This document shows, one piece after another, positions 1 through 64,000 of a DNA stretch of 64,000 bases. Source of the stretch: Flavobacteriales bacterium (lineage in GTDB: Bacteria > Bacteroidota > Bacteroidia > Flavobacteriales_E > Vicingaceae); assembly GCA_013359255.1 (NCBI GenBank), contig JABWCF010000002.1, positions 124,001-188,000 on the forward strand. The letters run 5' to 3'. A model generated the notes under the pieces. It searched no databases, had not been told where the DNA came from, and saw only the letters and a program-made list of their open reading frames with translations. A program made the position numbers and the translations under genes. Within the stretch, counting starts at the first letter, position 1, and every line of letters begins with the position of its first letter.

Positions 1-1
1 T

Positions 2-1735
2 CCGCAGGTTTACTACATAGCAGGAAACATTACCTCCTATTTTACCATTCCTCAAAATGGGACAGACACTATCAATTTTAATTTATCCGACAGCCTAACT
101 GTAGACTCAATAAAATACCACTCGAGTAATATTTCTTTCATTCATGTAAATAATTTATTGAAAGTGCAATTTCCTTCAGTAATACCCATAAATACATTAG
201 ATTCGGTTACTGTTTATTATCAAGGAAAACCTTCTACATCGGGTTTTGGATCTTTTATACAAACATCACATGCAAACGATTCTATTATTTGGACCCTTTC
301 CGAGCCTTTTGGAGCAGCCGATTGGTGGCCCTGCAAACAAGACTTGTCCGACAAAGTAGATTCTGTAGACATTTACGTTGCCACACCTGCTCAGTACAGA
401 GTAGCCAGCAATGGGTTACTAATAAGTGAAATCACTTCAGGTGGAAACAAAATTTTTCACTGGAAACATAAATACCCAATTACAGCCTATCTTATCGCTA
501 TTGCCGTTACCAATTATGCATATTACTCAAATTATGCTACCCTAACAAATGGCACATTAGAAATATTAAACTATGTTTTTCCGGAAGATTTACTTACAGC
601 ACAGGCTCAAACACCGGGCATTGTTCCAATTTTACAACTTTTTGATACGTTGATAGAACCTTACCCGTTTTCAAATGAAAAATACGGTCACGCCCAATTT
701 GGTTGGGGCGGAGGAATGGAGCACCAAACTATGAGTTTCATGGGTAGCTTTGGGCATGAGTTGATGGCACACGAACTAGCACATCAGTGGTTTGGCGATA
801 AAGTAACCTGTGCTTCGTGGGAAGATATATGGCTTAATGAAGGTTTTGCAACCTACCTAACAGGGTTAACTTACGAACATATGTTTAATGGATTTTGGTG
901 GCCCCTTTGGAAAAAAGGCACCATAAACAGTATTGTTTCTTTGCCCGATGGTTCGGTAATGGTTGATGATACAGCGAATGTAAGTCGTATTTTTAGCAGT
1001 CGCTTAAGTTATAAAAAAGGAGCCTATGTGTTGCACATGCTTCGTTGGGTAATGGGTGATTCGGCTTTTTATGCCGGGGTTAAAAATTATCTCAACGATT
1101 CTCAACTTTCTTATGGCTATGCATATACTTCCCATTTAAAACAGCATTTAGAGAACACCTCTAATTTAAACCTTACGGAATTTTTTAACGATTGGTATTA
1201 TAAAGAAGGGTATCCTTCTTACCAGATAACATGGGAACAAACAGGCAGCAATATAACTGTGAAAATAGATCAAACTCAATCGCACCCCAGTGTTTCTTTT
1301 TTTGAAATGCCTGTTCCTATTAAGTTTTTTGCATGGAATGCCGATACTACAGTAGTTTTTAATCACACTTCATCTGGCGAATTATTTTCTTTTACATGGA
1401 ATCATTCTATAGATTCGTTACAGTTCGACCCCTCACTATGGATTATTTCGGCTAATAACACCATCAGTGTGGGTATACAGGATTTAGTAAACCAAAGCGG
1501 AATAGCGAAAGTTTATCCTAATCCGGCAAAAGATTTTATAAATATTCTCTTCCCCACAAACGAATCATTTTCTCAAATAACCATTTTCGATATTAACGGA
1601 AAAATGGTTTTACATCAGCAAATAACAGAAAGAGAAAAGCATTTGGTTAATGTAAACAGCCTCTCAAAAGGGTTTTATACACTCAAATTACAGGGGCAAA
1701 AAAGTATTCAAAATCACAAATTCATAAAAGACTAA
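2..1735 (+). CDS. M1-family zinc aminopeptidase with T9SS sorting tail (5' truncated)
   Basis: Secreted metallopeptidase expected to remove N-terminal residues from peptides outside the cell or at its surface. The frame is open from base 2 without a start, so the N-terminus lies upstream of the window. Family motifs are visible: a GGGMEH substrate-anchor loop near base 710, the zinc motif HELAH near base 770, and the third zinc ligand in NEGFATY about 19 residues later. The last ~75 residues, beginning around KVYPNPAKDF, form a typical T9SS type A sorting domain with GFYTLKL near the end. A DUF4349 lipoprotein gene follows after 6 bp, so the two are probably cotranscribed. The M1 call is firm; the exact substrate is unknown. 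Confidence 0.93.
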   Translation, partial: PQVYYIAGNITSYFTIPQNGTDTINFNLSDSLTVDSIKYHSSNISFIHVNNLLKVQFPSVIPINTLDSVTVYYQGKPSTSGFGSFIQTSHANDSIIWTLSEPFGAADWWPCKQDLSDKVDSVDIYVATPAQYRVASNGLLISEITSGGNKIFHWKHKYPITAYLIAIAVTNYAYYSNYATLTNGTLEILNYVFPEDLLTAQAQTPGIVPILQLFDTLIEPYPFSNEKYGHAQFGWGGGMEHQTMSFMGSFGHELMAHELAHQWFGDKVTCASWEDIWLNEGFATYLTGLTYEHMFNGFWWPLWKKGTINSIVSLPDGSVMVDDTANVSRIFSSRLSYKKGAYVLHMLRWVMGDSAFYAGVKNYLNDSQLSYGYAYTSHLKQHLENTSNLNLTEFFNDWYYKEGYPSYQITWEQTGSNITVKIDQTQSHPSVSFFEMPVPIKFFAWNADTTVVFNHTSSGELFSFTWNHSIDSLQFDPSLWIISANNTISVGIQDLVNQSGIAKVYPNPAKDFINILFPTNESFSQITIFDINGKMVLHQQITEREKHLVNVNSLSKGFYTLKLQGQKSIQNHKFIKD

Positions 1736-1741
1736 TTTTAC

Positions 1742-2569
1742 TTGAAAACCAATTTTAAAATACTTGCTTCAATTGTAGTTATAGCCATTGTTTTATCCTC
1801 TTGTAGTTCTGAACATAGTAATAAAGCCTACGAAAACTATGCTGCCCAAAACGATTTTTCTGCACCCGAAGGAAAAGGTGGAGAAGCAGAACCTGAACAA
1901 CAAAACATTATTACCGAACGAAAATTAATAAAAGAAGGAAGTATAACTTTTGAGACAGAAAATGTGCAAAAATCAAAAGAACTTATTTTCAAATCTCTAA
2001 AAGAGCTAAACGCATATGTAGCAAACGAAAATACTTATACTTATTCCGATAAACAAGAATATAGAATAGTAATAAGAGTTCCTGCCGGTCAATTTGATGC
2101 ACTTCTATCTAATATTTCAAACATTGCCTCTAAAATAGATTCTAAAAATGTAGATGTATTAGATGTAACCGAAGAATACATTGATATTGAAGCTAGAATA
2201 AAAACAAAAAAGGAACTGGAAAACAGATACAAAGAAATTTTAAAACAAGCCAATAAAGTAGAAGAAATCCTTTCTATAGAAAAAGAAATAGGGCAATTAC
2301 GTACAGAAATTGAAGCGGTAGAAGGGCGTATGCGTTACTTAAAAGATAAAATAGGGTATAGCACCCTAACAGTAACATTCTACCAAAAAGTAAATACAGC
2401 CTTTGGTTTTTCACTAAAACTTACACAAGGAATTAAAAATGGTTGGACTAATCTTTTATGGTTTATGGTAGGTCTAATAAACATTTGGCCATTTCTACTT
2501 TTAATTATATTAATGGTTTATTTTACAAGACGTTACATAAAAAATAAAAGACAAAAAAACAGACTCTAA
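1742..2569 (+). CDS. DUF4349 domain lipoprotein
   Basis: Predicted lipoprotein anchored in the envelope. The first ~20 residues are a hydrophobic signal ending in a lipobox-like LSSC. A low-complexity linker follows, then the DUF4349 region (about residues 60-215) with IRVPAGQFDALL and a VEEILSIEKEIGQLRTEIE coiled coil, then one C-terminal membrane helix (about 240-262) and a basic tail. The start codon is TTG, 6 bp after the peptidase stop, which suggests translational coupling. The family's biochemical role is not established; the coiled coil with a C-terminal anchor suggests a structural or assembly role (inference). Confidence 0.85.
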   Translation: MKTNFKILASIVVIAIVLSSCSSEHSNKAYENYAAQNDFSAPEGKGGEAEPEQQNIITERKLIKEGSITFETENVQKSKELIFKSLKELNAYVANENTYTYSDKQEYRIVIRVPAGQFDALLSNISNIASKIDSKNVDVLDVTEEYIDIEARIKTKKELENRYKEILKQANKVEEILSIEKEIGQLRTEIEAVEGRMRYLKDKIGYSTLTVTFYQKVNTAFGFSLKLTQGIKNGWTNLLWFMVGLINIWPFLLLIILMVYFTRRYIKNKRQKNRL

Positions 2570-2673
2570 CTTCCTTAGAATAATTTAATCTTAAGTTTAT
2601 TCTTGTAACCCTATTGGGTAAATATACGTAGTAGCGATTTTGAAATTATTAGGTATTTACACGGAATAAATTT

Positions 2674-2681
2674 TACATTTG
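2674..2681 (+). promoter_or_regulatory. Bacteroidota -7 box (TAnnTTTG) for the 2702 gene
   Basis: TACATTTG matches the Bacteroidota housekeeping -7 consensus TAnnTTTG and lies 28 bp before the ATG at 2702. No convincing -33 element is visible. It follows a 130-bp gene-free gap, which supports a new transcription unit here. Confidence 0.5.
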
Positions 2682-2701
2682 CCATAAATCATAAAATTAC
2701 T

Positions 2702-3691
2702 ATGCTCAGAAAGTTATTTTCTTGCTTGTTTTTTTACTTTACCACAACGTATACTTTTGCCGCTTGCTATTCTACCGGAAACGGTAATTGGAATAATACA
2801 GCTACTTGGTTGTGTAATGGAGTAAATGCCGTGCCGGGTTGTGGAGATACCATTTACATTCAAACAGGCCATGTTGTAACGGTTACTAACCAAAACAATT
2901 ATTTTGGAATTCCGGGATGTGCTCCAATGCATATTGTTGTTTATGGAACTCTTCAGTTTACCAATGGAAACAAATTAGACTTACCTTGTGGTTCATCGGT
3001 AACCATACCGGTTGGAGGCTTGGTTCAAAAATCGGGGTCGGGAGGAGGTAGTTCTACGCTAATTGGAATATGTGGAGTCAATGTGTGGACGGCCGGTGAC
3101 GGACCACAACCGGGGCCAATAAGCTGGGGAGGACCTCCTTTACCCATTTCTTTGGTTTCTTTTACTGCAGATTTAAAAGAAACTACGGTTCTACTAAATT
3201 GGATTACGGCATCTGAGCAAAACAATAATTATTTTACAATAGAAAGAAGTAATAACACAATAGTTTGGGAACAAATAGGTACTATGAAAGGTGCAGGAAA
3301 TAGTAGTACCACCCTTAATTATTCTTTCTTGGATAAGAATCCCTTTTCCGGAATTTCTTATTACAGACTAAAACAAACAGATTTTGATGGAAAATCTGAC
3401 ATCTCAGATATTGTTTCGGTAAACAATTTTAATATTGAACTAATAAGTGTTTTTCCTAATCCGGCTGACGACAATATTACTTTTTTGTTGATGAGCAAAG
3501 AAGAGATGACTTGTACCATAAATATATTTAATGCATTGGGACAAGTAGTAGAAAGTTATAATTTAAACATTAAAAAAGGAGAAAATAAAATTCGCCATTC
3601 TGTTAATAAACTTAGTTCCGGAGTTAATCTTATAGGTATAAGTTTGAATGGGAAGTTTGTTGCTAAAAAACAATTTTTAGTAGGGCAATAA
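2702..3691 (+). CDS. Secreted G8-like protein with T9SS type A sorting domain
   Basis: Extracellular protein of unknown role. It has an N-terminal signal peptide (about residues 1-20, ending near TFAA), then a Cys-rich beta region with NGNWNNTATW and GDTIYIQTGHVVTV, wording typical of G8-like beta-helix segments in Bacteroidota surface proteins. A Gly/Pro-rich stretch follows, then a fibronectin-like region starting LPISLVSFTADL, which commonly precedes the sorting signal. The C-terminal ~75 residues start at VFPNPADDNI and form the T9SS tail. The next gene carries a related VSFEAVLNNQEVYFYW segment, so the two may be functionally linked. Family call is by pattern only. Confidence 0.8.
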   Translation: MLRKLFSCLFFYFTTTYTFAACYSTGNGNWNNTATWLCNGVNAVPGCGDTIYIQTGHVVTVTNQNNYFGIPGCAPMHIVVYGTLQFTNGNKLDLPCGSSVTIPVGGLVQKSGSGGGSSTLIGICGVNVWTAGDGPQPGPISWGGPPLPISLVSFTADLKETTVLLNWITASEQNNNYFTIERSNNTIVWEQIGTMKGAGNSSTTLNYSFLDKNPFSGISYYRLKQTDFDGKSDISDIVSVNNFNIELISVFPNPADDNITFLLMSKEEMTCTINIFNALGQVVESYNLNIKKGENKIRHSVNKLSSGVNLIGISLNGKFVAKKQFLVGQ

Positions 3692-3769
3692 GACAGTGCA
3701 AATTTGCTTTATGTGCGAATTTGTTAATTTGTTAAAAATGTGGTACATTTCGCCTCTAAATAAAAAAGG

Positions 3770-4387
3770 TTGAAAAAACAATTCTTTTTATCGGCTGTTT
3801 TTTACTTACTTTTATTGGGTAAGTTTTTTGCACTAGATAAAGCTCCTGTATTAGCCGAAATAGTTTCGTTTGAGGCCGTTTTAAATAATCAAGAAGTTTA
3901 TTTTTATTGGACAACTCAAACCGAAAATAATGCGGAGCAGTTTATTGTAGAATGTTCGGTAGATGGAAAATTTTTTGAAGAAGTGATAATACTTCCTGCG
4001 GTGGGCAACAGCGATATTCCAATCGAATATTTTGATGTAGATCAAACCCCGGAATCGGGCCAATCTTTTTACCGATTAAAAATTACCGATTCTAAAGGCA
4101 ATACTCATTATACTTCTTCTGTTCCGGTTATGAATACCGGTGAACAAATTAAAATTAATATAGAACAGACAGGAAATAATTGTCTGCAAAACGTAATCGA
4201 TAAAGAAAACATTTTAATGATTTTACGCGACCAATCCGGCACCGAATATTTTTCAAAATTTAATCTTTATAAAAAAGATAATTTGCTTGCAGGTTGCGAT
4301 TTAGAACAAAGGGTACCAGCCGGCATTTACGTAGTAACCGGAGCATCTAAACATATTTACTACTCTTCAAAATTAGTGGTAGAATAA
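3770..4387 (+). CDS. Secreted hypothetical protein with fibronectin-like segment
   Basis: Not assigned to a named family. It starts with TTG and a signal peptide (about residues 1-21). Residues ~28-120 contain AEIVSFEAVLNNQEVYFYW and SGQSFYRLKITDSKG, the pattern that usually sits just before a T9SS sorting tail; here the C-terminal ~75 residues do not show the usual PNP-starting sorting domain, although GIYVVTG and KLVVE near the end resemble a diverged one. It follows the 2702 gene by 78 bp in the same direction. Possibly a shortened paralogue of that gene's C-terminal half. Confidence 0.7.
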   Translation: MKKQFFLSAVFYLLLLGKFFALDKAPVLAEIVSFEAVLNNQEVYFYWTTQTENNAEQFIVECSVDGKFFEEVIILPAVGNSDIPIEYFDVDQTPESGQSFYRLKITDSKGNTHYTSSVPVMNTGEQIKINIEQTGNNCLQNVIDKENILMILRDQSGTEYFSKFNLYKKDNLLAGCDLEQRVPAGIYVVTGASKHIYYSSKLVVE

Positions 4388-4459
4388 TCTCGCCACGAGT
4401 TAAAGGCTTAAACATTATTATTTGCTTTTTGTTTTGTTGGAATAGTTTACCAAACAAAG

Positions 4460-5335
4460 ATGGCAAAGTATTCAATAAAAGAGATAGAAAGTTTAACAGG
4501 CATTAAAGCTCATACCATACGCATTTGGGAAAAAAGATACAATATCATTAGCCCCGAACGCACCTCTACCAATATTCGATTGTATTCCGATGGGGATATT
4601 AAAAGAATTTTAAATGTTTCAATTTTAAATCATCACGGCTTAAAAATTTCTAAAATCTCAGATTTGTCTAATGATGAAATAAACAATAAAGTGCTACAGC
4701 TTACCTTACATTGCAAGGAAGAAGATAGGTTTGTTGACATGCTGGTAGCCTGTATGGTTGAATTAGATGAGCTAAGGTTCGAGAAAATAGTAAGTAATTC
4801 CATTTTTAAAATTGGCTTTGAAGAAACAATAAGCAATGTTATTTATCCATTATTAGATCGCATTGGTGTTCTTTGGCAAACCGGTAGTATTTCAGCTGCA
4901 CAAGAGCATTTTATGTCTAATTTAATCCGGCAAAAATTAATTGCAGCTATTGATGGGCTTCCACCTTGCGAAAAAAAAGAACGTAATCAATATTTATTAT
5001 TTCTTCCCGAAGGCGAACAACATGAAATAGGTCTTTTGTTTTATTATTATCTATTAAAAAAGAACGGAAAATATGTTATTTATTTGGGGCAATCGGTTCC
5101 CCTAAACGATGTAATAGAAATAGCAGAAACACGAACCCCTCCATTTCTTTTAACCGCTTTTGTTTGCTCACAAAATAGCATAGATGTGTTATCTTATTTG
5201 CAAGAACTAGAAAAAATAAAAAATGTAGAAAAAATATATATAACCGGAGCTTTTGCCAACCAATCGGCTCATATATCTCATAAAACAGAACTTATTAGCA
5301 ATATAAAACAATTTTGTACGTACATTTTGGTTTAA
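4460..5335 (+). CDS. MerR regulator with cobalamin-binding domain (CarH/LitR-like)
   Basis: Transcription factor with an N-terminal MerR winged helix (residues ~3-70; IKAHTIRIWEKRY is the recognition helix region) and a C-terminal B12-binding module. The four-helix part shows W139-x9-E149-H150, the CarH/LitR signature packing over adenosylcobalamin, and the Rossmann part shows E186-x-H188-x2-G191, the motif whose His ligates cobalt from below. With these residues intact the protein could be a light- or B12-responsive repressor (inference). It is followed 140 bp later by an ECF sigma factor, an arrangement known from Bacteroidota where the pair precedes carotenoid genes; none are present in this window. 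Confidence 0.88.
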   Translation: MAKYSIKEIESLTGIKAHTIRIWEKRYNIISPERTSTNIRLYSDGDIKRILNVSILNHHGLKISKISDLSNDEINNKVLQLTLHCKEEDRFVDMLVACMVELDELRFEKIVSNSIFKIGFEETISNVIYPLLDRIGVLWQTGSISAAQEHFMSNLIRQKLIAAIDGLPPCEKKERNQYLLFLPEGEQHEIGLLFYYYLLKKNGKYVIYLGQSVPLNDVIEIAETRTPPFLLTAFVCSQNSIDVLSYLQELEKIKNVEKIYITGAFANQSAHISHKTELISNIKQFCTYILV

Positions 5336-5376
5336 ATTGAGCAGTTGATTTGTGTTGATTCACCTCAATTTTTATG

Positions 5377-5442
5377 TGTTTAATCTAAAAAACATGAGCC
5401 GCATCATAAAATAATATGATAAAAATCATAAATGTTTAAACA
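5377..5442 (+). promoter_or_regulatory. Candidate operator: repeated TGTTTAA boxes
   Basis: TGTTTAATC (5377-5385) and TGTTTAAAC (5433-5441, inside the perfect palindrome TGTTTAAACA) lie just upstream of the sigma-factor -7 box. A third copy on the opposite strand (4408-4414) sits upstream of the MerR gene itself. Repeated direct boxes near the promoter would suit a CarH-type repressor. AT-richness makes chance copies possible, so this is only a candidate. Confidence 0.3.
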
Positions 5443-5447
5443 AATCG

Positions 5448-5455
5448 TACATTTG
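5448..5455 (+). promoter_or_regulatory. -7 box (TAnnTTTG) for the ECF sigma gene
   Basis: TACATTTG, 28 bp upstream of the ATG at 5476, the same distance as in front of 2702 and 11627. The TGTTTAAACA palindrome ends 5 bp before it, placing a possible operator between the -33 and -7 regions. Confidence 0.5.
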
Positions 5456-5475
5456 CTGAACAAAATTAAAAGTGT

Positions 5476-5982
5476 ATGACAGCAATAGAGTTTAATCATC
5501 AGGTGGTAAAGCTGCAAACTCCCCTAAAATATTTTGCTATAAAACTTACTGCAGATGCCGAAGATGCTCATGATCTTTTACAAGATACTATTTTAAAAGC
5601 ATTTAAATACCGAGATAAATTTGTAGATAAAACAAACCTGAAAGCATGGTTGTATACCATTATGAAAAATACTTTTATAAATAACTATCGCAGGTCAGTG
5701 CGTACAAGAATGATAATAGACAATAGTAAAGATTTGTACGTTATAAATACCCCCTCAAAAGTGGTAAATGAAACCGTGGTTTCAAAAATTACGCACAACG
5801 ATATTTGGAAATCGGTAAATGAATTAAATGATGAATTACGTACCCCTTTTAAAATGCACGTAGAAGGCTTTAAATATAAAGAAATTGCCGATGAAATGAA
5901 TTTGCCTATAGGTACCGTAAAAAGCCGTATTTTTTTAGCACGCAAAAAGCTAATGGAAGAATTGAAAGAAATTAGAAACTGA
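5476..5982 (+). CDS. ECF-type RNA polymerase sigma factor
   Basis: Sigma-70 family protein of 168 residues, the usual ECF size. Region 2 (about residues 10-80) contains DAHDLLQDTILKAF and the -10 recognition segment NLKAWLYTIMKNTFINNYRR; region 4 (about 105-160) contains the helix-turn-helix MNLPIGTVKSRIFLARKKL. No anti-sigma gene is adjacent. Its position directly after a CarH-like MerR gene suggests light or B12 control of a small regulon rather than control by a membrane anti-sigma factor (inference). The next gene, hflX, converges from the other strand. Confidence 0.93.
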   Translation: MTAIEFNHQVVKLQTPLKYFAIKLTADAEDAHDLLQDTILKAFKYRDKFVDKTNLKAWLYTIMKNTFINNYRRSVRTRMIIDNSKDLYVINTPSKVVNETVVSKITHNDIWKSVNELNDELRTPFKMHVEGFKYKEIADEMNLPIGTVKSRIFLARKKLMEELKEIRN

Positions 5983-6002
5983 TTATTTAAAATCTTTTTA
6001 GT

Positions 6003-7196
6003 TTAGTAAAGCAACTTATGCGGATAAATTTCCAAATGCAGTTGCTTTATTTTTTTGTACAGAATTTCTCTGAGGGGTTCAATATTATCTTTTTTTGTGG
6101 CAGAAATAAAAATGCAGTCGTTATTTAGTTTTCCCATCCATGTTTCTCTAAGTTCTTCAATACTTACGTTTTCTTTTGTTTTTTCAGAAAGATCAAATGG
6201 ATCTTTTTCTGTAAAGCGATAAGCATCTATTTTATTAAAAATAAGAATGGTGGGCTTGTCTAATGCTTTCAAATCCTTAAGAGTTTCATTTACCACGTTT
6301 ATTTGTTCTTCAAATGTTGGGTGCGAAATATCCACTACATGAAGTAATAAATCGGCTTCACGAACCTCATCTAAGGTAGATTTAAAAGATTCGATAAGGT
6401 GCGTAGGAAGTTTACGGATGAAACCAACCGTATCGGAAAGTAAAAAAGGTAAATTTCCGATTACCACTTTTCTAACGGTCGTATCTAAAGTGGCAAATAG
6501 TTTATTTTCTGCAAACACTTCCGATTTGCTGAGCATATTCATAAGGGTAGATTTACCCACATTGGTATACCCTACCAACGCTACACGAACCAGTTGATCG
6601 CGATTTTTGCGCTGGGTAAGCATTTGTTTATCTATTGCGTTTAGTTCGTTTTTCAGTTTTGAAATTTTTTCAAGTACAATTCTTTTATCGCTTTCAATTT
6701 GTAATTCGCCCGAGCCGCTTCGTGTTCCTGTGCCACCACGTTGGCGTTCAAGGTGTGTCCACATGCGTTTTAAGCGTGGCAGCATATATTGGTAACGGGC
6801 TAATTCTACTTGTGCCTTTGCATGAGAAGTGCGAGCTCGTTGGGCAAAAATGGTTAAAATAAGTGAAGTGCGGTCTTGCACATCGCACCGTAACTCTTTT
6901 TCTAAATTGCGTTGTTGCGATGGGCTAAGTTCGTCATCAAAAACGATAAGAGTAATTTCGTTTTGCCTAACAAATTCGGCAATTTCTTTTAGTTTTCCGG
7001 AGCCAATGTAGGTTCCGGGAAGGGGTTTGGTTAGTTTTTGGGTAAAGCGTTTTACTACATTACACCCGGAGGTATAAACCAAAAATTCAAGTTCGTTTAA
7101 AAATTCATTTATTTGTTGGTCATCATTTTCTTTTAAGGAAACTCCAACCAATACTGCTTTATCTTTTTTTACATCAGTGGTTTCGGTATTCTTCAT
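6003..7196 (-). CDS. hflX: GTPase HflX
   Basis: Ribosome-associated GTPase of the HflX family, known to split or rescue stalled ribosomes under stress. The N-terminal HflX domain includes GTYIGSGKLKEI and VFDDELSPSQQRNLE (about residues 60-105). The coiled-coil linker with RRGGTGTRSGSGE-type motif (here QRGGTGTRSGSGE) follows, then the G domain with GYTNVGKSTLMN (G1), DTVGFIRKLP (G3) and NKID (G4). Length of 397 residues is normal. It is downstream of the small membrane-protein gene by only 4 bp on the same strand, so the two form an operon. Confidence 0.97.
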   Translation of the reverse strand: MKNTETTDVKKDKAVLVGVSLKENDDQQINEFLNELEFLVYTSGCNVVKRFTQKLTKPLPGTYIGSGKLKEIAEFVRQNEITLIVFDDELSPSQQRNLEKELRCDVQDRTSLILTIFAQRARTSHAKAQVELARYQYMLPRLKRMWTHLERQRGGTGTRSGSGELQIESDKRIVLEKISKLKNELNAIDKQMLTQRKNRDQLVRVALVGYTNVGKSTLMNMLSKSEVFAENKLFATLDTTVRKVVIGNLPFLLSDTVGFIRKLPTHLIESFKSTLDEVREADLLLHVVDISHPTFEEQINVVNETLKDLKALDKPTILIFNKIDAYRFTEKDPFDLSEKTKENVSIEELRETWMGKLNNDCIFISATKKDNIEPLREILYKKIKQLHLEIYPHKLLY

Positions 7197-7200
7197 AAAG

Positions 7201-7662
7201 TTAAAACCAACCTCTCCCTTCGCCTACCAAAAGAATTGGCCATGGAATAAGCATCATTATGAGTAAAAAAGCAAGTGTATAAAAGAGAACAGTACGTTTG
7301 TGTTTTAGTTGATCATCAACTGCTTTTTTGGTAAGTATTCTACCCATTGTAATTAGAGCAATGGCAGCTATCATTCCTCCTATGTGTTCTACTGCCCAAA
7401 ATCGTAAAATGGAATCTTTCATGGCAAAGCCCATTCCACGAACCATTGCAACTTGTATAAACGGACTGATAAAGTATAAAAACAAGCCAATGAGGAGTTG
7501 AGTGTGGGCGGTAATCATTAGAAATAATCCAATTTTATTATCGGTAGTTTCAAAAGGAGTTTTGTTTAATAATCCTTTAATAGATCGCACTATAGCAAGG
7601 ATAATCAGAAACAACAAAACATAACGTAAAAAGGAGTGCAAGTGAAGTAGTCCGGTATACAT
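7201..7662 (-). CDS. Four-helix membrane protein (cytochrome-B-like, uncharacterised)
   Basis: Integral membrane protein of 153 residues with four hydrophobic segments (about residues 12-28, 45-68, 90-110 and 125-142). Histidines occur near helix starts (HLHSFLRY, AHTQLL, VEHIGGM), which is why relatives are sometimes labelled cytochrome B, but a haem role is unproven. It precedes hflX with a 4-bp gap and is the promoter-proximal gene of that pair. Confidence 0.75.
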   Translation of the reverse strand: MYTGLLHLHSFLRYVLLFLIILAIVRSIKGLLNKTPFETTDNKIGLFLMITAHTQLLIGLFLYFISPFIQVAMVRGMGFAMKDSILRFWAVEHIGGMIAAIALITMGRILTKKAVDDQLKHKRTVLFYTLAFLLIMMLIPWPILLVGEGRGWF

Positions 7663-7675
7663 AATAAGGTTTTAG

Positions 7676-7683
7676 CAAAAGTA
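7676..7683 (-). promoter_or_regulatory. -7 box for the membrane-protein/hflX operon
   Basis: CAAAAGTA on the plus strand reads TACTTTTG on the minus strand, a TAnnTTTG match ending 14 bp before the ATG at 7662, implying a very short 5' leader. Confidence 0.5.
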
Positions 7684-7781
7684 ACAAATACAATGTTTAA
7701 ATGTTTTTACGAATATTTATTTTTGCTTAAAAACAAAGGAAATATTAATTAAAAAGGAATACCTTCGTTAAGGGTAAGCGA

Positions 7782-9197
7782 ATGAGGATTATTTTAGCCG
7801 ATAGCCATGGTGAAGTAATGGGGAAGGAACAAACCAGCCCCAATTTAAGTTTGTTGTATTTGGCATCGTATTTAAGGGGAAAAGCGAATTTTAAAATTGA
7901 TTTTAAATACATTCCCCAATCAAAATCTCTTACCTACCATTTTAATTTAATCAACCGATTTCGTCCGGATATATACGCAGTATCATTTACTTCATTTACG
8001 GCTTTAACCACCTATAAAACAATTCAAAAAATAAAGCAACTTTTTCCCAATGTTTTGGTTATATGTGGAGGACCTCATGTTACCTATACTCCGGAAGAAG
8101 TACTAAAAATATCGGGAGCCGATATTTGTGTTATAGGAGAAGGAGAAGAAAGTTTTTTTGAAATAATTCTAAATTACAAGAATAAAACAGATTTTTTAGA
8201 CAACATTAATGGTATTGCCTATTTAAAAAATGGCAGTGTAGAGAAAACTCCTTCCAGAAAAATAATTTCTGATATAAACGCAATACCTTTTCCTGCCCGA
8301 GATTTAGTAAATAATAAAGATTATTGTGGACTTACATACAGCAAAGCAAGACCCAACACAGAAATGGTGGTAGTGAGGGGTTGTCCACAACGATGTGTGT
8401 TTTGTGCAAACCCTGTTTTTAGGCTTAAAAACGAAGTACTATTTAGAGCCAGAAGCCCCGAAAATATAGTTGAGGAAGTTAAACAATTATACCAAATAGG
8501 ATACAGAGAAATATACTTGCATTCCGATGAGTTAAATGTGCATTTAAAATGGGCAGTAGAAGTTTGTAAAGCAATTTCGCAGTTAAATCTTAAAGACCTT
8601 TATTTTCAAACGAACTTAAGGGTAGAACCTATATCTGAAGAGTTTGTGTACTGGTTAAAAAAAGCAAATTTTTGGATGGTTAGAGTGGGTATAGAATCTA
8701 CCAGCAATAGGGTACTGAAAGGCATAAAAAAGAACACCGATTTTGCTGCAATTGAAAAAGCTTGTAAACTTTTAAGAAAACAAAATATAAAAGTTTTTGG
8801 ATTTATGATGTTGTTTAATTTTTGGGAACAAGAAAACTCTTTACAAAACGAAACTACAGAAGAAGTAAAAAAATCAATAAGCGATATTTATAAACTTTGG
8901 AGAAAAGGGCTAATTCAATATTCGAGTTGGGCTTACGCCTGTCCTGTGCAAGGTTCCGAGTTCTACGAAATAGCGAAAAAATATCATTTGATTAATGATT
9001 ATTTTTATCCGAGTGATACATGGAATTCGTATGACTTTTTGCAAGGAGTTTCTGTAAAAGAATTTAAAAAATTATATGCTTCAGCTAGAATGCAGCAGGC
9101 TATTATGGCATTATTTTCTGGAAATTATGAGTGGAGAAATTACAAAGGAATTACAAGAAAAATAATTCACCTGATAAAAAATTTCTTTCGGATTTAG
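7782..9197 (+). CDS. B12-binding radical SAM protein
   Basis: Radical S-adenosylmethionine enzyme with an N-terminal cobalamin-binding Rossmann domain (about residues 1-140; VICGGPHVTYTPEE and GADICVIGEGEE are typical) and a radical SAM barrel with the cluster motif CPQRCVFC at about residues 205-212. The C-terminal part resembles the Mg-protoporphyrin cyclase/hopanoid-methylase-like superfamily, whose substrates are very diverse, so no reaction is assigned. The gene stands alone, divergent from the hflX operon and convergent with a phosphatase gene, which gives no pathway clue. Confidence 0.9.
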   Translation: MRIILADSHGEVMGKEQTSPNLSLLYLASYLRGKANFKIDFKYIPQSKSLTYHFNLINRFRPDIYAVSFTSFTALTTYKTIQKIKQLFPNVLVICGGPHVTYTPEEVLKISGADICVIGEGEESFFEIILNYKNKTDFLDNINGIAYLKNGSVEKTPSRKIISDINAIPFPARDLVNNKDYCGLTYSKARPNTEMVVVRGCPQRCVFCANPVFRLKNEVLFRARSPENIVEEVKQLYQIGYREIYLHSDELNVHLKWAVEVCKAISQLNLKDLYFQTNLRVEPISEEFVYWLKKANFWMVRVGIESTSNRVLKGIKKNTDFAAIEKACKLLRKQNIKVFGFMMLFNFWEQENSLQNETTEEVKKSISDIYKLWRKGLIQYSSWAYACPVQGSEFYEIAKKYHLINDYFYPSDTWNSYDFLQGVSVKEFKKLYASARMQQAIMALFSGNYEWRNYKGITRKIIHLIKNFFRI

Positions 9198-9276
9198 AAA
9201 AATGCTTTTTTAATGGAACAATGAATAAACAAAGAATGCATATTGGAAGTTAAGATTTAGATAACATAAAAGTATA

Positions 9277-11445
9277 TTAAATTTTTATTCCTATAATACA
9301 AACATCATCAATTTGTTCTAATTTACCTTTCCATGTTTCGAAAGAGGTATCGATAAGTTCTTTTTGTTCGTCCATCGTTTGGTTTTGAATGCTTAATAAA
9401 AGAGATTTAAGTTTAGACGATTTAAATTTCTTGCCTTTTTCTCCGCCAAACTGGTCTTGCAAACCATCGGTAAAAAGATAAATAGAGTCCCCTTTTTGTA
9501 ATTCAATAGTGTGTGTGATAAAAGGCAAGGGATTATCAACTTTTCCAATAGGTTGTTTGTTGGGTTTAATCTCTAAAAGGTCTTTGTTTTTATTTCGAAT
9601 AACCCATAAAGGATTATTTGCTCCCGCCCATTCTAATACAATTTTTCGGTTTTCACTTTCATTATGTTCATTGATTAGAATTGAAGCGAGTGAAATATCC
9701 ATACCATCTAAAACATCTTCATTATTCTTACTTAGTTTTTCTACAACAATCTCTCTGGTTCTAAAAAGTAAATCTCCTGGATTTTCGTTTTTTTCTTCAA
9801 GCAAGGCTTTAGAAAGGGCGTTACTGCAAACTACGCTTACCATAGCTCCGGGTACGCCATGCCCCGTACAATCGGCTGCGGCAATGTATATTCGTTGGTT
9901 TAATTTTTCTATCCAATAGAAATCGCCTGCTACAATATCTTTTGGTTTGTATAAGATAAAATAATTAGTAAGAAATTCCTGTATGGTTTTATTTGAAGGT
10001 AATATGGCTTCTTGTATGCGTTTGGCATAGGTAATACTATCTAAAATATCTTTGTTTTTTGCACGAATTATTTTGTTTTGAGAGCGGCTGATTTTTAAAT
10101 TTTTAAAAACAAGAAATGCAATTACAGTTAAAAATAATAATCCGCCAACAGATGCATAAATAAATATAGTTTGTCGTTTTCCTTTTTCTTTTAAAATTTC
10201 TATTTTTCTTTTATTCTCTTCTTTTGCTAATGCATCTTTTTTATCAAAATCATATTGCATTTGCTGCAGCATGCTTTTTTGGGAATTTTCCTCATTTAAA
10301 ATACGATCTCTTAAAGAAATAAAATTTTTATAATGTTTCAATGCAAGCTTATATTGTTTTGTTGTGTCGTATAGAAGATAAAGATATTGTTCCTGATCTC
10401 TAAGTAAACTCAATGCGTTTAGCTCGTTCGAAATAACTAATGCTTTTTTTAAATACTGCTCGGCTTTTAAATACTCTCCGGAATTAAGGTATAAGGACCC
10501 CAAATTCCCAACTGTTATGGCTTCGTAATATTTATTCCCAAGTTCTTTACTAACATCTATCATCAAGAAGAAATACTTTAATGCATTTTCTTTCAACTCT
10601 TTTCTTTCTTTAGGATTCGTTGTTAAATTGTACTTTTCAGAAAAAAGAGAAGCCATATTAAGTAGCACTAACGCTTCAGTATTTTTTTCCTTAACTTCTG
10701 TAGCACTTGCCAACGCTTTTTCGTAAAAATCTAACGCTTTTTGTAACATACTATTTTTTTCAGCTAAACCTTTTGTATTGGTCGATTGTTCCGCATACGC
10801 GGTTCCAATGTTTGTATATTGGTTCATCTTTAATCTGGTGTTTCCTGTAGATTCTGCCATTACCAGCACGTTGGTGTAATATTCAATGGCTTTTGTGTAA
10901 TTTTTTTCCTCGTTGTACACAATGCCAATATTTCCCATATTGTTAAGTATGCCTTGATCATTATTTATTTCTTCGTTAATACGCAAGGCATTAAAAAAAT
11001 ATTCCAGGGCTTTAGGATAAAGAGATTGAGTTAAATAAACAAGTCCTAAGCCCGAATATGCATTTGCGAGAACAAGTTTAAAATTTTCTTTTTCTGCAAT
11101 TAATTGTGCATTTTCAAAACAACTTTTTGCGTAAACAAATTCGCCTAAGGCATAATACACATTGCCCAGTCCATTTAATGCATCGCTCATACCTTTTTTT
11201 GAATTAATAGAACGAGCTATTTTAAAAGCTTTTTTACCGTATTCTAAAGATTGTTTGTTGTTGTTATTCAATAAGGTACTCGCAAGTTTTATGTATACAT
11301 TTAATTTTTGTGTATCGGTTGCATCAGAATTCGTTAAGGTAATTAATGAATCTAAATACGCATTTCTTTCAAAAGCAAAATACCTGTAATGATAAAACAG
11401 TAAAAAATGAACCAGAATAAGGGCCTTTACAAATTGACTTTTCAT
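9277..11445 (-). CDS. TPR-repeat membrane PP2C (SpoIIE-type) phosphatase
   Basis: Signalling phosphatase of 722 residues. A signal-anchor/secretion segment is followed by about seven tetratricopeptide units (residues ~50-380, e.g. NGLGNVYYALGEF and GNLGSLYLNSGEY), a coiled coil, one membrane helix (about 425-447) and a cytoplasmic SpoIIE/PP2C domain (about 490-722). Catalytic acidic motifs are visible: GDFYWIE, DCTGHGVPGAM, DGMD, FTDGLQDQ and DDVCIIG. The layout places the TPR sensor in the periplasm and the phosphatase inside. A paralogue with the same architecture lies at 52263-54257 beside siaC/siaB-like genes; this copy has no such partners nearby. Confidence 0.92.
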   Translation of the reverse strand: MKSQFVKALILVHFLLFYHYRYFAFERNAYLDSLITLTNSDATDTQKLNVYIKLASTLLNNNNKQSLEYGKKAFKIARSINSKKGMSDALNGLGNVYYALGEFVYAKSCFENAQLIAEKENFKLVLANAYSGLGLVYLTQSLYPKALEYFFNALRINEEINNDQGILNNMGNIGIVYNEEKNYTKAIEYYTNVLVMAESTGNTRLKMNQYTNIGTAYAEQSTNTKGLAEKNSMLQKALDFYEKALASATEVKEKNTEALVLLNMASLFSEKYNLTTNPKERKELKENALKYFFLMIDVSKELGNKYYEAITVGNLGSLYLNSGEYLKAEQYLKKALVISNELNALSLLRDQEQYLYLLYDTTKQYKLALKHYKNFISLRDRILNEENSQKSMLQQMQYDFDKKDALAKEENKRKIEILKEKGKRQTIFIYASVGGLLFLTVIAFLVFKNLKISRSQNKIIRAKNKDILDSITYAKRIQEAILPSNKTIQEFLTNYFILYKPKDIVAGDFYWIEKLNQRIYIAAADCTGHGVPGAMVSVVCSNALSKALLEEKNENPGDLLFRTREIVVEKLSKNNEDVLDGMDISLASILINEHNESENRKIVLEWAGANNPLWVIRNKNKDLLEIKPNKQPIGKVDNPLPFITHTIELQKGDSIYLFTDGLQDQFGGEKGKKFKSSKLKSLLLSIQNQTMDEQKELIDTSFETWKGKLEQIDDVCIIGIKI

Positions 11446-11511
11446 TTACATGAAATAATTTAAAAATGCAATTAAATAAAAAATATTTATAAGGTATTGA
11501 AATTCAGCACA

Positions 11512-11519
11512 CAAAAGTA
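11512..11519 (-). promoter_or_regulatory. -7 box for the TPR-PP2C gene
   Basis: CAAAAGTA on the plus strand is TACTTTTG on the minus strand, matching TAnnTTTG, 67 bp before the start at 11445. Confidence 0.4.
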
Positions 11520-11598
11520 GTAAAATATTTATAATAAAGAGTGTAAATGGAATTTTACTCATTATTGTACTTTTTAGATTTATAAGTGCTTTTGCTAT

Positions 11599-11606
11599 TA
11601 CCTTTG
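11599..11606 (+). promoter_or_regulatory. -7 box for the nspC-his operon
   Basis: TACCTTTG matches TAnnTTTG and lies 28 bp before the nspC ATG at 11627. It is the only promoter-like element seen ahead of the four-gene operon. No his-leader peptide or attenuator hairpin is visible. Confidence 0.5.
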
Positions 11607-11626
11607 TTTCTCAATAAATAGAAATT

Positions 11627-12763
11627 ATGCCGGTTGATATTAAAAAAATACCTTTACCCTGCTACGTATTAGAAGAAGATTTACTAAGAAAAAACCTAAC
11701 GCTTATTAAACAGGTATCTGAAATAGCCGGAGTGGAAATAATTTTAGCTTTTAAAGGTTTTGCTATGTGGGGAGCATTTCCGATAGTACGCGAATATATA
11801 AACGGAGCCACCGCCAGTTCATTAAACGAAGCCAGGCTCTGTTTCGAGGAAATGAAAACTAAATCGCACACTTACTGCGTGGCCATTTCCGATGATGAAA
11901 TAGATGAATTATTAAAATACTCATCACACATTACATTCAACTCGCTAAATCAGTTTAACAAGTACAAAGAAAAAGCAAAAACTGCCGGTGTTTCATGCGG
12001 AATACGTGTAAATCCACAATATTCTGAAGTAACTACCGAATTGTATAATCCTTGTTCGCCCAATTCTCGTTTGGGTATGTGCATAGAACATTTCAAAGAA
12101 ACATTACCCGAAACATTAGAAGGCTTGCATTTTCATGCACTCTGCGAAAATGATTCTTATACCCTTGAAAAAACATTGCAAGCATTTGAAAAAAAATTTG
12201 CACACCTCATTAAGCAAGCCAAGTGGATAAATATGGGCGGAGGGCATTTAATGACCAAGCAGGGGTATGATACCAATCACCTTATTCAGGTACTTAAAGC
12301 ATTTAAACAACGCTATCCAAAAATACACGTAATCCTTGAACCGGGTAGTGCCTTTGTCTGGCAAACAGGTTCACTATACTCCACGGTATTAGATGTGGTA
12401 GAAAATAATGGGGTAAAAACAGTAATAGTAGATGTTTCTTTTACAGCACATATGCCCGACTGTTTAGAAATGCCCTATCGTCCCAGAATTACGGGAGCCA
12501 TAGACCCCGTAGAAGGAAAACCAACCTACCGCATTGGCGGTACAAGTTGCCTTTCGGGCGATTTTATGTTTGAATATTCTTTTGAACACGAACTAAAAGA
12601 AGGAGACACACTTGTTTTCGAAGACATGATTCACTACACCATGGTTAAAACCTCTACCTTTAACGGAGTAAAACACCCCTCTATGGGTATTTGGACTAAA
12701 GAAAATACTTTTAAATTGCTGAAAAAGTTCGGCTATACCGATTATAAAAATAGGCTTTCTTAG
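11627..12763 (+). CDS. nspC: Carboxynorspermidine decarboxylase
   Basis: PLP-dependent alanine-racemase-fold decarboxylase that releases CO2 from carboxy(nor)spermidine, the last step of the alternative polyamine route. Visible signatures: the PLP lysine region LAFKGFAMWGAFP (about residue 43), HFHALCEND (about 165), MGGGHLMTKQGYD (about 205), EPGSAFVWQTG (about 240), and the C-terminal GGTSCLSGDF containing the partner-site cysteine. The length of 378 residues fits NspC and is shorter than diaminopimelate or arginine decarboxylases. The partner gene carboxynorspermidine synthase is not in the window. It is fused by tight spacing (3 bp) to hisA. Confidence 0.94.
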   Translation: MPVDIKKIPLPCYVLEEDLLRKNLTLIKQVSEIAGVEIILAFKGFAMWGAFPIVREYINGATASSLNEARLCFEEMKTKSHTYCVAISDDEIDELLKYSSHITFNSLNQFNKYKEKAKTAGVSCGIRVNPQYSEVTTELYNPCSPNSRLGMCIEHFKETLPETLEGLHFHALCENDSYTLEKTLQAFEKKFAHLIKQAKWINMGGGHLMTKQGYDTNHLIQVLKAFKQRYPKIHVILEPGSAFVWQTGSLYSTVLDVVENNGVKTVIVDVSFTAHMPDCLEMPYRPRITGAIDPVEGKPTYRIGGTSCLSGDFMFEYSFEHELKEGDTLVFEDMIHYTMVKTSTFNGVKHPSMGIWTKENTFKLLKKFGYTDYKNRLS

Positions 12764-12766
12764 GGT

Positions 12767-13483
12767 ATGCTCGTTATTCCTGCAATAGATATTATAGAAG
12801 GCAAATGTGTTCGGCTTACCAAAGGGGATTATAGTACAAAGAAAATATACAACGAAAATCCATTAGAAGTAGCCCTGCAATTTCAAGATGCCGGACTCAC
12901 TCACTTGCATCTTGTAGATTTAGACGGAGCTAAAAACAAACACATTGTAAACTGGAAAGTAATTGAAAAAATTTGCTCAAAAACAACATTAAAAGTAGAT
13001 GTGGGAGGAGGTATAAAATCAGATCAGGACATAAATATTGTATTTGAGTGTGGAGCGGCTCAAATAACTGCCGGAAGCATTGCAGCCACAGAACCCGAAA
13101 AAGTGTACGAATGGATAAAAACATTTAGTGCAAAAAAAATTATTTTGGGAGCAGATGTCCTCAACGAAAAAATTGCCATCAATGGTTGGAAAGAAAATAC
13201 CGAAACTAATATATTTTCCTTTTTAAAAACATATTCGCAACAAGGAATACAGTGCTGTATTTGTACCGATATTTCTAAAGATGGCATGTTGCAAGGGCCT
13301 TCTGTTGTTTTATACGAAAACATTTTAAAACAAAATCCCAAACTAAAACTAATAGCCAGCGGTGGAATAAGTTCTGTAAACGATTTACAGCTTTTGCGTC
13401 AAAAAGGATTATATGCAGCCATAGTGGGGAAAGCCTTTTACGAAAATAAAATTTCTCTTAAAGAACTTTTATTATTCTTGTAA
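12767..13483 (+). CDS. hisA: HisA isomerase (ProFAR isomerase)
   Basis: Phosphoribosylformimino-5-aminoimidazole carboxamide ribotide isomerase, fourth step of histidine synthesis, cytosolic TIM barrel. The first catalytic Asp is in [19 protein letters not shown], the second in [13 protein letters not shown], and the phosphate-binding loops are DVGGGIKS and ASGGISS. Length of 238 residues is normal. It lies 3 bp after nspC and 1 bp before hisF. Confidence 0.97.
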
Positions 13484-13484
13484 C

Positions 13485-14240
13485 ATGTTAGCCAAACGCA
13501 TTATTCCCTGTCTTGATATTAAAAATGGAAGAACCGTTAAAGGAGTTCGTTTCGAAAATTTACAAGATGCAGGAAACCCCGTAGAACTAGCTAAATGGTA
13601 TGCCAATGAGGGAGCTGATGAACTCGTATTTTTAGATATAACGGCTACTAACGAAAAAAGAGGAACACTTTTAAAATTAGTTAAGGAAGTTGCTGATGAA
13701 GTGTATATTCCATTTACTGTAGGAGGAGGAATTCGTAGTGTAGAAGATGTGGCAGAAATACTACATGCCGGAGCCGATAAAATTTCGGTCAACTCTGCTG
13801 CTTTTAATCGCCCCAAATTAATTACCGAAGTGGCTACTCGTTTTGGAAGCCAATGTGTGGTACTTGCAGTAGATGCCAAACAAATAAACGGAGAATGGAT
13901 GGTTTACCTAAATGGAGGCACGTTGCCTACGCAAAAAAAAATGTTTGACTGGTGTAAAGAAGCTGTAGAAATGGGAGTTGGAGAAATTTTATTTACCTCT
14001 ATGGATAACGATGGCACCAAAAACGGATTTGCCAACAATGCACTTTGCCGACTTTCAGAAAACCTTAATGTTCCTGTTATTGCATCAGGAGGAGCGGGCT
14101 CCATGTTACATTTTTTAGAAGCCTTTACCATTGGAAAAGCCGATGCTGTTCTAGCTGCCAGCGTTTTTCATTACAAAGAAATTGAAATAAAAGAATTAAA
14201 AAAATTCCTTTCACAAAATAAAATTGAAGTAAGAATATGA
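13485..14240 (+). CDS. hisF: Imidazole glycerol phosphate synthase cyclase subunit
   Basis: Cyclase half of imidazole glycerol phosphate synthase, which uses ammonia from HisH to make IGP and AICAR. Key motifs: [15 protein letters not shown] with the first catalytic Asp, TVGGGIRS, and [12 protein letters not shown] with the second catalytic Asp. Length of 251 residues is standard. The glutaminase partner hisH and the earlier his genes are not in the window. The stop overlaps the hisIE start by 4 bp (ATGA), indicating coupling. Confidence 0.98.
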
Positions 14241-14830
14241 GTCCCGATTTTACAAAACAAAATGGTCTTGTGCCAGCCGTTATTCAGGATTATGAAACCC
14301 AAAAAGTATTAATGCTTGGGTACATGAATCAGGAAGCTTTTGAAAAAACTAAAAGCGAAAAAAAAGTAACTTTTTACAGTCGAAGTAAAAATAGGCTTTG
14401 GACAAAAGGCGAAGAGTCTGGAAATTTTCTGGAAGTAAAAGAAATAATGCTCGACTGTGATGCGGATACATTTTTAATAAAAGCAAAGCCGCATGGCCCT
14501 GTTTGCCACACCGGTTCCGATAGTTGTTGGAAAGAAAATAATCACTCGCATTTTGGTTTTTTTTCAACATTAGAATCAATCATTGAAGATAGAAAAAATC
14601 ATTTTTCCGATACCAGCTATGTGTCTCAGTTATTCTCAAAAGGGCTCAATAAAATAGCACAAAAAGTAGGTGAAGAAGCAGTTGAGTTAGTAATAGAAGC
14701 AAAAGACGATAACGAAATACTCTTCCTAAACGAAGCAGCCGATTTGCTTTTTCACTATCTTATTTTGCTTAAAGCAAAAGGATACAACTTAGAAAAAATA
14801 GAACATATTTTAAAAGAAAGAAATCGGTAA
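14237..14830 (+). CDS. hisIE: Bifunctional PR-AMP cyclohydrolase / PR-ATP pyrophosphatase
   Basis: Performs steps two and three of histidine synthesis. The N-terminal HisI domain (residues ~1-105) has [24 protein letters not shown] and the metal-binding DCDADTFL and [12 protein letters not shown] segments. The C-terminal HisE domain (about 107-197) has [15 protein letters not shown] and [14 protein letters not shown], the nucleotide-pyrophosphatase helices. Length of 197 residues is typical of the fused form in Bacteroidota. It ends the nspC-his operon and converges, 4 bp away, with a large surface-protein gene. Confidence 0.97.
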
Positions 14831-14834
14831 AAAA

Positions 14835-17800
14835 CTATTTTCCAATGAATCCGCCTACTACACAAGGCTTTTTATAATGCCTAACAGCTCCCGATAAGTT
14901 GTACACCTCAAAATAAATAATGTAAATTCCTATGCGGGCTTTTTCGTAATTGTCTCCAATACCGTCCCAAGAAATAGTTCCTTTGTTTGCCAACAATTCA
15001 TTTTGTATCAACTTGCGAAAAATTCTCCCTTCGTTATCGTAAATAAAAATGCTGCCCACAAAACCAGGTTCTCCAAAATCATAATGTATGTTTAAAACGT
15101 CATTGTATCCATCGTTGTCGGGCGAAAAAATTTCAGGCTCTAGGCTCATTTCATCAGTTCCTTCGCCTGCCTGAAACTGAGAATTTTCAAAACCGGGCGT
15201 GGCAAAACCTGTGTTTTCGGCAGCCGAATGCCAATTGGTAACATCGTTGGTAGGGCGATTAAAATCGATTCGTTCTAGTGTGATTCCTTTTTTATCTTTT
15301 AATAAAGGGAAGTGCATTTTTTCCGTATAATCAAAACGGTCGCATACTTCATCAATATTGTTTATAAGAATTACCGTTCCTTCCGAATTGTTATATGAAG
15401 GAAGAGAAGGCATTTGTATAAATCTTCCGGGTTTTGTGTTAGGGTATTCTTCGGTAATATTTACAGTATCTTTGGTTAAAACAAGGTATTCTCCGGGTTT
15501 TACTAAATAAGGAGTATCAGAAATGGTTTTTAAATTGGAAAAAGTTTGATTATCGTAGTTGGCCAACTTCCAGTTTTGTAGGTTAATGTTTTTATTGGAA
15601 AGATTGTAAATTTCTACAAAATCGGAACCTCCGGTACGTGGATTAAAAAGCACTTCGTTGATTACCACATCGAGCGGACCTGCTTGTTCCGGTAGGGCAA
15701 ATTGTGTTTTATTTTGCGTGCCTATACTGTTTCCTATGCAATCGGTAAGTCCGCTAACTAGTACCGTATAAGTAGTTTGAATTTGAAGTTTATTTAAAAG
15801 ATTTAGTACAATGGCTTTTCTATCTATTTTTTTAGAAGCTATCGTAATTCCATTATCAATATCATAGGAAGCAAAAACAGCAGAAACACTATCTATTATC
15901 TCGTTAAACGAAAGAAGAACCGTGCTGTCGTTTAGGGCATCGGCTTTCTGTAATTTAGGGCCTTCGGTGTCGGGGTTGTTTCCAAAAATAGAGTTTATTT
16001 TTCCGGGAGTTCCGCCCGAAGAATGAATGGATGCCGACCAGTTTTCTCCTTCTCCGCAAGGGTTATTTGGATCTATCATTTCTAGAGTCCATCCTCCGTT
16101 TTTTTTCAATTCGTTTTTGTACCAAGTATCACTGTAGTTTACATTGGAGATGATTTGATTAAGGGTATTTTTCAAACTCAGGTTATCTCCGCTATTGTTT
16201 AACGATGGCCAGCTACTTAAACCCAAAGCATAGCCATACGGGCTATAAAGATTCTGATTTGAGGAGGGACAAAGTATAACAAAACTGTTAGGTAGTAAAA
16301 CCCCCTTGGGTATGGTGGTGCTTGAAATGGCATCAGCAAAGAGTAAACCATCTAATAACAATACTTTTCCTGTAGAGTTATATAATTCTACAAATTCATA
16401 TTCGGGCAATGAGATAGGGTTAGAGGGGTTTGCAAAAATTTCGTTTATTACTATTTCGAAGGGTTGTGGTTTTACACCTATGCCAAACAAAAGGGTATTA
16501 TTGTTTAGTGGATTTCCGGGGCAATCTGTGGCGTTAGTAACAGTAAGTGTGTAGGCGGTGGCCGAATCGAGTGTGGGAAAAAAATCAAGACGAACACCCA
16601 AAAAATCGGGGGCAATAGGTTGTGCCAAAGTTACCGTAATCCCATTATTTAAAGTATAAGTTGCGTTGGCAAGCGAGAGGCTGTCCATGCTCTTGTCAAA
16701 GAAAAAGTCGGCCTGAAAGTTTGTATTCATTAATACGGAAGTTAAATTGGGCTTAGTGGTATCCGGATTATTATTATACAGTGAGTTTTGTGCCGCAGGA
16801 GTTCCCCCATTGGGGTCGTTACTGGCTTTCCAGTTGTTTAATCCGGTACAAGGTGTTTCGGGATTTATTTGCTCTAAGGTCCATCCTCCGCTTTTTTTAC
16901 CGGCATCTCCATACCATGTGTCGGAATAACTTAAGGCATCTATTAGGGTATTGGTGTTTGATTGAAGTGTAATATTGTCTCCGGTGTTGTTTAGTGTAGG
17001 CCAAGTATTTAATCCCATTACAGGACCAAAAAACTTATAATAAATAGTATCACTGCTTTTGCATAGAATAAGATAATCGTTTGGTTTTAAAATGTAGCTG
17101 GAAAGAGTACCGGTACTGCTGCCATCGGAAAATTTCCATCCGCTTAATTGAAAGTATTTATTTCCCGGATTGTAAATTTCTATAAACTCTTTATTGGGTA
17201 AACCTACTTGCGGGTCTGGGTCGGCTAATATTTCATTAATTACTATATCGCGGTAGTTTGCCGTAGAAAGCAGATAATAAATGAAGTTTACTGTAGCGTT
17301 AGTAACCATATTGTTACTATAATCTTCTACATTGTTTACAGTAAGCGTATAGGGAGAATTGCTAATGAATGAATTGGCAAAAGTAAGGTGTATCAACTTA
17401 AAATTTAATCCATCGCGTACAGCTGAAATAGGATTGCCTATTCCATTATTTACAGAATAATTTAAGGAGGTTTCGGAAGTAATTAATTCAACATTTTCAT
17501 CAAATAATACATCGAGTTCGGTGGCTGATACAGGAGTAGCTGATACAATGGCTGGAGGGGTAAGGTCATAAATAATAGGACCGGCATAAAAATCATCAAA
17601 AAAATGTTTGTTAAAAAAACTATTAGTGCTTTGGGCTATAAAAATTCCGAAAACACTACTTGTTAAAACACTAGCATCAGTAACAGTTCCTTCCAAAAAA
17701 TAATTTGCTCCTGTGCCTGTTATATCTCGGTGTAATTCCCATACATTGGTAAGAGTGCGTGTAATTTTTATTTTTAGGGTGTTGTTAGAAAAATTAGTAA

Positions 17801-18239
17801 CCCCATCGAGCCCATCTATTATTTTAGTGTTAACTCCTAAAACTCGCTTGTATAAACAAATATCATCTTGGGTATTCCCTACTCTCACAAAATAGCCGTT
17901 TATGCCGGGTGCTAAAAGGTTGGCTTGGTCGGAAGTTAAAAAAATATCAACATAATTGGCACTAGAGGTATTAAATTGCAAATTCAGGTAAAATTCCCAC
18001 TGACAATCGTTTACCTGAGCACTAGGCGTAGAAAGATAAAACGAAGTAGAGGCAATTTGTTTATTGGATCGCAGTAAATTATTTCCACCGCTATTTACAA
18101 CAGTAAACACAGTATCATCTCCTGTCCATGTAGGGTTTGCAGTAAAATCTCCATCAGTAAAGTCATCGATAAACTGGGCAAAAGTGTTTATGCATACCAG
18201 CAGAAAAAATGTTGAAAATATGACACGGAAAAAAAGCAT
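14835..18239 (-). CDS. Large secreted lamin-tail-domain protein with gliding-type C-terminus
   Basis: Cell-surface or secreted protein of 1134 residues. After a signal peptide (1-21, ending TFAQ) comes a beta-sandwich region (FIDDFTDGDFTANPTW). Three lamin tail domains follow, each opening with a VINEI motif (about residues 340, 595 and 855; INEILADPDPQVGLPNKEF, INEIFANPSNPISLPEYEF, INEVLFNPRTGGSDFVEIY). They are separated by Ig-like spacers with repeated DTTKPNL/DTEGPKL-type linkers. The C-terminal ~90 residues (EIFSPDNDGYNDVLN to VGGFIGK) act as a T9SS-type tail. Lamin tail domains are often linked to nucleases or adhesion, but no nuclease domain is seen. Confidence 0.88.
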   Translation of the reverse strand: MLFFRVIFSTFFLLVCINTFAQFIDDFTDGDFTANPTWTGDDTVFTVVNSGGNNLLRSNKQIASTSFYLSTPSAQVNDCQWEFYLNLQFNTSSANYVDIFLTSDQANLLAPGINGYFVRVGNTQDDICLYKRVLGVNTKIIDGLDGVTNFSNNTLKIKITRTLTNVWELHRDITGTGANYFLEGTVTDASVLTSSVFGIFIAQSTNSFFNKHFFDDFYAGPIIYDLTPPAIVSATPVSATELDVLFDENVELITSETSLNYSVNNGIGNPISAVRDGLNFKLIHLTFANSFISNSPYTLTVNNVEDYSNNMVTNATVNFIYYLLSTANYRDIVINEILADPDPQVGLPNKEFIEIYNPGNKYFQLSGWKFSDGSSTGTLSSYILKPNDYLILCKSSDTIYYKFFGPVMGLNTWPTLNNTGDNITLQSNTNTLIDALSYSDTWYGDAGKKSGGWTLEQINPETPCTGLNNWKASNDPNGGTPAAQNSLYNNNPDTTKPNLTSVLMNTNFQADFFFDKSMDSLSLANATYTLNNGITVTLAQPIAPDFLGVRLDFFPTLDSATAYTLTVTNATDCPGNPLNNNTLLFGIGVKPQPFEIVINEIFANPSNPISLPEYEFVELYNSTGKVLLLDGLLFADAISSTTIPKGVLLPNSFVILCPSSNQNLYSPYGYALGLSSWPSLNNSGDNLSLKNTLNQIISNVNYSDTWYKNELKKNGGWTLEMIDPNNPCGEGENWSASIHSSGGTPGKINSIFGNNPDTEGPKLQKADALNDSTVLLSFNEIIDSVSAVFASYDIDNGITIASKKIDRKAIVLNLLNKLQIQTTYTVLVSGLTDCIGNSIGTQNKTQFALPEQAGPLDVVINEVLFNPRTGGSDFVEIYNLSNKNINLQNWKLANYDNQTFSNLKTISDTPYLVKPGEYLVLTKDTVNITEEYPNTKPGRFIQMPSLPSYNNSEGTVILINNIDEVCDRFDYTEKMHFPLLKDKKGITLERIDFNRPTNDVTNWHSAAENTGFATPGFENSQFQAGEGTDEMSLEPEIFSPDNDGYNDVLNIHYDFGEPGFVGSIFIYDNEGRIFRKLIQNELLANKGTISWDGIGDNYEKARIGIYIIYFEVYNLSGAVRHYKKPCVVGGFIGK

Positions 18240-18267
18240 AAATCATGTTTAAGCAGGGTAAATGTAA

Positions 18268-18275
18268 TATTTTTG
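18268..18275 (+). promoter_or_regulatory. -7 box for asd
   Basis: TATTTTTG matches TAnnTTTG, 51 bp before the asd ATG, in the 79-bp divergent gap between the lamin-tail gene and asd. Confidence 0.35.
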
Positions 18276-18318
18276 CTGTTTATTTATACCAACTAACTAT
18301 TATTAAAATTTTAATAAA

Positions 18319-19329
18319 ATGAAAATAGCCGTAGTAGGAGCCACCGGATTGGTAGGTAGTATTATGTTAAAAGTATTGGAAGAACGCAATTTTCCGGTAA
18401 GTGAATTATTGCCGGTTGCCTCAGAAAAATCGATAGGCAGCGAAGTATTATTTAAAGGAAAGAAATATAAAGTAATAGATATAGAAGAAGCCATAAAACA
18501 AAAACCGGGTATTGCTATTTTTTCGGCAGGGGGAGGCACATCTTTAGAATGGGCTCCAAAATTTGCCGAAGTAGGTACTACTGTAATCGATAATTCTTCG
18601 GCATGGAGAATGGACCCCACAAAAAAATTAGTGGTTCCGGAGGTAAATGCTCATTGCCTAAAAAAAGAAGATAAAATAATTGCAAATCCAAACTGTTCTA
18701 CCATTCAAATGGTAGTGGTTTTAAATCCCCTGCATAAAAAATACAAGATTAAAAGGGTAGTCGTTTCTACCTACCAAAGTGTAACCGGTACAGGTAAAAA
18801 AGCGGTAGATCAAATGATGAACGAGCGAAAAGGTGTAAAAGGCGAAATGGCCTATCCTTATCAAATTGATTTAAATGTGCTCCCACATATTGATGTTTTT
18901 TTGGAAAACGGATACACCAAAGAAGAAATGAAAATGATTTTAGAAACCAATAAAATAATGGAAGATGATACCATTCAGGTTACTGCTACTACCGTTCGTA
19001 TTCCTACTATGGGAGGGCATAGCGAGAGTGTAAATATACAATTCGAAAACGATTTTGATTTACAGGAAATTCGCCAAATGCTAGCCTCTACGCCCGGAGT
19101 TATTTTACAAGATAATCCCGAAATGAATATATATCCTATGCCCCTTTTGGCCCATAATAAAGACGAAGTTTTTGTGGGTCGAATACGTAGAGATTTTTCT
19201 CAGCCAAACACTCTCAACCTTTGGATTGTGGCCGATAATTTACGCAAAGGAGCAGCCACCAATGCGGTTCAAATTGCTGAATATTTAGTGGCCAAACACC
19301 TTATACAGCTACCGCAAAGCGTTGCGTAA
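18319..19329 (+). CDS. asd: Aspartate-semialdehyde dehydrogenase
   Basis: NADP-dependent enzyme making aspartate semialdehyde from aspartyl phosphate, feeding lysine/diaminopimelate, threonine and methionine synthesis. Visible: the nucleotide-binding VVGATGLVGSIML (residues 4-16), the catalytic cysteine in NPNCSTIQM (about residue 122-130), the substrate-binding TYQSVTGTGKKAVDQM, and the second-domain histidine in IPTMGGHSESVN. Length of 336 residues is standard. It is a single-gene unit, followed 40 bp later by uvrC with its own promoter box. Confidence 0.97.
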   Translation: MKIAVVGATGLVGSIMLKVLEERNFPVSELLPVASEKSIGSEVLFKGKKYKVIDIEEAIKQKPGIAIFSAGGGTSLEWAPKFAEVGTTVIDNSSAWRMDPTKKLVVPEVNAHCLKKEDKIIANPNCSTIQMVVVLNPLHKKYKIKRVVVSTYQSVTGTGKKAVDQMMNERKGVKGEMAYPYQIDLNVLPHIDVFLENGYTKEEMKMILETNKIMEDDTIQVTATTVRIPTMGGHSESVNIQFENDFDLQEIRQMLASTPGVILQDNPEMNIYPMPLLAHNKDEVFVGRIRRDFSQPNTLNLWIVADNLRKGAATNAVQIAEYLVAKHLIQLPQSVA

Positions 19330-19356
19330 CGTATAATTTACCGCCCTAAGTGGGCA

Positions 19357-19364
19357 TAAATTTG
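19357..19364 (+). promoter_or_regulatory. -7 box immediately before uvrC
   Basis: TAAATTTG matches TAnnTTTG and ends only 5 bp before the uvrC ATG at 19370. The start site would fall at or next to the ATG, predicting a leaderless or near-leaderless mRNA. Confidence 0.5.
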
Positions 19365-19369
19365 CACTT

Positions 19370-21166
19370 ATGCCTATAGCCGATATCACTAAACAAATTA
19401 GTTATTTCCCTAATCAGCCGGGAGTGTACCGTTTTTATAATTCCGATGGAAAAATTATTTATGTAGGCAAAGCGAAAGATTTAAAAAAACGAGTTTCATC
19501 GTATTTTACAAAGCAACCCGAAAGTGGCAAAACGGCCTTAATGATAAAACAAATTGCCGATATTAAAACCATTGTGGTAAATACCGAAGTAGAGGCCCTT
19601 TTGTTAGAGAATACGCTCATTAAAGAGTTTAAGCCCCGGTATAATATTTTGCTCAAAGACGATAAAACCTATCCTTGGATTTGTATAAAAAAAGAAAGAT
19701 TTCCGCGCGTATTTTCTACCCGTCATTTGGTTAAAGACGGCTCGCAGTATTTTGGCCCATACGCCTCGGTACGCACTATGAAAACGCTGTTAGACCTATT
19801 AAAACAATTATACAAGCTGCGAACATGCTCGTACCAGCTTTCCGAAGAAAATATAAAAAACAACAAATTTAAAGTGTGCCTCGAATATCATTTAGGCAAT
19901 TGCAAAGCCCCCTGCGAAGGTCTGCAAACGGAAAAGGAATACAACGAATACATTACTCAAATAAAAGAAATTTTAAAAGGAAATATTGGTGAAATTACCA
20001 AACTCATAAAACAACAAATAAACGAATGTGCTGAAAAACTACAGTTCGAAGAAGCTCAGGTATTAAAAGAAAAATTAGAACGGCTACAGAACTATCAAAA
20101 CAAAACAACTGTAGTAAGCTCAACCGTAAATAATGTAGATGTATTTTCTTTTGTAAAAAATGAAGGAACCGCTTTTATTAATTACATGAAAGTAAATGCA
20201 GGAGCGGTAGTTCAATCGCATAGTATTGAATTAAAAACAAAACTAGAAGAAACGGATGGTCAATTGCTCGATTTAGCCATCGTTGAACTACGCCAGCGTT
20301 TTCAATCCAACTCTACAGAAATTATTTTACCCTTTTTGCCCGACACTATCTTGCCCGATGTACAGTTACATATACCGCAGCGAGGCGATAAAAAAAGACT
20401 GCTGGAATTATCCGATAAAAATGCAGTTTATTTTATGAATGAAAAACTAAGGCAAGCAAAAAAAATAAACCCCCAAACACACCATCGGATCCTTGAAAAA
20501 TTAAAAACCGATTTAAACTTATCGGCTTTGCCAGTTCATATAGAATGTTTCGATAATTCTAATATGCAAGGCACTAACGCAGTATCAGCTTGTGTCGTTT
20601 TTAAAAACGGAAAGCCCAGTAAAAAAGATTACCGCCATTTTAACATAAAAACAGTTGAAGGCCCTAATGATTTTGCTAGCATGGAAGAAGCTGTATACAG
20701 GCGGTATAAGCGAATGTGTGAAGAAAAGATGCCGCTTCCACAACTTATTATCATTGACGGAGGAAAAGGACAACTATCATCGGCACTTACAGCATTAATA
20801 CAATTAAACTTATCTGAGAAAATAAAAATAATTGGCATTGCCAAACGCCTCGAAGAAATTTTTTTCCCGGGTGAATCTATTCCTTTGTATATCGACAAAC
20901 GTTCAGAATCACTTAAACTAATTCAGTACTTGCGCAACGAAGCACATCGTTTCGGGCTAAAACATTACCGAAGTAAGCACTCCAAACAACTCGTGGTATC
21001 GGAACTCGACCATATAAAAGGAATTGGCGAGAAAAGCAAGCAAGCCCTTTTGCAAAAATTCAAATCTATTGCCCGCTTAAAAGAAGCCGAGAAAAAAGAA
21101 ATTGCAGCTGTAATTGGAATTAAGAAAACCGAAATTTTAATTAAAACCTTCGAGGCTACACCTTGA
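19370..21166 (+). CDS. uvrC: Excinuclease ABC subunit C
   Basis: Nuclease subunit of nucleotide excision repair that makes both incisions around a lesion after UvrB loading. Domains in order: GIY-YIG (about residues 12-95; QPGVYRFY and IIYVGKAKDLKKR), cysteine-rich segment (KVCLEYHLGNCKAPCEG), UVR motif (AEKLQFEEAQVLKEKLERL, about 223-241), RNase H-like endonuclease (CFDNSNMQGTNAVSACVVF; IIDGGKGQL), and C-terminal helix-hairpin-helix (IKGIGEKSKQALL; AAVIGIKKTEI). Length of 598 is full. Its 3' end overlaps the convergent NUMOD4/HNH gene by 11 bp. Confidence 0.98.
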   Translation: MPIADITKQISYFPNQPGVYRFYNSDGKIIYVGKAKDLKKRVSSYFTKQPESGKTALMIKQIADIKTIVVNTEVEALLLENTLIKEFKPRYNILLKDDKTYPWICIKKERFPRVFSTRHLVKDGSQYFGPYASVRTMKTLLDLLKQLYKLRTCSYQLSEENIKNNKFKVCLEYHLGNCKAPCEGLQTEKEYNEYITQIKEILKGNIGEITKLIKQQINECAEKLQFEEAQVLKEKLERLQNYQNKTTVVSSTVNNVDVFSFVKNEGTAFINYMKVNAGAVVQSHSIELKTKLEETDGQLLDLAIVELRQRFQSNSTEIILPFLPDTILPDVQLHIPQRGDKKRLLELSDKNAVYFMNEKLRQAKKINPQTHHRILEKLKTDLNLSALPVHIECFDNSNMQGTNAVSACVVFKNGKPSKKDYRHFNIKTVEGPNDFASMEEAVYRRYKRMCEEKMPLPQLIIIDGGKGQLSSALTALIQLNLSEKIKIIGIAKRLEEIFFPGESIPLYIDKRSESLKLIQYLRNEAHRFGLKHYRSKHSKQLVVSELDHIKGIGEKSKQALLQKFKSIARLKEAEKKEIAAVIGIKKTEILIKTFEATP

Positions 21167-21734
21167 TATGTCCCCAGTTTTCGCCACTTTTAATACGATA
21201 GGCCTGCATTTCGCTAATATTAAACCGTTGGGAAATTTTTTGAATCGTTTCTTTTCTTTTAGGGTTAAGCAAAATAGTCTTTAAACGAGTTACTTGTTTA
21301 ACGGTAAGTTTTTGTCCATCACGCATTCGGTTAAATTCAATAAGTTTTTTTCTTGCCGCAATAACTTTTGGACTTCTTTTGTTATGTAATACCAATTCTT
21401 CCTTGCTGCCCCATTTTAAGTTAGAAGCTTTGTTATTTCCCCTTGTACGGTTTAAGTGAAGCACATACGTCTGCAATTTTTGGGGTTTTGGAAGAAATTT
21501 TTCGGCCACCAACCGATGCACAAAAAAGTGTTTGTTTTGCACGCCTTTTTTAGTAGTTACTTTATATCTGAAAACCTTATAGCCATCTACATCGCTGCAT
21601 TTTAGTATGTTTCCGTCCTTGGTGGTTTTTTTAAAACTCATCATACGCCCGTAATTAGAAACGGCATACCGCAACTTTAATTGATGAGGAAAAACACATT
21701 CTTTCCATTTTTCGTTTTCGTAAAATTTTGCCAT
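21156..21734 (-). CDS. NUMOD4/HNH-like DNA-binding protein with C-terminal HTH
   Basis: Resembles free-standing homing-endonuclease-type proteins. A NUMOD4-like N-terminus (KWKECV, YAVSNYGRMMSF; residues ~8-35) leads into an HNH-like segment (FVHRLVAEKFLP then YVLHLNRTRGNNKASNLKW, about 75-118), where the usual NHIDG is replaced by LHLNR. The last ~60 residues (KLTVKQVTRLKTILL; ISQRFNISEMQAYRIKSG) look like a helix-turn-helix. The first His, second His and final Asn are present, but the altered centre makes nuclease activity uncertain. It is not inside another gene. It overlaps the convergent uvrC stop by 11 bp. Confidence 0.8.
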   Translation of the reverse strand: MAKFYENEKWKECVFPHQLKLRYAVSNYGRMMSFKKTTKDGNILKCSDVDGYKVFRYKVTTKKGVQNKHFFVHRLVAEKFLPKPQKLQTYVLHLNRTRGNNKASNLKWGSKEELVLHNKRSPKVIAARKKLIEFNRMRDGQKLTVKQVTRLKTILLNPKRKETIQKISQRFNISEMQAYRIKSGENWGHIKV

Positions 21735-21761
21735 AATGAAAGGTTTTAAAAGAAGAGAATC

Positions 21762-22748
21762 TTATGATAGTTTATCGGTTAGTAAGCTCATTTCCATAAT
21801 AGGCGACATTTTTTCGTACAATATTCTGTAAACTGCTTCGGTTATAGGCATCTGCACGTTAAATTTTTTATTCATTTCATGCAAACTTTTAACCGCATAG
21901 TATCCCTCGGCTGTCATATTCATTTCTAATTGGGCTGCTTTTACCGAATATCCTTTGCCAATCATAGTCCCAAAGTTCCGATTTCTCGAAAATTGAGAAT
22001 AAGCAGTTACAAGTAAATCGCCAAGATAAGCCGATGATTTTACATCGCGGTGAATAGGATTAACCGCATCCACAAAACGCTCTATTTCCTGAATGGCATT
22101 TGTTACCAAGATAGCCTGAAAATTATCGCCATATCCCAGTCCGTGGCAAATACCAGCCGCAATGGCAAATACATTTTTAAGTACAGCCGATAATTCAGTC
22201 CCAAATAAATCATCGGAAACAGTTGTTTTAATGTACCGACAGGATAGAAAATTTGCCATCATTTCGGCATGCCGGGTATTTTGGCAAGCTATGGTAAGGT
22301 ACGAAAGCTTCTCCATGGCTACTTCTTCGGCATGGCAAGGGCCGCATATAATGCCTATTTTATCGTATGGCGTACCAAATTGTTTATGAAAAAAGCGGGC
22401 CGGTATGGCGTGGTATTCGGGCACCATGCCTTTGATAGCCGAAAATAATATTTTATTCTTTATACCGCTTGTTTTATGAGTATTAAAAACATCTACCAAA
22501 AAGGCTGCGGGAACACCCATAATCAGAACCTCGCTTTCGTTAATAACGTGCTGAAGGTTTGTGCTCACAGATACCTTGTTGGGCTCAAACTGAATAGAAC
22601 TTAGATAATTGGGATTATGATAAAATTTAGTAAAGTGTTCAGCGGCTTTTTCATTTCGCATCCACCAGTGGATGTGCGTTACATTATTTCCAAGAATCTT
22701 AACCAATGCAGTAGGCCAACTTCCTCCGCCAATAACTCCAATTTTCAT
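21762..22748 (-). CDS. gpsA: Glycerol-3-phosphate dehydrogenase (NAD(P)+)
   Basis: Reduces dihydroxyacetone phosphate to sn-glycerol 3-phosphate for phospholipid synthesis, cytosolic. The N-terminal Rossmann motif is IGVIGGGSWPTALVKIL, the catalytic Lys/Asp regions are GTELSAVLKNVFAIAAG and SSAYLGDLLVTAYSQFSRNRNFG. The ATG at 22748 was chosen over an in-frame TTG 12 bp upstream because GGAGAG, a good ribosome-binding site, lies right before it and would otherwise be inside the gene. The common GGGSxGTA loop reads SWPTA here, a minor variant. Length of 328 residues is normal. Confidence 0.96.
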   Translation of the reverse strand: MKIGVIGGGSWPTALVKILGNNVTHIHWWMRNEKAAEHFTKFYHNPNYLSSIQFEPNKVSVSTNLQHVINESEVLIMGVPAAFLVDVFNTHKTSGIKNKILFSAIKGMVPEYHAIPARFFHKQFGTPYDKIGIICGPCHAEEVAMEKLSYLTIACQNTRHAEMMANFLSCRYIKTTVSDDLFGTELSAVLKNVFAIAAGICHGLGYGDNFQAILVTNAIQEIERFVDAVNPIHRDVKSSAYLGDLLVTAYSQFSRNRNFGTMIGKGYSVKAAQLEMNMTAEGYYAVKSLHEMNKKFNVQMPITEAVYRILYEKMSPIMEMSLLTDKLS

Positions 22749-22783
22749 TGTTCTCTCCAATTAAATTATGCTCGATATTATAT

Positions 22784-25708
22784 CTAGTGAACAATCATTT
22801 TTTCTATGGAATAAAAGGTGTTTTCTTTACTTATTTCAATAAAATAAACTCCGGTTTCTACGTTGGGAATGCTTAGTTCTAGTGTAGTGTTTCCGGAAAT
22901 CTGTTTGTGATTTGAATAAACAACTTCTCCGATTACATTATATAAATTAAAGAAATACGTACCTGCATCGGCATTACTAAATTGAACGGAAAAGTTGCCA
23001 TTGTTCGGATTTGGAAAAATACCTATTTGAGTATTTTTATCAAGCTCATTTACTCCTACGCAAGATTGTACAATTACGTTAGTGGTAGTGGTGTCTTTGC
23101 ATCCGTAAGCATCTTCAACCATAAGGGTGTAAGTTCCGGCAGCAGCCATCGTTACATTAGGAATATTGGCATTTTGTTGTGAACTGGAAAAACTATTAGG
23201 ACCTGTCCAGTTATAAATAGTGCCTCCAAATCCGCTTAAAATAAGGGTTTGTGTTTCGCAAACAGGGCTGTTGCTAATAGCAAATGCACTAGGTGCCGAA
23301 ATAGCTACATTCACAAAAGAAACACTAATGCAACCTGCCTGATTAGTTACTATAACAGTGTAGGTGCCCGTATTTACAAAGGTTACATTCGGAATACTTG
23401 GGTTTTGTTGAGTAGAAGAGAATCCATTAGGTCCCGACCAAGAGTAAGTAATTCCCCCGCTTGATGTTAACTGAAGAGTTTGCCCCATACACAGAGGAGC
23501 ATTACTGCCTGCGGTAGAGAATGAGGGGCAATTTTCAAACCGTGTAAGAAAAGCATCATATTGTCCCCCTCCAAAAGTGGTTTGGTGTACTCCGGGAGTC
23601 GCAATATTGTTGGTACTGTTTGTAATACCTGAAATATATACATTATTGTTTGTATCTACCGCAACAGCATGGGCAATATCTTGGTTTGCTCCTCCATAAT
23701 ACGTTCCCCATAAGCGGTAACAAGTGGTATCTATTCTTGCTACATAAGCATCGTTAAAACCCGATACGGTATCTTTAAAGGCTAGGTTAGTAGCAATTCC
23801 CATGGTGCTTTCTGTTTGTCCACAAATAAAAACATCGCCTTTTCCTGAAGGGTCTATGGCGATTCCGTATACAAAATCGTTACTGTTTCCTCCATAGTAA
23901 GTGCTCCATTTGCGAACTCCGGCCGATGTAAAGCGAGCAACATATCCGTCAAATGGGCCTCCTCCGTATATTGGCTGATGAACACCTGCAGAGGTTATGC
24001 CGCTTGTACTTTGTGTGTAGCCGGATATATAAACGATATTACCTAATGAGGGTTCAACTGTTAATCCAAAGCCATAGTCGGCATTGTTTGCTCCAAAATA
24101 GGTTCCCCATTGGCGAGTACCTGAGGCATTGAATTTAACTAAAAACGCATCAAATAAACCTCCACCATATACAGGTTGGTGAGAGCCTCCTGTGGAAATG
24201 GCAGAATTACTTGCTGTGTATCCACCCATGTATACGTTGCCGAATTTATCGGTGGCTAAGCCTCGCGAACGGTCTTCGGCATTTCCTCCGTAGTAGGTTC
24301 CCCATTGGCGAACACCAGAACTATCGAATTTTGCAAGAAAACCATCATAGTAACCGCCCCCAAATGATTGTTGGTGAGAGCTTGGGGTTGAAATTGTTCC
24401 CGCATTGGTACTGGAGGTGTATCCGCATAAAAAAACATTTGCGTTGTTATCAACCGCCACATCGTTCCCGTAGTCGTATACAGAACCACCATAGTAGGTT
24501 CCCCACACTCTAATTCCGTTAGGGGTAAGTTTTACTAAAAAAGCATCGTAGTTTGAACCGTTTAGTGCAGGTTGGTGAGAACTTGGGGTACTTATAGCAG
24601 TTGTACTATTGGTTTCTCCGGTAAAATACACATATCCGCTATTATCGCTGGTTATTCCGTATCCGTAATCTAAGTTGGCACCACCATAGTACGTGGCCCA
24701 AAGCAGCGTGCCGTTTAAGGTGTCAAATTTTGCTACAAAAGCATCATAAATTCCACCTCCGTAGGTAGTTTGATGTGTTCCGTTAGTTGCAATATTTGCG
24801 TTGCTTCCAGTATAACCTACCATATAAATTTGTCCATTTTTATCTCGATTTATATTGTTGCTCCAATCGTATGCACTACCTCCAAAATAGGTAGACCAAT
24901 ACAATGAAGGGTTTGGGTCAATAACAAGGGTTTTTGATTGATCGTAATTTGGCACATTAAAACCGAAGGTGCTTTTTTGTTGTGTAAAAGAAACAGAGAT
25001 CTGTTGCTTGTTTTCGGCAATAAAACTTTCGGGAATGTTTTCAAACATTTCTCCATGTATCACGTCAATTTTTATTTTTTCATTTTTTAATTGAGTGTTG
25101 TTACTTCCAATGTAAACCCATTTAATGTGGGAGGTATTTCCGCCCGGATGTACAATAAAATTGTATTTTACTCCGGTTTCGTTGGTTACAAATTCTAAAT
25201 CAATTTTTGGGTAAAGGTTTTTATAGGTTACTTTAGAAAATTGCCTTACTTGCGTAATACCTTGTTGTGGGGTGCCTGCTGTATAGTAATTGTAGTAATG
25301 CATTGAAGGATTTTCGGCAATGATTACGGGTTGAGGGTTGGCATTGATAAATTCTATATCGATTCGGTGATTGGTATACGTTATTTCTCCGCCTTTTCGG
25401 TTTTGTTTAGGATCTGTTCCTTCGGCAGGAGCATCGGTGCCTTTAACTTCTGCGGTATATGTATCGTAACTGAAACTGTTTTTCTTTAGTTGAACATTTA
25501 ATCCGGGGCTGTGTAAAATATATTTTACCTGAGTATTTGGAATAAAATGTTGGTTTACAACCTGTCCTTTATTTTCAGTAAATCCAAGTTTAGAGTGATT
25601 GTTGTGGGGTTGTTCCGAAGCTATAATAGTTTGCGAAAAAAAGAGTAATATAGTGCAAACAGTAAAAGAAAAGGAAGTACAAATAAAAGATGAAGAGATT
25701 CTTTTCAT
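22784..25708 (-). CDS. Secreted SBBP seven-repeat propeller protein with T9SS tail
   Basis: Surface/secreted protein of 974 residues. Signal peptide (about 1-30), then an N-terminal DUF7948-like region (LGFTENKGQVVNQHF; MHYYNYYTAGTPQQG), then seven ~60-residue SBBP repeats (about residues 278-735), each with W(S/G/A)TYxGG and DAFxxKF-type signatures, enough for one seven-bladed beta-propeller. Two near-identical Ig-like domains (ITYSWSGPNGFSSTQQNPSI and IYNWTGPNSFSSSQQNANI) precede a T9SS type A tail starting IGIFPNPNNGNF. The repeats are far more alike than random, suggesting recent internal amplification. Function is unknown; likely adhesion or binding. Confidence 0.9.
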   Translation of the reverse strand: MKRISSSFICTSFSFTVCTILLFFSQTIIASEQPHNNHSKLGFTENKGQVVNQHFIPNTQVKYILHSPGLNVQLKKNSFSYDTYTAEVKGTDAPAEGTDPKQNRKGGEITYTNHRIDIEFINANPQPVIIAENPSMHYYNYYTAGTPQQGITQVRQFSKVTYKNLYPKIDLEFVTNETGVKYNFIVHPGGNTSHIKWVYIGSNNTQLKNEKIKIDVIHGEMFENIPESFIAENKQQISVSFTQQKSTFGFNVPNYDQSKTLVIDPNPSLYWSTYFGGSAYDWSNNINRDKNGQIYMVGYTGSNANIATNGTHQTTYGGGIYDAFVAKFDTLNGTLLWATYYGGANLDYGYGITSDNSGYVYFTGETNSTTAISTPSSHQPALNGSNYDAFLVKLTPNGIRVWGTYYGGSVYDYGNDVAVDNNANVFLCGYTSSTNAGTISTPSSHQQSFGGGYYDGFLAKFDSSGVRQWGTYYGGNAEDRSRGLATDKFGNVYMGGYTASNSAISTGGSHQPVYGGGLFDAFLVKFNASGTRQWGTYFGANNADYGFGLTVEPSLGNIVYISGYTQSTSGITSAGVHQPIYGGGPFDGYVARFTSAGVRKWSTYYGGNSNDFVYGIAIDPSGKGDVFICGQTESTMGIATNLAFKDTVSGFNDAYVARIDTTCYRLWGTYYGGANQDIAHAVAVDTNNNVYISGITNSTNNIATPGVHQTTFGGGQYDAFLTRFENCPSFSTAGSNAPLCMGQTLQLTSSGGITYSWSGPNGFSSTQQNPSIPNVTFVNTGTYTVIVTNQAGCISVSFVNVAISAPSAFAISNSPVCETQTLILSGFGGTIYNWTGPNSFSSSQQNANIPNVTMAAAGTYTLMVEDAYGCKDTTTTNVIVQSCVGVNELDKNTQIGIFPNPNNGNFSVQFSNADAGTYFFNLYNVIGEVVYSNHKQISGNTTLELSIPNVETGVYFIEISKENTFYSIEKMIVH

Positions 25709-25835
25709 AGCGGTTTATTTTTTTTTAAAACAGGTAAATTTAGTAAAGTTTTTAAAACAGAAAATTTATTTGTAAGAGTATTATAACTATCTGAGCCATG
25801 ACGAAAGGAGAACACTCTAAGTTGCACATACATTT

Positions 25836-27656
25836 TTAAGCAAAAGTTTGTAAATCATATAACTTTTTATACACTCCGTTTTGTTGAATAAGCTGTGAAT
25901 GTGTTCCTGTTTCAACAATATTTCCTTGATGTAAAACAATTATTTTGTCGGCATGCTGTATGGTAGAAAGCCTGTGAGCTACAACCAATGATGTGCGGTT
26001 TTGCATTAATTTTTGCAGGGCATCTTGTACCAGTCGTTCCGATTCGGTATCGAGAGCAGAGGTAGCCTCATCTAAAATTAAAATTGGCGGATTTTTAAGT
26101 ATGGCACGGGCAATGGCAATGCGTTGTTTTTGGCCGCCCGATAGTTTGTCGCCTCGGTCGCCAATAAGGGTGTAATACCCTTCTTCCATTTGCGAAATAA
26201 ATTCGTGTGCGTTGGCTATTTTTGCAGCTTCAATTACTTTTTCCTGAGTAACGCCAATGCTGCCAAAAGCAATGTTGTTAAAAATGGTATCGTTGAAAAG
26301 CACCGATTCTTGAGAAACAATGCCCATGAGCGAACGGAGGTCTTTTACTTTAATGTTTTTTATGGGAATATCGTCAATAAGTATTTCGCCTTCTTGTACA
26401 TCGTAAAAGCGAGGCAGTAAATCGGCAAAAGTAGTTTTTCCGCTCCCCGATTGACCAACCAATGCAACCATTTCTCCCTTTTTTATCTCAACCTGTATAT
26501 TTTTCAGAACGCCTTCTTTTTGGTAGGCAAAGGATACATTTTTGTATTCAATTTTATTTGTAAAATTTTCTTTGCTTACGGCATTTTTACTATCTCGAAT
26601 AGGATTTTCTGCCCGTAAAATTTCTTCAATTCTTTCTACCGAAGCAGCTCCTTTTTGTACGTTGTTGTAAGCGGTTGAAAAGGATTTTACAGGATTTAGT
26701 AATTGAGAAAAAATAATAATATAACCAATAAACTCACTGCCATTCAATTCGAAATTATTATTTATAACGAGGCTTCCGCCAAAATACACTAGTGATATCA
26801 TTACTACTGAACCTAAAAATTCGCTTATGGGTGAGGCTAAATCTTTTTTTCGGTACATTTTAAGCATTATTAACCGATATTGTTCGTTCACTCTGTCGAA
26901 TTTATGTTCATTAAATTTTTCAGCATTAAATGCTTTAATTACTCTTAATCCACCAAGGGTTTCTTCAACATAAGAAAGCAATAGGCTCATTTTGCCCTGC
27001 CCTAGCGATGAGGTTTTTCTTAAACTGCGGCCTATTTGCCCAATAACTAAACCGCCAACCGGAAGAAGAAGCAGGGAAAAAAGAGTGAGTTGCGGACTGA
27101 TAAATAACATGGCTAACAAGGAAAATAGAATTGACATAGGGTCGCGAAAGAGCATTTCTAAAGAACTCATTATAGACCACTCTACCTCTTGTACATCAGA
27201 TGAGATGCGTGTAATAACATCTCCTTTTCTAGTTTCGGAATAATAAGAGAGTGGCAAGGAAATGATTTTTGCGTATAATTTTTTACGTATATCTTTAATG
27301 ACTCCAATGCGAATAACGGCAATGTAGTACATAGCCATGTAACGAAAAAAGTTTTTTAAAAAAAACAACACTGCCACTAACATACAAATAAGGACTAATG
27401 CCGAGGTGGTTCCGTGTTCGAAGATGTAAGTACTCATAAGATAATCCGAATAATTTTTTAATCCTTCTTTAGAAAATGCAAAAACAGGCTTTTCGGTAAT
27501 GGGAGTAGTTTCTCCAAAGAGTAGGTTTAAAAAAGGAATGAACAAAACAAGCGAGAGTAAATTAAATACTACGGAAAGTACGTTAAACAGAATGTTTAGA
27601 ATAGCATAACTTTTGTACTCGGCTGCGTAGCGCAGTACTTTGCGAAAGCGGTTCAT
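25836..27656 (-). CDS. ABC exporter, MsbA/lipid-A type (fused TMD-NBD)
   Basis: Half-transporter that works as a homodimer, moving a lipid or hydrophobic substrate across the inner membrane. Six membrane helices (about residues 20-310) precede an ATPase domain with Walker A VGQSGSGKTTFADLL, signature KLSGGQKQRIAIARA, Walker B ILILDEATSALD and the H-loop VVAHRLSTIQHAD. Similar to MsbA of Bacteroidota, but drug exporters of the same fold cannot be excluded. The ATG at 27656 was preferred to one 9 bp upstream because a TATCTTTG -7 box (27663-27670) overlaps the upstream start. A terminator-like hairpin lies between this gene and its upstream neighbour. Confidence 0.92.
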   Translation of the reverse strand: MNRFRKVLRYAAEYKSYAILNILFNVLSVVFNLLSLVLFIPFLNLLFGETTPITEKPVFAFSKEGLKNYSDYLMSTYIFEHGTTSALVLICMLVAVLFFLKNFFRYMAMYYIAVIRIGVIKDIRKKLYAKIISLPLSYYSETRKGDVITRISSDVQEVEWSIMSSLEMLFRDPMSILFSLLAMLFISPQLTLFSLLLLPVGGLVIGQIGRSLRKTSSLGQGKMSLLLSYVEETLGGLRVIKAFNAEKFNEHKFDRVNEQYRLIMLKMYRKKDLASPISEFLGSVVMISLVYFGGSLVINNNFELNGSEFIGYIIIFSQLLNPVKSFSTAYNNVQKGAASVERIEEILRAENPIRDSKNAVSKENFTNKIEYKNVSFAYQKEGVLKNIQVEIKKGEMVALVGQSGSGKTTFADLLPRFYDVQEGEILIDDIPIKNIKVKDLRSLMGIVSQESVLFNDTIFNNIAFGSIGVTQEKVIEAAKIANAHEFISQMEEGYYTLIGDRGDKLSGGQKQRIAIARAILKNPPILILDEATSALDTESERLVQDALQKLMQNRTSLVVAHRLSTIQHADKIIVLHQGNIVETGTHSQLIQQNGVYKKLYDLQTFA

Positions 27657-27662
27657 GGAGTA

Positions 27663-27670
27663 CAAAGATA
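27663..27670 (-). promoter_or_regulatory. -7 box for the ABC exporter gene
   Basis: CAAAGATA on the plus strand reads TATCTTTG on the minus strand (TAnnTTTG). It overlaps the upstream in-frame ATG at 27665, so translation probably begins at 27656 on a nearly leaderless mRNA. Confidence 0.45.
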
Positions 27671-27716
27671 CAATATAAATAAAAGGCTAAAAATCTGGAG
27701 CAGTTCTTTAACAAAC

Positions 27717-27746
27717 AAAAAATGACTACTATATGTAGCCATTTTT
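27717..27746 (-). terminator. Hairpin terminator after the S74 gene
   Basis: The stem AAAAAATGACTAC (27717-27729) pairs with GTAGCCATTTTT (27735-27746) around a 5-nt loop, with one G-U-type mismatch, and has A/T runs at both ends. It sits 20 bp after the minus-strand S74 frame ends. A 10-bp direct repeat, AAATCTGGAG, flanks it at 27691 and 27751. Confidence 0.6.
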
Positions 27747-27766
27747 GAAAAAATCTGGAGAAAAAC

Positions 27767-28192
27767 CTATTTCTCCACTACCATTTTTTTAGTGTCAATC
27801 ATTTTACCATCTACCACAATGCTGTACTGGTAAATACCTTGACTAAGGTTGGCGGCATATACTTTTAATTGACCTTTTCCGCTTTGTTTAATATCAACGG
27901 TCTTAATAATACGCCCCTGCATATCGGTAAAAATAAGTTGGGCGTAGCCGGTGTTTTCGGGAATGTAATAGTTAATGCTTGAGTGTTCGTTAAAGGGGTT
28001 AGGTACGTTTTGCTCTAATACCACTGCATCGTCATTGTTTAATTCCACGTTAATACGATTCATTACCTCTTCTAAGGTTTCTATTTTAGAATTGTTGTTG
28101 TTGCCGCATAAGAAGTTTAACAAGGGCTGCAAACAGTTTTTCATTTGCGTAAATTGCTGACTAAGGTTGTTTAGTGCGGTATAAACTATCAA
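27767..28192 (-). pseudogene. C-terminal fragment (coiled coil plus T9SS tail) of the frameshifted S74 protein
   Basis: This 141-residue frame begins only with an unlikely TTG and has no signal peptide. It continues the preceding S74 gene in the next frame: TALNNLSQQFTQMKNCLQPLL looks like the missing coiled coil, and the end (VLEQNVPNPFNEHSSINYYI to KKMVVEK) is a complete T9SS type A sorting tail. The two frames overlap at 28161-28192. Reading both as one protein needs a single +1 skip near the CC of TACCGC (about 28178). Best explained as the detached tail of a broken or mis-sequenced gene. Confidence 0.75.
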
Positions 28193-29939
28193 TAGAACTT
28201 TGCTGCGAGTTGTTTAACGAATTCATTTTGGCAATAGAATCGTTTTGCTCTTGTAAGGCTTTGGTAAGAATGGCAAAGTACGCATTGTAGTTCATTGTTT
28301 TAAAAGTTACGGCAGGGTATAGCAAATTGCCAAGCGAATCATATTCAGCAGGTTTAGTTGTGGAACCTACCAACTCAGGCATAAATTGCTCAACATCTTG
28401 TGCAATAAAACCATATTGTTTCTTTGACGAAAAACGCATATTTACCGAGTTGAGTGTATCGTAAAAGAAAGATTTTGGTGCCAGTTGAGAAATAATTGCC
28501 GAAGCATTTGTAATTGTATCAATATTGGTTTTAAATTGTTGGTCTGAGGCGTAGAACTGACCATTATTACCTGTGCCAATACCATTTATATACAAATTAC
28601 CATCACTGTAAATGGCATAGTTTCCTATACCCTGTGGCGAGGAACCCCACACACCTATACCGGAAAAAGTGCTACCAAGCATAGCCGTACCGTTATTTAT
28701 GCGTGCAACTACCCCATCACCAAGGCTAGTAACCCTAACATGAACCCCTATTCCGGAGCTTTGGTTAATATTTAGCAAACCGGATGATACCCCACCATTC
28801 CCTGAGGCCTCTATATTTACCTTATTTTGGGTATAAATATGGTCGCCAATACTATGTGGTATTTTATTCGTAGTACCATATATCAACCAATCTTTATCGG
28901 CCAAAGAATCGGCATGGCGCCATTTAACACGCCCGTTGTTAATGGAATCCCAAACCATAACCCTAACGTGGCTGGTATCGCCTTCTTTTGCATATCTTAG
29001 GTTTTGCTGTCCGTTTACGTAAAGTGCAAGGTCGGTGTTTAAAGCGGTATTTGAATCGAGCATATTAATGGCCACAAAACCTTTTGCAAAACCCCAAGTG
29101 GGGTTAATAAGCAAATGCCCTCCGCCAAAGTTGTTGTTTAAATGATTAGTAGTTTTTATATCGGTATAAGAAACATTACTAAAAGAAGTGTTTGCGGTAA
29201 GCCTCAGCTGAGCATTTAAAGAATCGTACACATCGAGCCTGCGTTCGGGTTTACGAATGGCAATACCTACATTGCGTTGTATAGATTGTCCGTTTTGAAA
29301 CCTGCGAGGATTAATGTAGAGATTTCCCAAATTAGTAGTTTGAAAATCGGTCCAAATACCACGGTTGGGGTTGTTGTGTGCGGTATGGGTAAGGCGAAGT
29401 TGGGCATCGGCAGCGGTATTTCCGTTGTTTACAATATCTGCACTGCGTTTGGGTACAAGAATATTAACCCCAAGGCTGCGTTTGGTTGTTCCGCCATCAA
29501 AATCGAGCACAATTAAGTTGCGGTACAACTGGGTAGAACCCTGAGGCACCCCTGCAGGCGGGGTATTAGCAGCAAATACTTTTCCGGTATAGGTAACAGC
29601 AGCACCACTACCAATACCAGCGGAAATACCTTGGTAAAAATCACCGGCCGGTGTGTTGGAAGGGTGTGCCATAAAAAAGCTGTTTTGGCTGCCTTTCCAA
29701 ATAAGGGCGGCATTGTTATCTAAAATAATAGATTTCTGCCAACCCTGTGCATTGGCTACTCCATCGCCTATAATATGCAAAGGGGCTTGGGGAGAGGAGG
29801 TGCCAATGCCGACCAATTTGTAATTGTTTGGGTCTAGTTGAATACTTTGTAGTGGTGTTGCATTAATCCATTGAGCTTTAATTGTGAAACTAAACCAAAG
29901 GTCAAGAAATACAATTAAGAATAATCTAAAATTTCTCAT
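28161..29939 (-). CDS. Tail-fibre-like protein with S74 chaperone domain (3' frameshifted)
   Basis: Secreted protein of 592 residues. It has a signal peptide (1-22, ending IKAQ), a long beta-rich middle with LVGIGTSSPQAPLHI typical of Bacteroidota tail-fibre-domain proteins, and a C-terminal Peptidase_S74/endosialidase chaperone region (about residues 487-570; ASDQQFKTNIDTI, KQYGFIAQDVEQFMPELV, MNYNAYFAILTKALQEQ). In phage relatives this domain helps trimerise a fibre and cuts itself off. The frame stops right after a coiled-coil start, while the expected coil and T9SS tail continue in the next frame (27767-28192), so as read the product lacks its export signal. It follows a CHU_C gene by 14 bp, likely an operon. 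Confidence 0.85.
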   Translation of the reverse strand: MRNFRLFLIVFLDLWFSFTIKAQWINATPLQSIQLDPNNYKLVGIGTSSPQAPLHIIGDGVANAQGWQKSIILDNNAALIWKGSQNSFFMAHPSNTPAGDFYQGISAGIGSGAAVTYTGKVFAANTPPAGVPQGSTQLYRNLIVLDFDGGTTKRSLGVNILVPKRSADIVNNGNTAADAQLRLTHTAHNNPNRGIWTDFQTTNLGNLYINPRRFQNGQSIQRNVGIAIRKPERRLDVYDSLNAQLRLTANTSFSNVSYTDIKTTNHLNNNFGGGHLLINPTWGFAKGFVAINMLDSNTALNTDLALYVNGQQNLRYAKEGDTSHVRVMVWDSINNGRVKWRHADSLADKDWLIYGTTNKIPHSIGDHIYTQNKVNIEASGNGGVSSGLLNINQSSGIGVHVRVTSLGDGVVARINNGTAMLGSTFSGIGVWGSSPQGIGNYAIYSDGNLYINGIGTGNNGQFYASDQQFKTNIDTITNASAIISQLAPKSFFYDTLNSVNMRFSSKKQYGFIAQDVEQFMPELVGSTTKPAEYDSLGNLLYPAVTFKTMNYNAYFAILTKALQEQNDSIAKMNSLNNSQQSSIDSLYRTKQP

Positions 29940-29953
29940 AATTTAAGGTATTA

Positions 29954-30919
29954 TTACCTTAAAAGTGTAATGTTTCCCGAAAGTTTTTTTATGCTGTTGT
30001 TGCTTTTGTTTTCAATTAAGACAGTGGCAAAATAAGTTCCTTCGCTGCATGGTTGTCCATTATAATTACCATCCCATCCGGTAAATTCTCGACCTGCTTT
30101 AAAAACTAACTTCCCCCAACGATTATATAAACAAATTTCTGTGATGTTTATACTTTCGGGGTTGAATATTTTGATTGTCCAAAGATCGTTTTTTCCATCA
30201 TTATTAGGGGTAAAAATATTGGGTAAGACAACAGATGGACTTACTGCAAATTTGTCAATGAAGATATATGAAAAATTACCATACGTTAGAAATTTAAGTG
30301 AATCAAAAACAGTACTTGAGAAATCGTTTACACTACAAAAATTTCCTACTATTAACCATTTTTCATTGCCTTTTGCAATAAATCTCCCTTCAATTTTTTT
30401 CCATTCAGCAATATTATCAATATAATTCCCTTTTATGTTTTCCCAGTCGGCACTTTGGGTTTCCCAAAATAGTTTATCATATAAAATAGAATCTTCGACA
30501 AATTTTATGCCGATGCAATCTATTGCAATACCTGATCTTTCCGATAGTTTTACAAAGAATTCAAAGTGATATTCTTCATTCTCAATCAGATTTTCAGATA
30601 AGTTGATTTGAATATATTCGCAATAACCTGGCGGTACACTATAAATGCCATATGGATAAAAAGCGGCAACTACACCTACATATCCATTTCCACTATATGG
30701 CATTCCATCTAAAAAATTTATAGATGAGCATAAATTGAAGTAATCGCTAGTAGAAACATTATTATCGATTGGGTTAAATGCATGTTTGCAAAGATTAAGT
30801 TGAGCAAGATTATCCGGGCATTCCCAATACTCTTCAAAATCGCCATTGAGTAGTAGGTTTTGAGCGGGGGCAAAAAAAGCAAAACAACAGCTATAAAAAA
30901 ACAATACCGTTTTATACAC
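29954..30919 (-). CDS. Secreted protein with gliding-motility-type (CHU_C) C-terminus
   Basis: Surface protein of about 321 residues. The frame is open to 31060, but the first sensible product starts at GTG 30919 (VYKTVLFFYSCCFAFFAPAQ gives a signal peptide); the extra upstream codons include an 8-bp microsatellite. A near-consensus -7 element (TACCTTTA on the minus strand, 30951-30958) supports this choice. The middle (NLLLNGDFEEYWECPDN; YCEYIQINLSENLIENEEYH) resembles the carbohydrate-binding-like domain common in such proteins. The C-terminal ~90 residues (PNIFTPNNDGKNDLW, LYNRWGKLVFKA, GTYFATVLIE) form a CHU_C/T9SS type B tail. Confidence 0.83.
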   Translation of the reverse strand: MYKTVLFFYSCCFAFFAPAQNLLLNGDFEEYWECPDNLAQLNLCKHAFNPIDNNVSTSDYFNLCSSINFLDGMPYSGNGYVGVVAAFYPYGIYSVPPGYCEYIQINLSENLIENEEYHFEFFVKLSERSGIAIDCIGIKFVEDSILYDKLFWETQSADWENIKGNYIDNIAEWKKIEGRFIAKGNEKWLIVGNFCSVNDFSSTVFDSLKFLTYGNFSYIFIDKFAVSPSVVLPNIFTPNNDGKNDLWTIKIFNPESINITEICLYNRWGKLVFKAGREFTGWDGNYNGQPCSEGTYFATVLIENKSNNSIKKLSGNITLLR

Positions 30920-31016
30920 TTTGTTAAGGTTGGTTATACATTGTTTGTTGTAAAGGTAATAAAACTCTGCTTTGTTTACCTTATCAAGAAAGCAGGAAAA
31001 AGGTTGGGAGCTAAGG

Positions 31017-31040
31017 CTTGTAGACTTGTAGGCTTGTAGA
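31017..31040. repeat. 8-bp tandem repeat, three copies
   Basis: Three head-to-tail copies of CTTGTAG(A/G) upstream of the CHU_C gene. Copy-number change here would shift the spurious upstream extension of that frame, not the proposed GTG start. Confidence 0.7.
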
Positions 31041-31099
31041 GTAAGGTTCATGGGTTGCAAGTTAATAAGATTTTTTTAGAGGAGCAATTTTTTTTCTGT

Positions 31100-31187
31100 C
31101 CGTCATTGCGAGCGTAGCGAAGCAATCTTTTTAATGCGGAGTAAAAAGCAGGGGATTGCTTCGGTCGTTTCTCCCTCGCAATGACGG
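31100..31187. repeat. Intergenic inverted repeat of the CGTCATTGCGAGC type
   Basis: The left arm CCGTCATTGCGAGCGTAGCG (from 31100, continuing to GAAGCAATC) and the right arm (31154-31187, GATTGCTTCGG to CTCGCAATGACGG) are reverse complements with a small internal bulge. This sequence type recurs as a short palindromic element in many bacterial genomes. It lies in a gene-free gap of about 400 bp between the CHU_C gene (30919) and purN (31317). Confidence 0.8.
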
Positions 31188-31198
31188 GGAAGGGTGTT

Positions 31199-31305
31199 AC
31201 TTCGAGTAACGAAGCTTTTGCGGAGTGTATCTAGAAGTAGACAGTTTCAGGTCTTATCTCTTGTTGTGTTCTCGATACGCCCGTACCTCGCTACTCGAGC
31301 GGACA
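31199..31305. repeat. Second palindromic intergenic element
   Basis: ACTTCGAGTAACGAAGC near 31199 and the CTCGATACGCCC...CGCTACTCGAGC stretch (31269-31302) are partly complementary and contain several short inverted units. It directly follows the first element, so two unrelated repeat types share one gap. No open frame or RNA gene was found in it. Confidence 0.55.
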
Positions 31306-31316
31306 AAAAAATCTCT

Positions 31317-31886
31317 TTATTCCTTAAGTAATATAAAATTTCCCAAAATGCTTGGAAAATAAAGGTATTCCAACTCGTGTACTTTTTTTGCAAGAGAATC
31401 CGGAGTGTCATTATCTAACACAGGGCATTTTGCCTGAAAAATAATACCCCCTTCATCATACTCTTCATTTACGTAATGTATAGTAATACCACTTTCTTTT
31501 TCACCGGCAGCAATTACAGCCTCATGTACTTTATTTCCATACATGCCCTTGCCTCCAAATTTTGGCAGCAATGCAGGGTGAATATTTACTATTTTATTTG
31601 GAAAAGCCGAAACAAACTCCTTAGGCATTTTTAAAAGAAAACCCGCCAATACAATAAAATCAATTTTTTTTTCATTCAGTAAATGCAAAAATGTTCCGTT
31701 TTCCAGTTCCATTTTTGTAAAAACAAGGGTTTCAACACCTAGTTTTTTTGCTCTTTCCAGCACAAAAGCATGGGCATTATTGCTAGCTATTAATTTTACG
31801 CAAATGCAGGAATGATTTTTAAAATGATTAACAATATTTTCGGCATTTGTTCCGCTACCCGAAGCAAAAATCGCTATATTCGTCAT
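31317..31886 (-). CDS. purN: Phosphoribosylglycinamide formyltransferase
   Basis: Transfers a formyl group from 10-formyltetrahydrofolate to GAR, third step of purine synthesis. Motifs: FASGSGTNAENIVNHF (phosphate-binding N-terminus), AGFLLKMPKEFV, the catalytic NIHPALLPKFGGKGMYG with Asn and His, and the catalytic Asp in HYVNEEYDEGGIIFQ. Length of 189 residues is normal. It is divergent from the nitroreductase-fold gene with a 41-bp gap. No other purine genes are adjacent. Confidence 0.97.
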   Translation of the reverse strand: MTNIAIFASGSGTNAENIVNHFKNHSCICVKLIASNNAHAFVLERAKKLGVETLVFTKMELENGTFLHLLNEKKIDFIVLAGFLLKMPKEFVSAFPNKIVNIHPALLPKFGGKGMYGNKVHEAVIAAGEKESGITIHYVNEEYDEGGIIFQAKCPVLDNDTPDSLAKKVHELEYLYFPSILGNFILLKE

Positions 31887-31927
31887 TTATAAAATTTTAT
31901 TCAAAACTACCTAAAATAATTCCATAC

Positions 31928-32593
31928 ATGAACAAGGCTTTTATTCCCTATACTCCACACATAGAAATAGACAAAGAAGAAATGCTTGGCCGCTCTTTGC
32001 AATTTTATCAGTGGGCAAACAAGCGGAGAACAGTTCGTGAAATTTCGAATCAACCTATTCCAAAAGAAGTAATTGAGAATATTTTATTAACTGCAGGGAC
32101 TGCCCCCTCGGGAGCCAACAAGCAACCCTGGACATTTTGCGTAGTAAGCAACCCTTTATTAAAAGAAGAAATAAGAAAAGCTGCCGAAGCCGAAGAATAT
32201 AAAAGTTATACCGAAAGAATGAGCAAAGAATGGAAAGAAGATTTGGAACCTTTAAAAACCAACTGGGAAAAACCCTTTTTAACCCAAGCTCCTTATATTA
32301 TAGTTGTTTTTAAAAGAATTTATGAAATAGAAGAAAACAAAAAGCATCAAAATTATTATGTGCAAGAATCGGTTGGCTTAGCCTGTGGTTTGCTTTTAGC
32401 CGCTATACATAGTGCCGGACTGGTTTCTGTAACGTATACCCCCAGTCCAATGAATTTTCTCCTGAAAATATTTAATCGCCCCGAAAACGAACGCCCTTTT
32501 ATGATTATTCCGGTAGGTTTTGCCAACAAAAAAGCCAAAATACCAAATATTAAAAGAAAGAAAATCAACGATATAGCAATATTTTACGAATAA
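31928..32593 (+). CDS. Nitroreductase-fold flavoprotein, iodotyrosine-deiodinase-like
   Basis: FMN-dependent protein of 221 residues. The ATG at 31928 was chosen over an upstream frame extension that runs into purN. It aligns along its length with iodotyrosine deiodinase as remembered: RRTVREISNQPIP, ILLTAGTAPSGANKQPWTF, LKTNWEKPFLTQAPYIIVVF, ESVGLACGLLLAAIHSAGLV. Residues E90, Y94 and K115 fall exactly where the human enzyme has E157, Y161 and K182, which grip the amino-acid end of the substrate. General nitroreductases lack this lid. The physiological substrate in this bacterium is unknown; halogenated tyrosines are a reasonable guess. Confidence 0.85.
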   Translation: MNKAFIPYTPHIEIDKEEMLGRSLQFYQWANKRRTVREISNQPIPKEVIENILLTAGTAPSGANKQPWTFCVVSNPLLKEEIRKAAEAEEYKSYTERMSKEWKEDLEPLKTNWEKPFLTQAPYIIVVFKRIYEIEENKKHQNYYVQESVGLACGLLLAAIHSAGLVSVTYTPSPMNFLLKIFNRPENERPFMIIPVGFANKKAKIPNIKRKKINDIAIFYE

Positions 32594-32630
32594 AATACAA
32601 TAAAATACGTATATATTTAAGCATTTTTTT

Positions 32631-32638
32631 TTTCTTTG
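32631..32638 (+). promoter_or_regulatory. Possible -7 region for acpP
   Basis: TTTCTTTG lies after a T-run, 41 bp before the acpP ATG. It keeps the TTTG half of the Bacteroidota box but has TT instead of TA at the front, so this is a weak call. Confidence 0.25.
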
Positions 32639-32671
32639 CACACTTAAATAAAAACCCAAAAACTTACAAAA

Positions 32672-32908
32672 ATGGCAGATATCGCTTCAAGAGTAAAAGC
32701 AATTATCGTTGACAAATTAGGCGTTGACGAAAACGAAGTTACACCACAGGCTAGCTTTACCAACGATTTAGGTGCGGATTCATTAGACACCGTAGAGCTA
32801 ATTATGGAATTCGAAAAAGAGTTCAATATTGCCATCCCCGATGATCAGGCTGAGAAAATCTCTTCGGTAGGAGATGCAATAAAATACATTGAAGATAACG
32901 CTAAGTAA
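32672..32908 (+). CDS. acpP: Acyl carrier protein
   Basis: Small acidic carrier of 78 residues that holds growing acyl chains on a phosphopantetheine arm during fatty-acid synthesis. The attachment serine is in [13 protein letters not shown] (Ser about residue 38). Length and acidity are standard. It lies 15 bp before fabF, in the conserved acpP-fabF-rnc order. Confidence 0.98.
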
Positions 32909-32923
32909 TAATACGTTTTCCGC

Positions 32924-34174
32924 ATGGCGCTGAAACGTGTTGTAGTTACAGGTATTGGAGCCATTACCCCACTGGGAAATACCAAAGAAGAATTTTGGAA
33001 TAACCTATGTAACGGGGTAAGTGGTGCAGGTTCTATTACCAAATTCGATGCATCGAAATTTAAAACACAGTTTGCTTGTGAGGTAAAAAATTTTGATGTA
33101 GGGAATTACTTAGACCGAAAAGAAGCACGTAAACTCGACCTTTTTTCGCACTATGCTATTGCAGCCTCCGAAATGGCCGTATTAGATTCTGGTCTTAACC
33201 TCGATACAGTAAACAAAGATAGGGTAGGAGTTATTTGGGGTGCAGGAATTGGCGGTTTATCTACCTTTCAGGAAGAAGTAACCAATTTTGCCAAAGGCGA
33301 TGGAACTCCACGTTTTAATCCGTTTTTTATTCCTAAAATGATTGTAGATATTGCTCCTGGGCACATATCCATTCGCTTTGGGTTTAGGGGGCCTAATTTT
33401 ACCACCGTTTCTGCTTGTGCTTCTTCTACAAATTCTCTGATAGACGCTTACCATTACATACAATTAGGAAAAGCTGATGTATTTGTAGCCGGGGGTTCCG
33501 AAGCAGCCGTTAATGAAGCCGGAGTGGGCGGATTTAATGCACTGCACGCCCTATCGGTTAGAAACGATTCTCCGCAAACCGCTTCTCGCCCTTTTGATAA
33601 AGATCGAGATGGCTTTGTACTTGGAGAAGGTGGTGTGGGAGTAATTTTAGAAGAGTACGAACATGCCATAAATAGGGGAGCCAGAATTTATGCCGAAATG
33701 GTAGGAGGTGGTTTATCGGCCGATGCCTATCATATAACAGCTCCGCACCCCGAAGGATTAGGTGCCTTAGCAGTTATGAAAAATGCACTGCAAGATGCCA
33801 ACATGAGTCCCGAAGAAATAGATTACATAAATGTACACGGAACCTCCACTCCTTTAGGAGATATTGCCGAGTATAAGGCCATTATGAATGTATTTGGCGA
33901 ACACGCCTATAAATTAAACATTAGTTCTACCAAGTCAATGACAGGCCACTTGCTTGGTGCAGCGGGAGCCATAGAGGCTGCTGCCTGTATACTTGCGGTG
34001 CATAACGATATAATTCCTCCTACCATCAATCATTTTACCGATGATGAAGCGTTCGATCCCAAGATAAATCTTACCTTCAATAAAGCTCAAAAAAGAGAAG
34101 TAAGAGCAGCCTTAAGCAACACCTTTGGTTTTGGAGGGCATAATGCTTCTGTAATCTTCAAAAAATTCAAATAA
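32924..34174 (+). CDS. fabF: 3-oxoacyl-ACP synthase II
   Basis: Elongating ketosynthase that condenses malonyl-ACP with acyl-ACP. The active-site Cys is in TVSACASSTNSLIDAYHYI (about residue 165), the two histidines in NVHGTSTPLGD and STKSMTGHLLGAAGA, and the C-terminal GFGGHNAS is present. Length of 416 residues is standard. It follows acpP by 15 bp, and the rnc reading frame begins in phase directly after its TAA stop. Confidence 0.98.
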   Translation: MALKRVVVTGIGAITPLGNTKEEFWNNLCNGVSGAGSITKFDASKFKTQFACEVKNFDVGNYLDRKEARKLDLFSHYAIAASEMAVLDSGLNLDTVNKDRVGVIWGAGIGGLSTFQEEVTNFAKGDGTPRFNPFFIPKMIVDIAPGHISIRFGFRGPNFTTVSACASSTNSLIDAYHYIQLGKADVFVAGGSEAAVNEAGVGGFNALHALSVRNDSPQTASRPFDKDRDGFVLGEGGVGVILEEYEHAINRGARIYAEMVGGGLSADAYHITAPHPEGLGALAVMKNALQDANMSPEEIDYINVHGTSTPLGDIAEYKAIMNVFGEHAYKLNISSTKSMTGHLLGAAGAIEAAACILAVHNDIIPPTINHFTDDEAFDPKINLTFNKAQKREVRAALSNTFGFGGHNASVIFKKFK

Positions 34175-34897
34175 ATTTTATTCAAACCTTTCTCATATTG
34201 GTTTTTATCTAAAAAAGATAAAGCATTTTCGGACACCTTATATTCGGTCGTAGGTATTTTTCCTAAAAATATAAGTTTATATAAGCAAGCCTTTCGGCAC
34301 ACTTCGGTAGCAAAAGAAATTAAAAACGGAGTAAAAGACAGTTATGAAAGATTAGAATTTTTGGGCGATGCCATATTAGGCTCTGTTATTGCACACTATT
34401 TTTTTTCAAAATTTCCGGTAAAAGATGAGGGGTATCTTACTAAAATGCGTTCTCGTATGGTTAGCAGAACCTACCTCAATCAACTTTCTGTTAAAATGGG
34501 TATTCACAAATTTATAGAATTAAAAGGAGATTTAGGCCGCTCCGTTTATGGTGATGTGCTTGAAGCTTTGATTGGAGCTATTTATTTAGATAAAGGATAT
34601 AGAAAAACCCGAAATTTTGTAATTCTAAATATCGTTCAAAACTATGTTAATTTAGAAGAACTTATTAATACGGAAACAGATTTTAAAAGTAAGCTAATTG
34701 AAATTTCACAAAAAGAAAAAATAGTTTTAGAATTCAAATCGGAAGAAATAGGAGTTAAAAACGGAAATAAAATTTACAATGCAACCATGTATTTAAATGG
34801 GAAAATTGAAACTATAGGAACCGGATTTTCAAAAAAAAATGCAGAACAAGAAGCGGCTAAAATTTATTTTGAAAAAAAGGATAACCATAAAGCTTAA
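34175..34897 (+). CDS. rnc: Ribonuclease III, probable AUU start
   Basis: Double-strand-specific endoribonuclease for rRNA and mRNA processing. The catalytic signature YERLEFLGDAILGSVI (about residues 56-71) and the second acidic motif YGDVLEALIGAIYLDKG are intact, followed by a C-terminal dsRNA-binding domain (IEISQKEKIVLEFKSEE; GFSKKNAEQEAAKIYF). The only ATG/GTG/TTG in frame before the signature is a TTG inside it (34361), which would destroy the fold. Family-like N-terminal sequence (LFKPFSYWFLSKKDK, IFPKNISLYKQAFRH) runs back to ATT at 34175, right after the fabF stop, giving the expected ~240 residues. The AUU start is inferred; a sequencing error is the alternative. Confidence 0.85.
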   Translation: MLFKPFSYWFLSKKDKAFSDTLYSVVGIFPKNISLYKQAFRHTSVAKEIKNGVKDSYERLEFLGDAILGSVIAHYFFSKFPVKDEGYLTKMRSRMVSRTYLNQLSVKMGIHKFIELKGDLGRSVYGDVLEALIGAIYLDKGYRKTRNFVILNIVQNYVNLEELINTETDFKSKLIEISQKEKIVLEFKSEEIGVKNGNKIYNATMYLNGKIETIGTGFSKKNAEQEAAKIYFEKKDNHKA

Positions 34898-34928
34898 TAC
34901 ACCTTTAAAGTGTGGCCTGAATATTTGC

Positions 34929-34936
34929 TAAATTTG
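34929..34936 (+). promoter_or_regulatory. -7 box for the IPExxxVDY-pyk unit
   Basis: TAAATTTG matches TAnnTTTG, 23 bp before the ATG at 34952, in the 54-bp gap after rnc. Confidence 0.45.
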
Positions 34937-34951
34937 CCGTAAACTTTAGCA

Positions 34952-35365
34952 ATGGCAAAACTGATATTATCGTTAAGCGAAAACGAGTTCGATTTTGGAT
35001 TGTTAGCCATTTGCTCTCACATTAAAGACTACCGGATTGGCTGGGAAATAAATCGCTATCTAAATCTCGACTTACAACGAATAGATGATTTAGAGCTGAA
35101 AACCCCCGCAGGGTCAACTTCATTTTCTTTTTTCTCTTGTTTTAACGAAGATACCAATGTGTCTGTTTACCTTTTGGCAAACCGCTCTGAAGGAGGCCTG
35201 TTAATTCCGGAAAAAAAACAAATAGATTTTTTTCTTATCATAAAAGAAGCAGATGAATCTTATTACAACGAGATATTACTGAAATTAAAAAAACTACCCA
35301 ATATATTGGCTGTTTATGCCATAAACCCATCAGAACTAAAGTCGAAAAATAATTTATTGTTTTAA
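34952..35365 (+). CDS. IPExxxVDY family protein
   Basis: Small cytosolic protein of 137 residues found beside pyruvate kinase in many Bacteroidota; its function is unknown. The name-giving motif appears as IPEKKQIDFFLII (about residues 87-99). No membrane segment or signal peptide is seen. It ends 3 bp before pyk, so translation is probably coupled, suggesting a link to pyruvate kinase expression or activity (inference from position only). Confidence 0.85.
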   Translation: MAKLILSLSENEFDFGLLAICSHIKDYRIGWEINRYLNLDLQRIDDLELKTPAGSTSFSFFSCFNEDTNVSVYLLANRSEGGLLIPEKKQIDFFLIIKEADESYYNEILLKLKKLPNILAVYAINPSELKSKNNLLF

Positions 35366-35368
35366 AAA

Positions 35369-36796
35369 ATGAAACTCCTAAAAAAAACCAAAATAGTTGC
35401 AACCATTGGCCCTGCAAGTACTTCAAAAGAAGTATTGCGAGAAATGATTAAAGCAGGAATGAATGTGTGTCGAGTAAATTTTTCGCATGGAGCTTATACC
35501 GACCATAAAAAAGTACTCGATACCATTGCAGAAATTAATGCCGAGGAAAAAACAAATATTGCTGTATTGCTTGATTTACAAGGCCCTAAAATAAGAATAG
35601 GAGAAGTGGAAAATAACGGGGTTGAACTTTATGATGAAGAAATTTTAACGATAACTACCGACCCCTGCATGGGTACAAGTAAAAGGATTTATATTACATA
35701 TCCTGAATTTCCGAAAGATGTGTGTAAGGGAGAAAAAATATTGTTAGACGATGGAAAGCTAGTGTTGGAAGTAATAAGTACCAATCAACAAAACGAAGTA
35801 CTTACTAAAGTAATCAATGGAGGAATATTAAGTTCTAAAAAAGGAGTCAACCTTCCCAATACCAAAGTTTCACTCCCTTCTCTAACCAAAAAAGATAAAG
35901 AAGATTTAGCCTTTGCCTTAGAAAATAATGTAGAATGGATAGGCCTTTCATTTGTGCGTTCGGCAAATGATATAAAGGAATTAAAAAAAATAATTATTGA
36001 AAAAGGAAAAGATTGTAGGGTTGTAGCCAAAATTGAAAAACCAGAGGCCCTAAATGAAATAGATTCAATAATACATGAAACCGATGCGGTAATGGTAGCC
36101 CGTGGCGATTTAGGAGTAGAAATACCCATGCAACAGGTACCCATGATACAAAAAATGTTGGTAAAAAAATGCTTGTATGTTGGCAAACCTGTAATTATTG
36201 CTACGCAAATGATGGAGAGTATGATATACAATCTTACCCCCTCTAGAGCAGAAGTAAACGATGTGGCCAATGCCGTATTAGATGGAGCCGATGCCGTAAT
36301 GCTCAGTGCCGAAACCTCAGTGGGGAAACATCCGATACAAGTAGTGCAGGCCATGTCTAAAATAATTTGCGAAGCAGAAAAAGAAGAAAGTATTTACCAT
36401 AAAGAATATCCTCCCGAATTTAATGAAGACCGATTTATTTCCGACTCGGTTTGCTTCAACGCCTGCCGCTTATCCTTAAGAGTAAAAGCCGAAGCCATTG
36501 TAACCATGACACACTCCGGTTATACCGCATTAAAAGTAGCCAGTGCAAGGCCTAAGGCCCAAATTTGTGTTTTTACCGGAAACACCAGAATGATGAATAT
36601 GTTAAGTTTGGTTTGGGGGGTTCAAACATTTTATTACGATAAATTTGAAAGTACTGATCAAACCATTGCTGACATTATTTGTATTCTTAAGAAAGAAAAA
36701 AATATAAAAACCAAGGATTTGATTATTAATATTGCCAGTATTCCTATTTCAGAAAAAGGGAAATCAAATATGCTTAAATTAAGTTGTGTAGAATAA
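35369..36796 (+). CDS. pyk: Pyruvate kinase
   Basis: Final glycolytic enzyme, making ATP and pyruvate from phosphoenolpyruvate. Features: N-terminal KTKIVATIGPAS, substrate-site VCRVNFSHG, LLDLQGPKIRIGE, catalytic lysine in VVAKIEKPEAL, metal and substrate site MVARGDLGVEIP, and ATQMMESMIYNLTPSRAEV. The C-terminal allosteric domain (about 350-475) is shortened but present. Length of 475 residues is normal. It is followed 13 bp later by an M42 peptidase gene. Confidence 0.98.
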   Translation: MKLLKKTKIVATIGPASTSKEVLREMIKAGMNVCRVNFSHGAYTDHKKVLDTIAEINAEEKTNIAVLLDLQGPKIRIGEVENNGVELYDEEILTITTDPCMGTSKRIYITYPEFPKDVCKGEKILLDDGKLVLEVISTNQQNEVLTKVINGGILSSKKGVNLPNTKVSLPSLTKKDKEDLAFALENNVEWIGLSFVRSANDIKELKKIIIEKGKDCRVVAKIEKPEALNEIDSIIHETDAVMVARGDLGVEIPMQQVPMIQKMLVKKCLYVGKPVIIATQMMESMIYNLTPSRAEVNDVANAVLDGADAVMLSAETSVGKHPIQVVQAMSKIICEAEKEESIYHKEYPPEFNEDRFISDSVCFNACRLSLRVKAEAIVTMTHSGYTALKVASARPKAQICVFTGNTRMMNMLSLVWGVQTFYYDKFESTDQTIADIICILKKEKNIKTKDLIINIASIPISEKGKSNMLKLSCVE

Positions 36797-36809
36797 TAAA
36801 AAAATAATT

Positions 36810-37859
36810 ATGAGTATAAACGTAAAACTACTGAAACAAATTTGCGAAATTCCCGGAACTTCCGGATTTGAGCAACCCATACGCGAATTAGTGATGAAAG
36901 AAATTAAAAATCTTGCTGACGATATCAGCATTGACAATATGGGGAATGTAATCGCTTTTAGAAAAGGAAAACAACGTAAAAAAATAATGATTGGGGCTCA
37001 CATGGACGAGATTGGTTTTATTGTAAACCATATCGATGATCAAGGCTTTTTACGTTTTCATACATTAGGTGGATTTGACCCAAAAACACTTACTGCACAA
37101 CGAGTAATTGTACATGGAAAAAAAGATTTAATAGGCGTAATGGGAAGCAAGCCCATACACGTAATGAGCCCTGAAGAAAGAACAAAAATGCCCAAAACCA
37201 CCGATTTTTTTATTGATTTAGGAATGCCAAAAAAAGAAGTAGAAAAATATGTTTCGGTGGGAGACCCCGTTACACGCCAACGAGAACTGATTGAAATGGG
37301 AAATTGCGTAAACTGTAAATCGCTCGATAACCGGGTATCGGTTTTTATTCTTATAGAAGTATTACGCGAACTAAAAAAGGAAACTCCGCCCTACGATGTG
37401 TACGGAGTGTTTACCGTTCAGGAAGAAGTGGGTATTAGAGGGGCACATGTTGCGGCACTTAAAATACAACCCGATTTTGGATTTGGTTTAGATACGACTA
37501 TTGCTTACGATGTTCCCGGGGCCAAACCCGAAGAAAAAGTAACTGAACTAGGTAAAGGAGCTGCTATTAAAATTATGGATTCCTCTACCATTGCCGATTA
37601 CCGCATGGTAGAATACATGAAAAAAACAGCGGATAAAAATAAAATAAAATGGCAACCCGAAATTTTACCTGCAGGAGGAACCGATACAGCTGGTATTCAG
37701 CGAATGACACCCGGAGGATCTATTTCGGGAGCGGTTTCTATTCCTACCCGCCACATTCATCAGGTAATTGAAATGGCCGATAAAAGTGATATAAGAGCTT
37801 GTATTAGCCTGCTTAAAGAGTGCATTAAAGGCATAGATAGAAATAACTGGAAGTTTTAA
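36810..37859 (+). CDS. M42-family metallo-aminopeptidase
   Basis: Co-catalytic metal aminopeptidase of the glutamyl aminopeptidase/FrvX-like family, self-assembling in relatives into tetrahedral particles. Metal ligands and catalytic residues: IGAHMDEIGF (His and Asp), SLDNRVSVFILIEVL (bridging Asp), QEEVGIRGAHVA (catalytic Glu pair), GLDTT (Asp) and RHIHQVIEM (His). Length of 349 residues is standard. It probably shares a transcript with pyk, with a 13-bp gap. Exact peptide preference is not visible. Confidence 0.95.
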   Translation: MSINVKLLKQICEIPGTSGFEQPIRELVMKEIKNLADDISIDNMGNVIAFRKGKQRKKIMIGAHMDEIGFIVNHIDDQGFLRFHTLGGFDPKTLTAQRVIVHGKKDLIGVMGSKPIHVMSPEERTKMPKTTDFFIDLGMPKKEVEKYVSVGDPVTRQRELIEMGNCVNCKSLDNRVSVFILIEVLRELKKETPPYDVYGVFTVQEEVGIRGAHVAALKIQPDFGFGLDTTIAYDVPGAKPEEKVTELGKGAAIKIMDSSTIADYRMVEYMKKTADKNKIKWQPEILPAGGTDTAGIQRMTPGGSISGAVSIPTRHIHQVIEMADKSDIRACISLLKECIKGIDRNNWKF

Positions 37860-37863
37860 AACG

Positions 37864-38631
37864 CTATTTTATAAAATTCAAGCAAATTTCTAAAAAGATC
37901 TCAGGTGTTTCTGCGTGTATCCAATGCCCTGCTCCTTGTACCATTCTAATTTGGGCATTTGGAAAATGTTTGTAAATAAGATTTTCGTTATTCTCTGTTA
38001 TGTAATTTGATTGGGTGCCGCCCATAAACAAAGTTGGTTTTTCAAAAAGGGCTTCATTAAAAAGAGCTTTTCCTACCTCTTCTATATTTTTTGCAATGGT
38101 TGGTAAATTAAATCTCCATGCAAACTGATGTTCGTTTTTTCGATATAAGTTTTTTAGTAAAAATTGCCTTACGCCAACGTCTTTTATTTTATGCGAAAGT
38201 TGCTCTTCGGCTTCATTGCGATTTTTAATTTCATCGAGGTGCAAAGAAAACAAAGCATCAATTATTTCGTGGTGATGCACCGGATAATATGCGGGAGAAA
38301 TGTCTACAACAATTAATTTTTCGGTTAATTCGGGATATTTACAAGCAAACTGCATAACCGTTTTTCCTCCCATGGAATGCCCTATTACTACCGGGTTTTT
38401 AATAGAATGCTCGAGGATAAACTCTTTTAAGTCATCGGCCATCAAAGAATAATTAAAATCCTCACTGTGTGGAGACTGACCGTGGTTACGTTGATCAATA
38501 ATGTAAACAATAAAATGATTTTCGGCCAAGGCTTTAGCTATGCTTATCCAGTTATCTAAAGAGCCAAAAAGCCCGTGAAGAATAAGAATAGGCGGGCCTG
38601 ATTCTCCTATTTTTTTAAAATTCAATTTCAT
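37864..38631 (-). CDS. Alpha/beta-hydrolase (YbfF-like esterase)
   Basis: Single-domain hydrolase of 255 residues. The oxyanion region is [13 protein letters not shown], the nucleophile elbow [10 protein letters not shown] (Ser about residue 96), the acid is probably Asp in a VVDISPAYY or later segment, and the base His is in [12 protein letters not shown]. The pattern fits the YbfF/acyl-CoA esterase group; the substrate is unknown. It overlaps pdxJ by 4 bp (ATGA), so the two form an operon. Confidence 0.88.
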
Positions 38632-39344
38632 TGCAGGCGTTGTAAATAAAGAGAAATGGTGTTTTGTAGGCCAAAGTATAACGCATCACTAATTAGAGCA
38701 TGCCCTATAGAAACTTCTTTTAAGCCCGAAATATTTTCTTTGAAATAGCGGAGGTTTTCAAGATTTAAATCGTGCCCTGCATTTATTTCAATACCCAATT
38801 CGTTGGCTTTGTGAGCTGCAATAATAAAATTTTTAATGGCTTTTTGTTTGTTTTCTGTATAATGATTAGCATAGCTTTCGGTGTATAGTTCTATTCGATC
38901 GGTTCCTGTATTTTTTGCTCCTTCTATCATCTTTTCATCGGGGTTTACAAAAACCGAAGTACGTATACCTGCCTGTTTAAATACCGAAATAATTTCGCAT
39001 AAAAAGCGTTGATGTTGTACGGTGTCCCAACCATGGTTAGAGGTAAGTTGTTGGCTTGTATCGGGTACCAAAGTAACTTGTGCGGGCTTTACAGCAAGTA
39101 CTAATTCTACAAACTTTTTTTCAGAGGGATTCCCTTCTATATTAAATTCGGTGGTTACTATTTTTTTTAAATCATATACATCGGCATATCGGATATGTCT
39201 TTCATCAGGGCGGGGATGAATCGTAATTCCTTGTGCTCCGAATCGTTCACAATCCTTAGCTACCTGTAACAAATCAGGGACATTTCCTCCGCGCGAGTTT
39301 CTAAGCCATGCTATCTTATTGATATTTACACTAAGCCTAACCAA
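38628..39344 (-). CDS. pdxJ: Pyridoxine 5'-phosphate synthase
   Basis: Condenses 1-deoxyxylulose 5-phosphate with 3-amino-2-oxopropyl phosphate to make pyridoxine phosphate in the DXP-dependent B6 route. Motifs: [44 protein letters not shown]-type segment ([13 protein letters not shown]), [22 protein letters not shown] and [11 protein letters not shown]. Start is TTG at 39344; the family start context (MxxLSVNINK) supports it. Length of 238 residues is normal. Confidence 0.97.
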
Positions 39345-39361
39345 AATTGAAATATTTGATA

Positions 39362-39369
39362 CAAAAGTA
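39362..39369 (-). promoter_or_regulatory. -7 box for pdxJ
   Basis: CAAAAGTA on the plus strand is TACTTTTG on the minus strand (TAnnTTTG), 17 bp before the pdxJ start. Confidence 0.5.
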
Positions 39370-39402
39370 GCGTTTATAATACTAATTTAGCACAAAGTAT
39401 AG

Positions 39403-40071
39403 ATGCTTATGATTGCGATTGATTTAGTAACCGATGAAATACCTCCACTTAAAACCTCCGATACCGGCTTAAAAGCATTGGCTTGGATGGAAGAGTTTAA
39501 AGTGGCACAATTACCCATTGTAAATAACACAAAATTATTAGGCTTAATTACAGAAGAAGATATTTTAGATTTAAACGAAGCGGAAGAACCGCTTGGAAAC
39601 CATAAACTCTCACTCGAAAAATCATCTGTTCTTAAAACACAGCATTTATTCGATGTGTTTTCTATCATGGCACAAAATAAACTTTCGCTTTTGCCGGTGG
39701 TAGACGCAGAAAATAATTATTTAGGAATTATTACGTTGGGTAATTTGGTTCAAGTTTTTTCCGAAACAGCTTCCTTAAAAGATGCAGGTTCTGTAGTTAC
39801 TCTCGAATTAAATATTAACGATTATTCTATCTCAGAGATTGGTAAAATAATAGAATCAGACGATGCTAAAATATTAAGTTTATATGTTACCTCATCACCC
39901 GATACTACTAAGATGGAATTAACCATTAAAATAAATAAAACCGATATTTCTCGCATCTTGCAAACTTTTTTCAGATTTAATTATATTGTTACAGCCTCGT
40001 ACCAGCAAAGCGATTACGAGGAGGATATGAAAAAAAGATACGAAGCATTTATGCGGTACTTGAATACTTAA
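39403..40071 (+). CDS. Tandem CBS-domain protein
   Basis: Cytosolic regulatory-type protein of 222 residues with two CBS motifs: residues ~5-60 (VAQLPIVNNTKLLGLITEEDIL) and ~75-125 (KLSLLPVVDAENNYLGIITLGNLV). The C-terminal ~90 residues (VTLELNINDYSISEIGKIIES) look like an ACT-like module. CBS pairs bind adenosine nucleotides, so an energy or NAD-linked role is plausible because nadK is two genes downstream; this is inference. It lies in the Bacteroidota order pdxJ (divergent)-CBS-OMP-nadK. Confidence 0.85.
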   Translation: MLMIAIDLVTDEIPPLKTSDTGLKALAWMEEFKVAQLPIVNNTKLLGLITEEDILDLNEAEEPLGNHKLSLEKSSVLKTQHLFDVFSIMAQNKLSLLPVVDAENNYLGIITLGNLVQVFSETASLKDAGSVVTLELNINDYSISEIGKIIESDDAKILSLYVTSSPDTTKMELTIKINKTDISRILQTFFRFNYIVTASYQQSDYEEDMKKRYEAFMRYLNT

Positions 40072-40080
40072 GTATTTCTT

Positions 40081-41478
40081 ATGCCCAAGGGTTTAAACCT
40101 CTTTTTTTTTCTTCTTTTTTTTGTTTTAGAAAACCGTTTACTTGTTGCCCAAGAGAAACAACCACTTATTATTTCCGAAATAAAATTTATTGGAAACAAG
40201 GTTACCAAAGAACGTGTTTTACTTAGAGAAATAACGCATATATTAGGCGATACTCTAGCAAAAGAGAACTTAGAAAAATTCTTAGTACGTGTGCAAAGTA
40301 ATTTAATGAATACCCAATTGTTTAATGTAGTAAATGTAAATCATGTTTTTTTCGATTCGCTGCATATTGGTATTTATATTGATGTAATTGAACAATGGTA
40401 TACTTGGCCAATCCCTATTTTTGAAATAGAAGACAATAATTTTAATACCTGGCTGAAAACAACCGATTGGTACAGACTAAACTATGGAATGTACTTAGAA
40501 CGTGAAAATTTTAGAGGTCGCAAAGAAGAAGTGATTGCAAAATTTCAGATGGGCTATTCCGAACAGTTTGCCCTGCAATATAAAATTCCTTTTATAGATA
40601 AGAAACAAAAACATGGGTTGGGTTTTACGGTAAGTTACAAAGGCAATCATGAAATAATGTATAATTCAGAAAACAATAAACGATTGTTATATCGCAACGA
40701 AATAGATTATGCCCGAAAAGAATTTTATGCACGCGTGGGATACCAATACCGAAAAAAACTATACAATACACACACGCTCCAAGCTTATTATTACAATGTT
40801 TCGGTACTCGATACGGTAAATAAATTAAATAAGGAATACTTATGTGGAAACAAGAAAGAAAATGCCTTTTTTGTTTTAACCTATCAGTTTAAACACGATA
40901 AAAGAAATTTTTCGAACTACCCGGTTAAAGGGCATTATTTCGATATAGAACTTTCTAAATATGGATTGGGCGTTTTTTCTAAAGAACCTGATTTTACGAC
41001 TTTTCAGGTATGGGCAAAAAAATATTTCGATTTAGGGAATCATTTTTATTTATCGTTTGCAACTAAATTAAGAGCAAGCAGCAAAAAAAATGTAAATTAT
41101 TATTTGCTAAAAGGACTTGGATACGGTAGCGATGTAGTACGCTCGTTTGAATATTATGTAATAGACGGACAATGTTGGGCATTTCAACGAAATCAGTTTC
41201 GATACGCCCTTTTAGAAAATAAATTATTTAAAATACCCATTATTCAATCTAAAAAATTTAACACTCTACCTGTCTCAATTTATCCCGGAGTATTTTTTGA
41301 TAATGGCTACATAAAAGATGCATCACAAAGAATTAACCCTCTAGCAAATCAATGGATTTATGGTGGAGGAATAAGTTTAGATTTTGTTACTTTCTACGAA
41401 ATGGTGCTTAGAACAGAATATTCCATAAATATGTTGGGCGAATCGGGAATATTTCTTCACTTTGTAGCACCAATATAA
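40081..41478 (+). CDS. Omp85-like outer-membrane protein with one POTRA-like domain
   Basis: Outer-membrane beta-barrel protein of 465 residues. Signal peptide (about 1-23, ending LVAQ), then a POTRA-like segment (ISEIKFIGNKVTKERVLLRE; about 28-105) and a barrel of ~350 residues with alternating aromatic strands (WYRLNYGMYLERENFRGR; FKHDKRNFSNYPVKGHYFD, the latter resembling the barrel motif of Omp85 proteins). It is smaller than BamA or TamA, which have several POTRA units. Likely an assembly or translocation accessory. It sits 10 bp after the CBS gene and 7 bp before nadK. Confidence 0.87.
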   Translation: MPKGLNLFFFLLFFVLENRLLVAQEKQPLIISEIKFIGNKVTKERVLLREITHILGDTLAKENLEKFLVRVQSNLMNTQLFNVVNVNHVFFDSLHIGIYIDVIEQWYTWPIPIFEIEDNNFNTWLKTTDWYRLNYGMYLERENFRGRKEEVIAKFQMGYSEQFALQYKIPFIDKKQKHGLGFTVSYKGNHEIMYNSENNKRLLYRNEIDYARKEFYARVGYQYRKKLYNTHTLQAYYYNVSVLDTVNKLNKEYLCGNKKENAFFVLTYQFKHDKRNFSNYPVKGHYFDIELSKYGLGVFSKEPDFTTFQVWAKKYFDLGNHFYLSFATKLRASSKKNVNYYLLKGLGYGSDVVRSFEYYVIDGQCWAFQRNQFRYALLENKLFKIPIIQSKKFNTLPVSIYPGVFFDNGYIKDASQRINPLANQWIYGGGISLDFVTFYEMVLRTEYSINMLGESGIFLHFVAPI

Positions 41479-41484
41479 TAACCT

Positions 41485-42366
41485 ATGCGTGTAGCAATTT
41501 ACGGCAGATACATAAAAGATTCTCATTATTCTTTTGTAAAAAAATTATTGCAAAAACTATACGAAGCAGAGGTTTCTAAAATTATTGTGTTCGAAAATAT
41601 TTCAGAAAAATTTATTGAGTACGATGAAAAAAAACAGATAGAAATATTCTCTACACATACTCATTTACGAGAACACCATATTGATTTTTTATTTAGTTTG
41701 GGGGGAGATGGCAGTTTACTCGATACTCTTACTTTGGTTAAAAATAGCGGAATTCCCATCATTGGAATTAACATGGGAAGATTGGGTTTTCTTTCCAGCA
41801 TTCAAACAGACGAGATAGAAGAAGCCATTGAAGCCATTAAACAAAAGAAATACTATATAGACGAACGAACATTACTATCTGTTTCAACCAAAAATAATGA
41901 CTTAAAAGATACAAACTTTGCATTGAATGAGGTAACTATCAATAATGCACACACCTCTTCCATGCTTACAGTACATGTGTATATCAACAATGAGTTTTTA
42001 AACTCCTACTGGGCCGATGGATTAATTATTTCTACCCCAACTGGTTCTACTGCCTACTCGCTTAGTTGCGGAGGCCCTATCATTTTACCCGATTCAAGCA
42101 ACTTTATTATAAACCCCATTGCCCCCCATAACTTAAATGTGAGGCCACTTGTAATTCCAGATTCTGCTGTACTTAAACTTATTCCTGAAAGCAGGCAAGG
42201 TAAGGTATTTTTATCACTCGACTCAAGAAGTGTTGTGCTTGATAATGCCGAAGAAATTATTATTTCAAAAGAGAAATTTCCCATCAAACTACTTCGCCTC
42301 AACAAACACAGCTTTCTTACCACCCTCAGAAACAAATTAAAGTGGGGAACTGATTCCAGAAATTAA
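41485..42366 (+). CDS. nadK: NAD kinase
   Basis: Phosphorylates NAD to NADP. The catalytic GGDG is in LFSLGGDGSLLDTL (about residue 73), followed by GINMGRLGFLSSI, the NEVTI motif and YWADGLIISTPTGSTAYSLS, which binds the nucleotide. Length of 293 residues is standard. It is the last gene of the CBS-OMP-nadK operon; the ~500 bp after it contain only a tiny frameshifted gene. Confidence 0.97.
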   Translation: MRVAIYGRYIKDSHYSFVKKLLQKLYEAEVSKIIVFENISEKFIEYDEKKQIEIFSTHTHLREHHIDFLFSLGGDGSLLDTLTLVKNSGIPIIGINMGRLGFLSSIQTDEIEEAIEAIKQKKYYIDERTLLSVSTKNNDLKDTNFALNEVTINNAHTSSMLTVHVYINNEFLNSYWADGLIISTPTGSTAYSLSCGGPIILPDSSNFIINPIAPHNLNVRPLVIPDSAVLKLIPESRQGKVFLSLDSRSVVLDNAEEIIISKEKFPIKLLRLNKHSFLTTLRNKLKWGTDSRN

Positions 42367-42512
42367 TACAACTTTGCTTGAAAACTATTTCAGGCTTCTT
42401 GTTTTCCATAACCCTAAATCTGAAAAACTAAGCGAATCATCGATTTTTTTGAATTTAATTTGCTACGACAAGTTTTGACATTCCTCCATAATTAAACTTG
42501 CCAAAAAAATAA

Positions 42513-42685
42513 ATGGAAAAAACCCTACGTGAACTCGAGGAAGAATTGAAAAAACTCGGAGAAAAAAATCTGCTCTCATTAAAGAAAAAGCATACGAAGC
42601 AGCAGCCATAATACGTAATTTACAAGTAGAAATAATGAAAAAAATAAACGAAATAAATGCAAATCAACACTCTCCGGAAAAGTAA
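42513..42685 (+). pseudogene. Tiny UVR-motif-like gene broken by, or using, a -1 shift at A7
   Basis: From ATG 42513 frame zero gives MEKTLRELEEELKKLGEKN and stops at 42611. Moving one base back on the run of seven A's (42562-42568) gives ALIKEKAYEAAAIIRNLQVE and continues to a stop at 42685. Together they form a single ~57-residue protein with the LEEELKK...Y-EAAAIIR pattern of UVR motifs seen in UvrB/UvrC/ClpC. The site A-AAA-AAT fits a -1 slippery heptamer, but a simple indel is as likely. The rest of the 42367-42862 gap shows nothing recognisable. Confidence 0.55.
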
Positions 42686-42862
42686 CCTGATTAACATCGT
42701 TGACAATACTTGCGAATTTCTAAAAATAGTACCGATTGAAGCCAAAATGAGGATGAGTCATTGCCCAAAAGATTTCTGAAATAAAAAACGAAAACAAAGT
42801 TTTTTATCCCCAACATAGGGCATTAAAGATTTTTCTTTACTTTGGCGTGTAAAAAAATCGGC

Positions 42863-43261
42863 ATGAATATTAAATTACAAAGCATTACCCCTAATCTAAT
42901 GGTAGAAAATATAGATGAAACCATTGCTTACTACGAAGATGTTTTTGGTTTTACTTTACTGCGAACCGTTCCTGATAAAGGAGATTTAGACTGGGCCATG
43001 ATGAAAAGAAACGAAGTGTTACTGATGTTTCAAACCAAGCGCAGTTTAGCCTCGGAAATACCTGCGTTACAAAGCCGAAAACCCGGAAGTGGAACCACGC
43101 TTTATATTAAAATGAAAGGTGTTCAAAAATTGTTTGAAGAAATAGAAAACAAAACAGAAATAGTAGCCGAATTAGAACACACGTTTTACGATACTAAAGA
43201 ATTTTCTGTAATGGATTTAAACGGCTATGTAATAACATTTGCCGAAGACATGGAGGAATAA
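42863..43261 (+). CDS. VOC-superfamily protein (glyoxalase/bleomycin-resistance fold)
   Basis: Small metal-binding-fold protein of 132 residues. The ATG at 42863 was chosen over an upstream frame extension because LQSITPNLMVENIDETIAYY is the usual VOC beginning. Paired beta-alpha-beta modules are visible (YYEDVFGFTLLRTV; EFSVMDLNGYVITFAE). The C-terminal metal-site Glu is in TFAED. Substrate is unknown. It ends 3 bp before an enoyl-CoA hydratase-family gene, so the two are cotranscribed. Confidence 0.87.
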   Translation: MNIKLQSITPNLMVENIDETIAYYEDVFGFTLLRTVPDKGDLDWAMMKRNEVLLMFQTKRSLASEIPALQSRKPGSGTTLYIKMKGVQKLFEEIENKTEIVAELEHTFYDTKEFSVMDLNGYVITFAEDMEE

Positions 43262-43264
43262 AAA

Positions 43265-44038
43265 ATGACAGAAGAAATAAAAAATGCAGGCGAAATCAAA
43301 TCTGAAATAAAAGAAGGTGTTGCAACTATTGAGTTCTCTCATCCCTTAAGCAATTCTATGCCCGGCAAATTACTTACCGAATTAGCCCATACAATAACTC
43401 AAATGAGCAATGAAAATTCGGTGATGGTAATTATTCTAAAAAGTGCTGGTGAAAAAGCATTCTGTGCCGGAGCTTCTTTTGATGAGCTTCTCTCTATAAA
43501 TAACAATGAAGAAGCAAAGCTTTTTTTCTCAGGTTTTGCGAATGTAATTAATGCGGCACGCGAATGCCCTAAATTTATTTTAGGCAGGGTGCAAGGTAAA
43601 GCGGTTGGAGGAGGAGTTGGATTAGCAGCAAGTTCCGATTATTGCGTTGCAACTACTGCTGCATCAGTAAAACTTAGCGAATTAGCTGTAGGCATAGGCC
43701 CCTTTGTAGTAGGCCCTGTTATTGAAAGAAAAATCGGGTTGTCGGCTATGAGTCAACTTGCCATGAATGCTACCGAATGGTATTCTGCCCAATGGGCAAA
43801 AGAAAAAGGGTTATTTGCCGATGTGTTCAATTCCATCGAAGAAATGGACAAAGCTATTTTAAAATTGGCTCATACCCTTGCTAAATCAAACCCTGAAGCC
43901 ATGAAAGAAATGAAAAAAACCTTTTGGCAAGGCACAGAACATTGGAGCGAATTACTTACACAGCGAGCAGCAATTAGCGGAAGGCTTGTGCTTTCCGATT
44001 TTTCCGTTAAAGCGATTAGTGCTTTTAAGAAAAAATAA
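43265..44038 (+). CDS. Enoyl-CoA hydratase/isomerase-family protein
   Basis: Crotonase-fold enzyme of 257 residues. Oxyanion-hole segments are AFCAGASFDELL and GRVQGKAVGGGVGLAASSDYCVA. The position of the catalytic glutamates is filled by VKLSELAVGIGPFVVGPV, keeping one Glu in SELAVG; the second hydratase Glu is not obvious, so hydratase versus isomerase or another crotonase reaction cannot be decided. It follows the VOC gene by 3 bp. Confidence 0.88.
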   Translation: MTEEIKNAGEIKSEIKEGVATIEFSHPLSNSMPGKLLTELAHTITQMSNENSVMVIILKSAGEKAFCAGASFDELLSINNNEEAKLFFSGFANVINAARECPKFILGRVQGKAVGGGVGLAASSDYCVATTAASVKLSELAVGIGPFVVGPVIERKIGLSAMSQLAMNATEWYSAQWAKEKGLFADVFNSIEEMDKAILKLAHTLAKSNPEAMKEMKKTFWQGTEHWSELLTQRAAISGRLVLSDFSVKAISAFKKK

Positions 44039-44139
44039 TTTTGTAAATTCCGTAATTAAGTTGTACCTTCATCATTCCGTTTAAGTGCAACTTTGTATGG
44101 TGAAGTTGCGTCAAATAGATTAAGTAAAAAAAATTAGCA

Positions 44140-46497
44140 ATGATTAAGAAACATTTTATTTTGTTTTTCCTGCTGTTTGCAGGTGTATTTATGGTAAAGG
44201 CTCAGTCGGGTTGCCTTAGTATCAACGCAGGAAACGATACCAGCATGAGTTGCGGTATAAACTGTGTAAATTTAAATGCAACAGTAGTGGCTCCTTCCAG
44301 TCAAACCAATACCTATACAGTTTCTTCCATACCCTACGCCCCTCCTGTTCCTTACAATGTGGGCAACCAAATGTTTATTAACATTGATGATGAATGGAGT
44401 ACCGCACTAAACTTGCCTTTTTCATTTTGTTTTTACGGAAACACATACAATCAAATTGTAGTTGGCACAAACGGATTGATTTCTTTTGATATGACTTATG
44501 CAGGAGGATATTGTCCTTGGAGTTTTTCCGCATTGGTTCCCAATCCTGTTCTTCCCCTAAATGCTGTATTTGGAGTGTATCATGATATTGACCCTTCAAT
44601 TTGTGGGCAAATTCGGTATTCTATTCAAGGCACGGCACCTTGTAGAATGGCAGTCATTAATTTCAATCAAGTTTGCCATTTCGATTGCAACAATTTAATG
44701 TCTACCACCCAAATCATTCTTTACGAAACGACAAATCTAATAGATGTTTATGTTCAAAATAAGCCTACCTGCAACAATTGGAATAGCGGAAATGCAGTAA
44801 TTGGTATTCAAAATGCCACTGGCAATACAGGTCTTTGCCCTCCCGGCAGAAATACCGGTCCTTGGAGCACAAACAATGAAGCATGGAGGTTTACACCATC
44901 AGGCCCGCCTTCTTACACCATTAACTGGTACACAGGAGGGAATTTAGTGGGAACGGGTACTCCTATTACCGTATGCCCGCAAAACACAGTTACCACTTAC
45001 CTTGCTGAAGTGGTTTATACTACTTGCACAGGACAAACCGTTAAAGATACAGATGATGTAGTGGTTACAAAACTTTCGGGTGCAGGAGTTAACATTGTTC
45101 CCGGAGATACTGTTATTTGCCCTGGCCAAAGCGTTACATTTAATGTATTGGTTTGTGATACCGGAACCTTTGTGTGGCAACCCGGAGGAATGACAACCCC
45201 TTCTATTACGGTTAGCCCTGGGAGTACTACCACTTACGTAGTTTCACACACTTACAACGGTCAAACAGCATACGATTCTGTAAAAGTTACCGTTAGTACA
45301 GGCCCGAATATAACTTTCACAGGGAATACTTCTATTTGTCCTGGAAGTTCAACCACCATTACCGCATCGGGTGGAAGTAATTTAAGTTGGTCTCCCGGAG
45401 GAATGACAGGAAGTACCGTAACACTTTCTCCCGGAGCTACCACTACCTATACTGTAACCGGGCAAGACCAATATGGATGCACAGGGTCTTCAACCATTAC
45501 CATAACGGTTTTTCCCTTACCAAACATTAGTATTTCAGGGCCAAGTGATATTTGTTTTGGAGACCAAGTTACACTTACCGCTTTTGGAGGACAGTCTTAC
45601 TCGTGGATGCCCGGAGGACAAAGTGGAGGAAGTATTACGCAATCGCCAGCAGGAACTACCACTTATACAGTAATCGGCACCGATGCCAATGGATGCACAA
45701 ATACAGCCACACATACGGTTAATGTAAATCCTTTTCCACAAGCAAGTTTTAATTTTAGTCCTAAAGAAGGCTGTTCTGAACTTTGTGTACAGTTTACGAA
45801 CACTTCGAGTATAAGCAATGGTACTATTGCCTCAACAACATGGTATTTTATGCCCGGAGATTCCTTGGTAGGGAATAATCCTAATCGATGCTTTGTAAAT
45901 AGTACCGGAAATGTATGGAAGCTGCAACCTTCGATTAAAGTAATTTCAGATAAAGGATGCGTTGCTTTTTTTCAAACGACCGATACACTGAAAGTGTATC
46001 CACAACCCATTGCCGATTTTGAAGTGAGCACTCCGCTTCCCCTTCGCCCTAATATTGATATTTCTTTTACAGATAAATCAAGTGGAGCTACAGAATGGAA
46101 GTGGACAGCCGGATCTCAAACCTCAAGCGAACAAAATCCCAAATTCAAATTTGAACAGGGCACTTACGAAGTGTGTTTACAGGTTAAGAACAATTACGGT
46201 TGCCTAAATGCTGTTTGTAAAACCATTGAGGTAAGAAGTGAAATTGTTATTCCAAATGTATTTACTCCCAATGGTGACGGGCAAAATGATTTGTTTGTAA
46301 TAGAAGGGCTGTACGGCTCCGATAATTTAATTTTCATCTTTAACCGTTGGGGTAAAAAAATATATGAAAATGCCAATTACCAAAACGAGTGGGATGGAAC
46401 CATTAATGGCAAAATAGCCTCAGACGGCACTTATTACTATATTTTCAAAACCTTTGATTTAAAAGAGTACTCCGGTTCTTTTTCTTTGTTTAGGTAA
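44140..46497 (+). CDS. Large secreted Ig/PKD-repeat protein with CHU_C tail (1)
   Basis: Extracellular protein of 785 residues. Signal peptide (1-21, ending VKAQ), a PEP-like or nidogen-type N-terminal domain (LPFSFCFYGNTYNQIVVGTNG), then several ~80-residue Ig-like units ending in TTYTV motifs (SPGATTTYTV, PAGTTTYTV), a PKD domain (SPKEGCSELCVQF; ASTTWYF) and the CHU_C tail (PNVFTPNGDGQNDLFVIEGL, FNRWGKKIYE, DGTYYYIF). The tail routes it through T9SS as type B cargo. It is the first of three related tandem genes. Confidence 0.9.
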   Translation: MIKKHFILFFLLFAGVFMVKAQSGCLSINAGNDTSMSCGINCVNLNATVVAPSSQTNTYTVSSIPYAPPVPYNVGNQMFINIDDEWSTALNLPFSFCFYGNTYNQIVVGTNGLISFDMTYAGGYCPWSFSALVPNPVLPLNAVFGVYHDIDPSICGQIRYSIQGTAPCRMAVINFNQVCHFDCNNLMSTTQIILYETTNLIDVYVQNKPTCNNWNSGNAVIGIQNATGNTGLCPPGRNTGPWSTNNEAWRFTPSGPPSYTINWYTGGNLVGTGTPITVCPQNTVTTYLAEVVYTTCTGQTVKDTDDVVVTKLSGAGVNIVPGDTVICPGQSVTFNVLVCDTGTFVWQPGGMTTPSITVSPGSTTTYVVSHTYNGQTAYDSVKVTVSTGPNITFTGNTSICPGSSTTITASGGSNLSWSPGGMTGSTVTLSPGATTTYTVTGQDQYGCTGSSTITITVFPLPNISISGPSDICFGDQVTLTAFGGQSYSWMPGGQSGGSITQSPAGTTTYTVIGTDANGCTNTATHTVNVNPFPQASFNFSPKEGCSELCVQFTNTSSISNGTIASTTWYFMPGDSLVGNNPNRCFVNSTGNVWKLQPSIKVISDKGCVAFFQTTDTLKVYPQPIADFEVSTPLPLRPNIDISFTDKSSGATEWKWTAGSQTSSEQNPKFKFEQGTYEVCLQVKNNYGCLNAVCKTIEVRSEIVIPNVFTPNGDGQNDLFVIEGLYGSDNLIFIFNRWGKKIYENANYQNEWDGTINGKIASDGTYYYIFKTFDLKEYSGSFSLFR

Positions 46498-46523
46498 TAA
46501 TTAAATAGATGCAACCTTTTAAT

Positions 46524-46546
46524 CTTGCACGTAGTCTACGTGCAAG
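46524..46546. repeat. Perfect 11-bp palindrome between two CHU_C genes
   Basis: CTTGCACGTAG (46524-46534) and CTACGTGCAAG (46536-46546) are exact reverse complements around one T. It lies 27 bp after the first CHU_C gene and 18 bp before the next ATG. No T-run follows, so it is more like an operator or mRNA hairpin than an intrinsic terminator. Confidence 0.75.
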
Positions 46547-46563
46547 ACATTTATTTAAGTTTT

Positions 46564-48225
46564 ATGATTACTATTTTAAGGAATAAGAGTAAAATTAAAA
46601 TCAATCTTTTTTCTAAGATTTTTTTTTGGATAGCATTCTATAGTTTAACAACTTCATCCTCCTACTCACAGTGTAACTGTGTATGTACCGGAGATAATCT
46701 TATTACAAATTTTGACTTTAGTGCAGGAGATATGGGGTTTAATTCTTCTTACAACTCTAAATTACCAAACACCCAGCTAATGCCCGGAGATTATACGGTA
46801 AATACCAATGCAAATGGCTCAAACTGTTGTTGGAAATTAGTGCAAGACCATACCTCGGGGAGAGGAAATATGATGTTAGTAGATGGAGCTAATGTGCCTA
46901 ATGAGGTAGTTTGGAGCCAAACCGTTACTGTAAAACCAAATACAACCTATATTTTTGCCATGTGGTTATCGGTGTTTTGGAATGTCAATTCACCTCAGTT
47001 ACAATTTTCAATTAATGGACAAAATTTTGGACCTATTTTTAATCCACCTCCACGACAAGGTTCTCCAAGCACGTACAGCACCATTCCTCCCACTTGGGAA
47101 CAATTTTCAGAATGTTGGTATTCCGGACAAGGTGGAACCATTACCATTGAAATTGTAAATAAGAATATACAATTTGCTGGAAACGATTATGGGATAGATG
47201 ATATTACACTTGTAGAATGTCTAAATTCAAACACTCTAAATCTTGCCATTAGCAACGACACTGCTATTTGCCAAGGAGATAGCATTACATTAACGGTTAT
47301 TCCTAATGTTGGGGGCGGAACGTATGATTGGTTGCCAAGCGGAGATTCAACGCAAACAATTACTGTAAGCCCAAATGCCACTACCACATATACCGTAGAA
47401 TATACCAAAAATAACTGTGGAAGTACGGCCTCTTGTACTGTTTTTGTTCATCCTGTTCCAGAAGTTTTTTCAGACTTTGGTCCTAAAGAAGGCTGTTCCG
47501 AATTGTGTGTACAATTCAAAGACTCTTCTAGTATAGGTTCAGGTTCCATAGCATCAACAACATGGTATTTTTCTAAAAGCGATAGTATAGCAGAGAGTAA
47601 CCCATACAAATGTTTTGTAAATAATACGGATACTGTTTTAACACTTCTTCCAAGTATTAAAGTGGTTACCAACATAGGGTGTGAAAGTGTATACGAAACC
47701 TTTGATACCTTAAAAATATTTCCTTTACCAAAAGCAAATTTTGAGGCAAGTACACTTCCTCCCTATCGCCCTAATGTAAACATTTCTTTTACAGATAAAT
47801 CTACAGGAGCAACAGAATGGTTTTGGAATGCTGGTTCTTTAACTTCTACCGAGCAAAATCCAACATTTGTGTTTGAACAAGAAACCTACGATGTGTGTCT
47901 TACCGTTAAAAACAAATACAGATGTGCCGATTCCGTTTGTAAATCAATAGAAGTAAAAAGCGAAATAATTATTCCAAATATTTTTACACCCAACGAAGAT
48001 GGGGAGAACGACTTTTTTGTGATAAAAGGATTGAGAGGCAGTGGTAATATGTTGCTAATTTTTAACCGTTGGGGTAGGAAAATATATGAAAGTTTTGATT
48101 ATAAAAATGACTGGAACGGAACCATTATAAATACAGAAAAACTTGCATCAGACGGCACTTATTATTACATTTTTGTAACGCACGAAAAAGCCGAGTATTC
48201 CGGCTACGTTACCCTATTGAAATAA
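46564..48225 (+). CDS. Large secreted PKD-repeat protein with CHU_C tail (2)
   Basis: Extracellular protein of 553 residues. The ATG at 46564 is preferred because the upstream extension begins inside the palindrome at 46524-46546. Signal peptide (about 1-36, ending SYSQ), a lectin-like region (NLITNFDFSAGDMGFNS; TVKPNTTYIFAMW), one Ig-like unit (TVSPNATTTYTVEY), a PKD domain (GPKEGCSELCVQF, ASTTWYFSKSDS) and the CHU_C tail (PNIFTPNEDGENDFFVIKGL). The PKD and tail parts are nearly identical to those of the gene before it, so the two are recent duplicates that differ at their N-termini. Confidence 0.9.
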   Translation: MITILRNKSKIKINLFSKIFFWIAFYSLTTSSSYSQCNCVCTGDNLITNFDFSAGDMGFNSSYNSKLPNTQLMPGDYTVNTNANGSNCCWKLVQDHTSGRGNMMLVDGANVPNEVVWSQTVTVKPNTTYIFAMWLSVFWNVNSPQLQFSINGQNFGPIFNPPPRQGSPSTYSTIPPTWEQFSECWYSGQGGTITIEIVNKNIQFAGNDYGIDDITLVECLNSNTLNLAISNDTAICQGDSITLTVIPNVGGGTYDWLPSGDSTQTITVSPNATTTYTVEYTKNNCGSTASCTVFVHPVPEVFSDFGPKEGCSELCVQFKDSSSIGSGSIASTTWYFSKSDSIAESNPYKCFVNNTDTVLTLLPSIKVVTNIGCESVYETFDTLKIFPLPKANFEASTLPPYRPNVNISFTDKSTGATEWFWNAGSLTSTEQNPTFVFEQETYDVCLTVKNKYRCADSVCKSIEVKSEIIIPNIFTPNEDGENDFFVIKGLRGSGNMLLIFNRWGRKIYESFDYKNDWNGTIINTEKLASDGTYYYIFVTHEKAEYSGYVTLLK

Positions 48226-48327
48226 ATAAAATAGTTTGCCATGCAACTTAAAACAAAAAATTATACGTCAATGCTTGTAGTTTATGTTCATTTTCTATAA
48301 TTTTCCACCTCAATAAATTTTTGTGTT

Positions 48328-50979
48328 ATGAAAAAATTAATTACACCACTTCTTATTTTCGTTGGTTTTGTTTTCACGCAAAACATTTTTGCATCGCATA
48401 TTCCGGGTGCAGATATAGAGTTTGAATGTGTGGGCCCGAATCAGTATATTATACGTTGTATGTTCTTTGTAAAATGCCCTGCTGGAAACAGTTTACCCAG
48501 TTATGCAACCCGAGTTGTTTCTGCTACCAATACATGTGGATTACCCAACCAAAGTTGGACCTTACCCTGCGTAGAATGTGGAATAGAAGTTTCACAACTT
48601 TGCCCACCCCAATTGCCTCAAAGTGCTTGCTCAAACGGAGGTTTACCCGGAGTGCGTATGTGGAAATATCAATCATCGGTAGTTACACTGCAACCTTGCG
48701 ATTTTTGGGAGTTTTCTACAAATATTTGTTGCCGTAATACCACAGTAAATGTTTCCGGTCAGCCAAGTTTTTATACGTATACAAGAATGTATAGCCAAAC
48801 CGACCCGTGCAACACTTCTCCCAAATGGACAGCACAGCCCATTCCTTATTACTGTGCTAATCAGCAGGTAACTCATAACTGGGGTATTATTGAACCCAAC
48901 GGACATACCATACAATATAGTTTTGTAGATGCTCAACAAGCTCAAAACAGTCCGGTGCCTTATAATTTCGGATATTCTGCAGTTCAACCTTTTGGTCCGA
49001 GTTCCACCATTAATCCACAAACCGGTGAAATTGGATTTAATGTGGGTACCATTGGAGACTACATAGTGGCAGTAAAAGCTACAGAATTTAATGCAAATAA
49101 TCAAATAGTTTCAGAGCAAGTACATGATGTACAATTTACAATTATTAACTGCACTAATCAGCTTCCACAACCACCTCAGGGAGGTATAACCAATGTTACC
49201 GGTAGTGGAGTACTTACCCCCCCTAATAAAATAACACTCTGCGAAGGAAGTGCCACTTGTTTTGATTTAGTATTTACAGATGTAGATTTAGGAGACTCTT
49301 TATTTTGTACATCGAATGTTACAAGTGTGTTATTAGGGTCTTCATTTACTTTTACAGGAAAAAATCCTGTTACAGCTACCATTTGCTGGACAGCTCCTCC
49401 CGGATCTCAGGGTACTTATACTTTTGATGTTGGTGCAAATGACGGAGCTTGCCCTATTCCGGGACTTACCAGTATGGGAGTGGTGGTAGAAGTTACTCCA
49501 GGCATATTGGTTAACCTCGGTCCTGACATCTTAATCCCTTGTAATCAAATGACCACCGTTGTCCCCCAAATTTCAGGAGGTTCAGGTGGTTATTCCTATT
49601 TGTGGAGCAATGGATCTACAAACCCCATTATAGCTGTTGGTCCGGGTACTTACTGGTTAGAAGTAACCGATACTTCAGGCACAGCATGTATTGGAGTAGA
49701 CACAATTGTAATTACAACCGATAAACCTACAGCCGATTTTATAGCAGATAATGTGTGTGAAGGAACTCCGGTAAGTTTGCAAGATGCATCTACTCCTGCT
49801 ACCAGTGGAACAATTATAAACTGGCAATGGGATATAGATAATAATGGCTCTACTGATTATGTTTCGCAAAATGTATTTCATGTTTTTAGCGGAACAGGTC
49901 CTCAAAGCATTAAATTTATAGTAACAGATTCCTACGGCTGTAAAGACACAATTGTAAAACAGGTTTTTGTAAATCCCAAACCCAAAGCAGGGTTTATTGG
50001 CACCTCACTTTGTGATGGCATTACCATTGTGTTTGCCGATACCTCTAGTATCGTTTCAGGTAGTATTGCTACCTGGCAATGGGATGTTGATAATAATGGC
50101 ACTTTCGAGTACTTCACTCAAAACTTCTCACACGGTTATCCGGGTGCTGGAATTTATAATGTAACATTGATTGTAACATCAGACAGTGGATGCGTGGATA
50201 GCATTACTATGCCTGTAAATGTAAACGTAAAACCCAAAACCGATTTTGTAACCGGGCAAAGTTGTGCAAATGATGGTATGGCATTTTTAGATCTTACTAC
50301 GCCAACTCCAGATGGTTGGAAATGGGATTTTGGAGATGGTACAGCAAACTCTCCGGTTCAAAATCCAATACATTACTACTACAATCCGGGCGTTTATAGT
50401 GTAAAACTAGTAACTTGGATTGGCCCATGTTATGATTCACTAACATTAATACATACCGTAAGGCCTGTACCTATTGCAAATTTCGATGCTCCAGCACCTC
50501 CTTTGAGACCAGAAACTGATATTAAATTTACCGATAAATCCGAGGGTGGAAACCCAGGTGGTATTTTAGAAGAATGGTATTGGACATTCAATAGTGAGTT
50601 CTTCTCCAATCAGCAAAACCCGATTAAACAATTCGGGCAAGATGACTATGAAATATGCCTTACCGTTACTAATCAGTTTACCTGTAAAGCAATTGTGTGC
50701 AAAATAATAGAAGTGCGTTACGAGTTTATTATTCCGAATATTATTACACCAAATGGTGATGGGATGAATGACGATTTTGTGGTAAAAGCACTTTTTGGAG
50801 AAGGAAACAAACTAACTATATACAATCGTTGGGGCGATAAGGTATATGAAAACGAAAGTTATAAAAACGATTGGGGAGGAACCAATGGATCGAGAAATTT
50901 AGCAGATGGCACATACTATTATATTTTAATTACAAATCTTGGTGAAAAATATACCGGACATGTTACCATACTTCATTAA
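48328..50979 (+). CDS. Large secreted PKD-repeat protein with CHU_C tail (3)
   Basis: Extracellular protein of 883 residues. Signal peptide (1-22, ending IFAS), a Cys-rich N-terminal domain (IPGADIEFECVGPNQYIIRC), a cadherin-like middle (PINPQTGEIGF-type SSTINPQTGEIGFNVGT), then three to four PKD units (INWQWDIDNNGSTDYV, ATWQWDVDNNGTFEYF, PDGWKWDFGDGTANSP) and a CHU_C tail (PNIITPNGDGMNDDFVVKAL, NRWGDKVYE, DGTYYYIL). It is more diverged than the other two. A strong terminator follows its stop. Confidence 0.9.
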   Translation: MKKLITPLLIFVGFVFTQNIFASHIPGADIEFECVGPNQYIIRCMFFVKCPAGNSLPSYATRVVSATNTCGLPNQSWTLPCVECGIEVSQLCPPQLPQSACSNGGLPGVRMWKYQSSVVTLQPCDFWEFSTNICCRNTTVNVSGQPSFYTYTRMYSQTDPCNTSPKWTAQPIPYYCANQQVTHNWGIIEPNGHTIQYSFVDAQQAQNSPVPYNFGYSAVQPFGPSSTINPQTGEIGFNVGTIGDYIVAVKATEFNANNQIVSEQVHDVQFTIINCTNQLPQPPQGGITNVTGSGVLTPPNKITLCEGSATCFDLVFTDVDLGDSLFCTSNVTSVLLGSSFTFTGKNPVTATICWTAPPGSQGTYTFDVGANDGACPIPGLTSMGVVVEVTPGILVNLGPDILIPCNQMTTVVPQISGGSGGYSYLWSNGSTNPIIAVGPGTYWLEVTDTSGTACIGVDTIVITTDKPTADFIADNVCEGTPVSLQDASTPATSGTIINWQWDIDNNGSTDYVSQNVFHVFSGTGPQSIKFIVTDSYGCKDTIVKQVFVNPKPKAGFIGTSLCDGITIVFADTSSIVSGSIATWQWDVDNNGTFEYFTQNFSHGYPGAGIYNVTLIVTSDSGCVDSITMPVNVNVKPKTDFVTGQSCANDGMAFLDLTTPTPDGWKWDFGDGTANSPVQNPIHYYYNPGVYSVKLVTWIGPCYDSLTLIHTVRPVPIANFDAPAPPLRPETDIKFTDKSEGGNPGGILEEWYWTFNSEFFSNQQNPIKQFGQDDYEICLTVTNQFTCKAIVCKIIEVRYEFIIPNIITPNGDGMNDDFVVKALFGEGNKLTIYNRWGDKVYENESYKNDWGGTNGSRNLADGTYYYILITNLGEKYTGHVTILH

Positions 50980-50993
50980 TTGATGAGAATTAT

Positions 50994-51031
50994 AAAAGGA
51001 AAAGCCCCGAATTTTCGGGGCTTTTCCTTTT
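50994..51031 (+). terminator. Strong intrinsic terminator after the CHU_C cluster
   Basis: An 18-bp perfect stem: the left arm AAAAGGAAAAGCCCCGAA (50994-51011), a TT loop and the right arm TTCGGGGCTTTTCCTTTT (51014-51031), ending in a T-run. It is symmetric enough to act in both directions. It lies inside a spurious upstream extension of the kbl frame, which argues for the later kbl start. Confidence 0.9.
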
Positions 51032-51075
51032 ATAAAAACCAAAAAAATCTTTCTTTTGCCGCAAACACAAATGTT

Positions 51076-52266
51076 ATGTACGGAGAATTTAAAAAATTTT
51101 TACAAACCGAATTAACTTCTATCGAAGAAGCCGGACTATTTAAAAAAGAACGAATTATTACAACAGCACAAGATGCAGTTGTTAAGGTAAACGGAAAAGA
51201 GGTAATAATTTTTTGTGCTAATAATTATTTGGGGCTTTCTTCGCACCCAAAAGTGATTAGTGCTGCAAAAACCACATTAGAAAAACACGGCTACGGAATG
51301 TCATCTGTACGTTTTATCTGCGGCACACAAGATATTCATAAGGAGTTGGAAGAAAAAATCGCTCAATTCTTGGGTACGGAAGATACGATACTTTATGCAG
51401 CTTGTTTTGATGCGAACGGAGGTGTTTTTGAGCCTTTGTTTGGAGAAGAAGATGCAATTATATCGGATGAGCTGAATCATGCTTCCATAATAGATGGAGT
51501 GAGGCTTTGCAAAGCACAACGCTATCGTTATAAAAATTCCGACATGAACGATTTAGAAGAAAAATTAAAAGAATCACAATCTCAACGATTTCGGGTAATT
51601 GTTACGGATGGCGTTTTCTCTATGGACGGATATGTTGCACCACTTGATAAAATTTGCGATTTAGCAGATAAATATAATGCTCTTGTAATGGTAGACGAAA
51701 GCCATGCTACCGGTTTTATTGGAAAAACAGGAAGAGGCAGTATTGAGTTAAGAAATGTAATGGGAAGAGTAGATATTATAACAGGAACCTTAGGAAAAGC
51801 TCTTGGCGGGGCTATGGGAGGTTTTACAACAGGAAAAAAAGAAATCATAGAAATGCTTCGTCAGCGTTCAAGACCATATTTGTTTTCAAACTCTTTGGCA
51901 CCCTCTATTGTAGGAGCTTCTATTACCGTTTTTGATATGCTAAGCGAAACTACCGAGCTAAGAGACACACTAGAAAACAATGTGCGCTATTTTAAAGATA
52001 AAATTAAACGGGCAGGCTTTGATATTAAAGATGGAGAGTCTGCCATTATTCCAATCATGCTATACGATGCAAAACTTGCACAAGATTTTGCAGCCAAACT
52101 TTTAAACGAAGGGATTTATGTTACCGGTTTCTTTTACCCGGTAGTTCCAAAGGGACAGGCAAGAATTCGTGTGCAAATTTCGGCTGCACATAAAAAAGAA
52201 CATATAGATAAAGCGATAGAAGCGTTTACAAAAATTGGTCGCCAACTCAATGTAATTTCTTCTTGA
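51076..52266 (+). CDS. kbl: 2-amino-3-ketobutyrate CoA ligase (glycine C-acetyltransferase)
   Basis: PLP enzyme that, with threonine dehydrogenase, converts threonine to glycine plus acetyl-CoA. It resembles E. coli Kbl throughout: KKERIITTAQDA, FCANNYLGLSSHP, SVRFICGTQDIHKELE, LNHASIIDGVRLCKAQRYRY, the PLP lysine in TGTLGKALGGAMGG, and GFFYPVVPKGQARIRVQ near the end. The ATG at 51076 gives 396 residues, the family size; an upstream frame extension to 50980 would run across the terminator. This pattern excludes serine palmitoyltransferase. The tdh partner is not in the window. The TGA overlaps the next start by 4 bp. Confidence 0.97.
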   Translation: MYGEFKKFLQTELTSIEEAGLFKKERIITTAQDAVVKVNGKEVIIFCANNYLGLSSHPKVISAAKTTLEKHGYGMSSVRFICGTQDIHKELEEKIAQFLGTEDTILYAACFDANGGVFEPLFGEEDAIISDELNHASIIDGVRLCKAQRYRYKNSDMNDLEEKLKESQSQRFRVIVTDGVFSMDGYVAPLDKICDLADKYNALVMVDESHATGFIGKTGRGSIELRNVMGRVDIITGTLGKALGGAMGGFTTGKKEIIEMLRQRSRPYLFSNSLAPSIVGASITVFDMLSETTELRDTLENNVRYFKDKIKRAGFDIKDGESAIIPIMLYDAKLAQDFAAKLLNEGIYVTGFFYPVVPKGQARIRVQISAAHKKEHIDKAIEAFTKIGRQLNVISS

Positions 52267-54257
52267 AAAAAGTTTGTGTTTATATTTCCTTTTCTGTTTT
52301 TTCGCTGTTTGTAAATGCAAACAACACCATAGATTCGCTTTATAGTGTTATTCATTCTAAACAAAGTAACGATAGCACTAAAATAAGTGCGTATATAGAA
52401 CTTAGTTTTACACTACAGAGTAATCCCCTACAAGTAATCTTACTAGAAAAAGAATTTCTCAAATTTTGTCAAGATATTCCAAACATAGCCACTAGAGCAT
52501 ACGCCTTTAGGCAAGCCGGAAATATGAACTACAGAGCCGAATATTACGATAGAGCCATCGACCTCTATTTTCAATCTGTTCGCTTATATGAAAAAATAAA
52601 TGATCCGGTAGGGGTTTTGCGTACCTATAACAACATAGGGAATGCGTATACCGAGCAAGGTATCATATCTAATGATAGTTCCGCTTTTTTAAAAGCCATA
52701 GAAATTTTAAGCAATGCTGTAATCCTTTCAAAAAAGCACGATACACTAAGCATACATAACCTTTACAATAATATTGGAAATGCCTACAAAGAGTTAAAAC
52801 AATATAAAAATGCATTGAGTTATTACAATCTCTCTTACCCTTACTACTTAAAAAGAAAGGACCATAATGGAATAGAATTTTCACTGATAAATTTGGGAGA
52901 GACCTACTTATTGTTGGCAAAAGAAACCGACAAGTCTGAGTATTATGCCAAAGCGATGGAATACTTTATGTTTTGGAAAGGCAATTATTTAAATAATTCT
53001 AATTACGAACGGCAGGCCTTTATGCTTTGCAATATAGGAGAGGTATTTATGTTGATGAACGATTTACAGGTAGCTGAAAAGTACCTGAATGAGGCCTATT
53101 CCATTGCTGTTAAAACAGGAAAAAAAGACATTAGAAAACTAACGGCTTATCAATTATCAGAATTATATAAGAAAAAAAATAATGTAGCAAAAGCCTATAC
53201 ATACATGAATATTTATACTACATTAAAAGATTCACTTCAGGCAATTAGCAGTTATAAAAATATGCAACTCCTTCAGGCTTTTTACGAATCGGAAAGAAAA
53301 GACAGGGAGATTGAAACACTAAAAATTGAAACGCTCGAGAAAGATAAAAAAAATGCCGAGTTACGCACGTACACTATTTCAGCCTTTGCCGCAGGAGCTT
53401 TTGTTTTATTGATTGCTTTTGCTCTTTTCTATTTATATAGGTTGAAACAAAAAAACAATCTTAAACTTAAACAAGCTTATTCTTTGTTGGAAATCTCAAA
53501 TAAACGCATAAGTGATAGTATTACATACGCTAAAAGAATACAATCTTCCGTATTGCCGGACAGTGAAAAAATAAATAATATATTCAGCGAATCATTTGTT
53601 TATTTTAAACCTCGCGATGTGGTAAGCGGGGATTTCTATTGGGTGGGCGAAACCATCGAGCACAAGTTTATTGTAGTGGCCGATTGTACCGGGCATGGCG
53701 TGCCGGGTGCCATTCTTAGTATGTTGGCATTTTCGATGTTAGAAAACGTTATAAACGTAAAAAAGATTGAGCAACCTGCAAAAATTTTACTTGAACTAGA
53801 CAGGCAAATGATTACTCTTCTGCAACAACAAAATGTAAATAAACAAGATGACGGAATGGATATCTCCGTTTGCAGAATAGATAAACGTAATTTAAACCTA
53901 TGTTTTTCGGGGGCAAACCAAAATGCCTATTTAATTCGAAATAATAAAGTACAAACTTTATCAGGCTCCATATTCTCCATTGGGGGATTTAATAAAAACT
54001 ACATAAAAGAGTTTAAAGAAACAACTGTTTTAATAGAAAAAAATACCATGCTATATCTAAGTACCGATGGATTTGCTGACCAGTTTGGGGGAGAAAAAGG
54101 CAATAAATTTCTTGTTTCTAATTTAGAAAATCTTTTCATCGATTTAGCAAATAAACCTGTATCAGAGCAACAGACAGGAATAGATAGAGCATTTTTAAAT
54201 TGGAAGGACAATCAGCGACAAACAGATGATGTGTTGGTAGTAGGAATAAGAATTTAA
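52263..54257 (+). CDS. TPR-repeat membrane PP2C (SiaA-like) phosphatase
   Basis: Signalling phosphatase of 664 residues. Signal segment (about 1-20, VNAN), about five tetratricopeptide units (residues ~75-320; TYNNIGNAYTEQG, NNIGNAYKELKQY, CNIGEVFMLMNDL), a coiled coil, one membrane helix (about 373-393) and a PP2C/SpoIIE domain (about 425-664) with GDFYWVGE, DCTGHGVPGAIL, DGMDIS, STDGFADQFGG and TDDVLVVGIRI. It starts with TTG overlapping the kbl stop. It converges on siaC- and siaB-like genes, and its stop codon overlaps siaC's by sharing TTAA. SiaA of Pseudomonas dephosphorylates SiaC, so this is the likely counterpart. Confidence 0.92.
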   Translation: MKKVCVYISFSVFSLFVNANNTIDSLYSVIHSKQSNDSTKISAYIELSFTLQSNPLQVILLEKEFLKFCQDIPNIATRAYAFRQAGNMNYRAEYYDRAIDLYFQSVRLYEKINDPVGVLRTYNNIGNAYTEQGIISNDSSAFLKAIEILSNAVILSKKHDTLSIHNLYNNIGNAYKELKQYKNALSYYNLSYPYYLKRKDHNGIEFSLINLGETYLLLAKETDKSEYYAKAMEYFMFWKGNYLNNSNYERQAFMLCNIGEVFMLMNDLQVAEKYLNEAYSIAVKTGKKDIRKLTAYQLSELYKKKNNVAKAYTYMNIYTTLKDSLQAISSYKNMQLLQAFYESERKDREIETLKIETLEKDKKNAELRTYTISAFAAGAFVLLIAFALFYLYRLKQKNNLKLKQAYSLLEISNKRISDSITYAKRIQSSVLPDSEKINNIFSESFVYFKPRDVVSGDFYWVGETIEHKFIVVADCTGHGVPGAILSMLAFSMLENVINVKKIEQPAKILLELDRQMITLLQQQNVNKQDDGMDISVCRIDKRNLNLCFSGANQNAYLIRNNKVQTLSGSIFSIGGFNKNYIKEFKETTVLIEKNTMLYLSTDGFADQFGGEKGNKFLVSNLENLFIDLANKPVSEQQTGIDRAFLNWKDNQRQTDDVLVVGIRI

Positions 54258-54625
54258 TTTTCTTTTGTTACTATTACCACTCCTGATAAACGGCTGTATC
54301 TTTCGGCTGCCTGTTGCATGTCCTTATCTCCCTTATCATAGAACCAAGTTACAGAAGTATCGCAATGACCGGATATTTGGCGAATTACTTCAAAAATCTG
54401 CAACAATTGTTTGGCCGATGAGGTATTGAAATATTTTAATTTTATTTCACATGTAAATTTTTTTGGAGCCACAGCCAAAAAACTTTGTAAAGCCTCTAAA
54501 ATAGGGGCATAAAAACCTACTGCATCTTCTGGAAAAGAACAGTTTTCTAATACAAAAAATCCTTTTTCAATATCTAGGTTTACATAGGGAGTATCATCAG
54601 TATGTGGTATTACTAGCGATTCCAT
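54254..54625 (-). CDS. siaC: SiaC-family regulatory phosphoprotein (DUF1987)
   Basis: Small cytosolic switch protein of 123 residues. The family core LKYFNTSSAKQLLQIFEVI is present, and Thr68 sits in FNTSS, the position recalled as the phosphorylated threonine of Pseudomonas SiaC. In that system SiaB phosphorylates and SiaA dephosphorylates SiaC, and the free form stimulates a diguanylate cyclase. Here the start abuts the siaB-like stop (TAAATG), so the two are translationally coupled. The target in this organism is not visible; no GGDEF gene is present in the window. Confidence 0.9.
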   Translation of the reverse strand: MESLVIPHTDDTPYVNLDIEKGFFVLENCSFPEDAVGFYAPILEALQSFLAVAPKKFTCEIKLKYFNTSSAKQLLQIFEVIRQISGHCDTSVTWFYDKGDKDMQQAAERYSRLSGVVIVTKEN

Positions 54626-55723
54626 TTACTGTACTATATTTAATTGAACTGTAAAAAAACTGGTAGAGTCATTTATTGGGTCGAAACAATAGTTGATTTT
54701 AGAATGAGTTTTTAAACGCATATCTATAAAACCAAGTCCCGCCCCTTTTATAGATTCTTTGGGTGGATTCAGCAAGGTTTTATCGTATAACTCTTCCAAT
54801 TCCAAAGGATTTAAAGAGTTGGTATAATCAATTTTGTTTTTTACAGTATCAATTTCATTATTTTCAATAAAGTTTCCTGTAGTGAATATACAAATGTTTT
54901 CATCTCCACCTACGGTGTAAATGCCCGGTTTTTCATTTTTGTTATTGTTGAGGGATAAGCCGTGCAGGCTAATATTTTGAAGTAACTCAATTAAAATATG
55001 GATGTTTTTCTTTTGAACGGATAGCTCGGCCTTAGAATGTCCTGTGTTTTCAAACATTTTAATAAATTCCAATAAACTTTCCTGAGAGAATAAACCCTGA
55101 TAAATGAGTTTTATCTTTGCTTCAGAAATTTTTTCGTGAATTTCTTTTACTTGAGAAATGGTATTAGGACAAATACTGCTGATTAAATTACTACAAATGT
55201 TAGTTTGAAAATAGAAATAGTAATATTCAGGGTTAATCGTTACAAAATCATACACAAGTTTGTTTCCCGATTTTCTGGCCATCTCAATTAATCCAAGTCC
55301 AGCCCCTCCTTTATCAGAAAGACTGTTGAGCTGGAGAGTTTCCATGTAATAATTTTTCAGTTCATCGGTAGTGAGCGAATTTATTTTTTCAATCTTTTCT
55401 TTTATGGGGTTTACTTCTTTAGCCGAAATATAGTTTCCTGAAGTTATAACAGTATTTTCATTTAATTTTTGTAAAGCAAAAAACCCCTCTTTATCTTGTT
55501 CTTTTTGGTGGCGAGTAATGTTTTGTAACGACTCTACCATTATAAAATATGTTTTCTTATTTACTTTACCTGTTTCTTCGTTTTTTGCCAGTTTATTTTC
55601 GGCAAAGGATAAAATACTTTCAGTAAGGTTTAAGGTAAAATGGCCACAATACAAGTATTCCAAACCCAGTTCTTGCATTTGGATATAATTTTTGTAGAGC
55701 GATATATTGTTTTGTTGCTGCAA
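54626..55723 (-). CDS. Tandem (double) SiaB-family kinase
   Basis: Predicted protein kinase of 365 residues built from two SiaB units in one chain, where the usual SiaB is about 180 residues. Repeat 1 (about 9-175) has the N-box VESLQNITRHQ (Asn68) and G-box GGAGLGLIEMARKSG; repeat 2 (about 193-365) has ELLQNISLHG (Asn250) and KGAGLGFIDMRLKT. Both nucleotide-binding motifs look intact. Each unit also contains a TSGNYI/TTGNFI segment. Fusion may fix a dimer or allow one half to specialise. Promoter TACATTTG lies 27 bp upstream; siaC follows directly. Confidence 0.88.
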   Translation of the reverse strand: MQQQNNISLYKNYIQMQELGLEYLYCGHFTLNLTESILSFAENKLAKNEETGKVNKKTYFIMVESLQNITRHQKEQDKEGFFALQKLNENTVITSGNYISAKEVNPIKEKIEKINSLTTDELKNYYMETLQLNSLSDKGGAGLGLIEMARKSGNKLVYDFVTINPEYYYFYFQTNICSNLISSICPNTISQVKEIHEKISEAKIKLIYQGLFSQESLLEFIKMFENTGHSKAELSVQKKNIHILIELLQNISLHGLSLNNNKNEKPGIYTVGGDENICIFTTGNFIENNEIDTVKNKIDYTNSLNPLELEELYDKTLLNPPKESIKGAGLGFIDMRLKTHSKINYCFDPINDSTSFFTVQLNIVQ

Positions 55724-55749
55724 TTCCCTTTTATCAAAATAAAGGAATT

Positions 55750-55757
55750 CAAATGTA
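55750..55757 (-). promoter_or_regulatory. -7 box for the siaB-siaC operon
   Basis: CAAATGTA on the plus strand reads TACATTTG on the minus strand (TAnnTTTG), 27 bp before the siaB-like ATG at 55723. It drives siaB-siaC independently of the convergent phosphatase gene. Confidence 0.5.
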
Positions 55758-55801
55758 CAAAAAACAGCAATATGCTGCTCGCAATAGCAATGTCAAATGT
55801 C

Positions 55802-57601
55802 TTATTTTTTCAAACCTCTTTTTCGGTCGTTTTCGTTTAATAAAATTTTACGCAAACGAATGCTTTTGGGTGTTACTTCCACATATTCATCTTCCTGAAT
55901 ATATTCAAGAGCCTCTTCTAAGGTAAAGGTAAGAGGTGGGGCAATTCTCACTTTGTCGTCAGAGCCAGAAGCTCGCATATTTGTAAGTTTTTTTGTTTTA
56001 GTAATATTAATAACTAAATCTCCCGGACGGTTGTTTTCGCCTACTACCTGACCTTCATACACACTTTCGTTCGGGTCAATAAAAAATATACCTCTATCTT
56101 GTAAATTATTTATTGAATAGGGTATGGCAGTACCAGTTTCCATTACAATAAGAGAACCATTTTGACGGCCTGGTATTTCACCTTTATAGGGTTGATATTC
56201 TATAAAGCGGTGTGTCATCACGGCCTCACCAGAAGTAGCAGTCATTAAATACGTTTTTAAACCCATTAATCCTCTCGATGGAATGATAAATTTTAAAATC
56301 ATTCTATCGGCTTTGGGAGTCATGTTCATCATTTCACCTTTTCTTACCGATACGGTTTCTATCGCTTTTCCTGCATATTCTTCGGGTAAGTCTATGGTTA
56401 ATTCTTCTATGGGTTCACATTTTCTTCCCTCTATTTCTTTAAAGATAACACGGGGCTGACCAATTTGTAGTTCGTACCCTTCTCTTCGCATGGTTTCAAT
56501 TAATACACTTAAATGCAAAACCCCTCTTCCTGATACATTAAATGAATCAGCAGAATCAGTAGGTTCTACTCGTAAAGCAAGATTTTTCTCTAGCTCTCTT
56601 TCTAATCTTTCTTTAATATGCCTCGAGGTAACAAATTTCCCTTCTTTACCAAAAAAGGGAGAATTGTTAATAGTAAAGAGCATGCTCATGGTGGGCTCTT
56701 CTATAGCAATGGTGGGTAATGCTTCCGGATTTTCTGCATCGGCAATGGTTTCGCCAATTTCAAAATTTTCAATTCCTACTATGGCACAAATATCTCCGGC
56801 TAATACTTGTTCTACTTTCTTTTTTTCGAACCCTTCAAATACAAATAAATCTTTAATGCGTTGTTTTATCTGTTGTCCGGTTCGTTTTACAAGAGTTATT
56901 TGTTGCCCTGTTTTTAGGCTTCCGCGTTGTAGTTTGCCAATAGCAAAACGGCCAATATATTTAGAAAAATCTAAAGAGGTGATTAAAAGTTGTGGTGTTC
57001 CGTCTGCCACATTGGGAGCGGGAATGTGTTCAATAATTTTTTCGAAAAGAATATCAATATTGTTGGTGGCATTGTTCCAGTGACTACTCATCCATCCGTT
57101 TTTTGCCGAGCCGTACACTACCGGAAAATCAAGCTGATCATCAGTGGCATCGAGACTCATCATGAGTTCAAAAACGGCTTCGCTAGCTTCTTCGGGGGTA
57201 CAGTTAGGTTTATCTACCTTGTTTACTACTAAAATGGGCTTTAGTCCCAATTCCAGTGCTTTTTGAGTAACAAATCGGGTTTGAGGCATGGGGCCTTCAA
57301 ATGCATCAACCAAAATTAAAACGCCTTCGGCCATATTCAAAACGCGCTCTACCTCCCCGCCAAAGTCGGCATGGCCCGGAGTATCAATTATATTTATCTT
57401 ATAATCTTTATAACGAACCGATACATTTTTTGCCAAAATAGTAATACCTCGCTCTCGCTCCAAATCATTACTATCCATAATTAATTCACCAGGGGTTTCG
57501 TGGTCTTTAAAGAGTTTGCCGGCAAGCAGCATTTTATCTACCAATGTGGTTTTTCCGTGATCAACGTGTGCAATAATTGCAATGTTTCTAATCTTTAGCA
57601 T
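55802..57601 (-). CDS. typA: Ribosome-associated GTPase TypA/BipA
   Basis: Translational GTPase for ribosome assembly and stress adaptation. G1 [15 protein letters not shown], switch region RERGITI, G3 [15 protein letters not shown]4 NKVDKPNC, then the EF-G-like domains III and V and the TypA-specific C-terminus ([35 protein letters not shown]). Length of 599 residues is normal. It has its own promoter box at 57618-57625 and stands as a single gene between the sia-like genes and a divergent thioesterase. Confidence 0.98.
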
Positions 57602-57617
57602 AATTTAAAAAAGATTG

Positions 57618-57625
57618 CAAAAGTA
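57618..57625 (-). promoter_or_regulatory. -7 box for typA
   Basis: CAAAAGTA on the plus strand reads TACTTTTG on the minus strand (TAnnTTTG), 17 bp before the typA ATG, the same spacing as at pdxJ. Confidence 0.5.
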
Positions 57626-57685
57626 GTGTTTTGTTGCTTACTGAATACTAAAGGCGTAAATTAGTGCCCCAAGAAAAGGTAAGGT

Positions 57686-58102
57686 ATGAAAGATAAAGCA
57701 AAGAAAATAATAGATAAAATGTATCTCAATGACCCGTTTACTAAGTGGTTGGGTATTGAAAGAGTGGAGGAATCGGCAGGAAAAAGTGTTTTAAGAATGA
57801 CGGTTAAAAACGAAATGTTAAATGGTTTTGGGATTGCCCATGGTGGAATAACGTATTCATTAGCCGATAGTGCTTTAGCTTTTGCATCGAATGGGTATGG
57901 GAAAATGTGCGTTTCTGTAGAAACCTCTATTTCTCACATGGTTGCAGTAAAAGAAAATGATGTACTTACGGCCATTGCGGAGGAGATTAGCATAAAAAAT
58001 AAATTTGGTATTTATTATGTAAAAATAGTTAACCAACATAATGAAACTGTAGCTTTGTTCAAAGGTACGGTTTACCGTAAAGAGAAAGATTGGGAAATTT
58101 AG
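57686..58102 (+). CDS. PaaI-type hotdog thioesterase
   Basis: Small acyl-CoA thioesterase of 138 residues. The hotdog helix with catalytic Asp region is GFGIAHGGITYSLADSALAFASN, preceded by FTKWLGIERVEESAGKSVLRM. It matches the PaaI subgroup, which clears stalled ring-hydroxylated phenylacetyl-CoA, but no paa genes are nearby, so the substrate is open. It stands alone, divergent from typA and convergent with queG. Confidence 0.9.
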   Translation: MKDKAKKIIDKMYLNDPFTKWLGIERVEESAGKSVLRMTVKNEMLNGFGIAHGGITYSLADSALAFASNGYGKMCVSVETSISHMVAVKENDVLTAIAEEISIKNKFGIYYVKIVNQHNETVALFKGTVYRKEKDWEI

Positions 58103-58117
58103 TTTCTGTACACTTTG

Positions 58118-59050
58118 TTACTTGTTTTCTAAAAGAAATTTTATGTTTCTTTCTATTCCGCTGTACTTTGTTCTAAGTAGGGGAGAATTTTTAAATTCTT
58201 TATTAAAAATTTCCATATTCAATTCTGTCCATTCTTTCATTTTCCATTTTTTTATTGGTTCCAACATTTTAAATAATGGTTCGTTGTGTGGTTGAGCAAA
58301 TCGATTCCAAGGACAAACCTGCTGACAGATATCGCAACCAAACAAATTTTCTTGAATTTTATTCTCAAACAATGATGGAATTTTTTCATCTTTTAATTCT
58401 ATGGTAGCATACGAAATACATTTAGAAGCATCTACCGAAAATGGTTCTATGGCTTGTGTGGGGCAGGCATCAATGCATTGTGTACAAGTACCGCAATAAT
58501 TTTCTATGGGAGTATCGTATTCAAATTCGACATCGCAAATTATTTCCGCAATAAAAAAATAAGAACCTTTGTTTTTATTAATTAAAAGGGTGTGTTTTCC
58601 TATCCAACCTAATCCGCTTTTAGCGGCCCAAACTCTTTCCATTACGGGGGCCGAATCGGAAAACACTCGTGCATTTATTTTTCCTGTTTGTTGTTGAAAT
58701 TTTTCAAGTAACAGAAATAATTTATCTTTAATTACTTTATGGTAGTCGTTTCCCCAAGCATACATAGAAATATGAGGAGCCTCAGAGGGCTGTATTTCGC
58801 TGCTGTAATAATTATAAAGTAAGGAAATTACCGAAACGGATCCTTCTACTAATTCAGAAGGATTCATTCTTTTTTCGAAATAATTTTCGAGGTATTGCAT
58901 TTTTCCGTGCTTCCCTGCTTGTAGCCATTTTTTCATTCGAGGGGCTTCTTCTTTCAAATACCCGGAAGCAGAAATTCCGCAACATTCAAAGCCAAATTCT
59001 TTAGCTAACTCTTTAAGTATATGTGTTCGTTCGAAAACCGATTTATTCAT
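58118..59050 (-). CDS. queG: Epoxyqueuosine reductase
   Basis: Cobalamin- and iron-sulfur-dependent enzyme that makes queuosine from epoxyqueuosine in tRNA. Two 4Fe-4S clusters are visible: [16 protein letters not shown] with CISYATIE, and [13 protein letters not shown]. The N-terminal cobalamin domain includes [17 protein letters not shown] and the middle has [30 protein letters not shown]. The ATG at 59050 is used; a TTG 9 bp upstream is possible. Either way the start overlaps the ruvB stop, so ruvB-queG is an operon. Length of 310 residues is normal. Confidence 0.95.
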
Positions 59051-60080
59051 TATTGCCAAAAAACAAAGAGCCTTGTTCTTTAGGGGGTATTTTTCCTAAA
59101 TGAATATATGCTTTTTCAGTAACCTCTCTACCTCGGGGCGTGCGCATTATAAAACCTTCTTTAATCAAAAAGGGTTCGTACACTTCCTCTATGGTTCCGG
59201 CTTCTTCTGAAACTGCCGTAGAAATGGTAGTGAGACCTACGGGTCCCCCTTTAAATTTATCTATTATAGTTGTAAGAATTCGGTTGTCCATTTCATCTAA
59301 GCCATATTGATCTACGTTTAATGCTGCTAGTGAAGAACGTGTAATTTCTAAATGAATAGTGCCATCTCCTTTTATTTGAGCAAAATCGCGTACCCTGCGT
59401 AATAGTGCATTTGTAATACGTGGGGTTCCTCGGCTTCTGCCTGCAATTTCCGCGGCTGCATCGTTGGTAATTTGTATTTTTAGTATTTGAGCCGAGCGTT
59501 TAACAATTGAACTTAGCAATGTAGATTCATAATACTCCAACCGTGCATTAATTCCAAATCGTGCACGTAAAGGGGCTGTTAGCAATCCTGTGCGGGTTGT
59601 GGCTCCAATTAAAGTAAATGGATTCAGAGATATTTGTACTGAGCGGGCACTTGGGCCGGAATCAATCATAATATCAATTTTATAGTCTTCCATAGCGGAA
59701 TAAAGATACTCTTCTACCACCGGACTTAGGCGGTGTATTTCATCAATAAAAAGAACATCACCTTTTTCTAAGTTGGTTAGTAAGCCCGCTAAATCGCCAG
59801 GCTTTTCGAGTACAGGGCCCGATGTTACTTTTATGTTTACTCCTAATTCGTTGGCAATGATATTGGCTAATGTGGTTTTTCCTAATCCGGGGGGGCCGTG
59901 TAGCAATACATGGTCTAAAGCTTCGCCTCGTTGTGCAGCAGCTTCTACAAATACTTTTAAATTTTCTACTACTTGGCTTTGCCCCGTAAAATCATTAAAA
60001 TTTAAAGGACGAAGTACTTTTTCTATTTCTTTTTCGACCGGATTTAAATTTTCGGAATCGGGATTAAGATTGGGATTCAT
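59043..60080 (-). CDS. ruvB: Holliday junction branch-migration ATPase RuvB
   Basis: Hexameric motor that moves Holliday junctions with RuvA in recombinational repair. N-terminal [18 protein letters not shown], Walker [16 protein letters not shown], Walker [20 protein letters not shown], sensor [21 protein letters not shown], arginine-finger region, and the winged-helix C-terminus ([21 protein letters not shown]). Length of 345 residues is standard. ruvA and ruvC are not adjacent. It is the first gene of the ruvB-queG unit. Confidence 0.98.
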
Positions 60081-60099
60081 AGTAAATTCGGAATAGTAG

Positions 60100-60107
60100 C
60101 AAAGGTA
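60100..60107 (-). promoter_or_regulatory. -7 box for ruvB-queG
   Basis: CAAAGGTA on the plus strand reads TACCTTTG on the minus strand (TAnnTTTG), 20 bp before the ruvB ATG. Confidence 0.5.
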
Positions 60108-60126
60108 GTAAAATGTTTACACTTGT

Positions 60127-60459
60127 TTAGATTTGCATATAATCGGCAATAGCTTCTTTAATCAATATTTCCTGTTCTTCAGGATTTAAAAAGGGGAGTT
60201 TTTTTGTGCGTTCCCAATGTGGCCATCCCTCTTCATCAAGTCCTTTGTAAGTGTAATAACCGAAAGGCTCCAATACTTTACATAATGCGATATGAATAAT
60301 ATCTAATTTCTGATCCTTTGAAAAAAGTTGGGGAGGTTTTGCCAACTCCTGCAATCCAATAATAAAAAGAAGGGAGGTGGCATCAAGTTTTTCCCCAAAA
60401 CGATCTACACATATTTTTTCTACTTCTTTCCAACGAAATTCAATATCTTTTTTTACCAT
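60127..60459 (-). CDS. Small conserved-looking cytosolic protein, unknown function
   Basis: I do not recognise a named family. The product has 110 residues, is mixed alpha-helical, charged, and has no signal peptide or membrane helix. Segments that may be conserved are TSLLFIIGLQELAKPP, QKLDIIHIALCKVLEPFGYY and GLDEEGWPHWERT. The small gap to ruvB contains that gene's promoter, so this is a separate unit. It is divergent from the CvpA-family gene with a 30-bp gap. Confidence 0.7.
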   Translation of the reverse strand: MVKKDIEFRWKEVEKICVDRFGEKLDATSLLFIIGLQELAKPPQLFSKDQKLDIIHIALCKVLEPFGYYTYKGLDEEGWPHWERTKKLPFLNPEEQEILIKEAIADYMQI

Positions 60460-60489
60460 GCTTCAAAATTAGATACTTATTTTTGACTT

Positions 60490-60975
60490 GTGAGTTACCT
60501 AGATATACTTCTAATAATTCCCTTACTTTGGGGTGGTTTTAAAGGATTTCGTAAAGGATTGGTGATGGAGTTGGCCACCATTGCGGCTTTACTTTTGGGC
60601 ACTTGGGTAAGTATTAAGTTTTATACTTTATTTTCGGCATGGCTTAAAAATTCACTCAATTGGCAGGGCGAGTGGCTTCCTTTGATGGCTTTTGCCATTC
60701 TTTTTATTGGGGTACTTATTGGAGTTTATGCGGTGGCAGGCCTTGCCGATAAAACCTTAAAAGCGGTAGCACTTGGAGTTTTTAATAAACTAGCCGGGGC
60801 TTTTTTGGGTGCTGGAAAGTTCGCTTTAATACTTGGAATTATTTTATTTTTGGCAGAAAAAATACACACTCATTACCCTTTTATTCCTCAGCAAGCAAAA
60901 GAAAAATCGTTACTTTATAAACCTGTTTTTATGCTTGCAGAAACAGTAATGCCACATATTAAAGAAAGATTGTAA
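60490..60975 (+). CDS. CvpA-family membrane protein
   Basis: Inner-membrane protein of 161 residues with four helices (about residues 3-18, 24-45, 62-85 and 105-125). The family opening YLDILLIIPLLWGGFKGFRKGLV is present. CvpA relatives affect colicin V production and envelope stress, but the molecular role is unknown. It starts with GTG and ends 3 bp before tag, so the two are coupled. Confidence 0.88.
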   Translation: MSYLDILLIIPLLWGGFKGFRKGLVMELATIAALLLGTWVSIKFYTLFSAWLKNSLNWQGEWLPLMAFAILFIGVLIGVYAVAGLADKTLKAVALGVFNKLAGAFLGAGKFALILGIILFLAEKIHTHYPFIPQQAKEKSLLYKPVFMLAETVMPHIKERL

Positions 60976-60978
60976 ATA

Positions 60979-61542
60979 ATGAAAAAGAAAACACGTTGTG
61001 CTTGGTGTGTGGGTAACGAACTTTACGAAAAATACCACGATGAAGAGTGGGGAATACCCGTACACGATGATAAAAAGTTATTCGAATTCTTAATTCTCGA
61101 ATCATTTCAGGCAGGTTTAAGTTGGCTAACAGTACTTAAAAAACGCGAAAATTTTAGAAAAGCGTTTGCCGATTTTGATGTGCAAAAAGTGGCTAAGTTT
61201 AATGCTGCAAAAATTGAAACATTGATTCAAGATGCTGGTATAATTCGCAATAAACTAAAAATTGAAGCGGCAGTAAATAATGCTAAAAAATTTATAGAAA
61301 TTCAAAAAGAATTTGGCTCGTTTGATGCGTATGTATGGGGCTTTACAAAATATAAGGCCATTGTTAATAACCCTAAAATCGTAAAAGAAATTCCGGCTAA
61401 AACGGCCTTATCTGATGCCATGAGCAAGGATATGGGTAAACGCGGATTTAAGTTTAGGGGCTCTACTATTTGTTATGCTTTTATGCAAGCTGTAGGAATG
61501 GTAAACGACCATACTACAGATTGCTGGAAAAAAAAATATTAA
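60979..61542 (+). CDS. tag: DNA-3-methyladenine glycosylase I
   Basis: Base-excision repair enzyme removing 3-methyladenine. The zinc-snap residues are in RCAWCVGNELYEKYHDEEWG (Cys and His) and the C-terminal DHTTDCW (His and Cys). The substrate pocket includes FEFLILESFQAGLSWLTVL. Length of 187 residues is standard. It follows the CvpA gene and converges on bamA, 18 bp away. Confidence 0.97.
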   Translation: MKKKTRCAWCVGNELYEKYHDEEWGIPVHDDKKLFEFLILESFQAGLSWLTVLKKRENFRKAFADFDVQKVAKFNAAKIETLIQDAGIIRNKLKIEAAVNNAKKFIEIQKEFGSFDAYVWGFTKYKAIVNNPKIVKEIPAKTALSDAMSKDMGKRGFKFRGSTICYAFMQAVGMVNDHTTDCWKKKY

Positions 61543-61560
61543 TGTAGAAAGTTTGTTGTT

Positions 61561-64000
61561 CTACCATCCATTAAGACTTCCCCCAATAGTAAAATGTATT
61601 TCGTTTCGTTTACTTCCGGGTACGTGTACTCCGGGTACATCATCGAAGCGGTAGCCCCAATCTAAACCCAGTAAACCAAACATGGGCATAAAAATACGAA
61701 TACCAAAACCAGCCGATCTTCTTGCTTCGAAGGGTTTAAATTCTCTGAAACGCTGCCATGAATTTCCTGCTTCAGCAAAAGATAATAAGTAAATTGTGGC
61801 ATTAGGATTTGGACTTAACAAAAATCGCATTTCCATTGTGTACTTACTGGCAATACCTGCTCCGGTAGTTGGCGAAAGCACTCCATTTCCATATCCCCGC
61901 AGGGCAATAATTTCTCTGCCATCTAATTGAAAATTTGTTAAACCATCGCCTCCAAGGTAAAATCTTTCAAAGGGTGTAAGCCCCAAAGATTTGCTGTAAA
62001 AGCCTAAAAATCCGTATCCCATTTTAGCACTCAAAACTAATTTTTTTGCAAGGGGTGTGTACCATTGGGTTTGAAACCTCCATTTGTGGTATTCAATTAA
62101 ATTAAATCTTTTATTTAGAGGCATAGAGGAATAATCAGCTCCGGTGCGAAATGCAGAATACGGAGGAGTAACCTGAAGAGAAAATGTGCTTTGCGATCCA
62201 GTACGAGGAAAAATAGGTTGATCGGAAGAATTACGAGCCAACGAAAAACGATAGCTTAGGTTATTTGCATATCCATTGGTAAAAATAAAAGCTCCAACAT
62301 AATTTCTTAAGTCGTAGTATTGGTAAGATACTTCGTGATAAACAGTAAAAAAGTCATCGGGCCATTTTAATCTTTTACCCAGCCCCAAAACAATGCCGGT
62401 GGTTTTCATTACTTGCCTGTTTGGGTTGCGTATTTTATCTCCATTTACATCAGTACTGTCTTTTAAAAACCTGCGTTCTCCGTTTGAAAAAACCGAATGA
62501 TACACCGAGGTAGTAAGAGAGGTGGGCTTTTTGCCACCCAACCAGGGTTCTGTAAAAGATAAGTTGTACGATTGGTAAAATAAACCTGTGGTTTGCATAC
62601 GCACACTTAATCGTTGTCCATCGCCCGATGGGAGAGGACGCCATGCACTACCTTTAAAGAAATTGCGAGTAGAAAAATTAGTGAACACAACTCCTAGTGT
62701 ACCTACAATGCGATTTCCTCCCCAGCCACCGGAAAGTTCAATTTGGTCAGACGGTTTTTCCTCTACCGTGTATTCAATATCTACGGTACCGTTTTCGGGG
62801 TCTGGTTTTGGATTTACACCTAATGTTTCGGCATTAAAGTACCCTAGTGTTGCTAACTCGCGTTGCGAACGTATAATGTCGGAACGGCTAAATAATTGTC
62901 CAGGACGTGTTTTTAGCTCTCGCATTATAACGTGGTCGTTGGTTTTGGTGTTTCCGCTTACATATACTTTATTAATGCTTGCTTGTCTTCCTTCGTAAAT
63001 ACGTATTTCAAAATCGATGGAATCATCTTCTACAGCAACTTCAACGGGGGTTACAGAAAAAAACAGATATCCGTCATCCATATATAAAGAAGTTACATCT
63101 CGCCCATTAGGATTCATGTACAATCGGGTATCCATGTATTTCTGATTAAACTCATCGCCTTTTTTAATGCTCAATATTTTACTTAATTGTTCATCGGTGT
63201 ATTTTGTATTTCCAACCCATTTTATATTTCTGAAATAGTATTTTGGCCCTTCTTTAATGGTTATTTCAATGGCTAATGTTTTTTCGTTATTCTTATAAAC
63301 GGTATCATGAAATATAGCTGCGTCTCTATAACCCTTTTCGTTGTATTTTGAAATTACTTTTTGTTTATCTTCTTCGTAAGTATTTTGTTTAAATTTAGAA
63401 ATAGTAAATAGGCTGTACCAAGTATTTGTTTTAGTTTTTTTCATGGATCTTCGCAATTTCCCATCGCTAATATTTTCGTTGTTTTGAAAAATAATATTTT
63501 TGATTTTTATGCGGTGGTTTCTTTTAATATTTACTATTAAAATAACGCTGTTTTGAAGTGTAGTATCTGGAATCTCTTTAATGGTAACCTCTGCGTTTAG
63601 ATACCCTTTGTCTACAAAAAAGGTTTTTACTTTGTTTTTTGAGGTAGTAATTAAATCTTCGGTAACTACACGACCTCTGGCTAAATCTATTTTTTCTCTC
63701 AAATCGTTGGCAATTCCTTTTCTAACACCTGTGAACATAAATTTTGAAAGGCGTGGACGTTCGATTAATCTTATTTCTAAAAAAATCGTATTATCTGTAA
63801 TTTTAACAACATAAATACCTATATCGGAAAAAAGTTTTTGCTGCCACAAATTATTAATGGCTTTCGAAATTTTATCACCTGGTATAAGTATTTTATCACC
63901 AGGAACAAGCCCTGTAATAATTTTTAGTGCGTTATGGTCTAAGTGGTTTGCTCCGGAAAAGGTAATTCCTCCTAACTCATATTCAATGGGATTAGAATAA
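61561..64000 (-). CDS. bamA: Outer-membrane assembly factor BamA (5' truncated)
   Basis: Central subunit of the outer-membrane protein insertion machine. The frame is open to the window end (a TTG at 63849 is internal), so the N-terminus with signal peptide and probably the first POTRA start lie beyond base 64000. Several POTRA units are visible (e.g. ITFSGANHLDHNALKIITG, RNIKWVGNTKYTDEQLSKIL, NKVYVSGNTKTNDHVIMREL), followed by the 16-strand barrel beginning ELSGGWGGNRIVGTLGV and ending in ...FTIGGSLNGW. The barrel motif YLGGDGLTNFQLDGREI and the VRGF-like ALRGYGNG are present. Confidence 0.96.
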   Translation of the reverse strand, partial: YSNPIEYELGGITFSGANHLDHNALKIITGLVPGDKILIPGDKISKAINNLWQQKLFSDIGIYVVKITDNTIFLEIRLIERPRLSKFMFTGVRKGIANDLREKIDLARGRVVTEDLITTSKNKVKTFFVDKGYLNAEVTIKEIPDTTLQNSVILIVNIKRNHRIKIKNIIFQNNENISDGKLRRSMKKTKTNTWYSLFTISKFKQNTYEEDKQKVISKYNEKGYRDAAIFHDTVYKNNEKTLAIEITIKEGPKYYFRNIKWVGNTKYTDEQLSKILSIKKGDEFNQKYMDTRLYMNPNGRDVTSLYMDDGYLFFSVTPVEVAVEDDSIDFEIRIYEGRQASINKVYVSGNTKTNDHVIMRELKTRPGQLFSRSDIIRSQRELATLGYFNAETLGVNPKPDPENGTVDIEYTVEEKPSDQIELSGGWGGNRIVGTLGVVFTNFSTRNFFKGSAWRPLPSGDGQRLSVRMQTTGLFYQSYNLSFTEPWLGGKKPTSLTTSVYHSVFSNGERRFLKDSTDVNGDKIRNPNRQVMKTTGIVLGLGKRLKWPDDFFTVYHEVSYQYYDLRNYVGAFIFTNGYANNLSYRFSLARNSSDQPIFPRTGSQSTFSLQVTPPYSAFRTGADYSSMPLNKRFNLIEYHKWRFQTQWYTPLAKKLVLSAKMGYGFLGFYSKSLGLTPFERFYLGGDGLTNFQLDGREIIALRGYGNGVLSPTTGAGIASKYTMEMRFLLSPNPNATIYLLSFAEAGNSWQRFREFKPFEARRSAGFGIRIFMPMFGLLGLDWGYRFDDVPGVHVPGSKRNEIHFTIGGSLNGW

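Follow-up and report, generated by a model that had tools for sequence, protein, structure and literature searches.

Gene and genomic surroundings

The window analyzed here, a stretch of 64,000 nucleotides from a contig of a Flavobacteriales bacterium, contains on its forward strand an ATG-initiated open reading frame (31928-32593), recognized with this start in the initial annotation, that encodes an FMN nitroreductase-fold protein of 221 amino acids plus stop codon (Table 1). A longer frame (31847-32593) with a TTG start at 31847 exists mechanically; it was rejected because it would overlap the divergent purN and because relatives of the protein begin at the ATG, those at L001 and L104 aligning from residue 1. 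The initial annotation had expected that automated pipelines would call the protein a nitroreductase, which is what is found: Pfam gives only PF00881 ("Nitroreductase," 83.6 bits), and in the NCBIfam search with the 221-residue protein no model scored above its cut-off. Neither collection gave a model naming the clade of iodotyrosine deiodinases (IYDs), and the members of this clade therefore receive the nitroreductase label.

The flanks of the gene (purN on one side, acpP-fabF-rnc on the other) hold no gene pointing to halogens or tyrosine. Synteny of purN with the IYD gene is found in about 16 relatives, and acpP-fabF is kept downstream in about 17, in both cases mostly from the same family. 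When 134 neighborhoods with an IYD gene were examined for a functional operon, they showed lineage-level synteny only, comprising purN and acpP-fabF-rnc, histidine genes, an Hsp90-like gene and, in five loci, a short-chain dehydrogenase, and for this reason no partner gene is proposed. Only one other gene of the nitroreductase family is present in the genome; it lies on this contig at a distance of about 153 kb.

Elsewhere in the window, a minus-strand gene (28161-29939) encodes a protein that ends in a Peptidase_S74 (endosialidase-type intramolecular chaperone) domain and adjoins proteins resembling cargo of type IX secretion (CHU_C, 29954-31060; Por_Secre_tail, 22784-25708). A further minus-strand gene (14835-18239) encodes a protein of 1134 amino acids that gave three matches to lamin-tail domains and also has a bacterial Ig-like domain.

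Table 1. Features of the predicted IYD-type gene and its immediate neighbors (positions in the window)
Feature	Position	Strand	Basis or remark
IYD-type FMN reductive dehalogenase gene (predicted)	31928..32593	+	homology to IYDs, PF00881, predicted fold
RRTVR (R33-R37), FMN-binding motif (by alignment)	32024..32038	+	aligns with mouse R96, R97, S98, R100
PSG (P60-G62)	32105..32113	+	P60, S61 align with mouse FMN contacts P123, S124
Active-site lid region, about residues 76-116	32153..32275	+	E90 (32195-32197), Y94 (32207-32209), K115 (32270-32272)
T171, equivalent of human T239 / mouse T235	32438..32440	+	T in 116/116 IYD-type rows
Divergent purN-like formyltransferase gene, outside the function	31317..31886	-	PF00551; 41 bp from ATG
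Acyl carrier protein and FabF genes downstream, positional neighbors only	32672..34174	+	PF00550, PF00109

Relation to characterized deiodinases

A sequence search of the PDB returned, in this order, 5ko7 (H. hydrossis, 1.6e-85), 4ttb (human, 1.3e-60), 3gb5 (mouse, 9.4e-59) and 6pz0 (bacterial, 7e-29), all IYDs, after which the values dropped to 1.3e-11 for an unclassified nitroreductase. The closest solved relative is the IYD from Haliscomenobacter hydrossis (5KO7, 5KO8, 5KRD), with which the protein aligns at 59% identity over 217 positions. The initial annotation had noted a likeness to the human enzyme along its length; the alignments with the human IYD (46% identity over 213 positions) and the mouse IYD (45% over 212 positions) are indeed full-length and, with E-values of about 1e-60 and 1e-58, respectively, far beyond chance.

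In a tree of 62 IYD-type rows and 13 other nitroreductases the two groups lie on the two sides of one branch with an SH-aLRT support of 96. Human and mouse IYD fall on the IYD side and the query well inside its bacterial part, and the grouping with ordinary nitroreductases that the initial annotation had named as a refutation was not obtained; the deep order of the tree is not to be trusted, because the outgroup branches are long. Within the phylum an IYD-type gene is present in 115 of 395 genomes, among which the search scores are bimodal: IYD-type proteins score 189 bits or more and everything else 54 or less. In one genome (G151:C12:246642-247259) the IYD copy is broken by three stop codons and may be a decaying gene; most genomes of that family keep the gene intact.

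Active site and predicted structure

For a comparison of residues, 116 IYD-type proteins were aligned with 13 other nitroreductases of the phylum, the relatives comprising 80 from genome contigs together with whole-genome relatives and weaker nitroreductase matches. E90, Y94 and K115, which the initial annotation had placed at the spacing of human E157, Y161 and K182, stand in the very columns of these residues, and the initial annotation is right in every detail that it gives of the protein. T171 occupies the column that holds T239 in the human and T235 in the mouse enzyme. None of the four residues varies among the IYD-type rows (116/116), whereas the full set occurs in none of the 13 other nitroreductases, which mostly have unrelated residues or gaps at these positions; a threonine at position 171 is found in one outgroup row.

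The FMN contacts of mouse IYD include R96, R97, S98, R100, P123, S124 and T235 (PMC3930498). They are matched in the query by R33, R34, T35, R37, P60, S61 and T171 (the equivalent of mouse R275 is left out of this comparison), T35 occupying an S/T position at which H. hydrossis also has T. R33 and R37 are present in every row that covers these positions; G62 and A63 never vary within the IYD clade, an invariance that does not extend beyond it. Residue 170 is Y in the query versus H in 110 of the 116 IYD-type rows. Replacement of the T239-type threonine shifts human IYD toward nitroreductase behavior; a human Thr239 mutant is contained in the PDB (5yak).

An AlphaFold2 model built from 31 aligned sequences (pLDDT 92.9, pTM 0.88) has helices 76-97 and 100-109 in the lid region. 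Its top structural match is 5ko8, the H. hydrossis IYD with iodotyrosine (Z 28.0, rmsd 1.1 Å, 217 residues), followed by 4ttc (human, with iodotyrosine) and 3gh8 (mouse, with diiodotyrosine), both with Z 27.6. IYD structures that lack an amino-acid ligand, and whose models cover fewer residues, have Z of 23-26, the lowest IYD value being 23.1, so that the IYDs together span Z 23-28, versus 18.8 or less for ordinary nitroreductases.

Assignment and weighing of alternatives

The sequence, the place in the tree, the diagnostic residues and the fold of the model together support a position of the protein inside the IYD clade and outside the other nitroreductases. Because identity, invariant residues, tree and structural match agree, the deiodinase-like reading of the initial annotation is upheld at the family level, with a halotyrosine as the predicted substrate; by homology, the protein is very probably a soluble bacterial IYD of the H. 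hydrossis type.

Both Pfam and the fold put the protein in the nitroreductase superfamily, as one would expect of an ordinary NAD(P)H-dependent nitroreductase or flavin reductase whose resemblance to IYD is incidental. We regard this as very improbable, since the tree, the gap in the scores, the invariant triad plus T171 and the structure ranking all separate the query from such enzymes, and since the NCBIfam equivalog cut-offs for NfsA/NfsB are missed by a wide distance (NF008275, 28.3 of 227 bits; NF008033, 14.8 of 223 bits). That BluB heads the NCBIfam models (E 3.4e-15) would fit a 5,6-dimethylbenzimidazole synthase, for which, however, the 56 bits obtained with TIGR02476 compare with a curated cut-off of 150, and the BluB structure ranks far under the IYDs (Z 18.6, 18% identity); the chance that the protein is of this type is negligible. 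On the NCBIfam cut-offs, the residue set, the tree and the structure ranking both assignments were rejected.

A different question is which phenolic compound the enzyme acts on. The strictly kept lid triad makes an amino-acid zwitterion the likely substrate, but the sequence does not set the halogen, and the family occurs broadly across the phylum, including genomes without HPPD, an enzyme of tyrosine catabolism. An enzyme with the IYD fold and the zwitterion lid could therefore have as its main natural substrate a different phenolic amino acid or derivative of tyrosine, halogenated or nitrated, such as bromotyrosines, chlorotyrosines or nitrotyrosine. At the positions tested, however, the query differs from the H. 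hydrossis IYD only in Y170, N64 and small changes in the lid, and we consider such a substrate possible though rather unlikely; it refines the IYD assignment more than it opposes it. The C. elegans protein SUP-18 is an IYD ortholog that acts in the regulation of potassium channels (PMC3930498), from which it follows that function may differ even where the binding site is kept.

As an IYD, the protein would act as do its characterized homologs, for which the lid and two mechanisms proposed for the mammalian enzyme have been described (PMC5499721). It would form a homodimer, the FMN lying where the subunits meet. E90, Y94 and K115 on the lid, together with the FMN itself, would hold the substrate zwitterion by its amino and carboxylate groups; the lid would close and the halophenol stack on the reduced FMN. 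T171, hydrogen-bonded to the flavin, would let the electrons pass singly, upon which the halide would leave and tyrosine be formed. In the cell, iodo-, bromo- or chlorotyrosine could in this way be recycled to tyrosine, which would be degradable through the HPPD encoded in this genome.

Possible link to tyrosine catabolism

The query genome has one HPPD gene (453 bits), about 48 kb from the IYD gene. Within the phylum the two genes show a weak association, HPPD being present in 75 of the 115 IYD carriers versus 135 of the 280 other genomes (Fisher p 0.003, uncorrected for relatedness). In one family (f25) the association is strong: 32 genomes have both genes, 4 only IYD, 1 only HPPD and 8 neither, with a p of 2e-5 that overstates independence, because most of the double-negative genomes belong to one genus and genomes without any match may be unlisted. 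In four lineages the two genes are no more than about 14 kb apart, a count that is not a fair test since some of these were chosen for that proximity. The clearest locus (L132:45-5578) holds within 5.6 kb IYD, a hydrolase, a NUDIX gene, an Lrp-type regulator, HPPD and a homogentisate-dioxygenase-like gene, the names other than IYD and HPPD being by-eye readings of the sequence; the arrangement suggests a tie to tyrosine breakdown in one lineage. A search of the query genome for an animal-type haloperoxidase (PF03098) was uninformative, since none of the control genomes gave a match.

A strict link of IYD to HPPD and aerobic tyrosine breakdown is excluded by the 40 of 115 IYD genomes that lack HPPD, and the association is for this reason a hint only, one in the direction of halotyrosine salvage. 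That the IYDs of the phylum serve a halotyrosine salvage feeding aerobic tyrosine catabolism is a speculative and on balance improbable proposal, its visible signs being that some lineages lack both IYD and HPPD and that in a few others the two genes lie near each other; if true, it would give bacterial IYD a physiological role.

Comparison with known systems

The wording of the initial annotation, which set a deiodinase-like protein in a bacterial nitroreductase slot, implied a surprise that is not warranted: the PDB has contained an iodotyrosine-bound IYD of a bacterium of this phylum since 2017, and in a 2026 review (PMC13078365) Phatarphekar et al. 2014 is the reference given for IYD "from mammals to bacteria." Because of these solved structures the finding is an ordinary one; the protein is a further member of the known bacterial IYDs and not new as an enzyme type. 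What it brings is a correction of the generic nitroreductase label for a clade found in more than a quarter of the sampled genomes of the phylum and, should the substrates be halotyrosines, it would place a broad group of environmental bacteria in the turnover of halogenated aromatic amino acids.

Ordinary nitroreductases of the NfsA/NfsB/NfrA type and BluB have the fold and the FMN-binding arginine/serine motifs in common with the query, but the 13 outgroup proteins lack the E/Y/K lid triad and the T171-P172 motif, and BluB, like the ordinary nitroreductases, remains below the IYDs in structural similarity. The deiodinase 6PZ0 (a chain of 192 residues), which we take to be that of Thermotoga neapolitana, has the IYD fold and 38% identity to the query by structure; it is shorter, its alignment beginning only at about residue 24 of the query. 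The human and mouse enzymes (IYD/DEHAL1; 4TTB, 4TTC, 3GB5, 3GFD), to which the identity given above extends over the catalytic domain, have their E157, Y161, K182 and T239 represented in the query, which, unlike them, is without an N-terminal membrane anchor; following T171, the sequence is PSPMN in bacteria versus PLNCG in mammals. Nearest stands the H. hydrossis IYD, likewise from the Bacteroidota, which aligns over the full length and shares the triad and the threonine; it differs from the query in that Y170 of the latter replaces the common H and N64 replaces H.
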